A stretch of DNA of 64,000 bases, from contig CAOJEH010000001.1 in NCBI GenBank assembly GCA_948434005.1, forward strand, positions 77,678-141,677, read 5' to 3'. Of this stretch, positions 1 to 64,000 are shown piece by piece. Source of the DNA: an uncultured Mycoplasmatota bacterium (GTDB lineage: Bacteria > Bacillota_I > Bacilli_A > RF39 > UBA660). Position numbers and translations under genes: made by a program. The notes under the pieces were generated by a model. It was not told the origin of the DNA, ran no database searches, and saw only the letters and a program-made list of their open reading frames with translations. Position 1 is the stretch's first letter. Every line of letters begins with the position of its first letter.

Positions 1-63
1 GATGTAAAAATAAATTTATATAGTGATATCTATGCAACTATTAAAATTCATGTAGTAAAATAG
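1..63 (+). CDS. rplI: 50S ribosomal protein L9, C-terminal end (partial)
   Basis: The first 21 codons of the window are open in frame 1 and end at TAG 61-63. The fragment reads as a beta-strand-rich tail (DVKINLYSDIYATIKIHVVK), which resembles the L9 C-terminus. L9 binds 23S rRNA in the large ribosomal subunit. It lies ten bases upstream of dnaB, the usual rplI-dnaB order in Bacilli. The call rests on a short tail plus synteny, so it is likely but not certain. Confidence 0.6.
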   Translation, partial: DVKINLYSDIYATIKIHVVK

Positions 64-73
64 AGGTGATATA

Positions 74-1435
74 ATGGCATTAAAATCATTACCAAATAAT
101 TTAGAAGCTGAAGAGTCAGTATTAGGAGCTTGCTTTTTATCAAAGTATGCCCTACAAAAAGCTTGTGAAAATTTATCAGAAGAATCTTTTTATAGTGATA
201 AAAATGCCAAAATCTTTGCAACTTTAGCGTCTCTTATGGATAAAAAAATTCCCATAGATCTAACTACAGTAACAAGTGATTTAAAAAATAAACAAATATT
301 AAATGAAGTAGGAGGAGTAGAATATTTAACAGAAGTCTTAAATTTTGTTCCAACTGCAACTAATATAGATTACTATATCAAGACTGTAGAAGATACTGCA
401 ATACTTAGAAGATTAATAGAGACAGCAACATCTATAGCAACAGATGGATATAATAGTAATGAAAATGTAAATGAAACATTAGATGAAGCAGAAAAGAAAA
501 TTTTAAGTATAGTAAAAAATAGAAAATCAAGTGAATTTAAAACTATAAAAGAAGTTCTTGCAAAAACAGAAAAAGATTTAGAGAAATTAGCTGAAGCAAA
601 GGGAGAAATAACAGGTATAGCAACTGGATGGTATGATTTTGATAAAATAACAGCTGGACTTCATGAAAACGAATTCATAATAATTGCTGCACGTCCTGCT
701 ATGGGTAAAACTGCTTTTGCACTTAATATGGCTACACATATAGCTATGAACACTTCAAAATCAGTTGCACTTTTTAACTTAGAAATGGGAGCAGAACAAT
801 TAGCATTAAGAATACTATCATCTTTAGGACAAATAGACGGTTATAAATTAAGGACAGGCAATTTATTAAATACAGATTGGAAAAGATTAAATGAAGCTAC
901 TGCTCAATTATCAAATACTAATCTTTTTATCGATGATACGCCAGGTATAACAATAGGAGAAATAAGAGCCAAATGTCGCCGTCTTGCAAGTAGTGATCAA
1001 GGACTAAGTATAGTTATAATCGATTATTTACAATTGATATCAGGCGGAAGAAATTATGGTTCAAATAGACAACAAGAAGTTTCAGATATATCAAGAAGTC
1101 TAAAGACACTAGCTATGGAATTACATGTCCCAGTTATAGCTTTAGCGCAACTTTCTCGTGGAGTAGAATCAAGAGAAGATAAAAGACCAATAATGAGTGA
1201 TTTACGTGAATCAGGTTCAATAGAACAGGATGCAGATATTGTATCTTTCTTATATAGAGATGATTATTATAATAAAGAATCAAGAAGAGAAGATGATGCA
1301 AGTATAAGTGAATTAATAATAGGAAAACATCGTAATGGACCTACTGCTACTATAGAACTATTATTTAAAAAGAATACATCTACATTTTTAAGTTTAAGAA
1401 AAGGTGATAAGGGAGCTGAGCCAAGTGAACATTAG
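74..1435 (+). CDS. dnaB: Replicative DNA helicase DnaB (DnaC in Bacillus naming)
   Basis: The 453-residue protein has the normal family length. An N-terminal helical domain (about 1-150) for hexamer and primase contacts is followed by a RecA-type motor. Walker A is ARPAMGKT at 206-213, the Walker B strand is IVIIDYLQLI, and the late motif GKHRNGPT is present. It unwinds DNA ahead of the replication fork. The start is supported by GAGGTGAT about 6 bases upstream. Its 3' end overlaps the next gene by a few bases, suggesting co-transcription with rplI and the downstream M23 gene. Confidence 0.97.
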   Translation: MALKSLPNNLEAEESVLGACFLSKYALQKACENLSEESFYSDKNAKIFATLASLMDKKIPIDLTTVTSDLKNKQILNEVGGVEYLTEVLNFVPTATNIDYYIKTVEDTAILRRLIETATSIATDGYNSNENVNETLDEAEKKILSIVKNRKSSEFKTIKEVLAKTEKDLEKLAEAKGEITGIATGWYDFDKITAGLHENEFIIIAARPAMGKTAFALNMATHIAMNTSKSVALFNLEMGAEQLALRILSSLGQIDGYKLRTGNLLNTDWKRLNEATAQLSNTNLFIDDTPGITIGEIRAKCRRLASSDQGLSIVIIDYLQLISGGRNYGSNRQQEVSDISRSLKTLAMELHVPVIALAQLSRGVESREDKRPIMSDLRESGSIEQDADIVSFLYRDDYYNKESRREDDASISELIIGKHRNGPTATIELLFKKNTSTFLSLRKGDKGAEPSEH

Positions 1436-2927
1436 AACATTCATTTATATAATTATTGCAGGTTTACTAAGTTTCTTACTAATAAATATAGAGGAAGTAA
1501 GAACATATAATGAACCTCAAGAAGTATATAGAGTATATATAAAAGGAAAATCTTTAGGACTAATAAGATCAAAAAAGGAATTAGAAAATTATATAGATAA
1601 AAAACAATCAAAAGTAAAAAGTAAATATAATGTTGATAAGGTATATGCACCAGACGAGTTAGATATAACAAAAGAAGTAACATTTAATGAGAAAATAACT
1701 TCTGTAGCCAAGATTTATAAAAAAATAGAAAACATTTCTCCATTTACAATTGACGGATATACAATAACTATAAAAGGTTTAGAGAAAACAAATAAAGAAG
1801 GAAAAAAAGAAAAAGCCAAAGATACCAATATATATGTATTAGACAAAAAAGTATTTAAAGATGCTGTAACAAAAACTGTTCAGTCATTTATAACAAAAGA
1901 GAAATATGATGACTATAAAAATGATAGTCAAAGTGAGATAAAAGAGACAGGAACAATTCTAGAAAACTTATATATAAAAAATAAGATAAGTATAAAAGAT
2001 AAAAAGATACCAGTAGATAAAGAAATCTATCAAACAGAAGAAGATGTAAGTAAAATCTTACTATTTGGAACAACAGAAGAACAACAAAAATATACTGTAA
2101 AATCAGGAGATACTATAGAAGATGTCGCATTTAATAATAAAATTTCGCCAGAAGAATTTTTAATTGCTAATACAGACTTTAAAGATAAGAATAGTTTACT
2201 GTTTGAGGGTCAACAAGTAACAATAGGTATCCTTCATCCACAATTTGACTTAGTTGAGGAAAACCATACAGTTAGTGACCAAGATGTTAATTTTGAAACT
2301 GAAACTAAGTATGATAATAGTAAACCTAAAAGTTATAGTGCCGTAGAAAGAGCAGGAGTAAAAGGAAAGAATAGAGTAACACAAAAAATTCAAAAGGTAA
2401 ATGGAGAGACTACGAATGTAGTTACAATCTCAACAGAAGAATTATCAGCTCCTGTAAAAGAGATAATTGTAAAAGGTGGTAGAGATCCATTAACAATTGG
2501 TGGACCAAACGTTTCAGGTTATGGAGAAGTTGTCGCAACAAGAGGAGAATGGGGATGGCCAGCAACATGCTCAACTATATCATCACCATTTGGATATCGT
2601 TGGGGAGGACTTCATGATGCTGTAGATATTGCAGGTTGTGGATATGGTTCAAATATTTTTGCAGCACAAGCAGGAACAGTAGTTAAAGTTGCCTTTAAAT
2701 ATGATAATGGTAAGTATATAATTATAGATCATCATAATGGATATTATAGTTTTTATGGACATTTATCAGGTCAAGCTGTTAGAGAAGGTCAAAATGTTCA
2801 AAAAGGTCAAGTAATAGGAGCTATGGGAAAGACAGGATTTGCAACAGGAGTTCATGTACACTTTGCATTATGGAGAGGTTATCCATATTATGGAGGAAGA
2901 CCTCTAAATCCAATGAGTTTCTATTAA
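1425..2927 (+). CDS. Membrane-anchored LysM-G5-M23 peptidoglycan endopeptidase
   Basis: Probable cell-wall hydrolase cutting peptide cross-links outside the membrane. After an N-terminal hydrophobic segment (about 8-22) come a long charged region, a LysM domain (starts YTVKSGDTIEDVAF, binds glycan), a G5 domain (about 305-350) and a C-terminal M23 domain. Zinc ligands are visible as HDAVD (HxxxD) and HVHFA (HxH), so it looks catalytically competent. A GTG start at 1425 is preferred over upstream in-frame GTG 1404 because GGGAG lies 9 bases before it; this start overlaps the end of dnaB. It resembles spore or vegetative M23 proteins of Bacilli; the exact substrate is unknown. Confidence 0.88.
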   Translation: MNIRTFIYIIIAGLLSFLLINIEEVRTYNEPQEVYRVYIKGKSLGLIRSKKELENYIDKKQSKVKSKYNVDKVYAPDELDITKEVTFNEKITSVAKIYKKIENISPFTIDGYTITIKGLEKTNKEGKKEKAKDTNIYVLDKKVFKDAVTKTVQSFITKEKYDDYKNDSQSEIKETGTILENLYIKNKISIKDKKIPVDKEIYQTEEDVSKILLFGTTEEQQKYTVKSGDTIEDVAFNNKISPEEFLIANTDFKDKNSLLFEGQQVTIGILHPQFDLVEENHTVSDQDVNFETETKYDNSKPKSYSAVERAGVKGKNRVTQKIQKVNGETTNVVTISTEELSAPVKEIIVKGGRDPLTIGGPNVSGYGEVVATRGEWGWPATCSTISSPFGYRWGGLHDAVDIAGCGYGSNIFAAQAGTVVKVAFKYDNGKYIIIDHHNGYYSFYGHLSGQAVREGQNVQKGQVIGAMGKTGFATGVHVHFALWRGYPYYGGRPLNPMSFY

Positions 2928-2928
2928 T

Positions 2929-3684
2929 ATGAAGTTAAAAGTTTTAGCAAGTGGCTCAAAAGGAAATAGTTCACTAATCATATGCGATGATACAAAAATA
3001 CTTATAGATATTGGTTTAAGTTATTCTAGAATAAAGAGCCATTTAGAAATAAATAATATAAAAATAGAAGAAATAACTGCACTACTTATAACACATAGCC
3101 ATAGTGACCATATAAAAGGATTAAAAACATTTTTAAAAGAAACAAGTATTAAAGTTTATATACCAGAAGAAATGTATGATGAGTTAAAAGAAGTATTACC
3201 TAAAGAAAGATGTATCTTTATCAATGATTGTTTTAATATTAATAATGTTAATATTGAATTAATCCATACTTCTCATGATACAGATTTTTCAGTAGGATAT
3301 ATCTTTGAATATAAAAATAGAACTCTAGTACATGTAACTGATACAGGTTATATAAATAGAAAATATTTAAAGAAAATGGAAGATAAGAATGTTTACTTAA
3401 TAGAAAGTAATCATGATGAAACAATGTTAATGGATGGTCCATATCCAAGATTTTTAAAAGAAAGAGTCATAAGTGATAGAGGCCACCTTTCAAATAAAAC
3501 TACTGCAGGATATTTGAAAAAAATTACTACAGAAAATACAAATTGTGTAATTTTAGCACATATAAGTGAAAAAAATAATACAAAAGATTTAGCATATCAA
3601 GAATCAAAAGAAGTTCTAAAGGATAAAAATATTAGACTATTAGTTGCAGAACAAGATAATGAATCAGAACTTATAGAGGTATAA
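2929..3684 (+). CDS. walJ: Metallo-beta-lactamase-fold hydrolase WalJ/YycJ
   Basis: The 251-residue protein carries the metal motif THSHSDH near residue 57 and further conserved His/Asp residues (DTGY; late ILAHIS), typical of the YycJ/WalJ branch of the MBL fold. In Bacilli, walJ sits in or near the walRK locus and has been linked to coordinating cell division with replication, probably as a nuclease-like enzyme. The start codon lies one base after the previous stop, and rlmH follows after one base, matching the walJ-rlmH order of Bacilli. walR and walK are not in this window. Confidence 0.88.
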   Translation: MKLKVLASGSKGNSSLIICDDTKILIDIGLSYSRIKSHLEINNIKIEEITALLITHSHSDHIKGLKTFLKETSIKVYIPEEMYDELKEVLPKERCIFINDCFNINNVNIELIHTSHDTDFSVGYIFEYKNRTLVHVTDTGYINRKYLKKMEDKNVYLIESNHDETMLMDGPYPRFLKERVISDRGHLSNKTTAGYLKKITTENTNCVILAHISEKNNTKDLAYQESKEVLKDKNIRLLVAEQDNESELIEV

Positions 3685-3685
3685 T

Positions 3686-4141
3686 ATGATAAAAATAATA
3701 ACAGTAGGTAAATTAAAAGAAAAATATTTAATAGATGCTATAGAAGAATATAAAAAAAGATTAAGTAAATATATAAAATTAGAAATAATAGAAGTTCTAG
3801 ATGAATCTAATTATGAACAAGAAAAAATACGTGAAAAAGAATCAGAGAAAATAGAAAAATATTTAAATGATAAAGACTATATAATAACTCTGGAAATAGA
3901 TGGAGAGGAATTATCTTCAATAGAGTTTGCTAAAAAAATAGAAAAAATATTTAATATAAATAGTAATATTACTTTTGTTATTGGCGGTAGTTATGGTCTA
4001 GCTGACTCTATAAAAAATAAAGCTAATTATAAACTATCTTTTTCTAAAATGACTTTTCCTCATCAACTATTTAGAGTAATATTGTTAGAACAAATATATA
4101 GATCATTTAAAATAAATAATAACGAGAGTTATCATAAATAA
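3686..4141 (+). CDS. rlmH: 23S rRNA pseudouridine-1915 N3-methyltransferase RlmH
   Basis: The 151-residue SPOUT-class methyltransferase begins IKIITVGKLKEKY and ends with FPHQLFRVILLEQIYRSF, the family signature. The SAM-binding knot contains TFVIGGSYGL. It methylates pseudouridine 1915 in helix 69 of 23S rRNA in assembled 70S ribosomes. The start is two bases after the walJ stop, so the two are translationally coupled. Length and motifs are complete. Confidence 0.95.
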   Translation: MIKIITVGKLKEKYLIDAIEEYKKRLSKYIKLEIIEVLDESNYEQEKIREKESEKIEKYLNDKDYIITLEIDGEELSSIEFAKKIEKIFNINSNITFVIGGSYGLADSIKNKANYKLSFSKMTFPHQLFRVILLEQIYRSFKINNNESYHK

Positions 4142-4152
4142 GGAGTGATTTT

Positions 4153-4815
4153 ATGATAGGGAATGATTGGGATTTATATCTAAAAGAAGAATATAATAAA
4201 GATTATTTTAAAAACTTAATAAATTTTATTGATAATGAATATAGTAAGAAGACAATATATCCAAAGAAGAGTGAAATATTTAGTGCCTTTAGAACAACAA
4301 GTTATAAAGATACAAAAGTTGTTATTTTAGGTCAAGATCCATATCATGGAGAAAATCAAGCAGAAGGTTTATCATTTTCAGTAAAAAACTGTGTAAGAAA
4401 ACCCCCATCACTTCAAAATATTTTTAAAGAGTTAGAAGATGATTTAAATATTCCATTTCCTACTAATAATTCATTACTACCTTGGGCTAAAGAAGGAGTA
4501 TTATTACTAAATACTGTATTAACTGTAGAAGAAAAAAAACCTGCATCTCATAAAGATCAGGGTTGGGAAATATTTACAGATGAAGTCATAAAATTATTAA
4601 ATAAAAAAGAATCTCCAATAGTATTTATATTATGGGGAAGCTTTGCTAGAAGTAAGAAATCATTAATTACAAATAATACACATTATATAATAGAAAGTGC
4701 TCATCCATCACCATTTTCTGCCTATAACGGTTTTTTTGGAAGTAAACCATTTTCCAAAACAAATGAATTTTTAAAATCACAAGGTTTAAAGGAAATCGAT
4801 TGGAAAGTAGAATAA
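4153..4815 (+). CDS. ung: Uracil-DNA glycosylase (family 1)
   Basis: Removes uracil from DNA at the start of base excision repair. The 220-residue protein shows the water-activating motif GQDPYHG (about 61-67), the uracil-binding PPSLQNIFKEL stretch, and the C-terminal minor-groove loop HPSPFSAYNGFFGSKPF. AAGGAGTG precedes the ATG by about 6 bases. It is the last gene of the rplI-to-ung plus-strand run and is followed by a bidirectional terminator shared with convergent pta. Confidence 0.97.
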   Translation: MIGNDWDLYLKEEYNKDYFKNLINFIDNEYSKKTIYPKKSEIFSAFRTTSYKDTKVVILGQDPYHGENQAEGLSFSVKNCVRKPPSLQNIFKELEDDLNIPFPTNNSLLPWAKEGVLLLNTVLTVEEKKPASHKDQGWEIFTDEVIKLLNKKESPIVFILWGSFARSKKSLITNNTHYIIESAHPSPFSAYNGFFGSKPFSKTNEFLKSQGLKEIDWKVE

Positions 4816-4844
4816 AAAAAATCCACAAATAAAGTGGATTTTTT
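4816..4844. terminator. Bidirectional intrinsic terminator between ung and pta
   Basis: An 11-bp stem (4816-4826 with 4834-4844) is closed by a 7-base AT loop, with A-run and T-run on its two sides. It can therefore stop transcripts from ung (plus) and pta (minus), which converge here. Confidence 0.9.
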
Positions 4845-4846
4845 AA

Positions 4847-5842
4847 TTATTTGTTTTGCGCTTGAACAGCAGTGATAGCAACAACACCTACTATGTCATT
4901 AGCTGAACAACCTCTTGATAAATCATTTATAGGAGCAGCAATTCCCTGACAAATTGGTCCATATGCTTCTGCTTTAGCAAGTCTTTGTACAAGTTTATAA
5001 CCAATATTTCCAGCATCTAAATCTGGAAATACTAATACATTTGCACATCCAGCAACTTTACTATTAGGAGCTTTAGATTTAGCAATTTCAGGAACAATAG
5101 CAGCATCCAATTGGAATTCTCCATCAATTTTATATTGTGGAAATCTTTCCTTAGCGATTTTTACTGCCTCTACAACTTTATCAACATCAGGATGTGATGC
5201 AGAACCAACTGTGGAATGTGAAAGCATTGCAACCATAGGTTCTTTATTAACTAATAATTTAAAACTTTCAGCACTGCTAGCAGCAATTGATGCTAATTTT
5301 TCAGAAGTAGGATTTTGCTCTAAACCAGAATCTGCAAAAACAAAAATACCATTTTCTCCAAAATTACAATCAGGAACTACCATTAAGAAGAATGCTGATA
5401 CTAAGTCTGCATTTTCTTTAGTCTTAATTATTTGTAATGAAGGTCTTAATGTATTAGCAGTAGAGTGACATGCCCCACTAACTACTCCATCAGCTTTACC
5501 AACTTTTACAAGCATACAAGCATAATACATATAATCATTAAGCAAAGTATCTTTAGCCTTTTCATAAGTCATACCTTTAGCTTTTCTTATATCCACAAAC
5601 TTATTAATTAATTCTTCTGTTATTGGAGAATCATTTGGATCAATTATAGTAGATTCACTAATATCATAATTTGGAAAATCACTTTTAATTTTATCTTCAT
5701 TACCAATAATAATAATATTAGCAATACCCTCATTAAGTACTATAGAAGCGGCTTCAATAACTCTTTCATCCATAGATTCAGGCAAAACTATATTCATTTT
5801 TTTCTCTTTAGCACGTTTTTTAATATCCTCAATAAAACTCAT
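4847..5842 (-). CDS. pta: Phosphate acetyltransferase
   Basis: Interconverts acetyl-CoA and acetyl phosphate in the acetate (overflow or fermentative) pathway with acetate kinase, which is not in the window. The 331 residues match the short Pta form. Signatures include NIVLPESMDERV at the start, DGVVSGACHSTANTLRP, MLSHSTVGSA and VFPDLDAGNIGYKLVQRL. It starts two bases after the lemA-like stop on the minus strand, so the two are probably translated from one message. Confidence 0.96.
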   Translation of the reverse strand: MSFIEDIKKRAKEKKMNIVLPESMDERVIEAASIVLNEGIANIIIIGNEDKIKSDFPNYDISESTIIDPNDSPITEELINKFVDIRKAKGMTYEKAKDTLLNDYMYYACMLVKVGKADGVVSGACHSTANTLRPSLQIIKTKENADLVSAFFLMVVPDCNFGENGIFVFADSGLEQNPTSEKLASIAASSAESFKLLVNKEPMVAMLSHSTVGSASHPDVDKVVEAVKIAKERFPQYKIDGEFQLDAAIVPEIAKSKAPNSKVAGCANVLVFPDLDAGNIGYKLVQRLAKAEAYGPICQGIAAPINDLSRGCSANDIVGVVAITAVQAQNK

Positions 5843-5844
5843 AA

Positions 5845-6387
5845 TTACTTATCTTTCTCCTCTTCTTTTAAAATTTCATACATTTGTCTTTTTTCATGAC
5901 TATAAAACTCTTTTCTTTTATATCTAAATATTATTCTAATTATATTGGATGGAAAAGACACAATAAGTCTATTAAAATCAACAACTGTATCATTATAAAA
6001 TCTTATAGACGCGACTAAATCGTCTTCATTATCATTAAACTCATCCATAATTCCAATAATTTTGTTACTCTTTAATAGTTTTTCATTTTCATCTAAAATC
6101 TTAAATAAATCATTGTCTATTTTAGATAACTTATCATTAAGCTCAAAGTGATTTAATGATTCTATACTATCATCTATCTCAGATAATAAAGTTTTCTTTT
6201 TTAACTCTTTTCTTATTATAGGAGCAACTCTTTTTATTAACTCATATTTTTTATTTAAGAAAATATCAGAGTTATTTTCAGCTTCTTCAATTTTTATAAT
6301 AGAAAACTGAAACTTATTATAATAAATTACAATTATTAATAAAATAAAAGCTATAAAGGTAATACAACCTACAATAATATAAAACAT
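5845..6387 (-). CDS. LemA-family membrane protein
   Basis: The 180-residue protein has one N-terminal membrane helix (about 3-23) followed by a cytoplasmic helical bundle. The late segment YNDTVVDFNRLIVSFPSNII is the conserved LemA signature. LemA proteins are widespread and of unsettled function. A Shine-Dalgarno GGAGATG precedes the ATG. It lies between a PBP terminator and pta, two bases before the pta start. No catalytic residues are recognisable. Confidence 0.8.
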   Translation of the reverse strand: MFYIIVGCITFIAFILLIIVIYYNKFQFSIIKIEEAENNSDIFLNKKYELIKRVAPIIRKELKKKTLLSEIDDSIESLNHFELNDKLSKIDNDLFKILDENEKLLKSNKIIGIMDEFNDNEDDLVASIRFYNDTVVDFNRLIVSFPSNIIRIIFRYKRKEFYSHEKRQMYEILKEEEKDK

Positions 6388-6452
6388 ATAATCATCTCCA
6401 TATAATAAAATTATATCAAAATAAATAAATAACTACAATATAACAACATAAA

Positions 6453-6474
6453 AAAAGAGAATAATCTCTTTTTA
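6453..6474 (-). terminator. Intrinsic terminator of the class A PBP gene
   Basis: On the minus strand the PBP stop codon runs into a nine-base A/G stem, a four-base loop and its complement, followed by a T-run. It separates the PBP transcript from lemA-pta. Confidence 0.8.
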
Positions 6475-8436
6475 TGAAGCAACTGCATTACCTATTTTTT
6501 CATCAAATACTTGATCTGTATCTTTAGGTTCTGTTCCTTTTATAAAATACATTAATTTTTTCTTATTATCTGTATCGACAGCAGGCCTGCCCGTAATAGG
6601 ATTAACTAATACTGTAGACATATTATCAGGAACTTTATACCATTTATCATCCTTATCTTTTAAGTAGTCTTCCATAGTATTCAACCATATATTTTGAGAA
6701 TATTTATATTCATTAGTTTTTAATTCTTTATTATCATCATATCCAACCCATACAGCAGTTAAAACATCAGGTGTATATCCAATATTCCAATTATCTGTAG
6801 AAGTAGTACCACTTTTTAAAGCATAAGTATGCGTCATTTTAGGAGCAATACCAACAGCAGTAGGGTAATTATAATCAACATAATCTTTATCGTAAGTAGC
6901 AGTTAACATATTATTAAGAATAAAACATAAATCACTATTTAAAACTGCTTTTTTTTGTTCTTTATATTCATATAAAACATTACCATCTTTATCTTCAACT
7001 TTAGTAATTAAGTGGGGAACAACTTTGTATCCTAGATTAGCAAAAGCGGAGTATCCTGCAGCCATTTCAGTTATACTTATCTCATTAGTACCTAGAGGAA
7101 GAGAAGGTATTTTTTCTAATTTTGAATTAATGCCTACACGCTTAGCTACATTAATTAGGGCATCTTCTCCAAGAAATAAATGTGTTTTAACTGCATATAT
7201 ATTTTCAGAATATGCAATTGCAGTAGCCATAGAAATAGGTTTATTACCATAAGTTTCATTATTATTTTTTGGAGTATATTTAACATTGTTTTCAAAAGAA
7301 AAAGTAGTTTTTTCACTAGTAAATGTAGTAGAAGAAGTAAAACCATTTTCTAAAGCTGCATAATATAGATATGGTTTCATTGTAGAACCAACTTGTCTTT
7401 TAGAATCGGTTACTCTATTGTAAGAAGATTCACTATAATTTTTTCCTCCAACAAGTGCAATTATTGCCCCATTTTTTGGATTCATCATAACAGATGAAAC
7501 TTGAGCTTTAGAATCTTCAGGAATAGATTTATTAATATTTTTTTCTAAACTAGCTTGTGCACTTTCTGAAAATGTAGTATATATTTTTAATCCCTTAGTG
7601 TCATTTAACGATTTAGGGATACTATCAATTGTTTCCAACTCCTTTAAGACTGCATCATGATAATACATTGCAGTAGATAAGTTTCCATCTACTTTTTTAC
7701 CTACAATATTTAATTTCTCATTATAGGCTTCATTTTTTTGACCTTCAGTAATTATTCCATTATCAACAAGTGACTCTAATACTAATAATTGTCTTTTTTT
7801 AGCGGTATCAAAATCTACTAAAGGAGAATAATTAGAAGGAGACTTTGGTATTCCTGTAATCATACTAGCTTCTGCAAGATTAAGCTTTTTAGCACTTTTT
7901 CCAAAATAGAATTGACTAGCATTTTCAACTCCATACATACCATGTCCATAATTTATTGTATTTAAGTATCCCTCTAAAATCTCGTCTTTAGTGTAATCCT
8001 CTTCTATTCTTATTGTATACCACATTTCATCCCATTTACGCTTCCAAGTTTTATCAAAATCTAAAAATAAGTTTTTAGCATATTGTTGAGTAATAGTAGA
8101 AGCTCCTTGACTTGTATCTCCACTAGTTATATTAATAATAGAAGCTTTTAATATTCTTAAATAGTCAAATCCTGCATGTTCATAAAAATGTTTATCTTCA
8201 GTATATATAGTTGAATTAATAATATGTTTAGAAATTTTATTAAGAGGAGTCCACTCCTTAGATTTATTTCCCTCAAAATATAAATTATTATCTTTATCAT
8301 ATAATAATATATTATTAGCAGTACCTATTTCTAATCTATCAGTACTCTTTAAATATAAAATAGTACTAAGTTTTATTAAAGCGAAGAAAACTATAATTAT
8401 TACGATTAATTTAGATAAAGTTTTAAAAAATTTCAT
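6472..8436 (-). CDS. Class A penicillin-binding protein (PBP1a-type)
   Basis: Bifunctional murein synthase at the outer membrane face: GT51 polymerises lipid II and the transpeptidase cross-links stem peptides. From an ATG at 8436 the protein is 654 residues: a membrane helix (about 9-29), then GT51 motifs EDKHFYEHAGFD, QGASTITQQYAKN and GYLNTINYGHGMYG, then transpeptidase SxxK (GSTMKPYLY), SEN and KSGTTSTDNW. The open frame extends 88 codons further upstream, but that part crosses the divergent promoter region and overlaps the next gene; the ATG at 8436 has GAAGGAGAAG before it, so I chose it. Confidence 0.93.
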   Translation of the reverse strand: MKFFKTLSKLIVIIIVFFALIKLSTILYLKSTDRLEIGTANNILLYDKDNNLYFEGNKSKEWTPLNKISKHIINSTIYTEDKHFYEHAGFDYLRILKASIINITSGDTSQGASTITQQYAKNLFLDFDKTWKRKWDEMWYTIRIEEDYTKDEILEGYLNTINYGHGMYGVENASQFYFGKSAKKLNLAEASMITGIPKSPSNYSPLVDFDTAKKRQLLVLESLVDNGIITEGQKNEAYNEKLNIVGKKVDGNLSTAMYYHDAVLKELETIDSIPKSLNDTKGLKIYTTFSESAQASLEKNINKSIPEDSKAQVSSVMMNPKNGAIIALVGGKNYSESSYNRVTDSKRQVGSTMKPYLYYAALENGFTSSTTFTSEKTTFSFENNVKYTPKNNNETYGNKPISMATAIAYSENIYAVKTHLFLGEDALINVAKRVGINSKLEKIPSLPLGTNEISITEMAAGYSAFANLGYKVVPHLITKVEDKDGNVLYEYKEQKKAVLNSDLCFILNNMLTATYDKDYVDYNYPTAVGIAPKMTHTYALKSGTTSTDNWNIGYTPDVLTAVWVGYDDNKELKTNEYKYSQNIWLNTMEDYLKDKDDKWYKVPDNMSTVLVNPITGRPAVDTDNKKKLMYFIKGTEPKDTDQVFDEKIGNAVAS

Positions 8437-8539
8437 ATAATCTTCTCCTTCTAAAATTAGTATGAAATTATTAAAACTAAAATATGTATATAATTTTAAA
8501 ATAATTGTGATATAATTACAAAAAAAGTAGGTGATACAA

Positions 8540-9247
8540 ATGGCATTTTTAATAGGTGTAATAATTTTAATAATATTTATAATAATTGTGTATATAATAG
8601 CTAAAAGAAAAGTAAATAATTTTATTATGAAATATTTTGGTACAACAAATATAAATAATATTATAGAACAAGAAAAAATCATGGATGAAGAATTACCCAA
8701 ATCTTTATCAAATATGGATTCTATATATTTAGATAAAATAAAAAAGGATTTTCCAGAACTAAATATAAATGAATTAAAAAGTGAAGCAGAAAAAGTAATT
8801 TTAGAATGTTTTAATGCTTTTGAAAAGAAAGATATAAAATATTTAAATATTAAAAATAAAAAGATAAAAGAGTATGTTATTAATAAAATAGATGATATAA
8901 AACAAAATAATGCATCCTATAAAAATATAAAAATACATAAAACTGTTATAAGTAAATATGAAAAATCTAATAGTATTTCTACTATATATTTTCAAACAGC
9001 CCTACAATATAGTTATAAAGAAAATAATAATAATTATAGATTAAAACAAGATCGTATAACAACTGAATATATTTATGTTATAAATGAAGAAAAATTAGAG
9101 AAAAATATAAAAGCAATAGGCTTAAATTGTCCAAATTGTGGCGCACCTATTAAAACACTAAATAATAAGGTTTGTACTTATTGTGGTAGTGGTGTATTAG
9201 ATATAGTAAAAAAATCATTTACAATAAATAATATTGAAAATAAATAG
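8540..9247 (+). CDS. Membrane-anchored Tim44-like protein with C-terminal zinc ribbon
   Basis: The 235-residue protein has an N-terminal membrane helix (about 2-22), a middle domain (about 80-195) resembling the Tim44-like/NTF2-type fold, and a C-terminal zinc ribbon CPNCGAPI...CTYCGSG. An upstream in-frame GTG at 8531 is part of the ribosome binding site (AGGTGAT), so ATG 8540 is used. It is divergent from the PBP gene. Proteins of this layout are often annotated as Tim44-like zinc-ribbon proteins of unknown role. The domain assignment is by appearance only. Confidence 0.65.
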   Translation: MAFLIGVIILIIFIIIVYIIAKRKVNNFIMKYFGTTNINNIIEQEKIMDEELPKSLSNMDSIYLDKIKKDFPELNINELKSEAEKVILECFNAFEKKDIKYLNIKNKKIKEYVINKIDDIKQNNASYKNIKIHKTVISKYEKSNSISTIYFQTALQYSYKENNNNYRLKQDRITTEYIYVINEEKLEKNIKAIGLNCPNCGAPIKTLNNKVCTYCGSGVLDIVKKSFTINNIENK

Positions 9248-9250
9248 AAG

Positions 9251-9279
9251 TTGCAGGATAACATCTCTTATGTTATAAT
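9251..9279 (+). promoter_or_regulatory. SigmaA-type promoter for ywiB-argS
   Basis: TTGCAG at 9251-9256, a 17-base spacer and TATAAT at 9274-9279. The expected start would be near 9286, about 20 bases before the ywiB-like start codon. Confidence 0.75.
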
Positions 9280-9306
9280 TTGAAATGTATTTTTGAGGAG
9301 TACCAA

Positions 9307-9648
9307 ATGAATAAAAAAGCTAAAATAAGTCTAATAACAAAAAATGATAAAATAATTTACAATGTAGATATAGAGATTAAAAATGATAAAATAAGTTATA
9401 AAGAAAATAATGATAAGTTGACTAATGTTTTATATGATATAAAAAGTAATATATTAATAAGAGAAGATAAAGATATTTATATGGAATATAATTTTAATAT
9501 AAATAAAGCTAGTGTTTATATTAAAGAGTTAAAAAAAGAAATAGGTTTAGTATTAAAAACAAAAAATATAGTAAATAACAATAAAAAAATAACTATAGAA
9601 TATTTATTAGATAATGAATTATATAGCTATGTAATAGATATGGAGTGA
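9307..9648 (+). CDS. ywiB: DUF1934 (YwiB-like) beta-barrel protein
   Basis: The 113-residue, Lys/Asn/Ile-rich protein is made mostly of predicted beta strands, fitting the small calycin-like DUF1934 fold. Sequence alone is weakly diagnostic. The main support is its position: ywiB lies directly before argS in Bacillus, and here only four bases separate the two. ATG 9307 is chosen over an upstream TTG at 9280 because TTGAGGAG precedes it and a consensus promoter places transcription start near 9286. Function unknown. Confidence 0.6.
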   Translation: MNKKAKISLITKNDKIIYNVDIEIKNDKISYKENNDKLTNVLYDIKSNILIREDKDIYMEYNFNINKASVYIKELKKEIGLVLKTKNIVNNNKKITIEYLLDNELYSYVIDME

Positions 9649-9652
9649 TACT

Positions 9653-11401
9653 ATGAGTATTATAAAAGAATTAGAAAATGATATTAAAAGGATTATAGAT
9701 GATTTAGGATATCAACTAGATAGTTTTACTTTAGAAGTATCTAAAAGAAAAGATTTAGGGGATTATCAAATAAATGATTGTATGAATCTTGCCAAAAAAT
9801 ATAGTAAAAATCCTAGAGTTATTGCAGAAGAGATAAAAGAAGAATTAGAAAAAGATAATAGACTAAAAGATATTAATATCGCAGGTCCTGGTTTTATAAA
9901 TATAAGTCTTTCTGATAATTTTTTATTAAAAACAATTAACTCTATTAATAGTGATATAGATAAGAATATAGATCAGAAAGAATATAAAAAAATAATTATA
10001 GATTATGGTGGAGCGAATGTTTCAAAAGCATTACACGTTGGTCATTTAAGAAGCGCAAATCTTGGAGAATCTTTGAAAAGGCTTGCAAAAAGACTAGGTT
10101 ATGAAGTTATTAGTGATGCCCATTTAGGAGATTATGGTAGACCTTTAGGATTAGTGATTTTAGAAATAAAAAAAATGTATCCAACCTTACCTTATTTTGA
10201 TGAAGCATATACTGGTGATTATAGTGAAATAGCTTTGCCTATTACAAATTCAGATTTAGAGAAGATATATCCAGTAGCTAGTACAAAAGCTAAAGAAGAT
10301 GAAAAATATTTAGAAGAAGCTAGAATAATTACTACAAAACTACAAAATCATGAAAGAGGAATTTATGATTTATGGAAAAGAATAATGGATATATCAAAAA
10401 AAGAAATAAAAGAAGTATATGATAGCTTAAATGTATATTATGATTTATGGGAAGGAGAAAGTGATGCTTCAGATTACATCCCTGAATTATTAGAGATAAT
10501 AAAAGAAAAAAATGTTGCCAAGCAAAGTGAAGGTGCAACAATTATAGAAGTAAAAGAAGAAGATGAGACTTCTCCGATGCCACCATTATTATTAGTTAAA
10601 TCTAATGGAAGTGTATCTTATGAAACTACAGATCTAGCTACAATCTTAGAAAGAAAAAAGAAGTTTAATCCAGATGAAATATGGTATTGTGCTGACGGAA
10701 GACAACAACTTCATTTTGAACAAGTATTTCGTGCAACAAGAAAAGCTAATTTAATAGATGATGATGTAAAATTAGAATATATTGGTTTTGGAACAATGAA
10801 TAGTCCAGATGGCAAACCTTTTAAAACAAGAGACGGTGGAGTAATGCCATTAAATAGTTTAATAGAATTAGTAAAAGAAGAAACAAGAAAAAGAATAAAT
10901 TATGATATTGTAAAAGAAGATAAAGTAGAAGAAACTATAAATGATATTGCCGTTGCAACAATTAAATATGCTGACTTTATACCATATAGAACAACAGATT
11001 ATATATTTAATCCAGAAAAGTTTTCTGATGTTGAAGGAAAAACTGGTCCATATCTTTTATATTCAACCATTAGAATGAAATCTCTACTAGAAAAAGGAAA
11101 AGAATATAAACAAGATAATTACATAAAAATAAATAATGATACTGATAGAGATATAGTTTTAGAATTGTTAGAATTACCTAATATACTTACTAAATCTTTA
11201 GAATCAAAATCATTAAATGAAGTTGCAGACTATATATATAGTTTAACAAATAAATATAATAAATTTTATGCGGAGAATAAAGTATTATTAGAAAATGATA
11301 AAGATTTACAAGAATCTTGGTTAGTTTTAACCAATACAGTTTATAATACAAATCTTTTATTACTAGATATTTTAGGACTAAAGGTTCCAGAAAAAATGTA
11401 A
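9653..11401 (+). CDS. argS: Arginyl-tRNA synthetase
   Basis: Charges tRNA-Arg with arginine in the cytoplasm. The 582-residue class Ia enzyme has an N-terminal Add1 domain (about 1-110), the HIGH-type motif HVGHLRSANLGE after the conserved GGANVSKAL (about residues 118-136), and a C-terminal anticodon-binding helical domain ending in VLGLKVPEKM-like LGLKVPEKM. Arg synthetases typically lack a canonical KMSKS; the corresponding region reads KPFKTRDGG. It starts four bases after the YwiB-like gene. Confidence 0.97.
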   Translation: MSIIKELENDIKRIIDDLGYQLDSFTLEVSKRKDLGDYQINDCMNLAKKYSKNPRVIAEEIKEELEKDNRLKDINIAGPGFINISLSDNFLLKTINSINSDIDKNIDQKEYKKIIIDYGGANVSKALHVGHLRSANLGESLKRLAKRLGYEVISDAHLGDYGRPLGLVILEIKKMYPTLPYFDEAYTGDYSEIALPITNSDLEKIYPVASTKAKEDEKYLEEARIITTKLQNHERGIYDLWKRIMDISKKEIKEVYDSLNVYYDLWEGESDASDYIPELLEIIKEKNVAKQSEGATIIEVKEEDETSPMPPLLLVKSNGSVSYETTDLATILERKKKFNPDEIWYCADGRQQLHFEQVFRATRKANLIDDDVKLEYIGFGTMNSPDGKPFKTRDGGVMPLNSLIELVKEETRKRINYDIVKEDKVEETINDIAVATIKYADFIPYRTTDYIFNPEKFSDVEGKTGPYLLYSTIRMKSLLEKGKEYKQDNYIKINNDTDRDIVLELLELPNILTKSLESKSLNEVADYIYSLTNKYNKFYAENKVLLENDKDLQESWLVLTNTVYNTNLLLLDILGLKVPEKM

Positions 11402-11407
11402 AAACTA

Positions 11408-11436
11408 TTGTAATTAGAAATAATATATGTTATAAG
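11408..11436 (+). promoter_or_regulatory. SigmaA-type promoter for rpoE (delta)
   Basis: TTGTAA at 11408-11413, a 17-base spacer and TATAAG at 11431-11436. It lies in the 104-base gap between argS and the delta subunit gene, leaving a leader of roughly 60 bases. Confidence 0.55.
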
Positions 11437-11505
11437 TTTTAATGTATTATTTATATCAACATTATAATTACTCGCATATAATTTAGTTGATTAAGGAGGA
11501 TTATT

Positions 11506-11958
11506 ATGGATATCAAAAAAATGCCAAAAGAGGAATTAGAATTATTATCAAATAAAGATATAACTTTTTACTTATTAGAAGGAAGTAAGAAGTCTATAAA
11601 TACAAAGGATTTATTTAGTGAAATAATATCTCTATTAGGATTACCGAAAAAAACTTTTGATGAAAAAATAGGAGATTATTATACTGCACTAGCAACAGAT
11701 AAAAGATTTATATTATTATCTGATGGAACTTGGGATTTAAGAAGTCGTCATACATCAGATAAGTTAGTAAAAGTAGTAGATAGTGAAGAAGAAGACGATG
11801 ATGATGACGAGGAAGAAATAAAAGATAAAGAAGAAATACAAGAAGAAATAGAAGAAGATAACTATGATGACACAGATAGCGATGATTATGATAGTGCAGA
11901 AGAAGATTTAAAAGATTTAGTGGTTATAGATGAGGATGAACTAGAATTAGAAGAATAA
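11506..11958 (+). CDS. rpoE: DNA-directed RNA polymerase delta subunit
   Basis: A Gram-positive-specific RNA polymerase subunit that speeds recycling and affects promoter and nucleic-acid affinity. Residues 1-90 form the HARE-HTH-type N-terminal domain (KNTKDLFSEII and FYTALATDKRFILLSDGTWDLR-like motifs). Residues 95-150 are an almost unbroken Asp/Glu tail, the delta hallmark. AAGGAGG precedes the ATG. The terminator stem starts inside the last codons. Confidence 0.93.
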   Translation: MDIKKMPKEELELLSNKDITFYLLEGSKKSINTKDLFSEIISLLGLPKKTFDEKIGDYYTALATDKRFILLSDGTWDLRSRHTSDKLVKVVDSEEEDDDDDEEEIKDKEEIQEEIEEDNYDDTDSDDYDSAEEDLKDLVVIDEDELELEE

Positions 11959-11968
11959 TTCTAGTTTT
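11940..11968 (+). terminator. Intrinsic terminator after rpoE
   Basis: A 10-bp stem (11940-11949 with 11956-11965) around a GAAGAA loop, followed by a T-run. It overlaps the end of the delta-subunit gene. Confidence 0.85.
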
Positions 11969-12020
11969 TATATATAAAGTATGCTATAATATGAATAATT
12001 AATTAGAAAGGGAGATAACT

Positions 12021-13082
12021 ATGATTGAAAGATTAGAAGCGACTCTAGCCAGATATGAAACAATTGAAGCTGAGTTAGCTAAGCCGGAAGTATTAAGTGA
12101 TATAAAGAAAACTACAGAACTTTCTAAAGAATTGAGAGATTTGGAAGAAATAGTAACTTGCTATAAGAAGTATAAAAAAGTATTAGAAAATATAAAAGAT
12201 AGTGAGGAAATGATTAAAGATCCCGAATTAGGAGAAATAGCTAAAGAAGACTTAGTAGCCTATAAGAAGGAACAAGAAAATTTAGATAAAGAATTAGAAA
12301 TATTATTAATTCCTAAAGATCCTAATGATAGTAAGAACGTAGTTATAGAAATCAGAGGAGCTGCAGGTGGGGATGAAGCTAATATCTTCGCAGGTGATTT
12401 ATTTAGAATGTATACTAGATATGCTGAAAGTAATGGTTTTAGTTATAAAGTATATAACTCTGTAGAAGGAACTGCTGGAGGATATAGTCAAATTGAGTTT
12501 ATCATAAAAGGAGAAGGAGCTTATTCTAAATTGAAATATGAAAGTGGTTCACACAGAGTACAAAGAGTTCCTGTAACAGAATCTAATGGTAGACTTCAAA
12601 CATCAACCGCAACAGTATTAGTAATGCCAGAAGTAGATGATGATGTAGAAGTAGATATAAATCCAAATGATTTAAGAATAGATATTTATAGATCAAGTGG
12701 CTGTGGGGGACAAGGAGTAAATACTACAGATTCAGCAGTAAGGATAACCCATCTACCAACTAATACTGTAGTAACATGTCAAAATGAAAGAAGTCAAATT
12801 CAAAATAAAGAGCAAGCTATGAAAGTTTTAAAAGCTAGACTTTATGAACAACAATTACAAAAACAAGAAGAAGAACAAGGAGAAATGAGAAGAAGTAAAA
12901 TTGGTACAGGTGATCGAGCAGAAAAGATTAGAACATATAACTATCCACAAAATAGAGTAACAGACCATAGAATTGGATTTACTACAAAACAACTAGATAG
13001 AGTTATGGATGGAGATATGGGAGATATAATAAATGCATTAATTGCAGAAGACCAAAAAAGGAAGTTAGAAGGAAATGAATAG
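12021..13082 (+). CDS. prfA: Peptide chain release factor 1
   Basis: Recognises UAA and UAG stop codons and triggers peptide release. The 353-residue protein has the catalytic GGQ in SGCGGQGVNTTDSAVR, preceded by the conserved SGSHRVQRVPVTES and followed by CQNERSQIQNKEQAM. The Gln of GGQ is the substrate of PrmC, whose gene lies one gene downstream. AAAGGGAG precedes the ATG. Its end overlaps the next gene by eight bases. Confidence 0.97.
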   Translation: MIERLEATLARYETIEAELAKPEVLSDIKKTTELSKELRDLEEIVTCYKKYKKVLENIKDSEEMIKDPELGEIAKEDLVAYKKEQENLDKELEILLIPKDPNDSKNVVIEIRGAAGGDEANIFAGDLFRMYTRYAESNGFSYKVYNSVEGTAGGYSQIEFIIKGEGAYSKLKYESGSHRVQRVPVTESNGRLQTSTATVLVMPEVDDDVEVDINPNDLRIDIYRSSGCGGQGVNTTDSAVRITHLPTNTVVTCQNERSQIQNKEQAMKVLKARLYEQQLQKQEEEQGEMRRSKIGTGDRAEKIRTYNYPQNRVTDHRIGFTTKQLDRVMDGDMGDIINALIAEDQKRKLEGNE

Positions 13083-13701
13083 AAAAAATAAAACTTGGAG
13101 AAAAGAAATAAAAGGGAGAATGCCAGAAAATACTAAGAAAGATACTGCTGAAGAACTACAAAAAATTGTAGCTAAATCAAAAGGAACACAATCTGTAGAT
13201 TCACAAAATAGTAATAATAAAGATCAACAAAATGTTGAAAATAAAACAAAAACTGGATCTAAAAAAAGAAGAAGACGAAAAAGAGGTAATAAATTATCAC
13301 AACCTATGGATACTAAAAATAATAGTGATACAAGATCACAACTACCTAAAGAGTATTCATATATTCAGAAAGTATATACAAAAAATGATAAAAATGAAGC
13401 AACAGTATTAAATCAATTTATATGTTTGGAATGTTATAATGTTAATTTAGCAGAAGAATTAAAGAGTAGAGAAACAAAACTATATAGTGATAAAGATATT
13501 CCTTGTAGTTGTTGTAAGAAAAAAACTACTCAAATATGTGTAAAAGATAAAGAACTTAAAAAGGCTCAAATAGAGATGACTTCAGATAAGACTCCTGAAG
13601 AAGCAAGAGCATACCAAATTATGACAACTAGGAAAAAACAGAACAAAAGTTATCAAAAAGAAAAAAGAATATCAAATATGCAAAGAAGAGGTAACAAGTG
13701 A
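13075..13701 (+). CDS. Unknown basic protein with a Cys cluster, between prfA and prmC
   Basis: Not recognised. The 208 residues are strongly basic. The N-terminal half is low-complexity Lys/Asn/Gln with a KKRRRRKRG block (about 63-71). A probable zinc-binding site follows: CLEC near residue 120 and CSCCKKKTTQIC about 25 residues later. The C-terminus is again basic. It overlaps prfA by eight bases and prmC by four, so it is co-translated with release-factor genes. A ribosome- or RNA-associated role is a reasonable inference from charge, zinc site and neighbours, but unproven. Confidence 0.6.
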   Translation: MNRKNKTWRKEIKGRMPENTKKDTAEELQKIVAKSKGTQSVDSQNSNNKDQQNVENKTKTGSKKRRRRKRGNKLSQPMDTKNNSDTRSQLPKEYSYIQKVYTKNDKNEATVLNQFICLECYNVNLAEELKSRETKLYSDKDIPCSCCKKKTTQICVKDKELKKAQIEMTSDKTPEEARAYQIMTTRKKQNKSYQKEKRISNMQRRGNK

Positions 13702-14519
13702 GAGTTGAAGACCTTTTAATATATGGGAAAGGATATTGTCATTCTGACCATGTAAAATTTTTACTAGCAGATTTATTAAACTTAAATCCCTTAGAACTTC
13801 TAAATCATTTAGGAGACTATGTAGAAGAAAAAAAAGTAGAACTATTTAAAATGGAAATAGATTCTCTAAGAAACGGTAAGCCTCTTCAATATGTACTAGG
13901 TAATGTAAATTTTTATGGAAATAAATTTATGGTAGATCAAAATGTTTTGATTCCTAGATTTGAAACAGAAGAACTTGTAGAAAATACTATAAAGTATATA
14001 AAAAACAATTTTAATAAAAACATAAAAATATTAGATATAGGTTGTGGCAGTGGTGTAATAGGTCTAACTTTAAAAAAAGAATTTCCAAGTGCAGAAGTGG
14101 ATTTATTAGATATTAGTAAGGATGCCTTATATGTTTCCAAAAAAAATGCTCTAGAGCTTAATTTAGAAGTTAATTTTATAGAGAGTGATTTATTTGAAAA
14201 TGTAAATAAGAAATATGATGTTATAATAAGTAACCCTCCATATATAAAAGATAATGAAGAAATAGAAGAAATTGTAAAAAATAATGAACCACATATAGCT
14301 TTATATGCAGGACTAGATGGTCTAGATATATATAAAAGAATTTTAAAAGATATTAATAAATATTTGAATGATAAATATTTAATAGCTTTTGAAATAGGTT
14401 ATACTCAAAAAGAAGATATAAAAAAGTTAGCAATAGATAATCTAAAAAATATAAAAATAGAATGCAGGAAGGATTTGTCTGAAAAAGATAGAATGATATT
14501 TATTACAAAAAATGAATAA
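13698..14519 (+). CDS. prmC: Release factor glutamine methyltransferase
   Basis: N5-methylates the Gln of the GGQ motif in RF1 and RF2 using SAM. The 273-residue enzyme has a helical N-terminal recognition domain containing GKPLQYVLGNVNFYG, SAM motif I ILDIGCGSGVIGL, and the catalytic NPPY in IISNPPYI. The start is GTG at 13698, overlapping the previous gene by four bases (GTGA), so it is translationally coupled in the prfA-orf-prmC operon. prfA is upstream here and prfB lies at 38.9 kb. Confidence 0.95.
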   Translation: MRVEDLLIYGKGYCHSDHVKFLLADLLNLNPLELLNHLGDYVEEKKVELFKMEIDSLRNGKPLQYVLGNVNFYGNKFMVDQNVLIPRFETEELVENTIKYIKNNFNKNIKILDIGCGSGVIGLTLKKEFPSAEVDLLDISKDALYVSKKNALELNLEVNFIESDLFENVNKKYDVIISNPPYIKDNEEIEEIVKNNEPHIALYAGLDGLDIYKRILKDINKYLNDKYLIAFEIGYTQKEDIKKLAIDNLKNIKIECRKDLSEKDRMIFITKNE

Positions 14520-14534
14520 AAAATAAATAATAGG

Positions 14535-14562
14535 ACCACTATTCATATGAAAGGTGGTTTTT
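14535..14562 (+). terminator. Terminator-like hairpin holding the spoIIR ribosome binding site
   Basis: ACCAC at 14535-14539 pairs with GTGGT at 14554-14558, with an inner TTCA/TGAA pairing, then a T-run. The 3' arm contains AAAGGTGG (14550-14557), the only good Shine-Dalgarno for spoIIR seven bases downstream. It can act as prmC terminator and also hide the spoIIR binding site in read-through mRNA. Confidence 0.65.
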
Positions 14563-14564
14563 CT

Positions 14565-15092
14565 ATGAGAAAACTAATTACAATTATATTAATATTAACA
14601 ATACTATTTATTATATCAAATAACAGTAGTAAAGAAGTTATGATTCCTAAAGAATCAATAAGATTTAGAGTAGTTGCAAATAGTAATAGTAATAAAGATC
14701 AAAAAAATAAAAAACTTATTGCTAATAATTTAAAAAATGATGTTACTGATATTTTGGCTAGTAGTAATAATATAAATGAATCAAGAATAGCCTTAAAGTC
14801 AAATATAGATAAATTTAAATTAAATATAGATAAGACTATAAAGGAAAATAATATAAATGAAAGTTATACTATAAACTACGGTAATAATTATTTTCCAGAA
14901 AAAAAATATAAGAATGTTAATTATCCAGAAGGAGAATATGAATCATTAGTAGTGACATTAGGTGATGGAGCAGGTGAAAACTTCTGGTGTGTATTATTCC
15001 CACCACTCTGTTTATTAGAAGGAGAGGAAACAAAAAAAGATAACATTGAGTATTCTTCATTCATAAAAGAAGTGATTGATAAGTATTTTTAA
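14565..15092 (+). CDS. spoIIR: Stage II sporulation protein R
   Basis: In Bacillus, SpoIIR is made in the forespore under sigmaF, secreted across the septum, and triggers SpoIIGA to process pro-sigmaE in the mother cell. The 175 residues have an N-terminal signal or anchor segment (about 2-18), then IRFRVVANSNSNKDQ and the strongly conserved C-terminal YPEGEYESLVVTLGDGAG and WCVLFPPLCLLEGEE. ATG 14565 is chosen over in-frame ATG 14547 because the Shine-Dalgarno AAAGGTGG sits between them. No convincing sigmaF promoter was identified by eye. Confidence 0.92.
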   Translation: MRKLITIILILTILFIISNNSSKEVMIPKESIRFRVVANSNSNKDQKNKKLIANNLKNDVTDILASSNNINESRIALKSNIDKFKLNIDKTIKENNINESYTINYGNNYFPEKKYKNVNYPEGEYESLVVTLGDGAGENFWCVLFPPLCLLEGEETKKDNIEYSSFIKEVIDKYF

Positions 15093-15126
15093 AGAGTTTT
15101 AATAATAGAATATAAAAGGTGATACT

Positions 15127-15678
15127 ATGTCTTTAATATTCTATTATTTTTTAATGGCTATAGGATTAAGTATGGATGCATTTTCCCTGGCAATTATATA
15201 TGGTACCAATGGTATAGATAGAAAAAAAATAATACTATTATCATTAGTAGTAGGTATATTTCATTTTATAATGCCTAACTTAGGAGGATATCTTAGTCAT
15301 ATTTTATTAACAAATTTTACAACATATAGTAATTTAATATCAGGTATAGTATTTATAATTTTAGGAGTAGAAATGATTTTATCATTTAAAGAAGAAGATG
15401 TTAAAAACGAATTAGGAGGAATACTAGATATAATCTTATTTGCAATAGCAGTAAGTATAGATAGTTTTTCAGTAGGAATAGTATTATCCCTAGAGAATAA
15501 AAATTTAATAACAGCAGGTATTATTTTTTCTATAATAAGTGCTACATTTACTTTTTTAGGACTTATCTTAGGAAAGTTTTTAAGTGATAAAGTAGGTAAA
15601 ATATCAAAGGTAATAGGTATAATAATACTATTTTTATTAGCTTTAAAATCTCTTTTAATTTGGTGTATGTTTCGATAA
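15127..15678 (+). CDS. ytaF: MntP/YtaF-family membrane protein
   Basis: The 183-residue protein is nearly all membrane helix (about six segments), with paired GLSMDAFSLAI and AVSIDSFSVGI half-repeats. This is the internal duplication of the MntP/YtaF family; the in-membrane Asp residues are the likely cation sites. MntP exports manganese, whereas YtaF is the sporulation-associated relative in Bacilli. The location 35 bases after spoIIR favours YtaF, but family membership does not decide the substrate. Confidence 0.75.
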   Translation: MSLIFYYFLMAIGLSMDAFSLAIIYGTNGIDRKKIILLSLVVGIFHFIMPNLGGYLSHILLTNFTTYSNLISGIVFIILGVEMILSFKEEDVKNELGGILDIILFAIAVSIDSFSVGIVLSLENKNLITAGIIFSIISATFTFLGLILGKFLSDKVGKISKVIGIIILFLLALKSLLIWCMFR

Positions 15679-15784
15679 ATAACATATAACTAAAAGTTAT
15701 AAAAGTATAAGAAATAAGTATTATACAGAATAATATAGTAATGATATAATATATATACATTTTAATGGAAAGAGGTAATTAAAT

Positions 15785-16246
15785 ATGGATGATATGCGTT
15801 TTATGAAACTTTTAGCAGAACATAGTACTTGGCCTACTGCGCAGGAATATATGTGCTATGAAAAAATTGCAAGGAGTATTAATGAATATATACATTATAA
15901 TTTTGATAAAACACCAACAATTAGTAAAGAAGAAGTAAAAAATAAAATAGATGATGTTAGAGAAATAGTTGATACATTATTTGATCAAGTTACTTTTATA
16001 CCACAATATGCAATTGCTTGTGAAAGTACTCTTGTAAAATTAGGATTAGAAACAGGACATTTAGTTACAGAAAATCCTATGGATAATTGGTATGAAAATG
16101 AAGAAGGTAAACCAACCCTTATTTATTTATACTATACTGCTCCAGAAGGTTTAGCTTATCTTTTACCAGATTATTTAAAAGAAAAAAGAATTGATAAATT
16201 AAAATCAACAAATAAAAAAGAGTTTGTAAAAAACACTAGTAACTAA
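15785..16246 (+). CDS. Conserved hypothetical protein, 153 residues
   Basis: Not recognised. A soluble, mixed-charge protein with no signal, membrane helix or metal motif. It starts MDDMRFMKLLAEHSTWPTA and has a compact core containing FIPQYAIACESTLVKLGLETGHLV. Codon use matches its neighbours and GAAAGAGG precedes the ATG, so it looks like a genuine gene. It stands alone between ytaF and a strong terminator. Confidence 0.6.
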   Translation: MDDMRFMKLLAEHSTWPTAQEYMCYEKIARSINEYIHYNFDKTPTISKEEVKNKIDDVREIVDTLFDQVTFIPQYAIACESTLVKLGLETGHLVTENPMDNWYENEEGKPTLIYLYYTAPEGLAYLLPDYLKEKRIDKLKSTNKKEFVKNTSN

Positions 16247-16258
16247 TAAATATACAAT

Positions 16259-16297
16259 TAAAACACCTTATTACAAATGTAATTTGGTGTTTTTAAA
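16259..16297. terminator. Bidirectional terminator between two convergent genes
   Basis: An outer 8-bp stem (AAAACACC with GGTGTTTT) and an inner 5-bp stem (ATTAC with GTAAT) are separated by a symmetric TT/TT mismatch, with A- and T-runs on the flanks. It serves the 153-residue gene and the minus-strand Nudix gene. Confidence 0.88.
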
Positions 16298-16305
16298 ATG
16301 ATTTA

Positions 16306-16767
16306 CTATATTTTTGTAATTATATATTCTTTAACCATATTATTCTTATCTAATTTCATGTTTGCTTCAAACATTTCATCACTAAAAATTAAATCATTAA
16401 ATTTAGAATTCATATCAAATTGCTTTAAATTGCTAATTTTCTCATTTTTAATCCAAAATAATTTACCTTCTATACTTTCTTTAATAGTACCACTATATTC
16501 AGATGCTGTATAAATAAATATAACTCCATATTCTTCATCAATGAAATTCCAATATGAATAACCCTTAAGTTTAGGATTTTTAAGAGTTAATCCAGTTTCC
16601 TCTTCGTATTCTCTAATAATACACTCTAAGGGGCTTTCCCCATATTCCATTTTTCCACCTGGGGGAGAATATACTTGTCCCCACTTTTTATTAAATTGTA
16701 AAAATAGGGTTTCATTATTTTTAGAAAGATAACATACTGTCGATATAGCAAACTTTGGTCTTTTCAT
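16306..16767 (-). CDS. Nudix hydrolase (MutT/YtkD-like)
   Basis: Hydrolyses a nucleoside-diphosphate-linked substrate. The full Nudix box is present: G-KMEYG-E-SPLECII-REYEEETGL. The family includes 8-oxo-dGTP sanitising enzymes, but the substrate cannot be read from sequence. Four in-frame ATGs lie within 21 bases. The last (16767) is chosen because GGAG precedes it by 9 bases and a TATAAT lies immediately before the first ATG, so the upstream ATGs would probably lie outside or at the very start of the transcript. Confidence 0.85.
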   Translation of the reverse strand: MKRPKFAISTVCYLSKNNETLFLQFNKKWGQVYSPPGGKMEYGESPLECIIREYEEETGLTLKNPKLKGYSYWNFIDEEYGVIFIYTASEYSGTIKESIEGKLFWIKNEKISNLKQFDMNSKFNDLIFSDEMFEANMKLDKNNMVKEYIITKI

Positions 16768-16933
16768 AATATTCATCTCCATATCCATATTATATCACAT
16801 TTACTTTTTGGTAACTTTTGTCATAAGATTGACTAAACATCATAAATTATCTATAATGAATATTAGTTGATTAAAAGTGTAACTACTTTAAAAAATAGTA
16901 ATAAAATATATAGAATAGATTTGAGGTATGAAA

Positions 16934-18187
16934 ATGAAAGCTTTAGAAATAACAGGAGGACAAGAGTTATCTGGAACAATTAGAGTAAGTGGTGCTAAAA
17001 ATGCATGTGTAGCTATACTTCCAGCGGCAATATTATCCGATGAAGAAGTAACAGTTTGTAATGTTCCAGAGCTTACTGATACAGATGCATTATGTGAAAT
17101 TTTAAATTCACTAAATGTTTCTGTAAAAAGAGCTAGTGAGAGTGTTATAATAGATCCTTCTAAGATGATAAATGTAGAAATAACAGAAAATTATTCGAAG
17201 AAGTTAAGAGCATCATATTATTTTATGGGAGCATTACTTGGAAAATATAAAAAAGCAGTTATGTATTTTCCAGGAGGTTGTTCAATAGGTGCTAGACCAA
17301 TAAATCTTCATTTAAAAGGATTTGAAGCTTTAGGTGCTAAAGTTACTAATGATAGAAATAAATATATTGTTGAAGCAGATGAACTAAAGGGCGCTAATAT
17401 TTGCTTAGATTTTGCATCAGTAGGTGCAACTATTAACATCATGTTAGCGGCAACTAAAGCCAAAGGAACAACAATAATTGATAATGCAGCTAGAGAACCA
17501 GAGATAGTTAACATTGCTACATTTTTAAATAATATGGGTGCTAGAATAAGTGGTGCAGGAACTTCAACAATTAAAATCCAAGGTGTAGATAGCCTTCATA
17601 AATGTTTTCATGAAATAATTCCAGATAGAATAGAAGCAGGTACCTATACTATAATAGGTGCACTATGTGGAAAAAATTTAAAAATAGATAATATAATTCC
17701 AGAACACTTAGATTCTCTAATATCAAAATTAATAGAGATTGGTGTTGATATAGAAGTAGGTCAAGATTATTTAGTTGTATCTAAAAAAGATAATTACAAA
17801 GCAACTACTGTAAAAACTGCTGTGTATCCAGGATTTCCAACGGATTTGCAACAACCATTAACTGTCTTACTTACTCAATGTAGCGGAAAAAGTAAAGTAA
17901 TAGAAACTATATGGGAAAATAGATTTATGCATATAGTATATTTAAATAATTTAGGTTCAGATATAACAATTAAAAATCAAACAGCTACTATAATAGGACC
18001 AACTGAACTTAAAGGAGTAAAAGTAGTCGCAACAGATTTGCGAGCAGGAGCTGCTATGATAGCAGCAGGTTTGATAGCAGAAGGTACTACAACCATAACA
18101 AACGTAGAACATATCTTAAGAGGATATGAACAGATAGTTGAAAAATTAACAAGTGTAGGTGCTAAAATAAGGAATAAAGAAATATAA
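16934..18187 (+). CDS. murA: UDP-N-acetylglucosamine 1-carboxyvinyltransferase
   Basis: Transfers enolpyruvate from PEP to UDP-GlcNAc, the first committed step of peptidoglycan synthesis. The 417-residue enzyme has the catalytic, fosfomycin-reactive Cys116 in GGCSIGARPI, the conserved LRASYYFMGALLGK loop and the C-terminal ATDLRAGAAMIAAGL. ATG 16934 fits GAGG (seven bases away) better than the ATG two codons upstream at 16928. Synteny (murA near ywzB, spoIIQ, spoIIID, mbl) matches murAA of Bacillus. Confidence 0.96.
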   Translation: MKALEITGGQELSGTIRVSGAKNACVAILPAAILSDEEVTVCNVPELTDTDALCEILNSLNVSVKRASESVIIDPSKMINVEITENYSKKLRASYYFMGALLGKYKKAVMYFPGGCSIGARPINLHLKGFEALGAKVTNDRNKYIVEADELKGANICLDFASVGATINIMLAATKAKGTTIIDNAAREPEIVNIATFLNNMGARISGAGTSTIKIQGVDSLHKCFHEIIPDRIEAGTYTIIGALCGKNLKIDNIIPEHLDSLISKLIEIGVDIEVGQDYLVVSKKDNYKATTVKTAVYPGFPTDLQQPLTVLLTQCSGKSKVIETIWENRFMHIVYLNNLGSDITIKNQTATIIGPTELKGVKVVATDLRAGAAMIAAGLIAEGTTTITNVEHILRGYEQIVEKLTSVGAKIRNKEI

Positions 18188-18211
18188 TATTATAGCTTTA
18201 TTCTTTTTTTT
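18172..18211 (+). terminator. Intrinsic terminator after murA
   Basis: GAATAAAG (18172-18179) pairs with CTTTATTC (18196-18203), followed by a run of Ts. The stem starts within the last murA codons, and the next gene's ribosome binding site follows at once. Confidence 0.75.
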
Positions 18212-18220
18212 GGAGGGAAA

Positions 18221-18934
18221 ATGAAAATAATAAAAAAACACCTAAAATTAATAGTATTTGTAGTAACTTGTATTCTCATATATATAATTTATACTAATAA
18301 TAGTAATATAAAAAATATTAATTATATATCGTTAGGAGATGGCTATGCTAAAGGTATTAATTCATATGGAGAAAACAGTTATGGATATAGTGATTACTTA
18401 AAAGACTATTATGATGAAAACAATAGACTAAATAACTATTATAACTATTCAGAAACCGATACTAAAATAAAAGATTTATATAATGAAATACTAATAAATA
18501 AACAATATAATAATGAAAGTATAAAAAAATCTCTACGAGAAGCAAATATATTAACAATCTCTATAGGTTTAAACGATTTAATATATAGAAATAGTATTCA
18601 AGGAAATATTGATAATAGAAAAGAAAAAATAATTCAAAATATAATTATAGATTTAGATCAGTTAATAGTAGAAATAAAAAAATACTATAAAAAAGATATT
18701 TACTTAATAGGATATTATAACTTTTATCCACAAAATTCTGTGGAAAAAAAATTATTAGACAACTTAAATTATAAATATAAAGAGTATTCTAAAAAAAATA
18801 ATATTATCTATATAGATAATAGTAATATGAATAATAAATTAGATTTATATATAGATAATCCTAATAGTTATTATCCAAATATTAAAGGATATAAAAAAAT
18901 ATATATTAATATTAAAGATAATATTGATTATTAA
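18221..18934 (+). CDS. SGNH/GDSL-type lipoprotein-like protein with degenerate active site
   Basis: The 237-residue protein has one N-terminal membrane or signal segment (about 8-24) and an extracellular SGNH-hydrolase fold. Block I reads ISLGDGYAKGIN, with Gly41 where the nucleophilic Ser should be. Block III reads SIGLNDL. The C-terminal block reads SYYPNIKGYKKI, lacking the usual DxxH dyad. The fold is recognisable but catalytic Ser, Asp and His appear lost, so it is more likely a binding or structural protein than an esterase. TTGGAGGG precedes the ATG. Confidence 0.65.
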   Translation: MKIIKKHLKLIVFVVTCILIYIIYTNNSNIKNINYISLGDGYAKGINSYGENSYGYSDYLKDYYDENNRLNNYYNYSETDTKIKDLYNEILINKQYNNESIKKSLREANILTISIGLNDLIYRNSIQGNIDNRKEKIIQNIIIDLDQLIVEIKKYYKKDIYLIGYYNFYPQNSVEKKLLDNLNYKYKEYSKKNNIIYIDNSNMNNKLDLYIDNPNSYYPNIKGYKKIYINIKDNIDY

Positions 18935-18977
18935 TTAAAAGTATAGTATAATATGCACTAATAAATGAGGTGTAAGT

Positions 18978-19364
18978 ATGGGGAAAATCAAATCATTTAT
19001 AGAAACTATAGGGGAATATGAAGAAATAAGTATATTACCTACAACTATTGCTACAGGAAAAGTATTAAAAATCCGTGTCAGTGGTAATATTGAAGAAACT
19101 AATTACGAATCGGGATACTTAGTTTTACCAAAAGGATCATCAATAAAAAACCATAAGCATATTAAAGATAGAGAAATTTATACTTTAATAATGGGCTCTT
19201 TATATATGAACGGAAGGCTAGTTGATGTAGACTTCTGTGAAATAAATGGAAGTCATCAAATAGATAAATGTAAAGAGTTAACTATAATAAGATATCAAAA
19301 AGAAAAAGTAATGGAAAAAGTGAAACCATCATACGAAAAATGTAAAAAAATGAAAAAAACTTGA
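18978..19364 (+). CDS. Small cupin-like protein
   Basis: The 128-residue protein has a run of beta strands around KNHKHIKDREIYTLIMGSLYM, where HxH and a following Glu/His resemble a cupin metal site. The fold call is by pattern only. There is no signal or membrane helix. It ends in a Lys-rich tail. AATGAGGTG precedes the ATG. It lies between the SGNH-like gene and the rpmE promoter, whose -35 element starts at its stop codon. Confidence 0.5.
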   Translation: MGKIKSFIETIGEYEEISILPTTIATGKVLKIRVSGNIEETNYESGYLVLPKGSSIKNHKHIKDREIYTLIMGSLYMNGRLVDVDFCEINGSHQIDKCKELTIIRYQKEKVMEKVKPSYEKCKKMKKT

Positions 19365-19389
19365 AAAAATATAAAAAACTTGTTATACT
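19361..19389 (+). promoter_or_regulatory. rpmE: SigmaA-type promoter for rpmE
   Basis: TTGAAA at 19361-19366, a 17-base spacer and TATACT at 19384-19389. This near-consensus promoter gives an mRNA leader of about 50 bases before rpmE. Confidence 0.75.
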
Positions 19390-19408
19390 AATAACGCATT
19401 TAATTACT

Positions 19409-19426
19409 ATAACTTTTATAAGTTAT
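19409..19426 (+). promoter_or_regulatory. Hairpin in the rpmE leader, candidate L31 autoregulatory element
   Basis: A 7-bp stem ATAACTT/AAGTTAT with a 4-base loop ends five bases before the GGAAGGAG binding site of rpmE. Ribosomal protein leaders that bind their own product are known for L31 in Firmicutes. Whether this is one needs a covariance-model match; the stem alone is only suggestive. Confidence 0.35.
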
Positions 19427-19445
19427 GGCGGAAGGAGAGAAGAGT

Positions 19446-19664
19446 ATGAAAGCAGGAATACATCCAGAATATATGGAATGCACAGTAACTTGTGCCTGTG
19501 GAGAAACTTTCAAAACTAAATCAAATAAGAAAGAAATCAGTGTAGAAGTTTGCTCAAAATGTCATCCTTTTTATACAGGAAAACAAAGAGGAGCATCACG
19601 TGCAGGTCGTGTAGATAAATTTAATAAAAAGTATGGATTTACTCAAGAAGAAACAGCTGCTTAA
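19446..19664 (+). CDS. rpmE: 50S ribosomal protein L31
   Basis: The 72-residue L31 begins [22 protein letters not shown], with CTVTCAC and [10 protein letters not shown] supplying the four Cys-type zinc site, so it is the zinc-binding (C+) form. The open frame continues seven codons upstream, but that part contains the ribosome binding site GGAAGGAG, so ATG 19446 is the start. It has its own promoter and leader hairpin. Confidence 0.95.
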
Positions 19665-19771
19665 TAATAGCAACTTTTTTTTTGAAAATTAAGTTATAAA
19701 AATATCTATATTTTGACATGGTTTAAAATAACTGTTATTATATACAATATAATTATATATAGGAGGATATT

Positions 19772-20221
19772 ATGAAAATAGCTATAGCAAGTGACCATCG
19801 TGGAGTAGAATATAAACAAGAAATTATAAAATATTTAGAAAGTAAAAATAATATAGTAATAGATTGTAGCCCTAATAATACACCTACAGATGACTATCCA
19901 GACTTTGCTTTTTTAGTATGTAATAAAGTAGTAGAAAAAGAAGTAGATATAGGAATATTAGTGTGTAGAACCGGAATTGGAATGTCAATCGCAGCAAATA
20001 AAGTAAAAGGAATTAGATGTGCTAAAATAAATTCGAAAGAAGATGCAACCTTAAGTAGAAATGATAATGGTGCCAATGTAATGACATTTAATTACACAGA
20101 TAATATGAATAATATAAAAGAATATATTGATGCATTTATGAGTGCAGAAGTTATAAATGATGAAAGACATCAAAGACGTGTTAATAAAATAATGGAATAC
20201 GAGGAAAATCATGTCATCTAA
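19772..20221 (+). CDS. rpiB: Ribose-5-phosphate isomerase B (RpiB/LacAB family)
   Basis: Interconverts ribose 5-phosphate and ribulose 5-phosphate in the pentose phosphate pathway. The 149-residue protein has SDHRGVEYK near the start, the catalytic Cys region LVCRTGIGMSIAANKVKGIRCA and the closing HQRRVNKIMEYE. AGGAGGATATT precedes the ATG. Its end overlaps the small YwzB-like gene by eleven bases. Confidence 0.93.
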   Translation: MKIAIASDHRGVEYKQEIIKYLESKNNIVIDCSPNNTPTDDYPDFAFLVCNKVVEKEVDIGILVCRTGIGMSIAANKVKGIRCAKINSKEDATLSRNDNGANVMTFNYTDNMNNIKEYIDAFMSAEVINDERHQRRVNKIMEYEENHVI

Positions 20222-20408
20222 ATTTTTAGTATATCTTTTCTCAACAATTATAGTTATATGGTCAATGGATTCTGTTAATATAAATAAAATTTTTAAAAAA
20301 AATAAAATTGTACAAGCAAGAGTTTTTTACTTTTTATTAGGAATTTCACTAATATATTTAGTAGCAAATTTCTTTATGGATTTATTTATGTCTGTAAAAA
20401 TTTTTTAA
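20211..20408 (+). CDS. ywzB: DUF1146 (YwzB-like) small membrane protein
   Basis: The 65-residue protein has two membrane helices separated by NINKIFKKNKIVQARVFYFL, matching the short two-helix layout of DUF1146. In Bacillus, ywzB sits near murAA and the spoIIQ-spoIIID-mbl region, as here. GAGG lies within the end of rpiB. Function unknown. Confidence 0.7.
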   Translation: MSSKFLVYLFSTIIVIWSMDSVNINKIFKKNKIVQARVFYFLLGISLIYLVANFFMDLFMSVKIF

Positions 20409-20458
20409 AAGAAGTATAAAACTTTTTTTTTGGTTCAAACTTTTAATGAGGTGATAAT

Positions 20459-21088
20459 ATGAAAAAAAGGTTAAGACCAAAAAGTTTTGTAATTCCAACA
20501 TTATATGCAGTTTTATTTGTAACTGTAGTAACAGGAGCATATTTAATAAGCAATAGTATGAAAGGTGAGAAAGTAGAAGAAAATTATACATATGTATCTA
20601 ACGTTATAATGGATAGTCAAATTCCAGTTATGAACCAAACAACTAAGATGATTAAACCATATACTAATGAAAAAGTAACAGTAGGTAAAACATATTATGA
20701 TTATAAAGGAGAAAGTAAAAATCAAGAAAGCTCAATTACATATTATGATGGAAGCTATATTCAAAATTCAGGAGTTGATTATACATTAAACGAAACTTTT
20801 GATGTTGTATCAGTTCTTGATGGAACAGTTACAGATGTAAAACAAGATGAAGTGTTGGGAAATGTAGTAGAAATAAAACATGGTAATGATTATGTAACTA
20901 CATATCAAAGCCTAAGCGAAGTATCAGTAAAAAAAGGTGATACAGTTACTCAAGGTCAAGTTATCGGAAAAAGTGGAACAAATAAACTAGATAAAGATAT
21001 GGGAAATCATTTACACTTTGAACTATATACAAACGGTCAAGTAGTAGATCCAAATCTATATATAGATAAAGAATTAAAAAATGAGTAG
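20459..21088 (+). CDS. spoIIQ: SpoIIQ-like forespore membrane protein (degenerate M23)
   Basis: SpoIIQ of the forespore and SpoIIIAH of the mother cell form the zipper and channel across the engulfment membranes. The 209-residue protein has one membrane helix (about 11-31) and an extracellular M23 domain. The first zinc motif HxxxD reads N103-SGV-D107, so the His is missing, as in Bacillus SpoIIQ; the second motif HLHFEL is intact. It is probably non-catalytic. The following spoIIID and mbl confirm the locus. Confidence 0.88.
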   Translation: MKKRLRPKSFVIPTLYAVLFVTVVTGAYLISNSMKGEKVEENYTYVSNVIMDSQIPVMNQTTKMIKPYTNEKVTVGKTYYDYKGESKNQESSITYYDGSYIQNSGVDYTLNETFDVVSVLDGTVTDVKQDEVLGNVVEIKHGNDYVTTYQSLSEVSVKKGDTVTQGQVIGKSGTNKLDKDMGNHLHFELYTNGQVVDPNLYIDKELKNE

Positions 21089-21112
21089 CATTTAAATAAA
21101 TGCTATTTTTTT
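21086..21112 (+). terminator. Intrinsic terminator after spoIIQ
   Basis: TAGCATTT (21086-21093) pairs with AAATGCTA (21098-21105), followed by seven Ts. The stem begins at the spoIIQ stop codon. Confidence 0.88.
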
Positions 21113-21163
21113 CTCATAAAATCTAAAAAACTTACTATACTTTAATAGAAAGAGGTTTTTTAG

Positions 21164-21421
21164 TTGAAAAGAAATATAAAGGAAAGAGTACTTAAAGAAG
21201 CAAATTTACTAATAGAAAAAAAGTTAACTATTAGAGAGTTAGCTGATATAATAGGAGTAAGTAAAAGTACAGTACATAATGATATGAGAAATAGACTAAA
21301 ACTTATAAATAAAGAGTTATATTCAGATATAAATAACCTATTTTTAGATCATATTAGGATAAGACATTATCTTGGAGGATTATCTACTCAAAAAAAATAT
21401 AAAAAAAATACTATAAAATAG
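21164..21421 (+). CDS. spoIIID: Stage III sporulation transcription regulator SpoIIID
   Basis: A small DNA-binding regulator of the mother-cell sigmaE and sigmaK regulons. The 85-residue protein has a helix-turn-helix, TIRELADIIGVSKSTVHNDM (about 22-41), and the basic C-terminal tail used for a second DNA contact. The start is TTG at 21164 with AGAGG eight bases upstream; no ATG is available. Its location between spoIIQ and an mbl-like gene matches Bacillus. Confidence 0.92.
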   Translation: MKRNIKERVLKEANLLIEKKLTIRELADIIGVSKSTVHNDMRNRLKLINKELYSDINNLFLDHIRIRHYLGGLSTQKKYKKNTIK

Positions 21422-21468
21422 CAATTTTATGGTAAAATATATAATGATTACAAAAAAGGAGTGATTAT

Positions 21469-22461
21469 ATGCTATCAAAAGATATAGGAATAGATTTGGG
21501 AACAGCTAATGTATTGATATATATAAAAGGTCAAGGCATAGTTTTAAATGAACCAAGTATAGTAGCAATAGATACTGAAACAAAAAAGGTAATTGCCGTT
21601 GGTACTGAAGCAAATGAAATGTTAGGAAGAACACCAGGTAAAATAAAAGCAATAAGACCAATGAAAGATGGCGTAATTGCAGACTTTGAAATTACAGAGA
21701 TAATGTTGAACTCATTTATAAAAAAAATAAAGGGTAAATCATTTATAACAAGACCAAGAATATTAATATGCTGCCCATCTAATATAACTCCTGTAGAAAA
21801 AAATGCAATTAAAGAAGCAGCAGAAAGAACAGGTGCTAGAAAAGTATTTATAGAAGAAGAACCAAAAGTAGCTGCTATAGGAGCAGGAATGGATATATCA
21901 AAACCAACTGCTAATATGGTAATAGATATTGGTGGAGGTACTACAGATATTGCAGTTTTATCATTAAATGATATAGTTACATCATCTTCTATTAGAGTAG
22001 CAGGTAATGTTTTTAATCAAGATATAGTAAAATATATAAGAGATAAATATAAACTATTAATAGGTGATAGAACTGCAGAAGAAATAAAAATAAATTTTGC
22101 TAGTTGCTATAAACCAGATAAAAAAGCAACTCTAGAAGTTAAAGGTAGAAATTTAATAACAGGACTTCCTCATATGATAACTATTACTCAAGAAGAAACT
22201 GAAATAGCTTTAAAAGATAGTGTTTATAAAATTGTAAAAGCAGCAACAGGAGTTTTAGAACAAACACCCCCAGAGTTATCAGCAGATATAGTTAATAAAG
22301 GCCTTGTCTTGACTGGTGGAGGGGCAATGTTAAAAGGACTAACAGACTTATTAAATAAAGAATTAGAAGTTCCTGTGTTAATTGCAGATTCACCACTAAC
22401 ATGTGTTGTAGAAGGAACTGGGGTTTTATTAGAAAGACCTAGTGAATTAGAAGAAGACTAA
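21469..22461 (+). CDS. mbl: MreB-family actin homologue (Mbl-like)
   Basis: Forms membrane-associated filaments that guide cylindrical wall synthesis. The 330 residues show actin phosphate-1 DIGIDLGTANVLIYIKG, the connect motif and phosphate-2 MVIDIGGGTTDIAVLSL, and the adenosine motif GLVLTGGGAMLKGL. Position after spoIIID points to the Mbl paralogue rather than MreB proper; a tree would be needed to decide. Confidence 0.92.
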   Translation: MLSKDIGIDLGTANVLIYIKGQGIVLNEPSIVAIDTETKKVIAVGTEANEMLGRTPGKIKAIRPMKDGVIADFEITEIMLNSFIKKIKGKSFITRPRILICCPSNITPVEKNAIKEAAERTGARKVFIEEEPKVAAIGAGMDISKPTANMVIDIGGGTTDIAVLSLNDIVTSSSIRVAGNVFNQDIVKYIRDKYKLLIGDRTAEEIKINFASCYKPDKKATLEVKGRNLITGLPHMITITQEETEIALKDSVYKIVKAATGVLEQTPPELSADIVNKGLVLTGGGAMLKGLTDLLNKELEVPVLIADSPLTCVVEGTGVLLERPSELEED

Positions 22462-22475
22462 AATAGTCTTTTTTT
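22454..22475 (+). terminator. Intrinsic terminator after the mbl-like gene
   Basis: AAGACTA (22454-22460) pairs with TAGTCTT (22464-22470), followed by a T-run. It overlaps the last codons. Confidence 0.85.
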
Positions 22476-22518
22476 GTTAAATAAATTTTGATATAATTAA
22501 ATAGAAAAGAGGAAAAAT

Positions 22519-23634
22519 ATGAAAAGTAATATATTAGACGCTCTACAAATAGTAGCTGTAACATTTGTGTTTTCTGCAATTATGATGCCAATAATGAAAA
22601 GAGTAGCTAATCATATAGGTGCAGTAGATATTCCTAGAAAAGAAGAAGGACATAGACATATACATAAGAAAACTATTCCAAAACTAGGAGCTTTAGGAAT
22701 TTATTTAAGTTTTCTATTTGGTTATATGTTATTTGGTCAACAAAGTATTCAGATGAATTCTATTTTAATAGGAAGTTTCATTATGATATTAACTGGAATA
22801 GTGGATGATATAAAACCTATTAGAGCTTACCAAAAACTATTGGGACAGCTAGCGGCAGCAGCAGTTATTGTATTTTATGGTGGTATTTTACTAAATAACG
22901 TAACAGCATTTGGGTTCTCAGTAAATTTTGGAATCTTTGCATATCCATTAACATTAATATTTATAGTTGGTTGTTGTAATATAATTAATTTAATAGATGG
23001 ACTAGATGGATTAAGCGGAGGAGTTTGTACTATTTTCTATTTAACTATAGGTATAATTGGATTTTATCAAGCAAGAAGTGGAAGCTTAGTTATGATTTTA
23101 ACATTTATAATGTTAGGTTCTACGTTAGGATTTTTATTGCATAACTTCTATCCTGCAAAAATATTTGCTGGAGATTGTGCAACTTTTGAAGGTTTTATAA
23201 TTGCAATTATTACATTATTAGAATTTAAAGGAGCAGCCCTAACATCTTTATTTGTACCATTATTAATATTAGGAATTCCAATATTGGATACTGCTTTTGC
23301 TATAATAAGAAGAATGCTAAAAAAACAACCAATCTTTTCTGCTGATAAACAACACTTACATCATCAATTATTAGGAATGAACTTTTCACAAAGAACAACA
23401 GTTTTAATAATATATGGAATGAATATCTTATTCGCACTTGCTTCAATTCTTTATACTATAAAAGATCCAAAACTAGGAAAAATAGTTTATATAATTATTT
23501 TTATAATAGTGTTATGGTTTGTACTACATACAAGTATTATTTCTGATAAGAGTCCTAAATTAACTAAAAAGATAGAAAGAAAACTTATGATTAAACCAAA
23601 AAAGAAACAAAAGAAGAAATCTAAGAAAAAGTAA
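22519..23634 (+). CDS. Undecaprenyl-phosphate sugar-1-phosphate transferase (TagO/WecA-type)
   Basis: Starts lipid-linked glycan synthesis by attaching a HexNAc-1-phosphate to undecaprenyl phosphate. The 371-residue protein has about ten membrane helices. Catalytic loops are visible: DIPRKEEGHRHIHKKTIPKLG, GIVDDIKPI (DD motif), NIINLIDGLDGLSGG, FAGDCATFEG and HLHHQLLGM. In Bacilli TagO primes wall teichoic acid or other wall glycans. The strongly basic C-terminal tail is typical. Which glycan is made here is not shown. Confidence 0.88.
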   Translation: MKSNILDALQIVAVTFVFSAIMMPIMKRVANHIGAVDIPRKEEGHRHIHKKTIPKLGALGIYLSFLFGYMLFGQQSIQMNSILIGSFIMILTGIVDDIKPIRAYQKLLGQLAAAAVIVFYGGILLNNVTAFGFSVNFGIFAYPLTLIFIVGCCNIINLIDGLDGLSGGVCTIFYLTIGIIGFYQARSGSLVMILTFIMLGSTLGFLLHNFYPAKIFAGDCATFEGFIIAIITLLEFKGAALTSLFVPLLILGIPILDTAFAIIRRMLKKQPIFSADKQHLHHQLLGMNFSQRTTVLIIYGMNILFALASILYTIKDPKLGKIVYIIIFIIVLWFVLHTSIISDKSPKLTKKIERKLMIKPKKKQKKKSKKK

Positions 23635-23658
23635 CTTTAAAATGAAGTTGCTTTTTTG
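23628..23658 (+). terminator. Intrinsic terminator after tagO-like gene
   Basis: AAGTAACTT pairs with AAGTTGCTT (one G-T wobble) across a 7-base loop, then Ts. It closes the transcript just before the agr locus. Confidence 0.8.
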
Positions 23659-23713
23659 TTAATCTTATCCTATATTTGGAAAAATGTGGTAAAATTACTA
23701 TGGTGGTGATATC

Positions 23714-24445
23714 ATGATAAACTTTATTATATGTGAGGACGAAAAAGAAATAAGAAAAAATACTAAAAGTTGTATTTTAAGTTTTATGATGAACTATGAT
23801 ATAGATTATAAAATATATGAATTTGATGCTTATAATAAAAAGTTTGAAGATATAGTAAAAGAAGATAATGGTTTTAAAATATACTTTTTAGATATAAAAA
23901 CTAATAATGGTTCAGGATTAGATGCCGCCAGAATGATTAGAGAAAAATATGATGATTGGGTTTCTGCTATAATCATCATGACTTCTTATGCAGAATATAA
24001 ATACGAAGCATTAAGTAGTAGATTATATTTATTAGATTTTATAGTAAAATTTGATAATTGTGATAAAAAAATAAAAGAAGATTTATTAATTGCAATGAAA
24101 TCATATGATAAAAGATATAAAATGCTAAGTTATGAATATAATCATACATACTATAAACTAGAATATAGACAAATAATTTATATTGAAAAAGAAACAGATA
24201 GTAAAAGATGTATCATAAAAACTAAGTATGGTGAACAAGCAATACCAGGAACTTTGAGTGAAGTATATAAGAAACTAGATGATAGATTTTTAAAAATCCA
24301 TAAAAGTATGATAGTAAATGTAAATGAAATTTCGAAGTATGAAATAAGAAAAAATAAAATTACTTTTAAAAACGGAGACCATACACATTTAATATCAAGA
24401 AATAAAAAGAAGGAGTTGATAGAAAGTGTCTGCAGTAGTAACTAG
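23714..24445 (+). CDS. agrA: AgrA-type LytTR response regulator
   Basis: The 243-residue regulator has an N-terminal receiver (acidic pocket CEDE at 7-10; phospho-acceptor Asp60 in IYFLDIKT) and a C-terminal LytTR DNA-binding domain (about 135-240: FLKIHKSMIVNVNEI, then KITFKNGDHTHLISRNKKK). In agr systems the phosphorylated protein activates the agrBD promoter and a regulatory RNA or other targets. GGTGGTGAT precedes the ATG. It overlaps agrC by 20 bases, so the two are one operon. The order agrA-agrC is the reverse of the staphylococcal C-A order. Confidence 0.92.
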   Translation: MINFIICEDEKEIRKNTKSCILSFMMNYDIDYKIYEFDAYNKKFEDIVKEDNGFKIYFLDIKTNNGSGLDAARMIREKYDDWVSAIIIMTSYAEYKYEALSSRLYLLDFIVKFDNCDKKIKEDLLIAMKSYDKRYKMLSYEYNHTYYKLEYRQIIYIEKETDSKRCIIKTKYGEQAIPGTLSEVYKKLDDRFLKIHKSMIVNVNEISKYEIRKNKITFKNGDHTHLISRNKKKELIESVCSSN

Positions 24446-25727
24446 TATAATATGTAGCTTGATATTAAATTTTAGTATAATATTTATAGTAAAAAAATTA
24501 ATGGGAGATAATAGTAATATTTTTTCAGTAAAATTCTTCCTTTCTTTAATAATATTGTTAACATTACAAACAATTTTTTATAGTGGAAGTTATAATATTA
24601 TATATATAATATCAAATTACTTAGCTATAATATTATTTCTAAAAATAAATTTTAATGGTTCAATGACAAAAACTCTTACATGTACAGCCATTACAATTTT
24701 AATACAAATGTTAGCAGATTTTCTTAATTCTGTAATTTTTCTAAATTTTGTTAATCTAAATGACATAAGAGGAATATGGTATTTAAGAATATTTAGTAAT
24801 GTGATAGTCAGTTCTTTAAGCATTGCAATTTTTTTAATACCAATATGTAGAAAGAAATGTGAATACTTCACTTCAAAAACAGAGAATAAAAATATTTCAA
24901 CTATAGTGCTACTTATAATACTTATAACTGTAATAGTAGTTGTAACTTATTCAATGCCAAGTGAATTTAAATTAGATTCTCAGTACTTTGCTAATATATT
25001 CATATTATTAACGTTAATAGTATTTTGCTATATATTTATTAACGAAAATAACCAATACAATAAGTTGAATGATGAATATGATAATTTATTTAAGTATATT
25101 CAAATATTTGAAGATTGGATAGAAAAAGAACAACTAAATAGACATGAATATAGAAATCAATTATCATCACTTAGGTGTATGACAAAAGAAAAGAAATTAA
25201 AAGATAAAATAGACAGTATATTACTAGATAATATTAATATAGCAAATGATACTGTTAATCAGTTAAAGCCTATTCCTAATGGTGGTTTAAAAGGATTGTT
25301 GTATTATAAAATATCAGTTGCCGAAAGTAAAAAGATACATGTTGAATTGGATATCAGTATAAAAAAATCAGACTTAATAAAGAAACTGTCTGAAGATAAT
25401 ATGAAAACAATATGCCGATTAATAGGTATATATTTGGATAATGCAATAGAAGGTGCTATAGAGACAAGAAAGAAGATTCTTTCCATAGAAATATATGATT
25501 TTGATAATGATATAAATATTGTAATAACTAATACCTTTAATAACAAAAATGATATTAGTAGAAGAAATGAAAATGGTTTTACAACTAAAGGAAAAGGTCA
25601 TGGAAAGGGGTTATACTTTGCTGGAAAAATGCTTGCAAAGAATAATTGGTTAAAAGAAGAGCAAAGTATAATGGATAAGTATTATATTCAAAGGTTAGTT
25701 ATAAAAAATAGAAGCAGAAATAATTAA
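24426..25727 (+). CDS. agrC: AgrC-type GHKL sensor histidine kinase
   Basis: Senses an extracellular peptide and phosphorylates AgrA. The N-terminal 200 residues hold about six membrane helices, as in AgrC. The cytoplasmic part has the phospho-acceptor His240 in LNRHEYRNQL, the N box LDNAIEGAIETR and the G box GKGHGKGLYFAGKML of the HPK10/GHKL family. Start GTG 24426 has AAGGAG nine bases upstream, inside agrA. A terminator follows, then agrD on the opposite strand. Confidence 0.9.
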   Translation: MSAVVTSIICSLILNFSIIFIVKKLMGDNSNIFSVKFFLSLIILLTLQTIFYSGSYNIIYIISNYLAIILFLKINFNGSMTKTLTCTAITILIQMLADFLNSVIFLNFVNLNDIRGIWYLRIFSNVIVSSLSIAIFLIPICRKKCEYFTSKTENKNISTIVLLIILITVIVVVTYSMPSEFKLDSQYFANIFILLTLIVFCYIFINENNQYNKLNDEYDNLFKYIQIFEDWIEKEQLNRHEYRNQLSSLRCMTKEKKLKDKIDSILLDNINIANDTVNQLKPIPNGGLKGLLYYKISVAESKKIHVELDISIKKSDLIKKLSEDNMKTICRLIGIYLDNAIEGAIETRKKILSIEIYDFDNDINIVITNTFNNKNDISRRNENGFTTKGKGHGKGLYFAGKMLAKNNWLKEEQSIMDKYYIQRLVIKNRSRNN

Positions 25728-25743
25728 TACTGCTTCTTTATTT
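25710..25743. terminator. Terminator between convergent agrC and agrD
   Basis: AGAAGCAG (25710-25717) pairs with CTGCTTCT (25730-25737) around an AT loop, followed by a T-rich tract on the plus strand. It ends the agrAC message 12 bases before the agrD stop codon. Confidence 0.85.
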
Positions 25744-25754
25744 TTAATATTTTA

Positions 25755-25877
25755 TTAGTCATTAAATGACTTTAATGCATTAGGCTCTTCAGTAAAGAAA
25801 AACATACATCCCATACTAGCAGCGCCAGTAACCATTAATGCAACAGCACTAACTATTGCAGCTAATCTCTTCTTCAT
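25755..25877 (-). CDS. agrD: AgrD-type autoinducing peptide precursor (40 residues)
   Basis: A small gene directly downstream of agrB on the minus strand. The 40-residue product has a basic start (MKKR), a hydrophobic amphipathic stretch (about 5-22), a single Cys24 in MGCMFFFT and an acidic, Pro-containing tail starting EEPNAL, the three-part AgrD layout. AgrB would cut after the ring and link Cys24 to the new C-terminus as a thiolactone; the ring is probably CMFFF or CMFFFT. AAGGGAG lies about ten bases before the ATG. The family call rests on layout and agrB linkage. Confidence 0.85.
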   Translation of the reverse strand: MKKRLAAIVSAVALMVTGAASMGCMFFFTEEPNALKSFND

Positions 25878-25916
25878 ATTTTTACTACTCCCTTCTTACT
25901 TCTATTTAAAAAAACA

Positions 25917-26522
25917 TCATTTAGATATCTTTTTAGCATTTTTTGAATTATTATATGATTCATTCATAACCTTATAAGTTATAGGGTTAATTACAATAGC
26001 TTGAATCATTATTGCTAATAAAAATAATTTAGATAAAATTATATTATCTATAACAATACTGCATATTAGATAAATAATTCCAATTATTATAGTTAATATC
26101 TTTCTAATTAATTTTTTCCTTTTGTTATTAAAAGGTCTTTTTATTGTATCAGCAGGTGCAAAAGGTATGAATGTTAATATACTGATAAAAGATATTATAT
26201 ATAATATGTGATTACCATTAACTAATTTTATAAAAATATATGGTAACACTATAAATAGCAATATTGATGTAATTAAACATTCACTACTATTTTTAGCATG
26301 TACTCCAAATCCAAAATATCTAATAATATTAAATAGAATTAATAAACCAATAACTTCTTTAAATATATTTAATAACAAAGCCAAAACAATTATCACAACT
26401 AATTTAGTTATTGTTAAATATATCCCTTCTAAGCCATAATTTAGCTTTTCTATTTCTTCTTTAGAATAATTGTTATACTTACATAAGAAAGATAACATTC
26501 TATTCATAAAAAACGATTTCAT
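25917..26522 (-). CDS. agrB: AgrB-type peptide-processing membrane protease
   Basis: Membrane Cys protease that cleaves the AgrD tail and forms the thiolactone peptide. The 201-residue protein has about five or six membrane helices. The catalytic pair His75 and Cys82 is visible in GFGVHAKNSSECL, with the seven-residue spacing of staphylococcal H77/C84. ATG 26522 is preferred to GTG 26531 because GAGG sits directly before the GTG and eight bases before the ATG. agrD follows after 39 bases on the same strand. Confidence 0.92.
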   Translation of the reverse strand: MKSFFMNRMLSFLCKYNNYSKEEIEKLNYGLEGIYLTITKLVVIIVLALLLNIFKEVIGLLILFNIIRYFGFGVHAKNSSECLITSILLFIVLPYIFIKLVNGNHILYIISFISILTFIPFAPADTIKRPFNNKRKKLIRKILTIIIGIIYLICSIVIDNIILSKLFLLAIMIQAIVINPITYKVMNESYNNSKNAKKISK

Positions 26523-26766
26523 ACTACACACCTCGTCTACGATAAAAATAATAACATTCTTTTTTATAAATTTAATATCTTTCGTTTATTAATATTCTAG
26601 GCGCATAGTAAATAAAGAATATGTAACTATTTGTAGAAAAATTGACTTTAAAAAGAAATAAATTAGCAGTTAAAGGAAATTTTATGTAATAAAAGTTTAA
26701 CTTGTTACACTAATGTAGCTCAACCAAAATTAGTTGAGTAGTATAAGTTAGGAAAAGAGGTGTGGT
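26523..26766. promoter_or_regulatory. Divergent control region between agrB and csp
   Basis: This 244-base gap should hold the agrBD promoter (minus) and the csp promoter and leader (plus). A hairpin CTCAAC/GTTGAG (about 26718-26736) lies in the csp leader. GCAGTTAAAG (26666-26675) and AAAGTTTAAC (about 26692-26701) loosely resemble LytTR half sites, but their spacing (26 bases) is larger than in the staphylococcal promoter. AgrA control is inference. Confidence 0.35.
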
Positions 26767-26985
26767 ATGATAGGAAGAGTTAAGTGGTTCAATAATGAAA
26801 AAGGATATGGATTTATAGAATATAAAGAAAATGAAGATATATTTGTACATTATTCAACAATTGAATCTGACGGATATAAAACATTATCAGAAGGCCAGTA
26901 TGTAGAATTTACTCTTGCCGATACTAGCAAAGGATATCAAGCATTACATGTTAAGTTAGTAAAAGAACCAGCTGTTACAAAATAG
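26767..26985 (+). CDS. Cold-shock-domain protein (CspA family)
   Basis: The 72-residue single-stranded nucleic-acid chaperone has RNP1 KGYGFIE, RNP2 DIFVHYSTI and the opening GRVKWFNNEKG. AAAAGAGGTGTGGT precedes the ATG. A hairpin in its leader may affect translation, as leaders of cold-shock mRNAs often do. A weak terminator (ACCAGCT with AGGTGGT, then Ts, 26967-26995) overlaps the last codons. Confidence 0.93.
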   Translation: MIGRVKWFNNEKGYGFIEYKENEDIFVHYSTIESDGYKTLSEGQYVEFTLADTSKGYQALHVKLVKEPAVTK

Positions 26986-27066
26986 GTGGTTTTTTAATTA
27001 TAAATTTTGAATATTTTTCTTTAAAGATATTTAATACATGTTATAATAATATTAGGAGGTGATTAT

Positions 27067-27591
27067 ATGGAATTAGTTATCCGTGGCTCTAAAATAAAAG
27101 TAACAGATGCAATGAAAAGTTATATCGAAGAAAAACTAGGTAAATTAGAAAAATACTTAGAAGATTCAAATAGTATTCGTGCAACTGTTGTTATTAAAGT
27201 TAAAGGCCATAATCAAATAGTAGAAATAACTATACCATTAAAATCATTTATTTTGAGATCGGAAGAATCTCAGGAAGATTTTTATGCAGCAGTAGATAAA
27301 ACAGTAGATAAATTAGAAAGGCAAATAAGAAAAAACAAGACTAGACTGATGTCTAAGAATACTAAGACTTATGATTTTTCATTCTCCGAAATAGAAGATT
27401 ATGAAGAAGATGCAGAAAATATAATTAAAAGAAAGAAAGTTGAAGTAAAACCTATGGATGAAGAAGAAGCTATAATCCAAATGGAACTTTTAAATCATCA
27501 ATTCTATATGTACAAGGATAGTAATACAGGTTCTTACTCAGTTGTATATAAAAGAAAAGATGGAGGCTATGGTATTATAGAATCTGAATAG
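27067..27591 (+). CDS. hpf: Ribosome hibernation promoting factor, long form
   Basis: The 174-residue protein binds the 30S decoding site and pairs ribosomes into inactive 100S particles. The N-terminal S30AE domain (about 1-100: MELVIRGSKIKVTDAM) is followed by a linker and the C-terminal dimerisation domain KPMDEEEAIIQMELLNHQFY...VYKRKDGGYGIIE, so it is the long form typical of Gram-positives. TAGGAGGTGAT precedes the ATG. In many Firmicutes hpf lies before secA; here one MFS gene intervenes. Confidence 0.95.
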   Translation: MELVIRGSKIKVTDAMKSYIEEKLGKLEKYLEDSNSIRATVVIKVKGHNQIVEITIPLKSFILRSEESQEDFYAAVDKTVDKLERQIRKNKTRLMSKNTKTYDFSFSEIEDYEEDAENIIKRKKVEVKPMDEEEAIIQMELLNHQFYMYKDSNTGSYSVVYKRKDGGYGIIESE

Positions 27592-27620
27592 TCTATAATA
27601 TAAAAAAATTTTAAAAATTG

Positions 27621-27648
27621 GAAACTATAATTACATAGTTTCTTTTTG
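27621..27648 (+). terminator. Intrinsic terminator after hpf
   Basis: GAAACTAT (27621-27628) pairs with ATAGTTTC (27635-27642) around a 6-base loop, followed by five Ts. Confidence 0.85.
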
Positions 27649-27698
27649 TTTCTTGTTTAACTAAATAAGATTTGATATTATATTAATAGGTGAGAAGT

Positions 27699-28886
27699 AT
27701 GAATAATAAAAAAGCCTTATTTATATTAAGAATTATCAAAAGTATAGTAGAAATTTTTGTTAATAGTTTTTTTGTTATGTATTTTTTATCAATATCTAAT
27801 CAAAATATAATGAAGTTAGGAATTTACTATATTATTGTTTATTTAATAGTATATCTATTTATTCGTATTTTAGGAAACTATAGTAAAGGTAAAAAGAGAA
27901 TTAATTTACTTAGAGTAGGGATTATTCTTAATTTAGTCTATTTTTTACTTATTTTATTTTTAAAAGAAGATATTATTAAATATGCTTATATAATGGCTAT
28001 AATTTATGGTTTAGAAGAGGGTTTTTATTATTCTGTCTATAATAACTTTGAATCTCTAAGTATAAAAAATAGTGATAGGGCAAGCTTCGCTGGATTTTAT
28101 ACTATAATAAAATCTTTAATATCTATTATAATTCCTATATTGTTTGGATCAATTATTACAAAGAGTGGATTTATGGAATGTACAGTTATTATTGTTTTGT
28201 TAACTATTTTACAAATTATAGTGTCTTTTATTTTTAAAGATGAACAAATAAAGGATATACAAAATCTAAATTTAAAGAATTATAAAAATCTAATAACAAA
28301 ATATAAAGTTATGAAAAAAATGCATCATATATCACTACTAAATGGAATTATTTTTTCAGGAGCTTTTCAAAGCTTAGTTACTTTATACATTATTAAAATA
28401 TTAAATAGTAGTATTGAACTTGGTGCTTTTTCTTCTGTTTTTGCAATAGTAACATGTTTTTTGGGATACTTCTTTGCTAAAATATTGCCTAAAAAGTATT
28501 ATAGAATTACTATATTAGTATCAGGAATACTTACAGTCTTAGGCATTGTTTTATTAATTTATAAAGTAACTTATTTGAATGTTGTTATATTTAATTTCTT
28601 ACAAACTGTATCAGCAACATTATTATCATTAATTATAGATAATACGGAACTAGATATGGCTAATTATAATAAGGTAATAAAAGAATATAGAGTAGAATAC
28701 TTTGTTACAATGGAAAAGTATATTTTTGTTGGTAGATTTATTGGTTATATTTTATATATTATTTTAGGTATATCAACAAGTAATTTCTTTAGTAATATAA
28801 TTTTATTAATATTTGGTTTAATTATATTATTATTAAGTTTTTATACAATGAATTTAAAAGATTGGAATAAAAAAGAAACAGAATAG
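27699..28886 (+). CDS. MFS-like membrane transporter
   Basis: The 395-residue protein has about twelve membrane helices with a basic central loop (about 185-210), the 6+6 layout of major facilitator proteins. No substrate motif stands out. ATG 27699 is used; an in-frame GTG at 27690 forms part of the AGGTGAGAAG binding site. It sits between hpf and secA with its own upstream and downstream terminators, so it is probably a single-gene unit. Confidence 0.75.
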   Translation: MNNKKALFILRIIKSIVEIFVNSFFVMYFLSISNQNIMKLGIYYIIVYLIVYLFIRILGNYSKGKKRINLLRVGIILNLVYFLLILFLKEDIIKYAYIMAIIYGLEEGFYYSVYNNFESLSIKNSDRASFAGFYTIIKSLISIIIPILFGSIITKSGFMECTVIIVLLTILQIIVSFIFKDEQIKDIQNLNLKNYKNLITKYKVMKKMHHISLLNGIIFSGAFQSLVTLYIIKILNSSIELGAFSSVFAIVTCFLGYFFAKILPKKYYRITILVSGILTVLGIVLLIYKVTYLNVVIFNFLQTVSATLLSLIIDNTELDMANYNKVIKEYRVEYFVTMEKYIFVGRFIGYILYIILGISTSNFFSNIILLIFGLIILLLSFYTMNLKDWNKKETE

Positions 28887-28928
28887 ATAAAATTAGCTAT
28901 AAGGCTTTTATTCTATCTTTTTTTTTGA
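28883..28928 (+). terminator. Imperfect terminator after the MFS gene
   Basis: AGATAAAAT-AGC on the left pairs imperfectly with GGCTTTTAT-TATCT on the right, followed by eight Ts. Confidence 0.6.
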
Positions 28929-28956
28929 TACAATAAGTAATTAGGGAGATGGTATA

Positions 28957-31449
28957 ATGGGATTTTTAAAAAAAATGTTTGACCATGAGTATAAAGAGTT
29001 AAAAAGGTTTACTAAAATAGCAGATAAAGTAATGGAATTAGACGAAGAAATGTCTAAACTTACTGATACAGATTTACAAAATAAGACTGCTGAATTTAAA
29101 GAAAGATTAAAAAAAGATGAAACATTAGAAGATATTTTAGTTGAAGCTTTTGCTGTAGCTAGAGAAGCTTCATTTAGGGTAATTGGAGAAAAACATTTCT
29201 ATGTACAAATATTAGGTGCCCTAGCAATACATTATGGAAATATTGCAGAGATGAGAACAGGTGAAGGTAAAACTTTAACATCTGTATTACCAGCCTACTT
29301 AAATGCTTTAGAAGGAAATGGTGTTCATATAATCACAGTAAATGAATATCTTGCAAATCGTGATGCTGAATGGATGGGTGGTATTCATAGATTTTTAGGT
29401 TTAACTGTAGGTGTTAATACAAGAGATTTATCTGCGAAAGAAAAGCAAGAAGCATATAATTGTGATATTACATATTCAACAAATAATGAAATTGGATTTG
29501 ATTATTTAAGAGATAATATGGTAGTACATAAAGAAGATAGAGTTCAAAGACCGATGAACTTTGCAATAGTTGATGAAGTTGACTCAGTTCTTATTGATGA
29601 GGCTAGAACACCACTTATTATTTCAGGTGGACAAATGAAAAGTGCTAATCTATATATAGATGCAGATAGGTTTGTAAAAGGATTGAAAAAAGATAAAGAA
29701 TTTACTTATGATGAGAAAACAAAAAGTGTTAACTTAACAGAAGAAGGAACTGCTAAAGGTGAAAAGGCATTTAATATAAAAAATTTATATGATGCAGAAA
29801 ATGCTACTTTAGTTCATTATATAAATCAAGCTTTAAGAGCAAATTATGCTATGAAATTAGATGTTGATTATGTTGTTCAAGAGGGAGAAATTGTAATAGT
29901 AGATCAATTTACTGGACGTTTAATGAAAGGTAGAGCTTATTCAGATGGCCTACATCAAGCTATAGAAGCTAAAGAAGGAGTAAATATAAATCAGGAGACA
30001 AAAACACTAGCAACAATAACTTTTCAGAATTTATTTAGAATGTATAAAAAATTATCAGGTATGACAGGTACTGCTAAAACAGAAGAAGAAGAATTTAGAA
30101 ATATTTATAATATGTATGTTATTGAAATACCTACTAATATGCCTGTAATAAGACGTGATGAAGCAGATTTAGTATATGCAACTTGTGAAGCTAAATATAA
30201 AGCAATTATTCAATTTGTAAAAGAAAGATATGAAAAAGGACAACCTGTATTAATAGGTACCATTGCAATAGAAACTAGTGAATTAATATCTAAATTATTA
30301 AAACAAGCTCATATACCACATGAAGTATTAAATGCAAAAAATCATGCAAGAGAAGCAGAAATAATTTCCAAAATAGGTCAACATAAATCTGTAACTATCG
30401 CAACAAATATGGCGGGGCGTGGTACAGATATTAAACTATCAGATGATATAAAAGCAATTGGTGGATTATGTGTTGTAGGGACAGAACGTCATGAGTCACG
30501 TCGTATAGATAATCAGTTACGTGGTCGTTCTGGTCGTCAAGGTGATCCAGGATACACTCAATTCTTTGTTTCTATGAAAGATGATTTAATGGTAAGATTT
30601 GGTTCAGATAGAATAAGTACATTAATGGAAACAATGGGACTTGGAGATCAAGCAATAAAAAGTAAAGCATTTACTAAATCTATCGGAACTGCTCAAAAAC
30701 GTGTCGAAGGAAATAACTTTGATATTCGTAAACAATTATTACAATACGATGATGTTATGAATAATCAAAGAGAAATAATGTATGACAGAAGAAATGAAAT
30801 CCTAGATTCAGAATCTATTCATGAAACAGTCATTTCTACATTTAGACATCATATAGAAGATTTAGTAAAATCACATTTAGCACCAGAAGATTATATAACA
30901 GATAATGATTTAGATGATATTATAGAATTTGCTAATCAGAATTTATTAAAGAAAGATATTAAACCTGCATATTTAAAAGGACTAGATACAGATGAGATGA
31001 TAGATAAGCTATCTAAAAAAGTAATTAGTGATTATGAAGAAAAATTAGTAGATATTCCAAAAGATGTAGTAGATGAATTTGAAAAAGCAATAACTTTACA
31101 AGTAATTGATAACTATTGGATGGAGCATATTAATACAATGTCACATTTAAGAGAAGGAATTCACTTAAGAGGTTATGCTCAAGAAGATCCACTTCGTGCT
31201 TATACAATGGAAGGTTTTGATTTATTTGATGATATGATTCAAAAAATAGATAAAGATGTATCTGTATTCCTGTTACGAGCAGAAATAAGACAGAATATAG
31301 AAAGAAAAGAAGTAAGTAAAACAAAATTAACTAATGAAGGTGGAAAAGAACCAGCTAAGAAAACACCAAAAAGAGTAAATAAAATAGGAAGAAATGATCC
31401 TTGTCCTTGTGGTTCGGGAAAGAAATATAAGCAATGTTGTGGAAAGTAA
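28957..31449 (+). CDS. secA: Preprotein translocase ATPase SecA
   Basis: Drives secretory proteins through SecYEG. The 830-residue enzyme has Walker A MRTGEGKT, the DEVD box in NFAIVDEVDSVLIDEARTPL, the motor motif TNMAGRGTDIKL and GRSGRQGDPG. The C-terminal zinc tail NDPCPCGSGKKYKQCCGK is complete. AGGGAGATGG precedes the ATG. prfB normally follows secA in Bacilli; here it is found 7.5 kb away at 38.9 kb, and the accessory region 31.5-38.8 kb lies between them. Confidence 0.98.
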   Translation: MGFLKKMFDHEYKELKRFTKIADKVMELDEEMSKLTDTDLQNKTAEFKERLKKDETLEDILVEAFAVAREASFRVIGEKHFYVQILGALAIHYGNIAEMRTGEGKTLTSVLPAYLNALEGNGVHIITVNEYLANRDAEWMGGIHRFLGLTVGVNTRDLSAKEKQEAYNCDITYSTNNEIGFDYLRDNMVVHKEDRVQRPMNFAIVDEVDSVLIDEARTPLIISGGQMKSANLYIDADRFVKGLKKDKEFTYDEKTKSVNLTEEGTAKGEKAFNIKNLYDAENATLVHYINQALRANYAMKLDVDYVVQEGEIVIVDQFTGRLMKGRAYSDGLHQAIEAKEGVNINQETKTLATITFQNLFRMYKKLSGMTGTAKTEEEEFRNIYNMYVIEIPTNMPVIRRDEADLVYATCEAKYKAIIQFVKERYEKGQPVLIGTIAIETSELISKLLKQAHIPHEVLNAKNHAREAEIISKIGQHKSVTIATNMAGRGTDIKLSDDIKAIGGLCVVGTERHESRRIDNQLRGRSGRQGDPGYTQFFVSMKDDLMVRFGSDRISTLMETMGLGDQAIKSKAFTKSIGTAQKRVEGNNFDIRKQLLQYDDVMNNQREIMYDRRNEILDSESIHETVISTFRHHIEDLVKSHLAPEDYITDNDLDDIIEFANQNLLKKDIKPAYLKGLDTDEMIDKLSKKVISDYEEKLVDIPKDVVDEFEKAITLQVIDNYWMEHINTMSHLREGIHLRGYAQEDPLRAYTMEGFDLFDDMIQKIDKDVSVFLLRAEIRQNIERKEVSKTKLTNEGGKEPAKKTPKRVNKIGRNDPCPCGSGKKYKQCCGK

Positions 31450-31483
31450 AGGAACTTATAATAAAAAATTATATGAACAAAAT

Positions 31484-31515
31484 AAGATAGCGTTTATATT
31501 TATGCTATCTTTTTA
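31484..31515 (+). terminator. Intrinsic terminator after secA
   Basis: AAGATAGC (31484-31491) pairs with GCTATCTT (31504-31511), followed by Ts. Confidence 0.85.
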
Positions 31516-31567
31516 TTGGAGTTTTTCTAAATATGGGTTATAATAGACAATAAATGTGAGGAGTATT

Positions 31568-32383
31568 ATGACTGAGATAAATAGAGATATTGAAATATTA
31601 ATGAATATAATGGATTATGGTACTACTTATCATATATATCCTAGGGCAACAGAAAATATTTTAAAAATATTAGAACTAGTAGATGTTAAAAATATGGATG
31701 TCTATACAGTTTTATCCTCTTCAGATATTATTTTTTCTTTAATAGATAAAATGGCAAAAAGTATAGATACATTTGACATTAATCCTTTAACACTCAGGTA
31801 TTATTATCTAAGAAAATGGATGCTTGAAGATGAAATAATAGATGGAGAAAATGTCTCATTTTCAGATATATATGATATTATTAATAGAAACCGCAAATAC
31901 ATTAATGAAGACGAAGAACAAAGCGTTAGGTTATGGAATACGTATATAAAAAGAATTAAAGAAGACTTTTTTAGTTTATATAATGCTACTTTATTTGAAT
32001 ATGTTAGCGATAGAATTCCCTGCTGTTATGATGCTAATTTAAAATATTTATTACAATATCTAAATAGTATCTCTTTAGTTTTTGATGAAGTTGATATAGG
32101 AAATTCTGATGAAATTTCAAATATGAAGAAATATGATTTAGTTTATTTATCAAACATTATGGATTTAAATGCTGGCTTTAAAGTTAAAAATATACGAAAT
32201 AGGATATATGAGATGCTAAATCAAGGAGGACAAGCAATTTGTACTAATTTAGTTAATCATCCATATTTCAATTTTTTTAATGAACAAAAACAAATTTTTG
32301 AAGAAAAATTTGAGTATGGCGAGTTATTTAGAGAAAGAGTTGGGTCAAAAGATAATATATATTATAGATATATTAAAAAGTAG
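31568..32383 (+). CDS. DUF3419-like/class I SAM-binding protein
   Basis: The 271-residue protein contains an early Rossmann signature: VYTVLSSSDIIFSLIDKM followed by IDTFDINPLTLRYYYLRKW, like the SAM-binding half of DUF3419 (BtaA-type aminocarboxypropyl transferases) and related methyltransferases. A second strand set, LVYLSNIMD...GGQAICTNLV, fits the rest of the fold. The substrate is unknown. ATG 31568 has GTGAGGAG just upstream; the in-frame GTG 31556 is part of that site. It stands apart from the next operon by 139 bases with its own promoter region. Confidence 0.55.
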   Translation: MTEINRDIEILMNIMDYGTTYHIYPRATENILKILELVDVKNMDVYTVLSSSDIIFSLIDKMAKSIDTFDINPLTLRYYYLRKWMLEDEIIDGENVSFSDIYDIINRNRKYINEDEEQSVRLWNTYIKRIKEDFFSLYNATLFEYVSDRIPCCYDANLKYLLQYLNSISLVFDEVDIGNSDEISNMKKYDLVYLSNIMDLNAGFKVKNIRNRIYEMLNQGGQAICTNLVNHPYFNFFNEQKQIFEEKFEYGELFRERVGSKDNIYYRYIKK

Positions 32384-32522
32384 TTGATTATATAAGAATC
32401 TAAAAAATATTAATTAAAAATAATTTATTAATGAGCACTACAATTTAATCTTATTTTGTATATAAAGTTATGATATAATAAAATCATAAAACTTGCCAAT
32501 ATTTATTTTTTGGGGGTGAGTT

Positions 32523-33212
32523 ATGAATATAGAACAGGAAATCTTTAAAAGAAGTAATATTAATCTTGATAAGTTAAAAGGCTATGGATTTAAAAAAGAA
32601 AATGGATTTTATATATATGAAAAAGAATTTATGAATTCCACTTTTAAAGCAGTTATAATAATTGATAAAGATAAAAATGTAACTGGTAAAGTAATTGATT
32701 TACTAACAGAAGAAGAGTATATAAACATAAATACAGAAATGTCTGGTGAATTTATAAATAGTGTTCGTGATGAATATAAAAATATTTTAAATGATATTAA
32801 GCAAAAATGTTTTGAAACAAACTATTTTATTAATAAACAAACAAATAGAATTACTAAGTTTATAAAGGACAAGTATAATACTATTCCAGAATTCATGTGG
32901 TCTAAATTTCCAACCTATGGTGTATTTAGAAATAAAATAAGTAATAAATGGTTTGGTATTATAATGAATATTGATAATAGTAAATTAGATAAGAATTCTA
33001 ATGGAGAAGTTGAAGTATTAAATATAAAATTAGGCGAAGATACATCGAAATATTTAAAAAAGAAAGGTTTTTATGAGTCTTACCATATGAATAAAAAGAA
33101 TTGGGTAAGTGTTATTTTAGATGATACTTTAGAAGATTCTGAATTAATAAACTTAATTGATATAAGTTATAAATACTCTAATGAGAAAAAAGAAAAGTTA
33201 GGAAATAGGTGA
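32523..33212 (+). CDS. MmcQ/YjbR-family protein
   Basis: The 229-residue protein has an unusual N-terminal extension (about 1-105) and a C-terminal YjbR double-wing domain: MWSKFPTYGVFRNKISNKWFGIIM, then LNIKLGEDTSKYLKKKGFYESYHMNKKNWVSVIL. YjbR proteins resemble DNA-binding folds but their role is unsettled. GGGGGTGAG precedes the ATG. It heads a tight operon of Nudix and unknown genes running to 36671. Confidence 0.8.
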   Translation: MNIEQEIFKRSNINLDKLKGYGFKKENGFYIYEKEFMNSTFKAVIIIDKDKNVTGKVIDLLTEEEYININTEMSGEFINSVRDEYKNILNDIKQKCFETNYFINKQTNRITKFIKDKYNTIPEFMWSKFPTYGVFRNKISNKWFGIIMNIDNSKLDKNSNGEVEVLNIKLGEDTSKYLKKKGFYESYHMNKKNWVSVILDDTLEDSELINLIDISYKYSNEKKEKLGNR

Positions 33213-33217
33213 AGTAA

Positions 33218-33771
33218 ATGAATAAAGATAATATAGAATTTTTTGATGTTGTAAATGAAAATGATGAGATTATTGGAAGAATAAATGAAGATATGCAAAA
33301 TACTGTAAAACCGTCTCAATTAAGATTTATTAATATAATGATAATTAATGATGAAGAAAAAATATTAGTTCCCAAAATAAGTTCTAATAGAAGGATTTTT
33401 CCTAATTGCTATGACTTTTCAGTAGGGGGCATGTTAATTCAGGTGAAGAATATGAACAAGCGGCCTATAGAGAACTTGAAGAAGAGTTAGGAATAACAAA
33501 TGTTAAATTACAAGAAGTAGCATACTTCTCTCCATATAGTAGTAACAGCAATACATTTCAAAAAGTATATCTATTAAATTACAATGACGAAATCACTAAT
33601 TATGATAAAGATGGTATTGAAAAATTGTATTATATGAGTGAAGAAGAAATTAAAATATTGATGGATGATAAACCCAGGTTATTTAAACCGGATTATTTTG
33701 TTGTAATGGAGTACTTATTTAATAAAAAAAATACTAAAAATAAAATTTTGAAGAACAGAGGTAAATTATGA
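33218..33771 (+). pseudogene. Nudix hydrolase interrupted by a frameshift in a G5 run
   Basis: The first 72 codons read as a Nudix N-terminus similar to the gene at 35494 (FFDVVNENDEIIGR, then PNCYDFSVGG). At GGGGG (33425-33429) the frame is lost. One base back, the next frame continues HVNSGEEYEQAAYRELEEEL and completes a perfect Nudix box (G-x5-E-x7-REUxEExGU) to TGA 33769-33771. One extra G, or a -1 ribosomal slip, restores the protein. The rest looks intact, so the event is recent, an assembly error, or switchable. It overlaps the next gene by four bases (ATGA). Confidence 0.85.
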
Positions 33772-34880
33772 AAATGAAAATAGAAGATATTAAAAAAATG
33801 TCAGTAGAACAACAAAGAAATTTAACTTACGATGAAATTAAAAAAATTATTGAACCATTAACATCAGATGAAATAATAGAACTAAGTAATATTATTGGTT
33901 ATCCGGTATTTACAAGATTATGTATGGGAGATATTAAACATAGATTTGTTTTATTACAAGATGGTGCTGCAGCTATCATTGTAAATAAAGAAGGACAAAT
34001 CTTATTACAAAGTAGAGCTGACAATGATAAATGGGGTCTACCTGGTGGGTGCCAAGAATTAGGTGAAAGATTTCAAGATACTGTTATTAGAGAAATAAAA
34101 GAAGAAACAAACTTAGATGTATTAGAAAAAGATTTGGAGTTAATTGATATAGTATCTGGTTCATCTAGAAGAAATGATTATCCTAATGGAGACGTTGTAA
34201 TAAATAATACTGCTCTTTACTGTATTAGAAATTATAGTGGAGAATTAAAATTCAATAGTGAATCTAAAAATATGAAATTTTTCGATATAGATAATTTACC
34301 AAAAAATCAAAATGATCCAGATTTGATTGAGTTATATCTTCAAGGTATAAATAAAGAAAATAGAGATGATGAGTTGGTAGGTAATTCAAGAGTAATGATA
34401 GACTTTTTAGGAAATAAATATTATTATGAATGTGCAGGTTGTGATATTGTAAATAAGAAAATGACTCCTCCAGGCGGAATCATATATGAAGATGAATCAT
34501 TTATATTGGCCTGTGACCCAGATGTCCCTATAGAAGGATTTTTAGTAATTACAGCAAAAGATCATATCAAATCTATTACAGAGTTAAGTAGTGAAAAACA
34601 ACAAGATTTAATGAATATTGTTAATAAGTCGATTAATTTACTTAAAGAATTAGATATTACTAAAGAAGTTACTATTTTACAAGAAGAAAGATCAAGACAC
34701 TTTCATATGTGGCTTTTCCCTAATCAAGAATGGATGGTAAAAAAATTTGGTAAAGGCGCATCATATATTAGAGATATTTGTGAATATAGTAAGGAAAGTG
34801 CAACAGAAGAAGATATAGAGCAAATATTACAAACGAATAAGAAATTAATAGAAGCTTTCAATCAAAATGATGTCGATTAA
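33768..34880 (+). CDS. Nudix-HIT fusion protein
   Basis: The 370-residue protein joins two nucleotide-hydrolase folds. After a helical N-terminus (about 1-62), a Nudix domain (about 63-190) has the box G-CQELG-E-RFQDTVI-REIKEETNL; the usual late Gly is Asn. Residues about 215-345 form a HIT-like domain (CDPDVPIEGFLVITAKDHIKSITELS; RHFHMWLFP with His311 and His313, third His replaced by Trp), closer to GalT/Ap4A-phosphorylase-type HIT sites than to HINT. A two-step nucleotide clean-up is plausible but inferred. Confidence 0.8.
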   Translation: MKMKIEDIKKMSVEQQRNLTYDEIKKIIEPLTSDEIIELSNIIGYPVFTRLCMGDIKHRFVLLQDGAAAIIVNKEGQILLQSRADNDKWGLPGGCQELGERFQDTVIREIKEETNLDVLEKDLELIDIVSGSSRRNDYPNGDVVINNTALYCIRNYSGELKFNSESKNMKFFDIDNLPKNQNDPDLIELYLQGINKENRDDELVGNSRVMIDFLGNKYYYECAGCDIVNKKMTPPGGIIYEDESFILACDPDVPIEGFLVITAKDHIKSITELSSEKQQDLMNIVNKSINLLKELDITKEVTILQEERSRHFHMWLFPNQEWMVKKFGKGASYIRDICEYSKESATEEDIEQILQTNKKLIEAFNQNDVD

Positions 34881-34915
34881 AAAAATTAGAGGTCAGCATT
34901 AAAGGAGGTAACACA

Positions 34916-35491
34916 ATGGAAGAAAACAAATTAGAACCAGCACATTTTTATCATATGTATCTGGATAAACGTAATGAAAGGGTATATAGAGATAATAAAA
35001 ATAAATTAAGCGATGACGACGATATGGGAATATATGAATGCATAGATTTTCATTCAATAAATAAAAATGATTTAAAATCTATTATACTTGGTGCAATAAA
35101 TGATACATGTATGGAATATCTTAATGAATCAGATTCAAATATTAGTGTTATACCTAATGATACATTTGAATTTATAGATTATATATTAGAAGAAGATATA
35201 GAAAGTATATATAAGGATAACTTTATTTTTTCCTTAAATTTTATTTATCAAGACTATTTGAATTTATTAAATAAAGGATATCCATATTTTGAATCATCTA
35301 TTGATGATTCAGGAAAGTCCGAATATATAATGGTATTGAATTCTGAAAATGAAATTATTAAATTTGAATCAATAGGTTTAAAAGAAGAAGAACAAGCTAA
35401 AATTATAACGAGTATGTTTAGAATGGATTATAATAACCAACTTGGTCCATATCATCCAAAAGTTCATATGAAAAAAGTATCTTGGAGGTAA
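34916..35491 (+). CDS. Unknown acidic protein in the Nudix operon
   Basis: Not recognised. The 191-residue, acidic, soluble protein (EENKLEPAHFYHMYLDKRNE; SDDDDMG; many Asp/Glu/Asn) has no membrane helix or metal motif. A strong AAAGGAGG precedes the ATG. It overlaps the ribosome binding site of the next Nudix gene, so it is co-translated with its neighbours. The HFYHMYLDKRN opening is striking but I cannot place it in a family. Confidence 0.6.
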   Translation: MEENKLEPAHFYHMYLDKRNERVYRDNKNKLSDDDDMGIYECIDFHSINKNDLKSIILGAINDTCMEYLNESDSNISVIPNDTFEFIDYILEEDIESIYKDNFIFSLNFIYQDYLNLLNKGYPYFESSIDDSGKSEYIMVLNSENEIIKFESIGLKEEEQAKIITSMFRMDYNNQLGPYHPKVHMKKVSWR

Positions 35492-35493
35492 AT

Positions 35494-36036
35494 ATGAAAG
35501 AATATTTTGATATCTTAAATGAAAATGGAGAATTTATTAATGAAGTTGCCAGTAGAGAAGATTGTCATAAAAAGGGCTTATGGCATAAAGCAACTGTTGT
35601 ATTTGTAGTTAGTACTGATAACAAAAAAATATTATTGCAACAAAGAAGTGCTACTAAAAAAAGTTGGCCTAATTTATGGGATATAACAGCAGGAGGACAT
35701 GTGTTACAAAATGAATTAGGTTATCAGTCAGTAATAAGAGAAACTAAAGAAGAAATAGGTATAGATATAAAAAAAGAAGAATTAGAATTTATTGGTGCTA
35801 CTAGATCAATTGATACTGCAGGAATAGGACCTAATAAACATTATAATGAATATTATATTGTTCATAAAGATATAAATATAGATGATATTAAATTACAAAC
35901 AGAAGAAGTACAAGCTGTAAAGTGGTTTAATGTAGAAGATATAAAAAATAGAATTAATGATAACTTTAAAGATTTAACAGGTAAATATGGTTGCTGGGAA
36001 TATTTAATAAAATATTTTGAATTTATAGAAAAATAG
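35494..36036 (+). CDS. Nudix hydrolase (IPP-isomerase/YfcD-like subgroup)
   Basis: The 180-residue protein begins EYFDILNENGEFINE, has W-H-K-A-T early, QQRSATKKSWPNLWDITAGGH, and a complete Nudix box G-HVLQN-E-LGYQSVI-RETKEEIGI. This subgroup resembles isopentenyl-diphosphate isomerase but usually includes Nudix hydrolases of unknown substrate. ATG 35494 follows GGAGG directly; the in-frame TTG 35482 is part of that site. It is a close paralogue of the broken Nudix gene at 33218. Confidence 0.85.
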   Translation: MKEYFDILNENGEFINEVASREDCHKKGLWHKATVVFVVSTDNKKILLQQRSATKKSWPNLWDITAGGHVLQNELGYQSVIRETKEEIGIDIKKEELEFIGATRSIDTAGIGPNKHYNEYYIVHKDINIDDIKLQTEEVQAVKWFNVEDIKNRINDNFKDLTGKYGCWEYLIKYFEFIEK

Positions 36037-36053
36037 ATTGAGAGGTTTGATTT

Positions 36054-36671
36054 ATGGATGTTGGTAGAATGATAGCTATAGAAAAAGCCCGAAGAAGTAA
36101 TAAGAGTAAAATTATTCCAAAAAGTGTAATGGATAATATTTCTCCTGATATTGAATGGCTTAAATGGTTATCTTATGAGTCAGAATTTGAAAAGAAAAGA
36201 ATTGAATACTTTGATTCTAAAAAAGTATCAGAATTATCTTATGAAGAACTTGAAGAAGCTAGTAGATATAGTAGGAATAAAGTTTTTTCAAGATTATTTA
36301 AAATATATGGTACAGATGAATGCTCTGAAGAAGATCATATGAGAGTATATGATTATATGTGCAATGAATCTATTGAAGAACTAATGTTAAGTAAATTATC
36401 ATCTGAAGAATTACAATATGCAAAACAAGAAATAACTAGTTTAAGCATTGCTCCAAAAGAACAATTAAGAGCTATGGTAAGTGATATGCAAAAGCCGGAA
36501 ATATATGAACAACTATCAATGGTAAATTCTTATATATTACATATAATATCTGATATTAATTTTGTTAGAAATTTGTCTGATTTAGAAAGAAAAATTGAAG
36601 CACAAGTAGAACAAAATAAACAAACAGGAAAACAAAAATTATATTCTCCGGTAGCATCTACAAGAAAATAA
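36054..36671 (+). CDS. Unknown helical protein, last gene of the Nudix operon
   Basis: Not recognised. The 205 residues are predicted almost entirely helical, charged and soluble, with a disordered basic end (KQTGKQKLYSPVASTRK). The Asp/Glu/Lys-rich pattern SELSYEELEEASRYSRNKVFS may be a coiled coil. AGAGGTTTG precedes the ATG, 17 bases after the Nudix stop. A terminator follows about 78 bases later. Confidence 0.6.
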   Translation: MDVGRMIAIEKARRSNKSKIIPKSVMDNISPDIEWLKWLSYESEFEKKRIEYFDSKKVSELSYEELEEASRYSRNKVFSRLFKIYGTDECSEEDHMRVYDYMCNESIEELMLSKLSSEELQYAKQEITSLSIAPKEQLRAMVSDMQKPEIYEQLSMVNSYILHIISDINFVRNLSDLERKIEAQVEQNKQTGKQKLYSPVASTRK

Positions 36672-36748
36672 ATATATTAAAAAACTCTAGTAAAATAAAA
36701 GTGGAATATATATAATATAATAAATCAAACATAATATCTTATTGGTGT

Positions 36749-36790
36749 AGCATCTGAAATTACATAATCGTAGAATCAGATGCTTTTAAA
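36749..36790 (+). terminator. Terminator of the YjbR-Nudix operon
   Basis: AGCATCTGA (36749-36757) pairs perfectly with TCAGATGCT (36776-36784) around an 18-base loop, followed by T-rich sequence. The 294-base gap it sits in (36672-36965) holds otherwise only AT-rich sequence and the promoter of the next gene. Confidence 0.75.
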
Positions 36791-36965
36791 TTTTTATAAG
36801 ATATAATAAGTAACAAATAAAATTAATCTAATAAAAACTTTTATAATTTAAATCAGTATGTTATTATTTATATAATAAAAAGATGTGAGTTTAGAACTTA
36901 CCTCTAATTTAAATTGTATCCATAAAAATAGATAGAAAATAATAATAAAATAAAGGATGATTATA

Positions 36966-38459
36966 ATGGAGAGAACTAAAAATATATATGTGACTAGAAA
37001 TTATAAAAAACTGAAAGGGGGGGGGTATTTATATTTGTTTATTTTTATATTTTTCCTTCTTATTTGTTCTCTTAATCCTATATAAAATGACGACTGGGAA
37101 AACTTATTGGTTTTAGGTAAAAATCCAATTAAATATGAAATGTTTAAGTATATGGATTGGGAAGGAAGATTTATAAGTAGAATACTAATTGTTCTTTTGA
37201 CATACAATAAATTGATTTGGAATATCATAAGTAGTGCAATTAATACGAGTATAATATACCTATCTATGAAAATAATTTCTCCAAAGAATAAGAAAGCAAC
37301 ATTTTCGTTACTATTTTTAGTTTTTTTATTAATGAGCTTTAAAGTATTTACTCAATCTATAATATGGGTTACGGGGAATATAACATATGTTTTTGTCATA
37401 CCTTTAATGCTTGGTTATTTTTATCTAATTATGAATGATTTAATAAACAGTAATGAAAGGGTAATACTAGTTTCAATACTTAATATTATAATGACTATGT
37501 TTATAGAACAAATGGCAGTATTATTAGTAATAAGTAATATTATAATTTTAATTTATAGTAGTTATAAGAAAAAAAAGCTGGATAAAAGAGTATTATTGTT
37601 TCTAATATGTTCATTATTAGGTACTACTGTAATGTTAGCAAGCCCTGGCTCAGCTAATAGATATATAAATTATCATAAGTATTATAAAGATTTATCATTT
37701 TTTAATAAAATTATATATAATATACCAAACTTTATTCGTCTTACGTATATAATAAATTACTATTTATTAGCATTATTAATTATCGTAAATTTTTTATTGA
37801 TAAAAAAGTACATTAATAGAATGATTTTTAGATTAATTTTATATGCATTTTTGCTAATTATGCCAGTATTTACTAGTCTTGGATTTTTAATAAATCATTT
37901 TACTGATAACCCTAACATTTTTATAGATTATAATAACAAAATAATATGTTTATATTACTTTATACATATGCTTATAACGTTTATTTTACTATTAAAGGAA
38001 AAAGATGAAAAGGCCATATTTTTCTACATAATAGGTATGATGTCAAATTTAATTATGTTGTTATCACCAACTTGCGGAAATAGAACAGCAATAGGAGCGT
38101 ATATTTTTGTATGTATATCATTAATTATCATTATTGATAAAAATGTAACTTTTAATATTAGAAAAATAATGTGGCTAAAATTAATTATTATTATATTAGT
38201 CTTGATTTATGATACTTATTATATTAGTGCATATTTACTCCATAGAGAACATTTATCAAATATAAATAAAGTTATTTCTGAAAAAAGTGATACTTTATAT
38301 TTGCAAAAATATCCAAAGTCATTGAGCTTTTTATTACCTATAGGAGAGGATGGTACAAAAGAAGTTTATTACAAAAAGATTTATAATATAAATAGTAATG
38401 TTAGGATAGTATACACTGAAAATAAATGGAAGTATTATATATTTTATCAAAATAGCTAA
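36966..38459 (+). pseudogene. Multi-spanning membrane protein (DUF6056-like) with G9 tract and in-frame stop
   Basis: AAAGGATG precedes ATG 36966. The frame reads through a G9 tract (37017-37025, codons 18-20) into a hydrophobic segment, then meets TAA 37083-37085 (codon 40). The same frame continues at once with NDDWENLLVLGKNPIKYEMF and stays open to 38459 with about ten more membrane helices. An NDDW-type motif after the first helix and a later WEGRFISRI recall DUF6056/GtrC-like glycan-modifying membrane proteins. As written only a 39-residue peptide or a late internal start could be made. Confidence 0.7.
37017..37025 (+). repeat. G9 homopolymer tract
   Basis: Nine consecutive Gs in a genome of very low GC, inside the 5' end of a membrane-protein gene. 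The present length is in frame with the downstream part. Such tracts mutate by slipped-strand mispairing and are a hallmark of contingency loci. Confidence 0.9.
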
Positions 38460-38714
38460 TTTTCACTATTATTATTTTTATAATAAAAATTGTAATTTCA
38501 CTATAAATATCTTTATTTATAGACTTATGTAAAAGTCCTTAATGCAATTTTACTACTAATTTACTACTTTTGAAAGTGGAGATATAAGAAATTATAAAAA
38601 TATATGTGAATATATTCTAAAATTAAAACTGTCGTAAATTCTCATAAAATAAAGATATAACGACATTTAGGAACTTCTAAAGAATCATTTAAAATATATT
38701 ATGCTTTTTTCAAT

Positions 38715-38790
38715 AAAAAAAGGCACTCAGAATACTGCTGAGTACCAATCTATATACAGGGGATCTTCACATAGTTCGTGAACCTTCCCC
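38715..38790 (-). ncRNA. Candidate small RNA with intrinsic terminator, family unknown
   Basis: Read on the minus strand, GGGGA (pairs with TCCCC) and inner TTCAC/GTGAA form a GC-rich 5' hairpin (38790-38759). A 12-base linker leads to a second stem, ACTCAG/CTGAGT extended by GG/CC (38746-38722), followed at once by seven Ts (38721-38715), a textbook terminator. The unit would be about 76 nt. It lies beyond the prfB promoter, so it is not the prfB leader, and no gene lies immediately downstream of it on the minus strand. I recognise no Rfam-type motif; no strong promoter is evident. Confidence 0.45.
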
Positions 38791-38841
38791 ACTAATATGT
38801 TATGTAGAATTAATTAAATTATTCGAAAAATTTAAAAAAAT

Positions 38842-38869
38842 TTGTGATAAATAATTATTTGTGTATAAT
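38842..38869 (+). promoter_or_regulatory. prfB: SigmaA-type promoter for prfB
   Basis: TTGTGA at 38842-38847, a 16-base spacer and TATAAT at 38864-38869, about 30 bases before the prfB start. Confidence 0.65.
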
Positions 38870-38901
38870 TATATTATAAGAAAAAGAAAGTTGGTAATAA
38901 T

Positions 38902-39997
38902 ATGAATAGTGAACTAAAAAGAAGTTTAGAAGAATATAAAAGAGAAATTCTAGATTTATGGAGGTCACTTTGAAGCAGACAGCAAAAAAAATGAAATATC
39001 TGAATTAGAAGCTGAAAGTAATAAAGAAGGTTTTTGGAATGACAAAGATAAAGCAAATGAAATAATTGATAAGATAAATAGTCTAAAGAAAATAGTAGAA
39101 CCTATGGAAAAAATAAAAGAAGATATTGATACTGATTTAGATATGCTTTCTTTATTAGAAACTGAAAATGATGCTGATTTATTAAATAGTATTTCTAATA
39201 ATATTAAAAATATTAGTGAAGAATTAGAATCTATTAGACTACTTTTATTATTAAATGGTAAATATGATAATGAAAATTGCATAGTAGAAATTCATCCAGG
39301 AGCAGGTGGAACTGAATCTTGTGATTGGGCTTTGATGTTATATAGAATGTATACTAGATGGTGTGATAGTAAAAACTATAAATTAGAATTACTTGATTAT
39401 CAAGATGGTGATGAGGCAGGAATAAAAAGTGTTTCCATTCTAGTTAAGGGTACCAATGCATATGGATATTTAAAAAATGAAAGAGGAGTACATAGATTAG
39501 TAAGATTATCACCATTTGATTCTAATAATAGAAGACATACTTCTTTTGCATCTATAGAAGTAACACCAGATATTAAAAAAGATATTGACATTACGATAGA
39601 TGAAAAAGATTTAAAAATAGATGTTTATCGCTCAACTGGAGCAGGTGGTCAAGGAGTAAATACCACAGATTCAGCAGTTAGGGTAACACATCTACCTTCA
39701 AAAATAGTTGTAACTTGTCAAAATGAAAGAAGTCAGATTCAAAATAAAGAACATGCTATTCAAGTACTTAAAACTAAATTATTATTATTAGAAGAAGAAA
39801 AACAAGAAAAAGAATTAAATAATATAAAAGGAGAACATCAAAATATAGATTTTGGCTCTCAAATAAGAAGTTATGTCATGCATCCATATTCTATGGTAAA
39901 AGATCATAGAACTAATATTGAAACAAGTAATGTCTCAAAGGTTTTAGATGGAGATATAGATATGTTTATAGAAGAAAATTTGAAAAGGGGAATTTAA
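38902..39997 (+). CDS. prfB: Peptide chain release factor 2, with programmed +1 frameshift
   Basis: Recognises UGA and UAA stops. The first 23 codons (38902-38970) end at CTT followed by in-frame TGA 38971-38973. A +1 shift at CTT TGA continues EADSKKNEISELEAES and joins the main frame (38972-39997). An SD-like GGAGG sits just upstream at the conserved distance, reproducing the known RF2 autoregulatory site: low RF2 favours the shift. The body has GGQ in STGAGGQGVNTTDSAVR and VHRLVRLSPFDSNNRRHTSFAS. About 364 residues, normal length. Confidence 0.96.
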
Positions 39998-39998
39998 T

Positions 39999-40895
39999 AT
40001 GAAATTTTTCGCTAACTTTGCTAATGCTAATAAGAAATTAGAAAATATTAGTAAAAAAATAGATGATAAAAATATAATAAAAAGATACATTCAATTTTGT
40101 TTTGGATGCTTTTTAGTTGCAGTAGCATTTAATCTTTTCTTATCACCTAATGAGTTAGTACCTGGAGGAGTTAGTGGATTTTCAATTATTTTAAATGAAG
40201 TTTTTGGTATTAATAAATCTATACTTATTTTAGGAATGGATTTATTGTTATTAATATTAAGCTATATATTTTTAGGTAAGATTAAAACTAGAGGTTCAAT
40301 TTTAGGATCATTATTACTTCCGTTTCTTATAGAACTAACGTCCAATATTAGTAGTTATATCCAAATAGATACATCACAGTTATTGTTATCTACAATATTT
40401 GGAGGTGTATTATATGGTTTTGGAGCAGGAATAATTTTTAAAGCAGGTTTTACAACAGGAGGAACTGATATCCTAAATCAAATAATATCTAAATATGCAA
40501 AAGTTAGTATGGGGAAAAGTATGATAATATGTGATGGTTTAATAGTATTATTATCTGGAGTTGTATTTGGACCTACTAAACTAATGTATTCAGTACTTAT
40601 TTTATATTTAATTAGCTATATGTCTGATAGGGTTATACTAGGTATTTCTGATAGTAAAGCATTCTATATAGTAACAGATGAAGAAAAGAAGATAAAAGAA
40701 TATGTTATAAAGTATTTAAAACATAGTGTAACAGTATTTAATGCTAAAGGTGGATATAAAAAAGAAAGACAAACAGTATTATTATGTGTTTTACCGACTA
40801 AAGACTATTATAAGTTAAAAGAAGGAATTCATGAGATAGATCCAGATGCTTTTTTTGTAGTAACAGATGCTTATGAAGTATTTGGGGGTGAGTAG
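39999..40895 (+). CDS. YitT-family membrane protein (first of a tandem pair)
   Basis: The 298-residue protein has about five membrane helices with FLSPNELVPGGVSGFSII and AGFTTGGTDILNQII, then a cytoplasmic C-terminal DUF2179 domain (KAFYIVTDEEKKIKEYVIKY; ending IDPDAFFVVTDAYEVFGG). YitT/DUF161 proteins are common in Firmicutes; their substrate is not known. AAAGGGGAA precedes the ATG two bases after prfB, so it may be co-transcribed with it. Confidence 0.88.
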   Translation: MKFFANFANANKKLENISKKIDDKNIIKRYIQFCFGCFLVAVAFNLFLSPNELVPGGVSGFSIILNEVFGINKSILILGMDLLLLILSYIFLGKIKTRGSILGSLLLPFLIELTSNISSYIQIDTSQLLLSTIFGGVLYGFGAGIIFKAGFTTGGTDILNQIISKYAKVSMGKSMIICDGLIVLLSGVVFGPTKLMYSVLILYLISYMSDRVILGISDSKAFYIVTDEEKKIKEYVIKYLKHSVTVFNAKGGYKKERQTVLLCVLPTKDYYKLKEGIHEIDPDAFFVVTDAYEVFGGE

Positions 40896-41792
40896 ATGGA
40901 TGATTTAGAAAAGCTAATCCCAGAATCTATGTTGAAAAGTGATTTAATTAAAAAGATAAAAAAGAAAAGATTAGTTTCTAGATATATTACTTTAGTATTT
41001 GCATTATTAATATTATCATTAGTATTTAATCTTTTTCTAGCTTCTACAAATATTGTTTCAGGCGGCATAAATGGTATAGCAATAATATTTAAAAATTTAT
41101 ATAAAATAGACCCATCAATAATTATGTTTGTAATATCAGCAATACTACTAATTATGAGTTTTATATTTTTAGGAGTAGAAAGAACTACAGGTTCAATTGT
41201 TGCAACATTTTTATATCCATTATTGATAAAATTAACATCTATAGTCGCAAATTATATAGTTTTAGATGTAAGTGATTTAATTATAATATCCATATTTGTA
41301 GGTGTAATAGGTGGATTTGCAAATGGTTTAATATATAGAACAGGATTTAGTAATGGTGGACTTCCTATTATTAGTCAAATTTTATATGATAAATTTAAAA
41401 TTCCTCCATCAAAGAGTTCGCTATTTATAAATGGAATTATAGTATTTATTGGAGGCTTATTCTTTGGGTGGACTATGGTTATGTATGCTTTGATTATCAT
41501 ATACATAAATAGTTTCGTTTTAGAAAAAGTAATATTAGGTGTAAGTAATAAAAAAGCTTTTTATATAATAACTAATAAAGATGCAGAGGTTAAAAAGTAC
41601 ATTATAGAAAAATTAAAACATAGTGTAACAGTATTTTATGTAAAAGGAGGATTCTTAAAAAGAAGAGATAACGTTATTTTAACAGTTGTACCATCAAGAG
41701 AATATTTTCAAGCAACTGAGGGAATTAAAACTATAGATCCAGATGCTTTTTTCCTAGTATGTGATGCCTATCAAGTAGAAGGTGGGAGGTAA
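40896..41792 (+). CDS. YitT-family membrane protein (second of a tandem pair)
   Basis: Also 298 residues, and clearly paralogous to the preceding gene: FLASTNIVSGGINGIAIIF and TGFSNGGLPIISQIL correspond to its Gly-rich membrane motifs, and the DUF2179 tail ends IDPDAFFLVCDAYQVEGG. The start codon follows the previous stop without a gap (TAG-ATG), with GGGGGTGAG upstream. The two probably arose by tandem duplication and may form a hetero-oligomer. Confidence 0.88.
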   Translation: MDDLEKLIPESMLKSDLIKKIKKKRLVSRYITLVFALLILSLVFNLFLASTNIVSGGINGIAIIFKNLYKIDPSIIMFVISAILLIMSFIFLGVERTTGSIVATFLYPLLIKLTSIVANYIVLDVSDLIIISIFVGVIGGFANGLIYRTGFSNGGLPIISQILYDKFKIPPSKSSLFINGIIVFIGGLFFGWTMVMYALIIIYINSFVLEKVILGVSNKKAFYIITNKDAEVKKYIIEKLKHSVTVFYVKGGFLKRRDNVILTVVPSREYFQATEGIKTIDPDAFFLVCDAYQVEGGR

Positions 41793-41857
41793 AAATAAAT
41801 TTATTATTTATGACAAATATTTATCAATGCTATAATATATATAACATATTCAAAACA

Positions 41858-41897
41858 AAAAATAGATCACATCAATTTTATGTGATCTATTTTTTAT
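41858..41897. terminator. Bidirectional terminator between yitT pair and subtilase gene
   Basis: A perfect 15-bp stem (41858-41872 with 41880-41894) and 7-base loop, with A-rich and T-rich flanks. It stops both convergent transcripts. Confidence 0.92.
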
Positions 41898-41921
41898 ATT
41901 ACAATTTTAACTAAATAAATC

Positions 41922-44900
41922 TCAATTTTTTGTTGCTAGACATTTAGTCATTATACTCAAACCAAAACCTATTAAAATAATTCCCAAAATATATTTCAAT
42001 ATAGGAATGTTTTTAGTTGTGTCACCAACTACCACATTCTGTTTAATAATTTTATTATAATTACCTTTATTTTCATTTTTACTTAATAAAATATTATATT
42101 TTATATTATCAGTATTATTTATATTGATTAATAATATATCACCATTTGTAATTAAATCACTATTAGTAATTTCTCCCTTACTATTTAAGTGAGTAAATAC
42201 ACTTGAAGTGGAAAATATATCAATCTTATTTACTAAATCATTAAAACTATTACTAGATGTAGTAATGCTATTTTCATTTACTGAAAGTGATGAATCAAAT
42301 TTTTTAATACCATAAATAGTAACCTTGCCACTTTCCTCTATATCATCAAAATCGGGAGATGATATTTTATAATTGATTATATATTCTCCAACTTCGCTGA
42401 ATTCAGGTATTGATGTTAAATCATAAGCTAAGTTATTAATAGAATATTTTATATTGTAATCATTTGAATTCAATTTTAAATCAATTGTATGTTTCTTTCC
42501 ATCATAAAATCCCTCATAATTATTTGAATAGTAATCAATGATTTTATCTTTAATTGATAATTTTCTTTCTTCGTATATTTCATTGTAATTATTATCATTT
42601 TCTATATATAGTTTATATTTTATGAGATAATCTCCTATTTCTTGGTAGGAAGGGCAATCATCAAGAATATAGGCCCCTTCATTATTCATATATTTTATTT
42701 TTACATTAGAAGGAGAATTTACAGTAATATTAATGTTATGCAATTGGGCATCATATTTTACCACAGATTTTGAGATATGATAATTAATTTGTGGGGTAGC
42801 TTTTTCTATGGTAAATGTTAAAGAAATATCGTCGTTAGTATTATCTTCCCAAATATAGTTTTTATCTTTTAGAGAAATTATAATATTTTGACTTCCGGCA
42901 TTAGTTCTAGTATTTCCGGAAATATCCATGTAATCCTCTATATAATTATTTAGTATAGCTTTTTGCTCTTTTCCATTATATACATACAACTTATTACTTA
43001 AAGTGGGCTTTTTTAAATTTCTTGGTAAAATTTCTATATCCGTTTCAAATTCTTTTTCTTGACTTCCATCATCAAAGGAATAATTTAAAAACTTTTCATC
43101 AGTTAATTTTAAATGTATAATTGCTTTTGTTTTACCAATAGTTGTTTCCTTTGTATATAATTGTTCTATGATATATTCATTACTATTTAAGTTTGATATG
43201 GTTAAATCTTCAGGATTAATGTAAGTAGTTCCATCAAATATTTTATTATTAATAGAAATATCTGGTATAATCACCTGCTTATCACTTTCTATAAGAACTT
43301 CTAGTTCTATATTTTCAATAGTTTCATAATTATCTTTATCTACAGGAACATAATTTGCTAAATATTTTTTAATACCTGTACCAGTGACTATCTCATCTGG
43401 ATTATTCCAATGAAAGCCATTTGGTAAATTTATTGTTGATAATTTATTTCCTATTTTAGCTTTTAAATCAGATGGTAAGGTATATTCAGGAATTGCCTTT
43501 TTTACTTCCACATTTACTCTTTCTTCGTAATGGTTTTTTGAATAATTTGTATCAAAAACTATAGTAAAATAGGTATCACCATATCTTAAGCTGTCTTTGC
43601 CATTTTCATATATAATTTTGTATTGTTTTGAAAAATTGTTGGATATAAAATCAAACGACCCAGCTGTTCCTTCATAACTAACATTTATTGAAGTTAATTC
43701 TTCGTTTATTTTATCAAAGGCTTTATATTTTTTATTTTCAGTGTTGATTTCTATTTTCTCTGTTTCAATAATATTATATTTAATATTATTCTCATGTAAA
43801 AAGTTATGAGCATAAGATTGATTATGTACAAAAATAACATAATATTCATCTTGTGGAAATACATTAGCTGATTCTATTTTAGTAAGTGAATTGGGTAATA
43901 AAACACCGCTTGCACAATTTAATAATGCAGCATCTTTTAACTCGGTAATACCTTCAGGTATTTTATATCCTGAGCTACTGGATATTGAATAAGGTCCTAC
44001 CACTTTAACTTTTTCTGGTATAATTGATTCTTCTGATGCCATAATTAGTATATTGGTTTTCTTGTCCACAATGGTTCCAGAGTATTCTTCACTTTCATAA
44101 AATTCATTTGCATTATCTATAGTAATATTTTTTAGGGATATATCTTTTCCAAATGCATTTTCCTCAATTTTTGTTACTGTACTAGGTATATGAATTGTTT
44201 CTAAATTAGATGAATTATAAAAAGCTTCTCTAGAAATTTCTGAAACACCACTTTCAATATTAACAGTTTGTAAATTTGGTGTATTACTAAAAGTGCCTTC
44301 TTCTATTTTTTTAACACCACCGGGTATTGTAATAGATGAAATGCCACTCTCGTTAAAAGCATTTTCTCCTATTTCTTGTATACTTTCTGGTAAATCAATA
44401 TTATATAATTTTGGAGTATAGTTGAATGCGTACATTTGTATAGAACGAATAGTTTTGGGAAGGATTACCGTTTCTAGATTTATACATGAAGAAAATGTAG
44501 AGCTCTCTATATATTCTATATCTGCTAGGATTTTTACTTGTTTTAATTTTTCCTTTTCATCAAATGTACTATACGAGAGGTTACCAATTTTATAATTTTT
44601 ATATGTTTTAGGAACTTCAACATATTTTGGATAGTTATTTTCATCCTTAAATCCTTTTATATCAATGGAATTGTCAAAATCATTATATGCTTGATAAACC
44701 CATCCATCATCTAGATGATTCATTACTTTTTTAGTTAGAGTAAAGTCGTTATACTTTATGGTTACTGTTTGTTCTCCTTCAAGGTATGGGTCATAATTTT
44801 CAATTTCTAGATTTTCTAATTCACCTAAATATTTAGTAACATATTCATCTTTACTGTAATATATTTTAATTTGCATATCTAATAGATTAGTATTATTACC

Positions 44901-46270
44901 ATAATTATATAATGATTCATATGTGTCTGTGCCTATATCTAGTTTTGTAATCATTTTATTACTTTCTGTTTTAAAAACATTATAGGAATCACAATCATTT
45001 CCATCACAAAATTTTGCATTAGAAAAATTAATAAAACCATAACCATATATTTGATCGAAGCCATCCTTTCCTAAATCAATGGTATTCTTTTTTAATAATT
45101 CTACTACATTATCTAACGATAAATCTTTATTAAAACTTTTTAGTAATGCTACTGCACAAACAGCATGTGGGGTAGCCATTGATGTTCCACCAATAATTTC
45201 GTGGTCATCATCATCATTATTTCCATTATTTTTTGATAGTTGTGTATAATTTCCCATCAGACTTTTAATAGCAGTACCTGGTGCTGTGAAAGTTATCTTT
45301 GATCCATAGTTTGAAAAATCTGATTTATTAAGACTGCTATCAACTGATGCTATAGATATAGTATTATCATAAGCGGCTGGAAAGGACGGAATTGATGTAT
45401 TCTCATTACCTGCTGCCGCAACACAAATTATATTTTTTTGCCTAGCTCCTTCTATTGCTTGGTATAAACTTTGGCTTGAACCCCCTCCAAAACTCATATT
45501 TATAATATCGGCTTTTTCATTATAAACTATCCAATTTATTCCTGCGATAATCTGTATAGTCTCTATAGACATATAATCAGTGTGCTTAACAGGAAGTATT
45601 TTTACATTAGAAGGAGTTCCTTCTGCAATAGTTCCAGCGATATGTGTACCATGTCCATTATTATCATACATTACATCACTATTATAGTCATATACACTAT
45701 AGGTTTCTTTTATTTTGTCTTTATAGTACTTATTAATTAAATCTACATCACAGCCAGAATCCAGTATTGCAACTGTTACATCTTTTACTCTGTTGGTATC
45801 TATAGAATTGATTGCACTATCAAGTCCCATTTTTTCTATACCCCAGGAATTATAACTCTTATTATTGCTATTATTAATTTCAGTTAATGAATACTGCCTA
45901 TTTTCCTCAACACTTAGGATATTTTTATCTTTTTTTAAAGAAATCAGAGCTTTATCTTTTTTATTTTTATCACTATATTGTAAAATGTATTGATTATTAG
46001 GTGCTTCTATTACTTTTGTAGCGCCATGTGTATTTTTGATTTTTGTAGGAGAAATAACAATTAGTATATTAGAGGTATCGTTATTCTTACTAATTTTTCT
46101 AAGTTCATCTAGATAATTATTCATAAAACTATCTGATATTTTAGAAATATTAATTAACGATTTTATATTAGTCTTATTTTTAAATTGTACTTTTATATAT
46201 ACTAAAGTGCTTATTAGAATTATTACTAAAAAATTAAATACAAATACTTTTTTTTATAACTACGAACCAT
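41922..46270 (-). CDS. Large surface subtilase with LRR and Ig-like domains; signal segment out of frame
   Basis: From ATG 46124 it is 1400 residues: I9-like prodomain (about 20-75), S8 peptidase with Asp122 (AILDSGCD), His158 (NNGHGTH), Asn240 and Ser315 (GGTSMATPH), BspA-type leucine-rich repeats (about 520-780), Ig/YDG-like strands (about 870-1330), and a C-terminal membrane helix with short KCLATKN tail. ATG 46124 has no ribosome binding site and no signal. Upstream, AAAAGGTGG and ATG 46270 begin MVRSYKKK, then an A8 tract (46248-46255) throws off the frame; one more A would join VFVFNFLVIILISTLVYIKV, a clear membrane segment, to the protease. A secreted or surface protease, probably host-facing. 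Confidence 0.88.
46248..46255 (-). repeat. A8 homopolymer (T8 on plus) in the subtilase signal region
   Basis: Eight identical bases fall in the Lys-rich n-region of the predicted signal anchor. Length 8 is out of frame with the protease; length 9 would be in frame. Confidence 0.85.
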
Positions 46271-46307
46271 GATATACCACCTTTTACGACCTTTCTTACT
46301 ATAATAA

Positions 46308-46336
46308 ATTATACCAATATTATAAGGAAATAACAA
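46308..46336 (-). promoter_or_regulatory. SigmaA-type promoter for the subtilase gene
   Basis: On the minus strand TTGTTA (46336-46331), a 17-base spacer and TATAAT (46313-46308). It places the start about 30 bases before ATG 46270, supporting that upstream start rather than ATG 46124. Confidence 0.75.
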
Positions 46337-46403
46337 TAATAATAAGAATATAAAAAATATATTTACACTACTACTTTAACACTCTATTCATAGGAAAATA
46401 TTG

Positions 46404-46427
46404 GAGATTACTAGAATCTCTTTTTTT
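46404..46427 (+). terminator. Orphan plus-strand terminator upstream of ftsE
   Basis: GAGATT (46404-46409) pairs with AATCTC (46415-46420) around ACTAG, followed by seven Ts. No plus-strand gene ends just upstream; the neighbouring subtilase runs the other way. Confidence 0.7.
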
Positions 46428-46475
46428 ATGTCGAAATTTGTGTTATACTGTATATACTAAGGTGGTTGATAATCG

Positions 46476-47174
46476 ATGGATTTAATTAGATTAAAAAATG
46501 TAAATAAAAAGTATAAAAATGGTGTAACTGCTATATATGATATGGATTTATCTATCAAGAAAGGTTCTTTTGTATTTGTAATAGGTGGAAGTGGTTCAGG
46601 GAAATCTACACTTATCAAAATGTTATATCGTGAAGAAAAACCTACAAGTGGTCAAATAGTAGTTGGTGGAGTAAATGTCGCTAAACTAAGAAATCAAAAA
46701 GTTTATAAATTAAGAAGAAAACTAGGAATAGTTTTCCAAGATTATAGACTTTTACCAAAGTTGACTGTATTTGAAAATGTAGCTTTTGCTATGGAAGTAT
46801 TAGGTGCTCATAAAGATGAAACAAGAGAAAAAACGTTAAAAGCTATAGAAATGGTAGGATTGAAGAATAAAGTTCATAATTATCCTGATGAATTATCAGG
46901 AGGAGAACAACAACGTGTTGCAATAGCTAGAGCTATAGTTAATAACCCAAAATTATTATTGTGTGATGAACCTACAGGTAATCTAGATCCAGAAATGAGT
47001 ATGGAAATAATGAAAGTACTTGAAAATATCAATAAAAAAAGAGGAACTACAATTTTGATGGTTACACATGATAAAGACATAGTAAACGCTATGAAAAAAC
47101 AAGTAATTACTTTAAAAGACGGAAGATTAATTAATAATAAAGAGAAAGGAACATATAATGATGAAGATATTTAG
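46476..47174 (+). CDS. ftsE: Cell division ATP-binding protein FtsE
   Basis: ABC-type ATPase that, with FtsX, transmits ATP hydrolysis across the membrane to activate a peptidoglycan hydrolase at the septum. The 232-residue protein has Walker A GGSGSGKSTL, signature LSGGEQQRVAIARA and Walker B LLLCDEPTGNLD. The N-terminus IRLKNVNKKYKNGVTAIYDM is typical of FtsE. AAGGTGGTTGAT precedes the ATG. It overlaps ftsX by 17 bases. Confidence 0.97.
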   Translation: MDLIRLKNVNKKYKNGVTAIYDMDLSIKKGSFVFVIGGSGSGKSTLIKMLYREEKPTSGQIVVGGVNVAKLRNQKVYKLRRKLGIVFQDYRLLPKLTVFENVAFAMEVLGAHKDETREKTLKAIEMVGLKNKVHNYPDELSGGEQQRVAIARAIVNNPKLLLCDEPTGNLDPEMSMEIMKVLENINKKRGTTILMVTHDKDIVNAMKKQVITLKDGRLINNKEKGTYNDEDI

Positions 47175-48060
47175 AATGTTAAGTAGAAGCATCAGAGATG
47201 CTTTCAAAAGTGTTTTTAGAAATTTTAGTTTATCTCTAGCATCTATATCATGTATTACCATAACTCTTGTCATAGTAGCAGTTTCAATAATCGCATCATT
47301 TAATGTAGAAAACTTTACTAAAGAAATAGAAAAAGATTTAACAATAGTAGCATTTTTAGAGCAGGATGCAACAAGCGATGATGTAGAAGATTTAATAAAA
47401 AAAATAAAAAAACTAGATAATGTAGATTCATATGAATTTAAAGGTAAAGAAAAAGTAAAAAAAGATATGCAGAATGAATCAGAGGTATTTAACTCTATTA
47501 TGTCAGATTGGAGCAAAGAGGATAATCCTTTAAAAGATACTTTTCAAATAAGAGTAAAAGATGCAGAACAAATCTCTAAGACAGCAAATAAAATAAAAAA
47601 GATGGATAAGGTCTCTTTGGTAAGATATGGCGAAGGGATGGTAGACAAACTAGTAAATGCTTTCTCTTCTATAGAAAAAGTTGCTTATGGTGTAGTTATA
47701 GCACTAATAGTAGTAACTGTATTCTTAATAATTAATACAATAAAATTAACAATATTCTCAAGAAAAAGAGAAATAAGTATAATGCGTTTAGTGGGAGCAA
47801 GTAACTTTTCAATAAAAACGCCATTTATTATAGAAGGTATGATATTAGGACTTATAGGTTCCATAATTCCAGTATTATTAACAACATTTGGATATTTATC
47901 TTTCTATAAACATTTTGATGGATATTTATTTACTGAGTTAATAAAACTAATTGAACCAGAACCATTTATATATACAGCTTCTGGTATCGTAATATTAATA
48001 GGTATTTTAGTAGGTATGATAGGTAGTGCAAGTGCCGTAAGGAAATATTTAAAAGTATGA
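47158..48060 (+). CDS. ftsX: Cell division protein FtsX
   Basis: The 300-residue protein has one membrane helix (about 23-45), a large extracellular loop (about 50-170) that contacts the hydrolase, then three C-terminal helices with RKREISIMRLVGASNFSI, the FtsX/MacB-type permease signature. Two adjacent ATGs (47158 and 47161) are both possible starts. It overlaps ftsE and the downstream hydrolase gene, so ftsE-ftsX-pcsB form one translation unit. Confidence 0.96.
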   Translation: MMKIFRMLSRSIRDAFKSVFRNFSLSLASISCITITLVIVAVSIIASFNVENFTKEIEKDLTIVAFLEQDATSDDVEDLIKKIKKLDNVDSYEFKGKEKVKKDMQNESEVFNSIMSDWSKEDNPLKDTFQIRVKDAEQISKTANKIKKMDKVSLVRYGEGMVDKLVNAFSSIEKVAYGVVIALIVVTVFLIINTIKLTIFSRKREISIMRLVGASNFSIKTPFIIEGMILGLIGSIIPVLLTTFGYLSFYKHFDGYLFTELIKLIEPEPFIYTASGIVILIGILVGMIGSASAVRKYLKV

Positions 48061-49283
48061 TGCAAAAACAAATAAAAAAATTTCTAGTTTTTACTTTAAT
48101 AATTTCTTTAGCAGCACTACCAAAAAATACCTTTGCGCAAACATTAAGCGATTTTGAAAATGAAGTTGCTAAATATACTGCTGAATTAAAAGCAAAGCAG
48201 GATAAAGTAGCAAAAAATGATGCTGAAGTCGCAGAAATAAAGAAGAAAATAGCAAGTATTGAGTCCCAAATTATAGAGGCAAGAAACGAAATTGAAAGAT
48301 TAGAAGAAGAAATAGAAAAAAGTAATAAAGAAATAGAAAAGAAAAAAGATCAAAGTAAAAAGATAATGAAATATTTTCAAATAGTTAATGGGGAAAATTC
48401 TTATCTTGAGTATATCTTTGAAGCGAATAGTGTAACTGATATGATTTATAGAATATCTGTAGTAGAACAACTAACTGAGTATAATCAAAAGATTGTAAAG
48501 GAATTAACTGAGTTAATTGAAAAGAACAAAAAACAAAAATCAGATTTAGAAACTAAGAATAATGAATTAGCTGAACTACAAAAGTCACTAACTTCTGAAA
48601 AAGAAAGAATCAATGCAGATACAGCGGCTTTAAAAGATACAATGCCTACTGTAGAAGAACAAATAAAATATGCAAAAGCAAATGTAGCTTACTTTAAAAA
48701 GTTAGGTTGCGGAGCAAAAGAAGATATACAAAAATGTTTAAATAGATCTATAAGCTCATCATCCGGTTCTCTTCCTAGTACAGGAAATGTAAAAAGACCT
48801 ACAACGACTGGAATTAGGAACGCTGGTGTAGGAGGATATCCAGGGCATATTGGTCAAGATATTGGAAGTCCAAATAAAAAAAGTGAGGTTATTTATCCAA
48901 TTGCAGATGGAACAATAATTTTTAATGGATATGATAATTGTAGTAGTAGAACTTGTCAATTTCAATGCAATGGAAGAGCAAAGCTTGTAGTTATACGACA
49001 CAATATTGCTGGTAAAGGGATGGTATATGCCACTTATGCTCATATGTCATCAGTAACTGCTCCAAAAAGTGGATATATATCTGTAAATACTCCAATAGGA
49101 TATATGGGTGATACAGGATGTACTTCAGGTAGTGATCCTGGTGGAAGAGCAATTCATTTACATTTAGAAATTGCTAGTTGTCATTGGACAACTGGAGGTG
49201 GATGTACTTGGGCTACATATCAAAAAAGAATTATTTCGCCAAGTAGTATAGTAACATTACCATCACGTTGGTCAAATAGATAA
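48057..49283 (+). CDS. PcsB-like secreted coiled-coil M23 endopeptidase
   Basis: Probable septal hydrolase controlled by FtsEX. The 408-residue protein has a signal peptide (about 1-28, ending FAQ), a long coiled coil (about 30-215: EIERLEEEIEKSNKEIEKKK), a Cys-containing linker and a C-terminal M23 domain with HIGQD (HxxxD) and HLHLEI (HxH). In streptococci PcsB is a CHAP enzyme; in many other Firmicutes an M23 enzyme with the same coiled-coil head partners with FtsX. It overlaps the ftsX stop (ATGATG), which strongly supports the partnership. Confidence 0.9.
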   Translation: MMQKQIKKFLVFTLIISLAALPKNTFAQTLSDFENEVAKYTAELKAKQDKVAKNDAEVAEIKKKIASIESQIIEARNEIERLEEEIEKSNKEIEKKKDQSKKIMKYFQIVNGENSYLEYIFEANSVTDMIYRISVVEQLTEYNQKIVKELTELIEKNKKQKSDLETKNNELAELQKSLTSEKERINADTAALKDTMPTVEEQIKYAKANVAYFKKLGCGAKEDIQKCLNRSISSSSGSLPSTGNVKRPTTTGIRNAGVGGYPGHIGQDIGSPNKKSEVIYPIADGTIIFNGYDNCSSRTCQFQCNGRAKLVVIRHNIAGKGMVYATYAHMSSVTAPKSGYISVNTPIGYMGDTGCTSGSDPGGRAIHLHLEIASCHWTTGGGCTWATYQKRIISPSSIVTLPSRWSNR

Positions 49284-49305
49284 AAGAACTTAGGTTCTTT
49301 TTTCT
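49282..49305 (+). terminator. Terminator of the ftsEX-pcsB operon
   Basis: AAAAGAAC pairs with GTTCTTTT across a TTAG tetraloop (49282-49301), followed by further Ts. Confidence 0.85.
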
Positions 49306-49366
49306 TGTAAAAACAAACAACATAATATATAATATTTAAAATCAATTATGTTGGAGGAAAAATTAT

Positions 49367-50050
49367 ATGAAAAAAAATAATAGTATAAATAACTATATTA
49401 AAATTAAAGACAAGTTATATAATGCAAATATAAAGAATCTATTGGATACTAATCAAATGGATACAGAATTATTTAATTCATTAACAAATAAAGATTTATT
49501 ATCAGACGAAAACAAAATAAAACTAGCAATGTTATTTGCAAAACAAGATATAGAAACTTCAGAAATACTACTAAACGAATTGTATGATTATCGATTTTCT
49601 AAAGAAATACGTATAATTAAACGTACTATACTAGGTCAAAAAATATATGATGAATTAAATGAAAAACAAAAAAGAGTTTATCTCTTAGCTATAAAATATG
49701 GAAGACAATTCTTAAATGAAAGTGATTTTGAATCGGCATATGATATCTTCTCTTTAGGTAAAGCTAAGACTAAACACCCCGTTTTTAATTACTATATAGG
49801 TAAAACACTATACAAGCAAGGACGTTATAAGTCAGCCAAATATTATCTTACTAAATATAGAGAATTTGGTGGAGAGAAAACTATGAAGACACTGCTATAT
49901 TTAGGAGCTATAGCGGAAAAAAGAGGAAATTATAAAGAAACAATAAAATTATATGATAGAGCTAATCAATTAGAAGAAGCGCTAGGAAATAGTAATCATT
50001 ATGTAATTAAATATAATATGCCAAGAGGCTATCAAAAAATTAAAAAGTAG
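49367..50050 (+). CDS. TPR-repeat protein
   Basis: The 227-residue, all-helical soluble protein has TPR-like units in its C-terminal half (NESDFESAYDIFSLGKAKT; YYIGKTLYKQGRYKSAKYYL; LYLGAIAEKRGNYKETIKLYDRA). It is probably a protein-interaction scaffold; the partner is unknown. TTGGAGGAAAAA precedes the ATG. Confidence 0.72.
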   Translation: MKKNNSINNYIKIKDKLYNANIKNLLDTNQMDTELFNSLTNKDLLSDENKIKLAMLFAKQDIETSEILLNELYDYRFSKEIRIIKRTILGQKIYDELNEKQKRVYLLAIKYGRQFLNESDFESAYDIFSLGKAKTKHPVFNYYIGKTLYKQGRYKSAKYYLTKYREFGGEKTMKTLLYLGAIAEKRGNYKETIKLYDRANQLEEALGNSNHYVIKYNMPRGYQKIKK

Positions 50051-50078
50051 ATTTATATTAAATTTTAAATCTACTTTT
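50043..50078. terminator. Bidirectional terminator between the TPR gene and the Cys-rich gene
   Basis: A 12-bp stem (50043-50054 with 50067-50078) around a 12-base loop, with A- and T-rich flanks. It lies over the end of both convergent genes. Confidence 0.85.
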
Positions 50079-50771
50079 ATTTTTAATTAGTAAATTTATT
50101 ATATCTTTTTTATCTGTAAATAAAGAATCCCTAATAATTCTTTTTTGTTTATTATTAAAAAAATAATTTATAATAGCAAAATCACTAGGTTCATATTTAT
50201 ACCCTTTCTTTTTTAAATAATTACAAGTAAAGAATTTACATGGCAAACAATTAATTGAACAGTGTTTTTTATCTAAGTATTTGCATACCTTTCCTTTTGT
50301 ATAGCAACAACCATACACTAGTATCTCCCTTTTTAATTTTTCAAGTAGACATCTTTTTCTACAACAAATATTGTTTTTAAAATCGCAAAGGTTATAATCA
50401 TTAAATAAATTATCCAATCTTGCGCTCATATAATCATATATATATGAATATCTTTTATCAATGTCATTAATACTTGAAGCCGTAATAATCTCTGCAAGTT
50501 CATTAAGATATACAATATCTTTATAATTATAATCATCAACATAAAATAAGTATTTACTTGTATCAAAATTATAGTATTTAATAATAGAATTAATAATCTT
50601 TGATATATGAAATACTATTTTTTCATCATAACAATCAAAATCCAATTTTATACCATTCATATTATCATAGTTATTATTTTTAATAGAATGATAATTTATA
50701 CTATTTAATTCTATATATTTCTTTTTATCATCACAAATACCTATTTTTTTACTTAACATTAATTTTTTCAT
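50058..50771 (-). CDS. Unknown Cys-rich protein
   Basis: Not recognised. The 237-residue protein has an N-terminal two-thirds without motif and a Cys-rich block (about 128-185) with the order C-x6-CC-x3-C ... GCCY-x5-C-x7-C-x3-C-x2-C-x3-C, enough for two zinc sites or an Fe-S cluster. There is no signal or membrane helix, so it is cytoplasmic. GAGATGG precedes the ATG. It is a single gene facing the TPR gene. The Cys spacing recalls Fe-S or zinc-cluster proteins but no family can be named. Confidence 0.6.
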   Translation of the reverse strand: MKKLMLSKKIGICDDKKKYIELNSINYHSIKNNNYDNMNGIKLDFDCYDEKIVFHISKIINSIIKYYNFDTSKYLFYVDDYNYKDIVYLNELAEIITASSINDIDKRYSYIYDYMSARLDNLFNDYNLCDFKNNICCRKRCLLEKLKREILVYGCCYTKGKVCKYLDKKHCSINCLPCKFFTCNYLKKKGYKYEPSDFAIINYFFNNKQKRIIRDSLFTDKKDIINLLIKNKSRFKI

Positions 50772-50954
50772 AAAACCATCTCTATAAAATTATATCATCT
50801 ATTACAAATATTTTATATATAAATATATTGTAATATAAAATAACTATAGTAGTAAGTAATTTAATTAAAAACCTTTCGATATATAACGGTATTATTGCTA
50901 TAGAGATACTTGATATGATATAATTGATTTGTACAAAATAGTAAGGAGAAGTTT

Positions 50955-53102
50955 ATGTCATATAAAGATATTATAAAAATAAAATCAAAAAATATAACAG
51001 GTATAATTAATCCACAAATAATAATAGAGGGTTATTTAATTGATGAAAAAGTAAAAATAAAAGTATATGCTGATGATAAAGAAATAAAAAGTAGACTAAC
51101 AGTTATTGGTAATAAAAATAGATTTGCGCTTATTGCTAAGCTTTCAGAAAAAAATAAGAATATTAAAATAAGTTTTATAAAAAGAAATAAAGAAATTTCG
51201 TCTATAAAATTAAAAAATACAAAGTTAGTAAGAATCAATTATAAAATTAATGCGATAATGAAAAAGCTTTTAAAAATACCAAAGTCAATAGGTAAGAGTA
51301 TAAAATTCTTATGGAAAGAACATCATTTTCTAGTGCCAAGAGTACTATGGAAAGAATATGGCAAAAGATTTAAACAAAAGATAGGTCTATTATTAAATTT
51401 AGAATATAATCATCCGTTTCAAATTAAAGATTATAATAAATGGATTGATGCTGTAGAAGAAAAACCAGTTTATAAAAAACTAAGTTATCAACCATTAATT
51501 TCAATATTAATACCAACATATAATATTGGAAGAGAATATTTATCTGAGTGTATAGATTCTGTATTAAATCAACATTATAAAAATTTTGAAATATGTTTAG
51601 CAGATGATAATTCTACTTCTGAAGAGACAATAGAAACATTAAAAGAATATGCAAAAAAAGATAAAAGAATTAGAGTTGTTTATAGAAAAGAAAATGGTCA
51701 TATTTCAAAAGCAACAAACACAGCATTAAAAATGGCTAAAGGTGAATTTGTAGGATTAATGGATAATGATGATATATTAACAGAAAATGCTTTATATGAA
51801 ATGGTCTATGCATTAAATCAGAATAAAGAGTTAGATTTAATATATAGCGACGAAGATAAATTAGATATGAAGGGCAGAAGATGTGAACCACATTTTAAAC
51901 CAGATTATTCACCTGATACTTTATTAGGTGGTAACTATATTTGCCACTTTGAATTATTAAGAAAGAGTATCGTAGATAAATTAGGTGGAGAAAGAAGCGA
52001 ATTTGTAGGTGCACAAGATTTTGATTTATTTTTAAGATTTGTAGAAAAAACAACTCCAGATAGGATTTGTCATATACCAAAGATATTGTATCATTGGAGA
52101 AAAGTTCCAGGATCAACAGCAGATACAATAGAAAATAAAGAATATGCAATAACAGCAGGTAAAAAAGCAGTAGAAGAAGCTATGAAAAGAAGAGGCAAAC
52201 AAGCAGAGGTAATTCTACCTATAGAGTCAACTCAATATATAGTAGAATATAAGTATAAAAAAGAGCCTAAAGTTTCAATCATTATACCTACGAGAGACTA
52301 TTCAGAAATATTAGATAATTGCTTAAAATCAATATATAAAAAAAGTATATATAAAAATTTTGAAATAATAGTAGTTAATAATGATAGTAAAGAAAAAGAA
52401 ACTATAAAATTATTTAATAAATATAAAAAGAAATATAGTAATTTTAAAGTTATTGAAGCGTCTGGAGAGTTTAATTTTTCTAGGATTAATAACATAGCAG
52501 CAAAAGAATGTACAGGTAAGTATTTATTATTCTTAAATAATGATACAGAAGTCATTACTCCCACTTGGATTAACAGTATGGTTGGTTATGCTATGCAAGA
52601 ACATGTAGGTGCAGTAGGAGCCAAACTTTTATATCCAGATGACACAATTCAACATGGTGGAGTAGTTGTTGGTATAGAAGGTGCTGCAAGACATGCATTT
52701 TTACATGCTGAAATGGATTCATTTGGTTTTTATGGTAGACTTTTAGTTCCATATAATTATAGTGCTGTAACTGCAGCTTGTATGATGATAGAAAAGAAAA
52801 AATTTATTGCAGCCGGTAAATTTAATGAAGATTTTAAAGTTGCACTTAATGACATAGATTTAAATTTAGAATTATTAGAAAAAGGTTACTATAATGTATT
52901 TTTACCACAAGTTGAACTTTATCATCATGAATCAAAATCTAGAGGACTAGATACTACAACTAAAAAGTATCAACAATTTTTAGAGGAAAAAAAGCATTTT
53001 CAAAATAAATGGAAAAAATATATAAAGAAAGACCCGTTTTATAATGAAAACTTAAGTTTAAAATATGATTTTATGTTAGATAAAAAGAAGCAGGGTGAAT
53101 AA
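50955..53102 (+). CDS. Two-domain family 2 glycosyltransferase
   Basis: The 715-residue cytoplasmic or membrane-associated enzyme has two GT-A domains. The first (about 178-400) has PLISILIPTYNIGREYL, ADDNS and the DxD-like YSDEDKLD. The second (about 438-690) has PKVSIIIPTRDYSEIL, NNDS and LFLNNDTEVI, then ALNDIDLNLELLEKGY. The layout matches rhamnan or O-antigen-type processive transferases. The first 175 residues are not recognised. It probably builds a surface polysaccharide; the sugar is not deducible. AAGGAGAAG precedes the ATG. Confidence 0.88.
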   Translation: MSYKDIIKIKSKNITGIINPQIIIEGYLIDEKVKIKVYADDKEIKSRLTVIGNKNRFALIAKLSEKNKNIKISFIKRNKEISSIKLKNTKLVRINYKINAIMKKLLKIPKSIGKSIKFLWKEHHFLVPRVLWKEYGKRFKQKIGLLLNLEYNHPFQIKDYNKWIDAVEEKPVYKKLSYQPLISILIPTYNIGREYLSECIDSVLNQHYKNFEICLADDNSTSEETIETLKEYAKKDKRIRVVYRKENGHISKATNTALKMAKGEFVGLMDNDDILTENALYEMVYALNQNKELDLIYSDEDKLDMKGRRCEPHFKPDYSPDTLLGGNYICHFELLRKSIVDKLGGERSEFVGAQDFDLFLRFVEKTTPDRICHIPKILYHWRKVPGSTADTIENKEYAITAGKKAVEEAMKRRGKQAEVILPIESTQYIVEYKYKKEPKVSIIIPTRDYSEILDNCLKSIYKKSIYKNFEIIVVNNDSKEKETIKLFNKYKKKYSNFKVIEASGEFNFSRINNIAAKECTGKYLLFLNNDTEVITPTWINSMVGYAMQEHVGAVGAKLLYPDDTIQHGGVVVGIEGAARHAFLHAEMDSFGFYGRLLVPYNYSAVTAACMMIEKKKFIAAGKFNEDFKVALNDIDLNLELLEKGYYNVFLPQVELYHHESKSRGLDTTTKKYQQFLEEKKHFQNKWKKYIKKDPFYNENLSLKYDFMLDKKKQGE

Positions 53103-53124
53103 GATATAAATAAAAAATTGCTTA

Positions 53125-53210
53125 CTATTCTTTAATATCTCCAATGAGAGCAGTAGTATTTATGTCAGTTATAATTTTAACAAATACACCTAAATCTTCG
53201 TAATAAAAAA
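53125..53210 (-). pseudogene. Possible short gene remnant
   Basis: A minus-strand frame without a start codon reads EDLGVFVKIITDINTTALIG and ends at a TAG (53127-53125). It looks protein-like but is bounded upstream by a stop. It may be the tail of a lost gene or chance. Confidence 0.15.
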
Positions 53211-53235
53211 ATAATTATGGCAGGGGGCTACAAAA

Positions 53236-54021
53236 ATGCAAGATATAAATAATTTATTATATTATTATGAAACAAATCTTAATGAATATATTTATACTAT
53301 GTTTTATAGTGGTCTTGATAAAAGTAGTTATAAAGAAATAGCTATTATTTTAAAACAACTTAAGTATCTTAAGGGATTAGGAATATATTCTAGTGAAATA
53401 GAAACATTATCTATAGATTTTTATAGAGTATATAAAAGTATAGAAAAAACTATAATGCCCATAACATTAAAAGATGAAATAATTAGAACAGGTTCATTAT
53501 TACACATGGTTTTCACAAATAATGAATGTGATAAAATTAAAATGTATTCAGATGCTAGTGTAATGTTTTCTTGCCAATTTCATAAAGAAAAAACACCATC
53601 ATTTGGAGTTACTGATAGTATAGGTGCCTGTTTTTGTTTTGGTTGTGGAACATCATTAAATATAATAGACTATGTAATGGAATATGAAAATTTATCTTAT
53701 CAAGAAGCTGTTCAATTATTATCTAGAATTTATATGATAAATATCAATAATAATATGGTAGAAGAAAATAGCAAACAGGTAACAAAATATAGAAATGTCT
53801 TATTAAGTAATGAATTTAATGAATTGTTAATAAAATTAAATGATAGAATAATAAGACGAGAGAAAGATTCTAAAGAAACATTATCTTCTAAACTAGCAAA
53901 AGAAAAAATCAGTCATAATTTTGAAACGATACAAAGAGTAAGACAACAGGAATATAAAGATTTTGTTCCTGATAAAAATAAGCAAAAGAAACTGCGTTTT
54001 GAAATACCAACTTTTAACTAA
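53236..54021 (+). CDS. Stand-alone CHC2 (DnaG-type) zinc-finger protein
   Basis: The 261-residue protein carries a primase-type zinc-binding domain: Cys113, His116, Cys134 and Cys137 with the exact DnaG spacing C-x2-H-x17-C-x2-C, inside FSCQFHKEKTPSFGV and followed by NIIDYVMEYENLSYQEAVQLL. The first 80 residues are helical, and the C-terminal 90 are charged and helical. There is no TOPRIM domain, so it cannot make primers alone. It might bind single-stranded DNA for a partner or be a remnant of a mobile-element primase. Confidence 0.75.
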   Translation: MQDINNLLYYYETNLNEYIYTMFYSGLDKSSYKEIAIILKQLKYLKGLGIYSSEIETLSIDFYRVYKSIEKTIMPITLKDEIIRTGSLLHMVFTNNECDKIKMYSDASVMFSCQFHKEKTPSFGVTDSIGACFCFGCGTSLNIIDYVMEYENLSYQEAVQLLSRIYMININNNMVEENSKQVTKYRNVLLSNEFNELLIKLNDRIIRREKDSKETLSSKLAKEKISHNFETIQRVRQQEYKDFVPDKNKQKKLRFEIPTFN

Positions 54022-54140
54022 GAATATTTAATATAAAGTTAAAGTATTTGACTATAAATGTACTTATTACGTGGAATTAAATTATAAATAAAATAGTATG
54101 ATTGAAATTACAATAAAGAAAAGCAAGAGAAATCTTGTTT

Positions 54141-55157
54141 TTATTTTAAGTCTAAAACCTTATAGTTTCTATAGTCCATATCAAGAGGTTTAGAAACACG
54201 TTCAAATAATGACTCTAAACTTTGTGGTTGCTTAATGTATGGAGTTAATAAAGAAGAAGATTCACTTTCATAGTTTGTATTTTGTTCTAATCCATTAATA
54301 TTATTATATAATTGTCTTACCTTACTTAGAGCATTGTAATAGCAAAATAAACTATCTGGACGATTACACTCTAAATAGTAATCACTTTTATCAACAGCAT
54401 TTTTTACAACTGTACTGAAATATTTTAGTCTATTTTTTGAATAAAAAGAAAATTCACCTGAATCTATTTGTTCTCTAATAGAAATTTTACTTAATAAGTC
54501 ATTTAGTTTTTCTTTATTATATCCATTTGTCATTAAGTCTAAAAAACTATCCCTAAAATCAGTTTTAGGTATATCCACACAGTAAAACTCTTTGGCATAT
54601 TCAGGTTTAGAATATAAATCATATACTTTCATTGTTGGTAATTTTGAGTAGCCATACTGCTGGTGATAATTTCGCCTTACACTTTCTAAAAGATTGTAGT
54701 AATAATATAAGAAAGTAGCTTCACCCGGTACTAATGAATCCAGTTTAGATCTATAAAATAAAATATCATTAGTATAGATATGAAAACTTTTTGTCCTAGA
54801 ATGTTCTTCATCTCTTGATAAGATTTCTTCTTTTATTAACTCTGCAGTATTGTTTTTACTATAAATAATTTCTCCATTTTTAAAAATAGATATTAAAGAT
54901 CTATCTAGACTATAGTTTATTTGATTAATCTCTTCTACTATATAAAAAACATTTTTTTCAAAAAACTCAATTTTTCTATCTTCTATATATATAGTACCTT
55001 TATAATTTTCATCTTTATCAGTAATTAATAATAAGTCAATATCTGAAGAAATATTATTTGTTTTATATTTACAACTGCCATAAAAAATTATACCTAATAT
55101 ATGATTTTTATCAGGTATTTTATTTAAAAAATTGGTAATAGTATCCAAATTATGCAC
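54141..55157 (-). CDS. Nucleotidyltransferase-domain protein
   Basis: The 338-residue protein starts with a Pol-beta-type nucleotidyltransferase fold: ILGIIFYGSCKY then SSDIDLLLITD gives the GS...DxD catalytic pattern (about 24-46). A later Glu/Phe strand (RKIEFFEKNVFYIVEEI) supplies the third acidic residue. The C-terminal 200 residues are helical and unrecognised; they may select the substrate. The start is GTG with GAGGTGAT upstream. It could modify a small molecule, tRNA or protein. Confidence 0.72.
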   Translation of the reverse strand: MHNLDTITNFLNKIPDKNHILGIIFYGSCKYKTNNISSDIDLLLITDKDENYKGTIYIEDRKIEFFEKNVFYIVEEINQINYSLDRSLISIFKNGEIIYSKNNTAELIKEEILSRDEEHSRTKSFHIYTNDILFYRSKLDSLVPGEATFLYYYYNLLESVRRNYHQQYGYSKLPTMKVYDLYSKPEYAKEFYCVDIPKTDFRDSFLDLMTNGYNKEKLNDLLSKISIREQIDSGEFSFYSKNRLKYFSTVVKNAVDKSDYYLECNRPDSLFCYYNALSKVRQLYNNINGLEQNTNYESESSSLLTPYIKQPQSLESLFERVSKPLDMDYRNYKVLDLK

Positions 55158-55250
55158 GTATAATCACCTCATAAAATATAGTCAGTATTATAACATAAAA
55201 ACTTATAAAATTACATCAATTTATTACCATATTACGCAAATGTAAAGCTA

Positions 55251-55277
55251 CGTAAAATAAATGTAAATAATTTTACG
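55251..55277. promoter_or_regulatory. Inverted repeat, candidate operator of the large surface protein
   Basis: CGTAAAAT (55251-55258) and ATTTTACG (55270-55277) form a perfect 8-bp inverted repeat with an 11-base spacer, nine bases before the -35 element. A related half site, ACGCAAATGTAA, lies just upstream. The position suits an activator. Confidence 0.4.
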
Positions 55278-55285
55278 CTTTTCTA

Positions 55286-55314
55286 TTGCAAATTTTACAC
55301 TTTTGGTGTATATT
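55286..55314 (+). promoter_or_regulatory. SigmaA-type promoter for the large surface protein
   Basis: TTGCAA at 55286-55291, a 17-base spacer and TATATT at 55309-55314, giving a leader of about 90 bases. Confidence 0.6.
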
Positions 55315-55411
55315 GTAGATATCTAATTAAATTTGCCGAAAATAAAGTCTTATGCATTTATAATATGAAGCATATGATTAATAACAAACTATAAAAAAGG
55401 GGAAATGATAT

Positions 55412-58400
55412 ATGATGAAGATTATAATTGGAAAAAGAACTAAAATTTTTAAAATATTAGGTGTAATGACATGTATTCTAACTATAACTATAGGTTTATA
55501 TTTAACATACCTTAATAAGTTATCTAGAAGAGAAGATACAAAAAAGGTAAATACTATAGAATATCATAGTTCAGGTACTAACAATAACTCTGCAAATTAT
55601 AAACAAGTTTACTTAAGTGAATTAGAACCTATTGAAAAACATATTGGTTATGGTGAACTAGTAAAAGATGCGGATTTATCAGGTAATCCTATTGTTATGT
55701 TACTTGAAGGTAACTACTTCTCTTTTAAAAAAGGAATATTTGCTCATGCAAACTCAACTTTAGTTTATGATTTAAGAGAATATAGTGATTATAACTACTT
55801 TACAACATTTATTGGTCTAAATAATTCATCTGCGCGTGGTAATGGTGTTATATATCACTTTTATACATCGGAAGATGGAAGTACTTGGACTGAATATAAA
55901 GACCCTATAACTAAATTACCTAAGGAGACTGCTACTTCTGTAGAGATTCCTTTGGAAAATGTTAAATATTTAAAATTAGTAGCAGATTCAAATGGTTCAA
56001 ATGCATCAGACCACTCTGTTTATGCTGATGCTAAATTAGTAACCGAAGTAAATGGTAATTTTATATTAGATTCTGTTGAAAATATAGATGAACAAATAGA
56101 TGGAATATATAATGGAGAAACAGATTTAAATGATGAACTTGAACATAATGTATTAAAAAGAGAACTTGTTAAAAGAATAGGTAAGTATACAATTAACTCT
56201 TTCTATAACGAAAGTGAAGATAATAAAGCTGCTATAGATTGGCTTTTAAATAATAAAGAGGTACTAAATTATTATATTTTAGGTGGTACACCAGATGGAA
56301 ATAGTTACTATAACTCTTTAACACAATTATCTAGATTATATAAGGAATATAAAGAAGATTTTAAAATACAAGAAACTACTTCATATGGTACAGTGTTAGG
56401 TGATTTATACACTCGTATGGCTATTGCCTTATCACTTACTCATTCTCAAAGAGTAGGTTTATGGATGCAATCAGGTGTAAAAGAAAATCAATCAGATGCG
56501 GTAGTTCGTTATCAAATATTTAAAGAATTACATAAAAATGGTAAATTTAGAGCAACAGAGACTATGAACATGACAAAATGGTTTGAACAATATAATGTTG
56601 AAGATATGCGTTTTGTAATGAACTCTAATATTGATGATGAATCAGTATTATGGTTAAATGAATATGTTCAAAGTAAAATAGATGAAAATCCAGGAAGAGC
56701 TTGGTCATATTTAACACCACATCCATATATGGCTTATGTTTGGCCAAACTATGCAAATCCAGTGTACTATGATGATGCAAACTATGACTACTTTAATGAA
56801 CTATTCTCCGTTAATGGCAAAAAATTATATGATTATGGAATAACACGTGGAACAAATGATCATAAAGTATATAAACAATGGATGAACTTTAGAAATAAAT
56901 TCGGTACAGGTGCAGTTTGTGGAGGAATATCTAAATCTGGTGCTGTTATTCGTGCAACTCATGGTATTGCTGCAACAGTTATCGGTCAACCTGGACATGC
57001 AGCACTACTATATTATACAGCCGATGCAGAAGGTAAAGGGTATTGGCGATTAGATAATGATGTAAGTGGATGGACTTTATCAGAAAAAGGTGAAAGATTA
57101 CTTCTAGGCTGGGGTAATGGTAGTTATGCAAGAGGTTCATATCAAGTTGTTTATATGGCTTTAGCACAAGAAGCTTTAAATGATTATGAAAATTTTGAAA
57201 AAGCAGAGAAACTTATAATGTTATCAAGAACTTTTGATGACAATCTTACCAAAAAGGAAGAATTATTAAGAAAAGCTTTAGAAATTCAATCTATAAACTT
57301 AGATGCATGGCTTGAATTAATAACACTTTATAACAATAGTAATAATAAATCAGAAGGAGATTATTATGCTTTATCAGAGGAATTAGCAGAAAGTTTAAAA
57401 TATTTCCCACTTCCAATGTACCATTTAACTAACCTAATTAAACCTAAAATGGCAAGTGTAGAAAACTCATTTAAATTTACATTATTACAAACAAGAACTT
57501 TAGTTGATGCGAAAAATACTCCTAATAATACTGCAGATAGTTATACAGTTTATCAACCAGATTTAACTAGACTTGAAGCAAATTTCTTATTAGGTAAAAT
57601 GGATAAAACATTAGCTACATTCTCATTTGATGGAGCAGATGCCGGTAGAATAGTTCTATCTGAACGTTTTAATGGTAGTGGTATTCGTTGGGATTATAGC
57701 TTAGATGGTAAAAATACTTGGCATGAAGTATCATTTACTGGTGAAGAAGAACATAAATTACAATTAGGCTCAAAGCAGATTAAAAGTATAACTTCTGAAA
57801 ACGATATTTATGTTCATATAGTTGGAACAAATTATGATGAAAATAATTTATATAAAATAGATATTACTGAAGGTAGATTACCTAGTGACTTGTTTGCAAA
57901 TGATTTAGAAAACAGAGTAGTTGGAGTTAATTTAAATACTGAATGGCGTTATAATGAGAACTCTTCTTGGACTTCATACAATATTTCATCTCCTGATTTA
58001 ACCGGAGATAAAACTGTTCAAGTAAGACAAGCAGCAACAGGTACAGCTCTTGCAAGTGCTCCTTCACCAATATATACATTTACAAAAGATAATCAACCAG
58101 ATACAAGAAAATATATTCCAGTATCACATTTGACTATACAAGCTGTTTCTACAGAAGCTGTTAACAATGGTGGTGCAGCAATAAAAGCTATTGATGGTAA
58201 CTATAATACTAGATATCACTCTGCATGGAATGGAACAGATACTGAGCGTTTCATAACTATAAAACTTGATAAGCCTGTTGCCTTATCAGCTGTAGAATTT
58301 GTTCCAGCAGGTGGAGGAAACGGAAAGATATATGATGGTACTGTCTATGGAAGTCTAGATGGAGAGAATTGGAAAGAATTATCTAGATTAACTAATCTAA

Positions 58401-60136
58401 CATATACTAATCAAGCTAACACAATAGAAGATGCTATTGAAAACACAAAAAGTTTTGATATAAATTATGATGAAGAAGTTCAATATGTAAAAATTGTAGC
58501 AGACCGTACTAATGGTAATTGGTTTGCTGCAAGAGAATTTAATCTTTATCAAGATTTAACTAAAAATCCGCATCCTACTGCTGGAATTGCATACAGTACT
58601 ACCGAACTTACAAATGGAAAAGTAGTTGCAAGGCTTATAAATCCTAGTAGAGCAATAACTATAACAAATAATGGTGGTTCTGATACTTATACATTTAGTG
58701 AAAATGGAGAATTTACTTTTGAATTTAAAGATAAAAACGGAATAACAGGATCTGCAACTGCTAAAGTTGATTGGATTGATAAGAATATACCAGATGCAAA
58801 TATAGAATACGAATTAGATAGTAATCATAAGATAAGTATTTCATTAGATGGTATTAGTGAAGACGTATATCTTTTAGATAAAAACGATGAACCTATAAAC
58901 TTTATAGAGGTTAAGAATAAAAAGGTAACAAGCGTTTCTTACCTAAACTCCTCAAAGGAGGTAAAAAAGATTGTATATCTTGACCAAAATGGATGCATTA
59001 CAAAGATTGCTTATACTAATACAAATAAGAATATTCCATCAGTCGCAACTTATGTAACTATAATAACAAATGGTTCTGCAACTAGTGAAGAATATTATGA
59101 TGAACATGGAAATGAAGTAGAAGTTTCTGAAGCAGACAAAGAGGTATTAAAAGGCTTACAACAATCCATAACAGATCCCCTTGAGTATACTTTTGAAAAT
59201 AGTGGAAGTCATGAATTTAAGTTGCTTGACAAAGCTAAAAATATTGCTTATAAAAGTGTTAAAGTTGATTATGAAGAGGAAGATAATAAGATAATAACAA
59301 GCGATATCTCATATGATATAACTCACTTGACTAATAAGGATGTCGTTGCAACAGTTAAAGCATATGTATTCACAAACGGTCAAAAGAAAAATGCAACAAT
59401 AGTTTCAGGTGGAGAAACACATACATTTAATACAAACGGAAAATTTACATTCCAATATAAAGATAGCGATGATTCTGATGATTATGTAACAAGCCATACA
59501 GCTAAGGTCACTTGGATTGATAAAGTTGCTCCAACAGCCAAAGTTAAATATACTACAAAGGAAAATGGAGAAGTAGTTGCAACTTTAGTAAATGAAAGTG
59601 AAAAGATAATTATTACTAACAATGGTTTCAGTAGAGAACGTAATTTCAAAAAGAATGGGGAATTTACATTTATATTTGAAGATGAAGCTGGAAATGAAGG
59701 AAGAGTTACAGCCAAGGTAACTTCTATAAAAGAAGAAAAACCTAATAAGCCAAATAATCAAAATCCTCCATCTACACCTGGTAAACCCTCATATACAAAA
59801 CCATCAACCTCAATAAAACCATCTAATCGTAACAAAAATGTAAATACTAGTACTAAAAAAAGTTCTAATAAGAAAGAATCTAATAATAAAGCAACTTTAG
59901 ATGAAACCAATAAGACAAAAGATGAAGATTCTAAAGAAACTACAAACAAGAAAAACAAAGCAAAGGAAGCAACTAATGACAACTATAAGAATAGAAATAA
60001 TAATACTATAGAAGATAATAAATCTGATAGTATAACAGCGATTAGAATTATTATAGTAATTATAATTATCATATTTAGTGCTGTAACAGCAGGTGTTTAT
60101 CTTAAAAAGAAAAAAGATAGTATAACTTATAATTAG
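55412..60136 (+). CDS. 1574-residue surface protein: NPCBM, transglutaminase-like core, F5/8C, Ig-like repeats
   Basis: An N-terminal membrane/signal segment (about 12-30) is followed by an NPCBM-type carbohydrate-binding module (about 62-205). A helical region leads to a transglutaminase-like core with Cys503 (GAVCGGISKSGA), His529 (GQPGHAALLYY) and Asp548 (YWRLDNDVSGW), a plausible catalytic triad. An F5/8 type C module (about 897-1040) and three Ig-like repeats (about 1053-1125, 1293-1365, 1373-1435) come next. A Lys/Asn/Pro/Ser stalk (1440-1540) and a C-terminal membrane helix with KKKK anchor it at the surface. It probably binds glycans and acts as an amidase, protease or cross-linker; substrate unknown. 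Confidence 0.82.
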   Translation: MMKIIIGKRTKIFKILGVMTCILTITIGLYLTYLNKLSRREDTKKVNTIEYHSSGTNNNSANYKQVYLSELEPIEKHIGYGELVKDADLSGNPIVMLLEGNYFSFKKGIFAHANSTLVYDLREYSDYNYFTTFIGLNNSSARGNGVIYHFYTSEDGSTWTEYKDPITKLPKETATSVEIPLENVKYLKLVADSNGSNASDHSVYADAKLVTEVNGNFILDSVENIDEQIDGIYNGETDLNDELEHNVLKRELVKRIGKYTINSFYNESEDNKAAIDWLLNNKEVLNYYILGGTPDGNSYYNSLTQLSRLYKEYKEDFKIQETTSYGTVLGDLYTRMAIALSLTHSQRVGLWMQSGVKENQSDAVVRYQIFKELHKNGKFRATETMNMTKWFEQYNVEDMRFVMNSNIDDESVLWLNEYVQSKIDENPGRAWSYLTPHPYMAYVWPNYANPVYYDDANYDYFNELFSVNGKKLYDYGITRGTNDHKVYKQWMNFRNKFGTGAVCGGISKSGAVIRATHGIAATVIGQPGHAALLYYTADAEGKGYWRLDNDVSGWTLSEKGERLLLGWGNGSYARGSYQVVYMALAQEALNDYENFEKAEKLIMLSRTFDDNLTKKEELLRKALEIQSINLDAWLELITLYNNSNNKSEGDYYALSEELAESLKYFPLPMYHLTNLIKPKMASVENSFKFTLLQTRTLVDAKNTPNNTADSYTVYQPDLTRLEANFLLGKMDKTLATFSFDGADAGRIVLSERFNGSGIRWDYSLDGKNTWHEVSFTGEEEHKLQLGSKQIKSITSENDIYVHIVGTNYDENNLYKIDITEGRLPSDLFANDLENRVVGVNLNTEWRYNENSSWTSYNISSPDLTGDKTVQVRQAATGTALASAPSPIYTFTKDNQPDTRKYIPVSHLTIQAVSTEAVNNGGAAIKAIDGNYNTRYHSAWNGTDTERFITIKLDKPVALSAVEFVPAGGGNGKIYDGTVYGSLDGENWKELSRLTNLTYTNQANTIEDAIENTKSFDINYDEEVQYVKIVADRTNGNWFAAREFNLYQDLTKNPHPTAGIAYSTTELTNGKVVARLINPSRAITITNNGGSDTYTFSENGEFTFEFKDKNGITGSATAKVDWIDKNIPDANIEYELDSNHKISISLDGISEDVYLLDKNDEPINFIEVKNKKVTSVSYLNSSKEVKKIVYLDQNGCITKIAYTNTNKNIPSVATYVTIITNGSATSEEYYDEHGNEVEVSEADKEVLKGLQQSITDPLEYTFENSGSHEFKLLDKAKNIAYKSVKVDYEEEDNKIITSDISYDITHLTNKDVVATVKAYVFTNGQKKNATIVSGGETHTFNTNGKFTFQYKDSDDSDDYVTSHTAKVTWIDKVAPTAKVKYTTKENGEVVATLVNESEKIIITNNGFSRERNFKKNGEFTFIFEDEAGNEGRVTAKVTSIKEEKPNKPNNQNPPSTPGKPSYTKPSTSIKPSNRNKNVNTSTKKSSNKKESNNKATLDETNKTKDEDSKETTNKKNKAKEATNDNYKNRNNNTIEDNKSDSITAIRIIIVIIIIIFSAVTAGVYLKKKKDSITYN

Positions 60137-60162
60137 ATTTTACTAATCAAATTATAAAAAAT

Positions 60163-60195
60163 AAAGTTTATGATTATATATCATAAACTTTTGCT
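60163..60195 (+). terminator. Terminator after the large surface protein
   Basis: AAAGTTTATGAT (60163-60174) pairs perfectly with ATCATAAACTTT (60180-60191) around a 5-base loop, followed by a T-rich tail. Confidence 0.85.
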
Positions 60196-60281
60196 TTGTA
60201 ACAAATTATAATTTTATTTATAATGCAGATAGTGCAATGGAAGTATTTTAGTGATATACTTAAATAGAAAAGGTGATATAG

Positions 60282-60881
60282 ATGAAAAATAAAAAGATTA
60301 CTCGTAAGATTACACAAGGAGTGTATATTTTAACAACAATTAATGGTGGCTGTTGTGTAGATGCAGTCTCTCAAATAAGTAGTGGTAGTAATCCTTTAAT
60401 TTCTGTTAGTGTAATGAAGGATAATTATACCAATACTTTATTAAAAAAGAATAAAAAGTTTGCTCTTTCAGTTTTAGGAGTAGATACTAATCCTAAAATT
60501 ATTGAGACTTTTGGTATGCATTCTATGAAAGATATAGATAAGTTTAAGGAGGTTTCTACGACAAAAATTTTAGGAGTGAATGTTATTGATGAATCTTTAG
60601 GATATATGATTTGTGAGATAGTTGATTTTATAGAAAATGATACTCATACATTATTTATAGGAAGATTAATAGAAGCAGATATTTATAAAGATGGCGAGGC
60701 AATGAGTTATACTTACTATCAAGAACATAAAGATGAATTATTAAAAGTAACTACCGAAATGGGTAAAACAGCTTTCGTTTGTACTGTTTGCGGATATGTT
60801 TATTATGGAGAAATATTGCCTGATGACTTTAAATGTCCAAAGTGCGGGGTTGAAAAAGAATTGTTTGAAAAAAGAGATTAA
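60282..60881 (+). CDS. Flavin reductase-rubredoxin fusion (Hrb-type)
   Basis: The 199-residue protein has an N-terminal FMN-binding split-barrel flavin-reductase domain (about 1-150) and a C-terminal rubredoxin with CTVCGYVYYG and CPKCGVEK holding one iron. High-molecular-weight rubredoxins of this kind pass electrons from NAD(P)H to oxygen- or NO-reducing flavodiiron proteins in anaerobes. AAAAGGTGATATAG precedes the ATG. It implies an anaerobic organism that tolerates brief oxygen exposure. Confidence 0.92.
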   Translation: MKNKKITRKITQGVYILTTINGGCCVDAVSQISSGSNPLISVSVMKDNYTNTLLKKNKKFALSVLGVDTNPKIIETFGMHSMKDIDKFKEVSTTKILGVNVIDESLGYMICEIVDFIENDTHTLFIGRLIEADIYKDGEAMSYTYYQEHKDELLKVTTEMGKTAFVCTVCGYVYYGEILPDDFKCPKCGVEKELFEKRD

Positions 60882-60902
60882 TGTTAGAGAGGATGTGTTA
60901 AT

Positions 60903-61640
60903 ATGTTAGAAAAAAAAGTAGCCATAATTACAGGAGGAACTAGAGGAATAGGCTTAGAAACAGTCAAAGTTTTTAAAGAAAATAAAGCTTCGGTAATTTT
61001 ATTTGGATCAAGAGAAGAAACAGTAAATAAAGCAATTGATATGTTAAAGAAAGAAGGATTAGAAGTTACTGGCTATTATCCTGATTTAAATAATTATAAA
61101 GAAATTGAGAAGGTCGTTGAAGAAATTCAGAATCAATATGGTCATATTGATATTTTAGTTAATAATGCAGGAATTTCTTCAAAGGGACCAATTGAAAATA
61201 TTACTTCAGAAGAATTTAAAAAGATTATGGATTTAAATGTAAATGCGATGTTTAATGTATCCAAAGCTGTTATTCCTTATATGAAAGAAAATGGTAGTGG
61301 AGTAATTCTTAATACAAGTTCTATGGTTAGTATTTATGGACAACCTAGTGGAGTTGGTTATCCTACAAGTAAGTTTGCAGTAAATGGAATGACTAAATCT
61401 CTAGCAAGAGAACTTGCACCCTTTAATATCAGAGTAAATGCTGTAGCGCCAGGTGTTATTAACACAGATATGGTAAAAAATCTTCCTAAAGAGGTAATTG
61501 AACCTTTAATTAAAACCATACCATTAGGAAGAATGGGAGAAGTCCGTGATATTGCTAATGCTTTTTTGTTTCTAGCTAGTAATATGGCTGACTATATTAC
61601 AGGAGTAGTTTTATCTGTAGATGGTGCTGCTAGAAGTTAA
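60903..61640 (+). CDS. Short-chain dehydrogenase/reductase (FabG-like)
   Basis: The 245-residue SDR has the nucleotide motif TGGTRGIGLETVK, NNAGIS, catalytic Ser in LNTSSMVS and Tyr-x3-Lys in YPTSKFAV, and the C-terminal ITGVVLSVDGAARS. It resembles FabG (3-oxoacyl-ACP reductase), but no other fatty-acid gene is nearby, so it may reduce another carbonyl. AGAGGATGTG precedes the ATG, 21 bases after the rubredoxin gene, suggesting co-transcription. Confidence 0.88.
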   Translation: MLEKKVAIITGGTRGIGLETVKVFKENKASVILFGSREETVNKAIDMLKKEGLEVTGYYPDLNNYKEIEKVVEEIQNQYGHIDILVNNAGISSKGPIENITSEEFKKIMDLNVNAMFNVSKAVIPYMKENGSGVILNTSSMVSIYGQPSGVGYPTSKFAVNGMTKSLARELAPFNIRVNAVAPGVINTDMVKNLPKEVIEPLIKTIPLGRMGEVRDIANAFLFLASNMADYITGVVLSVDGAARS

Positions 61641-61784
61641 TAAATAACTATATGATAAATTACACATAAAGTGCCTGTTATAATACGTCTTTACTGATGT
61701 TTATAATTATAAAAACATAAAAATTTAAATCTAAAATCTTTATGTTTAGCATTATACATGTTATAATGAAAACAGGTGATAGAA

Positions 61785-62246
61785 GTGTTTAAGGTAAAAT
61801 ATAAAGAAACAACAAAAAATTTTGATTTTTCCAATTCTATTAATATATCTGATTTACCTGGTTATATAAGGCATTATGTTTTAGAAGATGAGCAAATTTT
61901 GGCAGCTTATAAGACATCTAGGGATCATGGAGTTTTTACAGATAAGAAAATAGTATTGTTTGATAGTTATAGTGAACCTAGAAATTGTAAGGAGATATAT
62001 ACTATTCCATATAAATCAGTGTCAACAATTTCTATAATATTTGAGACTACTACTGCAGAATTGCATTTGTTTTTGGATAGTGGCTATCCAGTAAAACTTA
62101 AATTTATAAATGTAAAACCTGATGATAAGATACGTCTTCGTATTTTATATACTTGTATCAATAGAATTATTAGTAATCAAGAACCAAATAAAAAAGATAT
62201 AAAAAGATTAATAACAGATGATATTCATTTTAAAAATTCTAATTAA
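61785..62246 (+). CDS. Bacterial PH-domain protein
   Basis: The 153-residue soluble protein is made largely of a bacterial PH-like domain (ILAAYKTSRDHGVFTDKKIV, then YTIPYKSVSTISII and TAELHLFL), matching the bPH_3 type. The start is GTG 61785 with AGGTGAT upstream; the in-frame GTG 61776 is part of that site. A TGTTATAAT extended -10 at 61759-61767 serves as its promoter. Role unknown. Confidence 0.7.
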   Translation: MFKVKYKETTKNFDFSNSINISDLPGYIRHYVLEDEQILAAYKTSRDHGVFTDKKIVLFDSYSEPRNCKEIYTIPYKSVSTISIIFETTTAELHLFLDSGYPVKLKFINVKPDDKIRLRILYTCINRIISNQEPNKKDIKRLITDDIHFKNSN

Positions 62247-62285
62247 TTATCAAATGAAGAATCCAAAATAGAAAAAAATATAGAG

Positions 62286-62328
62286 GCGATATGATAGAAT
62301 ACTGATTATTTATCATATTGCTTTTTTT
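62286..62328 (+). terminator. Terminator after the PH-domain gene
   Basis: GCGATATGATA (62286-62296) pairs with TATCATATTGC (62311-62321, one G-T), followed by seven Ts. Confidence 0.85.
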
Positions 62329-62482
62329 ATTATCGTTTTTTAAGGTAGAGAGCTAATCAAGAAGTTTCATAGTAGTATTACTTCTTCATTTTAAATTATT
62401 GTATTTGTTATTATATAGTGTTAAAATAAATAATGACAAATGGATAAAAATAATAAAAGAAAACATAAATATGGGTGAGAAA

Positions 62483-64000
62483 ATGCAGTGGGTATTGAAT
62501 TTTGATAAAGAGAACAAATTTAAATATATATTATACAATCTAATGGTTGTATTTGGTGATGTTTTAATGATTTTTCCAGGAGTTTTAATAGGAAAAATAG
62601 TTGATAACGGGATTGTTGGTGGAGATAAAACGATTATTTTACCACTTTCTATAATGGTTATAGGGATTGTATTAGTTAGTGTGTTCTTTTCTTATATTGG
62701 TGTAATACTATTAAATCGTTGGGGCTATCGTTTAGCTAAGAAATTAAGAATAGTAATGTATAAAAAACTAAATGAACTTGATTCTAATTTCTATAATGAA
62801 AACCCTTTAGGGGAATTAACTACAATATTTTCAGATACACATAGAATTAGAGAAAATATGTGCTTTACAGTAAAAACCGTTTTAGCAGCTGTTCTACGTT
62901 TTTTTGGTGCTTTAATATATTGTTTTACAATTAATCCTAAACTTACACTAATTATATCTATTCCACTTCCTATACTTTTTTATTTTTCAAATAGATATTT
63001 AAAAACTTCTAAAGAAAACTATCAAGATAAAAGAGAATACTTATCAAAATTTAACAACTTTATCCAAGAAAATATCGATTCAAATAGATTAGTTAAAAAT
63101 TATGGAACTGAAAAAGAAGAAATAAATAAATTCAAAAAGAAAAATAGGATTCTAAAAAATAAAAATTTAAAGATTAGATATAAATTCATTAATTATAATA
63201 TAACTACAGTAGCGCTTAATGAGCTAATATGCGCTTTACTTGTATTTTTTGGATTTTTATTTGTTATGATGAAAGAAATAACAGTTGGAGAATGGTTAAT
63301 TTTTGATTCTTTAATTTGGTGTTTAAGAACTCCTTTTGAAAATGCCAGTGTACTTATGGATGATTGGCAAAATTTTGGTGTTGCATTAAAAAAGATTAAA
63401 TGGATTTTAAGTAGAAAACCTACTATTTTAGACGGTAATTTAGAATTAAATGGTGAACATATAGAAATAGAATTTAAAAATGTATGTTTAAAATATGATA
63501 AAGATTATAGTTTGAAAGACTTTAATATGCATATTCTTCCAGGAAAGACTTATGCTTTGATTGGTTCTATCGGTAGTGGAAAATCATCCATTGCTAGATT
63601 ACTTCTTAGATTAGAAGATGCAACTGAAGGGGAAATACTTATTAATGGAAAAGATATAAAAGAGTATAAAATAAGTTCTTTAAGAAGATATTTTGGTTAT
63701 GTTACCCAAACACCTTTCTTATTTTCAGATACAATAAAAAATAATATTAGTTTTAGTAATGATAAATTAAATGATGAAGAAATTATTAAATACATAAAAC
63801 TTGCTAAAGCAGATTATATTCTTAATTTTAAAGATGGAATAGATGAAATAATAGGAGAAGGAGGAGTAGATTTATCAGGTGGAGAAAAACAAAGATTATC
63901 TCTTGCTCGTACATTAGCTAAGAATCCTAGTCTATTAATACTAGATGACATTACTTCAGCACTAGATTTTGAAACTGAACTAGAGGTTACAGAAAATATA
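62483..64000 (+). CDS. ABC exporter subunit, partial (runs off the window)
   Basis: The frame is open from ATG 62483 to the window end (506 codons). The N-terminal half has six membrane helices (exporter type I fold; WGYRLAKKLRIVMYKKL coupling region). The ATPase domain has Walker A GSIGSGKSS, signature DLSGGEKQR and Walker B LLILDDITSALD. The catalytic Glu after Walker B is Asp, as in the degenerate-site subunit of heterodimeric exporters, so a partner gene is expected just beyond the window. Only the last part of the ATPase domain is missing. Confidence 0.88.
   Translation, partial: MQWVLNFDKENKFKYILYNLMVVFGDVLMIFPGVLIGKIVDNGIVGGDKTIILPLSIMVIGIVLVSVFFSYIGVILLNRWGYRLAKKLRIVMYKKLNELDSNFYNENPLGELTTIFSDTHRIRENMCFTVKTVLAAVLRFFGALIYCFTINPKLTLIISIPLPILFYFSNRYLKTSKENYQDKREYLSKFNNFIQENIDSNRLVKNYGTEKEEINKFKKKNRILKNKNLKIRYKFINYNITTVALNELICALLVFFGFLFVMMKEITVGEWLIFDSLIWCLRTPFENASVLMDDWQNFGVALKKIKWILSRKPTILDGNLELNGEHIEIEFKNVCLKYDKDYSLKDFNMHILPGKTYALIGSIGSGKSSIARLLLRLEDATEGEILINGKDIKEYKISSLRRYFGYVTQTPFLFSDTIKNNISFSNDKLNDEEIIKYIKLAKADYILNFKDGIDEIIGEGGVDLSGGEKQRLSLARTLAKNPSLLILDDITSALDFETELEVTENI

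Follow-up and report, generated by a model that had tools for sequence, protein, structure and literature searches.

A convergent agr locus fixed in a family of Bacilli, with an AgrA-type repeat placed for the neighboring cold-shock gene csp

The window analyzed here, a stretch of 64,000 nucleotides from an uncultured Mycoplasmatota bacterium, contains what is by gene content a complete agr peptide quorum-sensing system with a predicted signaling function (Table 1). The best explanation, to which we give a probability of about two-thirds, is a working agr system whose main conserved direct effect is probably the activation of csp by phosphorylated AgrA. AgrB would cleave and cyclize AgrD into a peptide with a predicted thiolactone structure, AgrC would sense the peptide, and AgrA would be phosphorylated, presumably by transfer from AgrC. 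Phosphorylated AgrA would then bind a direct repeat of 21 bp in the agrB-csp intergenic region and activate (presumably not repress) csp, which encodes an RNA-binding cold-shock protein. The main effect is probably on csp because the repeat adjoins an extended -10 element, lacking a -35 element, that faces this gene. The agrBD genes would be read from their own divergent promoter ca. 90 nt away, with auto-induction that is perhaps weak, indirect or achieved by looping. What the sequence itself shows is the four genes and their layout, the repeat, how the promoters are placed, and that the site occurs together with agrA. The repeat could instead be a repressor site, and the downstream role of Csp is presumed; a link from cell density to translation or RNA stability by way of csp and hpf is attractive and speculative.

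Table 1. Features of the agr-csp region (positions are those of the window)
Feature	Position	Strand	Description and basis
agrA	23714-24445	+	LytTR response regulator; Pfam, NCBIfam, structure match by sequence, residues
agrC	24426-25727	+	sensor histidine kinase; Pfam, NCBIfam, residues, structure match by sequence
Bidirectional hairpin, probable terminator	25700-25756	both	folding z -2.6 and -3.7
agrD	25755-25877	-	40-aa autoinducing-peptide precursor; position and family pattern
agrB	25917-26522	-	membrane peptidase processing AgrD; Pfam, NCBIfam, residues
agrB-facing -10 (TATTAT)	26548-26553	-	ca. 96 nt from LytTR-type site
Degenerate Spo0A-type box (TGTAGAA)	26632-26638	+	exact TGTCGAA in the same intergenic region of many relatives
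AgrA/LytTR-type direct repeat	26644-26679	+	EM motif, leave-one-out p=0.001
csp-facing extended -10 (TGTTACACT)	26703-26711	+	+59 from site start
csp	26767-26985	+	cold-shock-domain protein (Pfam); proposed direct AgrA output
hpf	27067-27591	+	ribosome hibernation factor (Pfam, NCBIfam)

An initial annotation of this DNA had proposed a complete agr locus, and the proposal is borne out by the four genes as placed, by family HMM matches and by residues. AgrB matched the Pfam AgrB family at 4.8e-30; an AgrB without homology to that family, which had been named as grounds for rejecting the locus, was not what was found. AgrA matched the Pfam LytTR domain (3.3e-16) and, slightly below the curated cut-off, the receiver domain (3.9e-06), and AgrC matched the GHKL ATPase domain HATPase_c_5 (3.2e-09). 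The nearest NCBIfam models were AgrB-like (2.3e-31), AgrA (3.7e-19) and AgrC (1.8e-17), each below the equivalog cut-off. Searched by sequence, the closest solved structures to AgrA were ComE and the LytTR domain of S. aureus AgrA, and AgrC matched the solved kinase structure of S. aureus AgrC at 2.1e-10. The diagnostic features cited in the annotation are all exact: the catalytic residues His75 and Cys82 of AgrB, the phospho-acceptor His240 of AgrC, which lies between 6–7 predicted membrane segments (seven hydrophobic segments) and the GHKL ATPase domain, and in AgrA the receiver residue Asp60 (accompanied by Lys112) and the LytTR domain, at residues 146–237. The agrC gene has a GTG start codon and overlaps agrA by 20 bp. 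Within its own genome assembly (1.45 Mb in 17 contigs), AgrA is the only LytTR protein found and agrB is present in a single copy.

AgrD had no match in Pfam or NCBIfam, and its identity rests on pattern and position. It can be divided into MKKRLAAIVSAVALMVTGAASMGC-MFFFT-EEPNALKSFND, with a core of Cys24, five residues and EEP, and it adjoins agrB; it fits the AgrD type, a small precursor whose N-terminus is hydrophobic or amphipathic and which has a Cys core and an acidic C-terminal segment. Together with repeats of 21-bp period, the locus thus has the AgrB peptidase, AgrD-type precursor, AgrC kinase and AgrA regulator that define an agr system. It is not of the staphylococcal agrBDCA type, in which the four genes form one operon in the order B-D-C-A.

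The layout was followed through 117 genomes of one GTDB family, nearly one per genus and mostly metagenome assemblies. AgrB was found in 78 of these and had no match in the other 39; in the genus of the window, AgrB and AgrC were both found in eight of nine genomes. The ninth (G006) was considered as a genus-level loss of agr and set aside, since csp and hpf are missing as well and the block is probably absent from the assembly. In the family, 80 loci were retrieved, of which 73 were assessable, with agrC in reach, and 72 of the 73 have the convergent order agrA-agrC><agrD-agrB. All 73 loci that include csp have it divergent from agrB. The csp gene is followed mostly by hpf and secA, and wecA and mreB often precede the locus. 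None of 20 AgrB loci retrieved from other families of Bacilli shows this order; where agrB and agrC are both nearby in those families, they share one strand. A scan of the genome collection for AgrB returned two relatives only. The locus is not a chance arrangement, being conserved across the GTDB family, and the convergent layout is a character fixed in this lineage. The annotation's description of two convergent operons unlike agrBDCA therefore agrees with the gene order of the family and with its comparison to other Bacilli, with the amendment that the layout is no local oddity. The sole non-convergent agr cluster seen in the family is in locus L066 (G083:C17), where a second AgrB shares its strand with agrA and agrC.

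The stop codons of agrC and agrD are 27 bp apart, and the two operons had been described as facing each other across one terminator. A strict scan for standard terminators found none in the agrC-agrD gap, and a terminator of that type was dropped. In its place there is a hairpin with arms AGAAGCAG and CTGCTTCT. Its stem is 8 bp and its loop 12 nt, it overlaps the stop codon of agrC, and U-rich tracts flank it on both strands; the scan misses it because the loop limit of the scan is shorter than 12 nt. The single terminator is probably this U-flanked, long-loop hairpin, not a standard terminator.

A direct repeat with a period of 21 bp is characteristic of LytTR/AgrA binding sites. Expectation maximization (EM) on 71 agrB-csp intergenic regions returned two copies of approximately CATTTYARACA exactly 21 bp apart, with a score of 331 compared to 126–142 for the best of 40 models on shuffled sequences. 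A period-21 signal was also found in these regions (z 8.3, or 7.0 with Spo0A-type boxes masked). The intergenic sets ranged from 55 to 71 regions across the family; the intergenic regions that the motif models describe also served to train them, the leave-one-out and orphan tests (below) are out of sample, and the PWM tests used two alternative matrices. Among the 71 agr-bearing loci, 14 lack a site that passes the placement threshold, and 18 fail leave-one-out at p<=0.05. The copies in the window are CTTTAAAAAG (26646-26655), which is degenerate, and CAGTTAAAGG (26667-26676).

Elsewhere in the genome of the window, no other convincing AgrA-type site was found at the stringency used, at which more degenerate sites could escape. 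The exact two-copy pattern, designed from the agr site, occurs once, at the agr site. A looser pattern allowing two mismatches has five matches, compared to zero for the reversed control; of the four additional matches, three fall within coding genes and the fourth is intergenic (G000:C6:44483, L189), and none is convincing. The sporulation genes and large surface proteins suggested in the initial annotation as targets have no such site in the window at this stringency, and that suggestion is not supported. SpoIIQ-like and SpoIIID-like genes (20459-22461) lie directly upstream of mreB and wecA, so that sporulation genes flank the agr locus. The large proteins, both probably cell-surface or secreted, are a subtilase of 1400 aa with BspA-type leucine-rich repeats (41922-46124, minus strand) and a protein of 1574 aa that carries NPCBM and F5/8 type C domains (55412-60136, plus strand).

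The position of the AgrA-type site relative to the two promoters indicates that it is placed for csp and not primarily for agrB. With the site as common reference point, the family loci show an extended -10 (TGNTANNNT) that faces csp; in 32 of 52 it lies between +57 and +63, compared to 1.9% in other bands, and these loci have no conserved -35. The site is at a fixed ca. 26 nt from this element and about 90–96 nt from the agrB-facing -10. The annotation had AgrA acting on a promoter upstream of agrB, next to csp; the control region beside csp is indeed there, and the agrB promoter as its main target is not supported by these distances. Each genome of the genus that has csp has only one match to this cold-shock protein. 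The conserved neighbor hpf begins 81 bp downstream of csp and is possibly affected with it by read-through, and also has a possible promoter of its own at 27020-27047. The predicted csp leader (26716-26766) has an inverted repeat, CTCAAC/GTTGAG, immediately ahead of the ribosome-binding site; as judged by eye, it is not conserved across the genus.

Natural losses of the signaling genes separate AgrA from its partners. The hpf neighborhoods of genomes without AgrB were examined, and in five of them (L217, L218, L219, L220 and L221) agrB, agrD and agrC are gone from contiguous sequence at the locus, leaving agrA at full length immediately upstream of csp and co-directional with it. All five of these orphans keep a LytTR-type site (p 0.002–0.015) and an extended -10 at the right spacing; in a small comparison, none of five csp promoters from loci without agrA has both (Fisher p=0.008). 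The losses look independent, because the five stand apart from one another on a tree of hpf+SecA, some nodes of which are weakly supported. Asp60 and Lys112 are invariant in all 69 AgrA proteins that have partners. Among the orphans, L218 has Ala and both L219 and L221 have Thr in place of Asp60. All orphans but L220 have lost the conserved Thr90, and two have lost Lys112. Identity to the LytTR consensus is 0.68–0.79 in L217, L218, L219 and L221, compared to a mean of 0.78 in partnered AgrA, and is 0.57 in L220, in which the receiver is intact. The simplest reading of these sequences is that selection acts on the DNA-binding role of AgrA at csp separately from the peptide signal. A broader version is about an even call: that control of csp is the ancestral and retained job of AgrA across the family, with csp as a protein counterpart of RNAIII, and that the peptide-sensing half is dispensable and was lost about five times, after which AgrA was retained to regulate csp, lacking its phospho-acceptor in at least three of these cases. 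Two further loci lack agrB. L223 keeps agrA-agrC, with no clear site; in L222 (G010:C47), agrA with an intact Asp60 and two copies of csp are divergently oriented close to the end of a contig, a possible inversion.

Identity among congeners is 43% for AgrC and 55% for AgrB, compared to 90% for MreB, and the divergence of AgrC is expected if signal and receptor diversify together. The pattern of Cys, five residues and [DE]E[PE] is present in 61 of the 67 AgrD proteins of the family that have the Cys. With this spacing, a ring of five or six residues is possible, here CMFFF or CMFFFT. Staphylococcal AgrD differs in having Cys and four residues before the acidic C-terminal recognition segment.

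Three other explanations were weighed against csp activation by AgrA. One is ordinary auto-induction, in which AgrA drives agrBD from the agrB promoter as at P2 in S. aureus and csp is a syntenic bystander. The distance from the start of the site to the start of agrB, ca. 116 bp (IQR 100–119), is fairly constant, and an agrB-facing -10 is found at -95 to -98 from the site start, so an effect on agrB is also possible. As the full account, auto-induction is unlikely: the site is more than three times as far from the agrB-facing -10 as from the csp-facing one, and it persists upstream of csp in the five loci that have no agrB. A second explanation is that the agr genes are a vertically inherited relic of little function, kept by proximity to csp-hpf-secA, in favor of which are the 39 genomes without an AgrB match and the repeated partial losses. 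This is very improbable given the intact Asp60 and Lys112 of every partnered AgrA, the maintained AgrD pattern, the concentration of diversification in AgrC and AgrB, and the conserved promoter architecture.

The remaining explanation is that the intergenic elements serve mainly in control of csp by Spo0A, the 21-bp repeat being minor or unrelated. TGTCGAA, the Spo0A box, is the strongest single motif in the agrB-csp intergenic regions, found in 24 of 55 compared to 0.5 expected, at a density of 2.32/kb versus 0.04/kb in the rest of the loci. Spo0A itself is present in 108 of the 117 genomes, and the boxes persist at csp in some genomes without agr. Exact boxes and tandem boxes spaced by 10 bp (for example in L055, L086, L096 and L099) are ca. 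60-fold denser here than elsewhere, and mostly lie 75–100 bp upstream of csp, beside a CTTGAA-N17-TATATT-like promoter. The boxes are more likely to belong to csp than to agrBD, because in most loci they are placed just upstream of a csp promoter and in some agr-less genomes they are kept, and Spo0A was rejected as a regulator of agrBD on the same grounds. They suggest that csp is under Spo0A control across the family, in most of which it has an additional promoter of Spo0A type. That this is the main purpose of the region is improbable: the repeat is still significant with the boxes masked, it has LytTR spacing and tracks agrA, and the box in the window is degenerate.

Agr systems are known mainly from cultured pathogens, in which the main outputs are RNA or toxin genes. 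In more than 70 genera of mostly uncultured bacteria with small genomes, a fixed locus points to csp as the conserved output, with the ribosome hibernation gene hpf next in line, and the relatives that kept agrA while losing the signal, and in part Asp60 too, are natural experiments that make a non-virulence role of agr directly testable. In S. aureus, two direct repeats are found upstream of P2 and P3, which are divergently arranged (PMC4227749). The locus described here resembles that system in its AgrB, AgrD, AgrC and AgrA homologs and in its AgrA-type direct repeats, which lie in the intergenic region between signal-making genes and a divergent effector gene. It differs in that agrA-agrC is a separate, convergent operon, that a protein gene, csp, takes the place of RNAIII, which is opposite agrBDCA in S. 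aureus, and that there is one repeat pair, placed for csp. The agr2 locus of Clostridioides difficile has the order agrACDB (PMC3754575), and the relative chromosomal order is the same here, with agrA-agrC upstream of agrD-agrB; unlike in that single locus, agrDB is inverted and the two operons converge. The AgrB loci of the other families of Bacilli sampled have the same protein families, with agrB and agrC on the same strand where both are nearby. The agrB-csp control region is newly described here. No report of the convergent layout, of AgrA kept without agrB or of AgrA controlling csp was found in published work, which, covering open-access literature only, is weak evidence.

Two kinds of variation within the family concern the peptide and its receptor. 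In eight loci (L061, L069, L075, L087, L090, L094, L172 and L176), agrC is duplicated in tandem beside a single agrB and agrD. Some of the copies are nearly identical and are possibly assembly artifacts or very recent, while others have ca. 40–50% identity in the sensor part, which could mean two peptide specificities. In five loci, the ring-forming Cys of AgrD is replaced at the same position, by Ser in L079 and L185 and by Thr in L052, L055 and L091. These would imply lactone peptides instead of thiolactones, of which those formed through Thr would be unusual.
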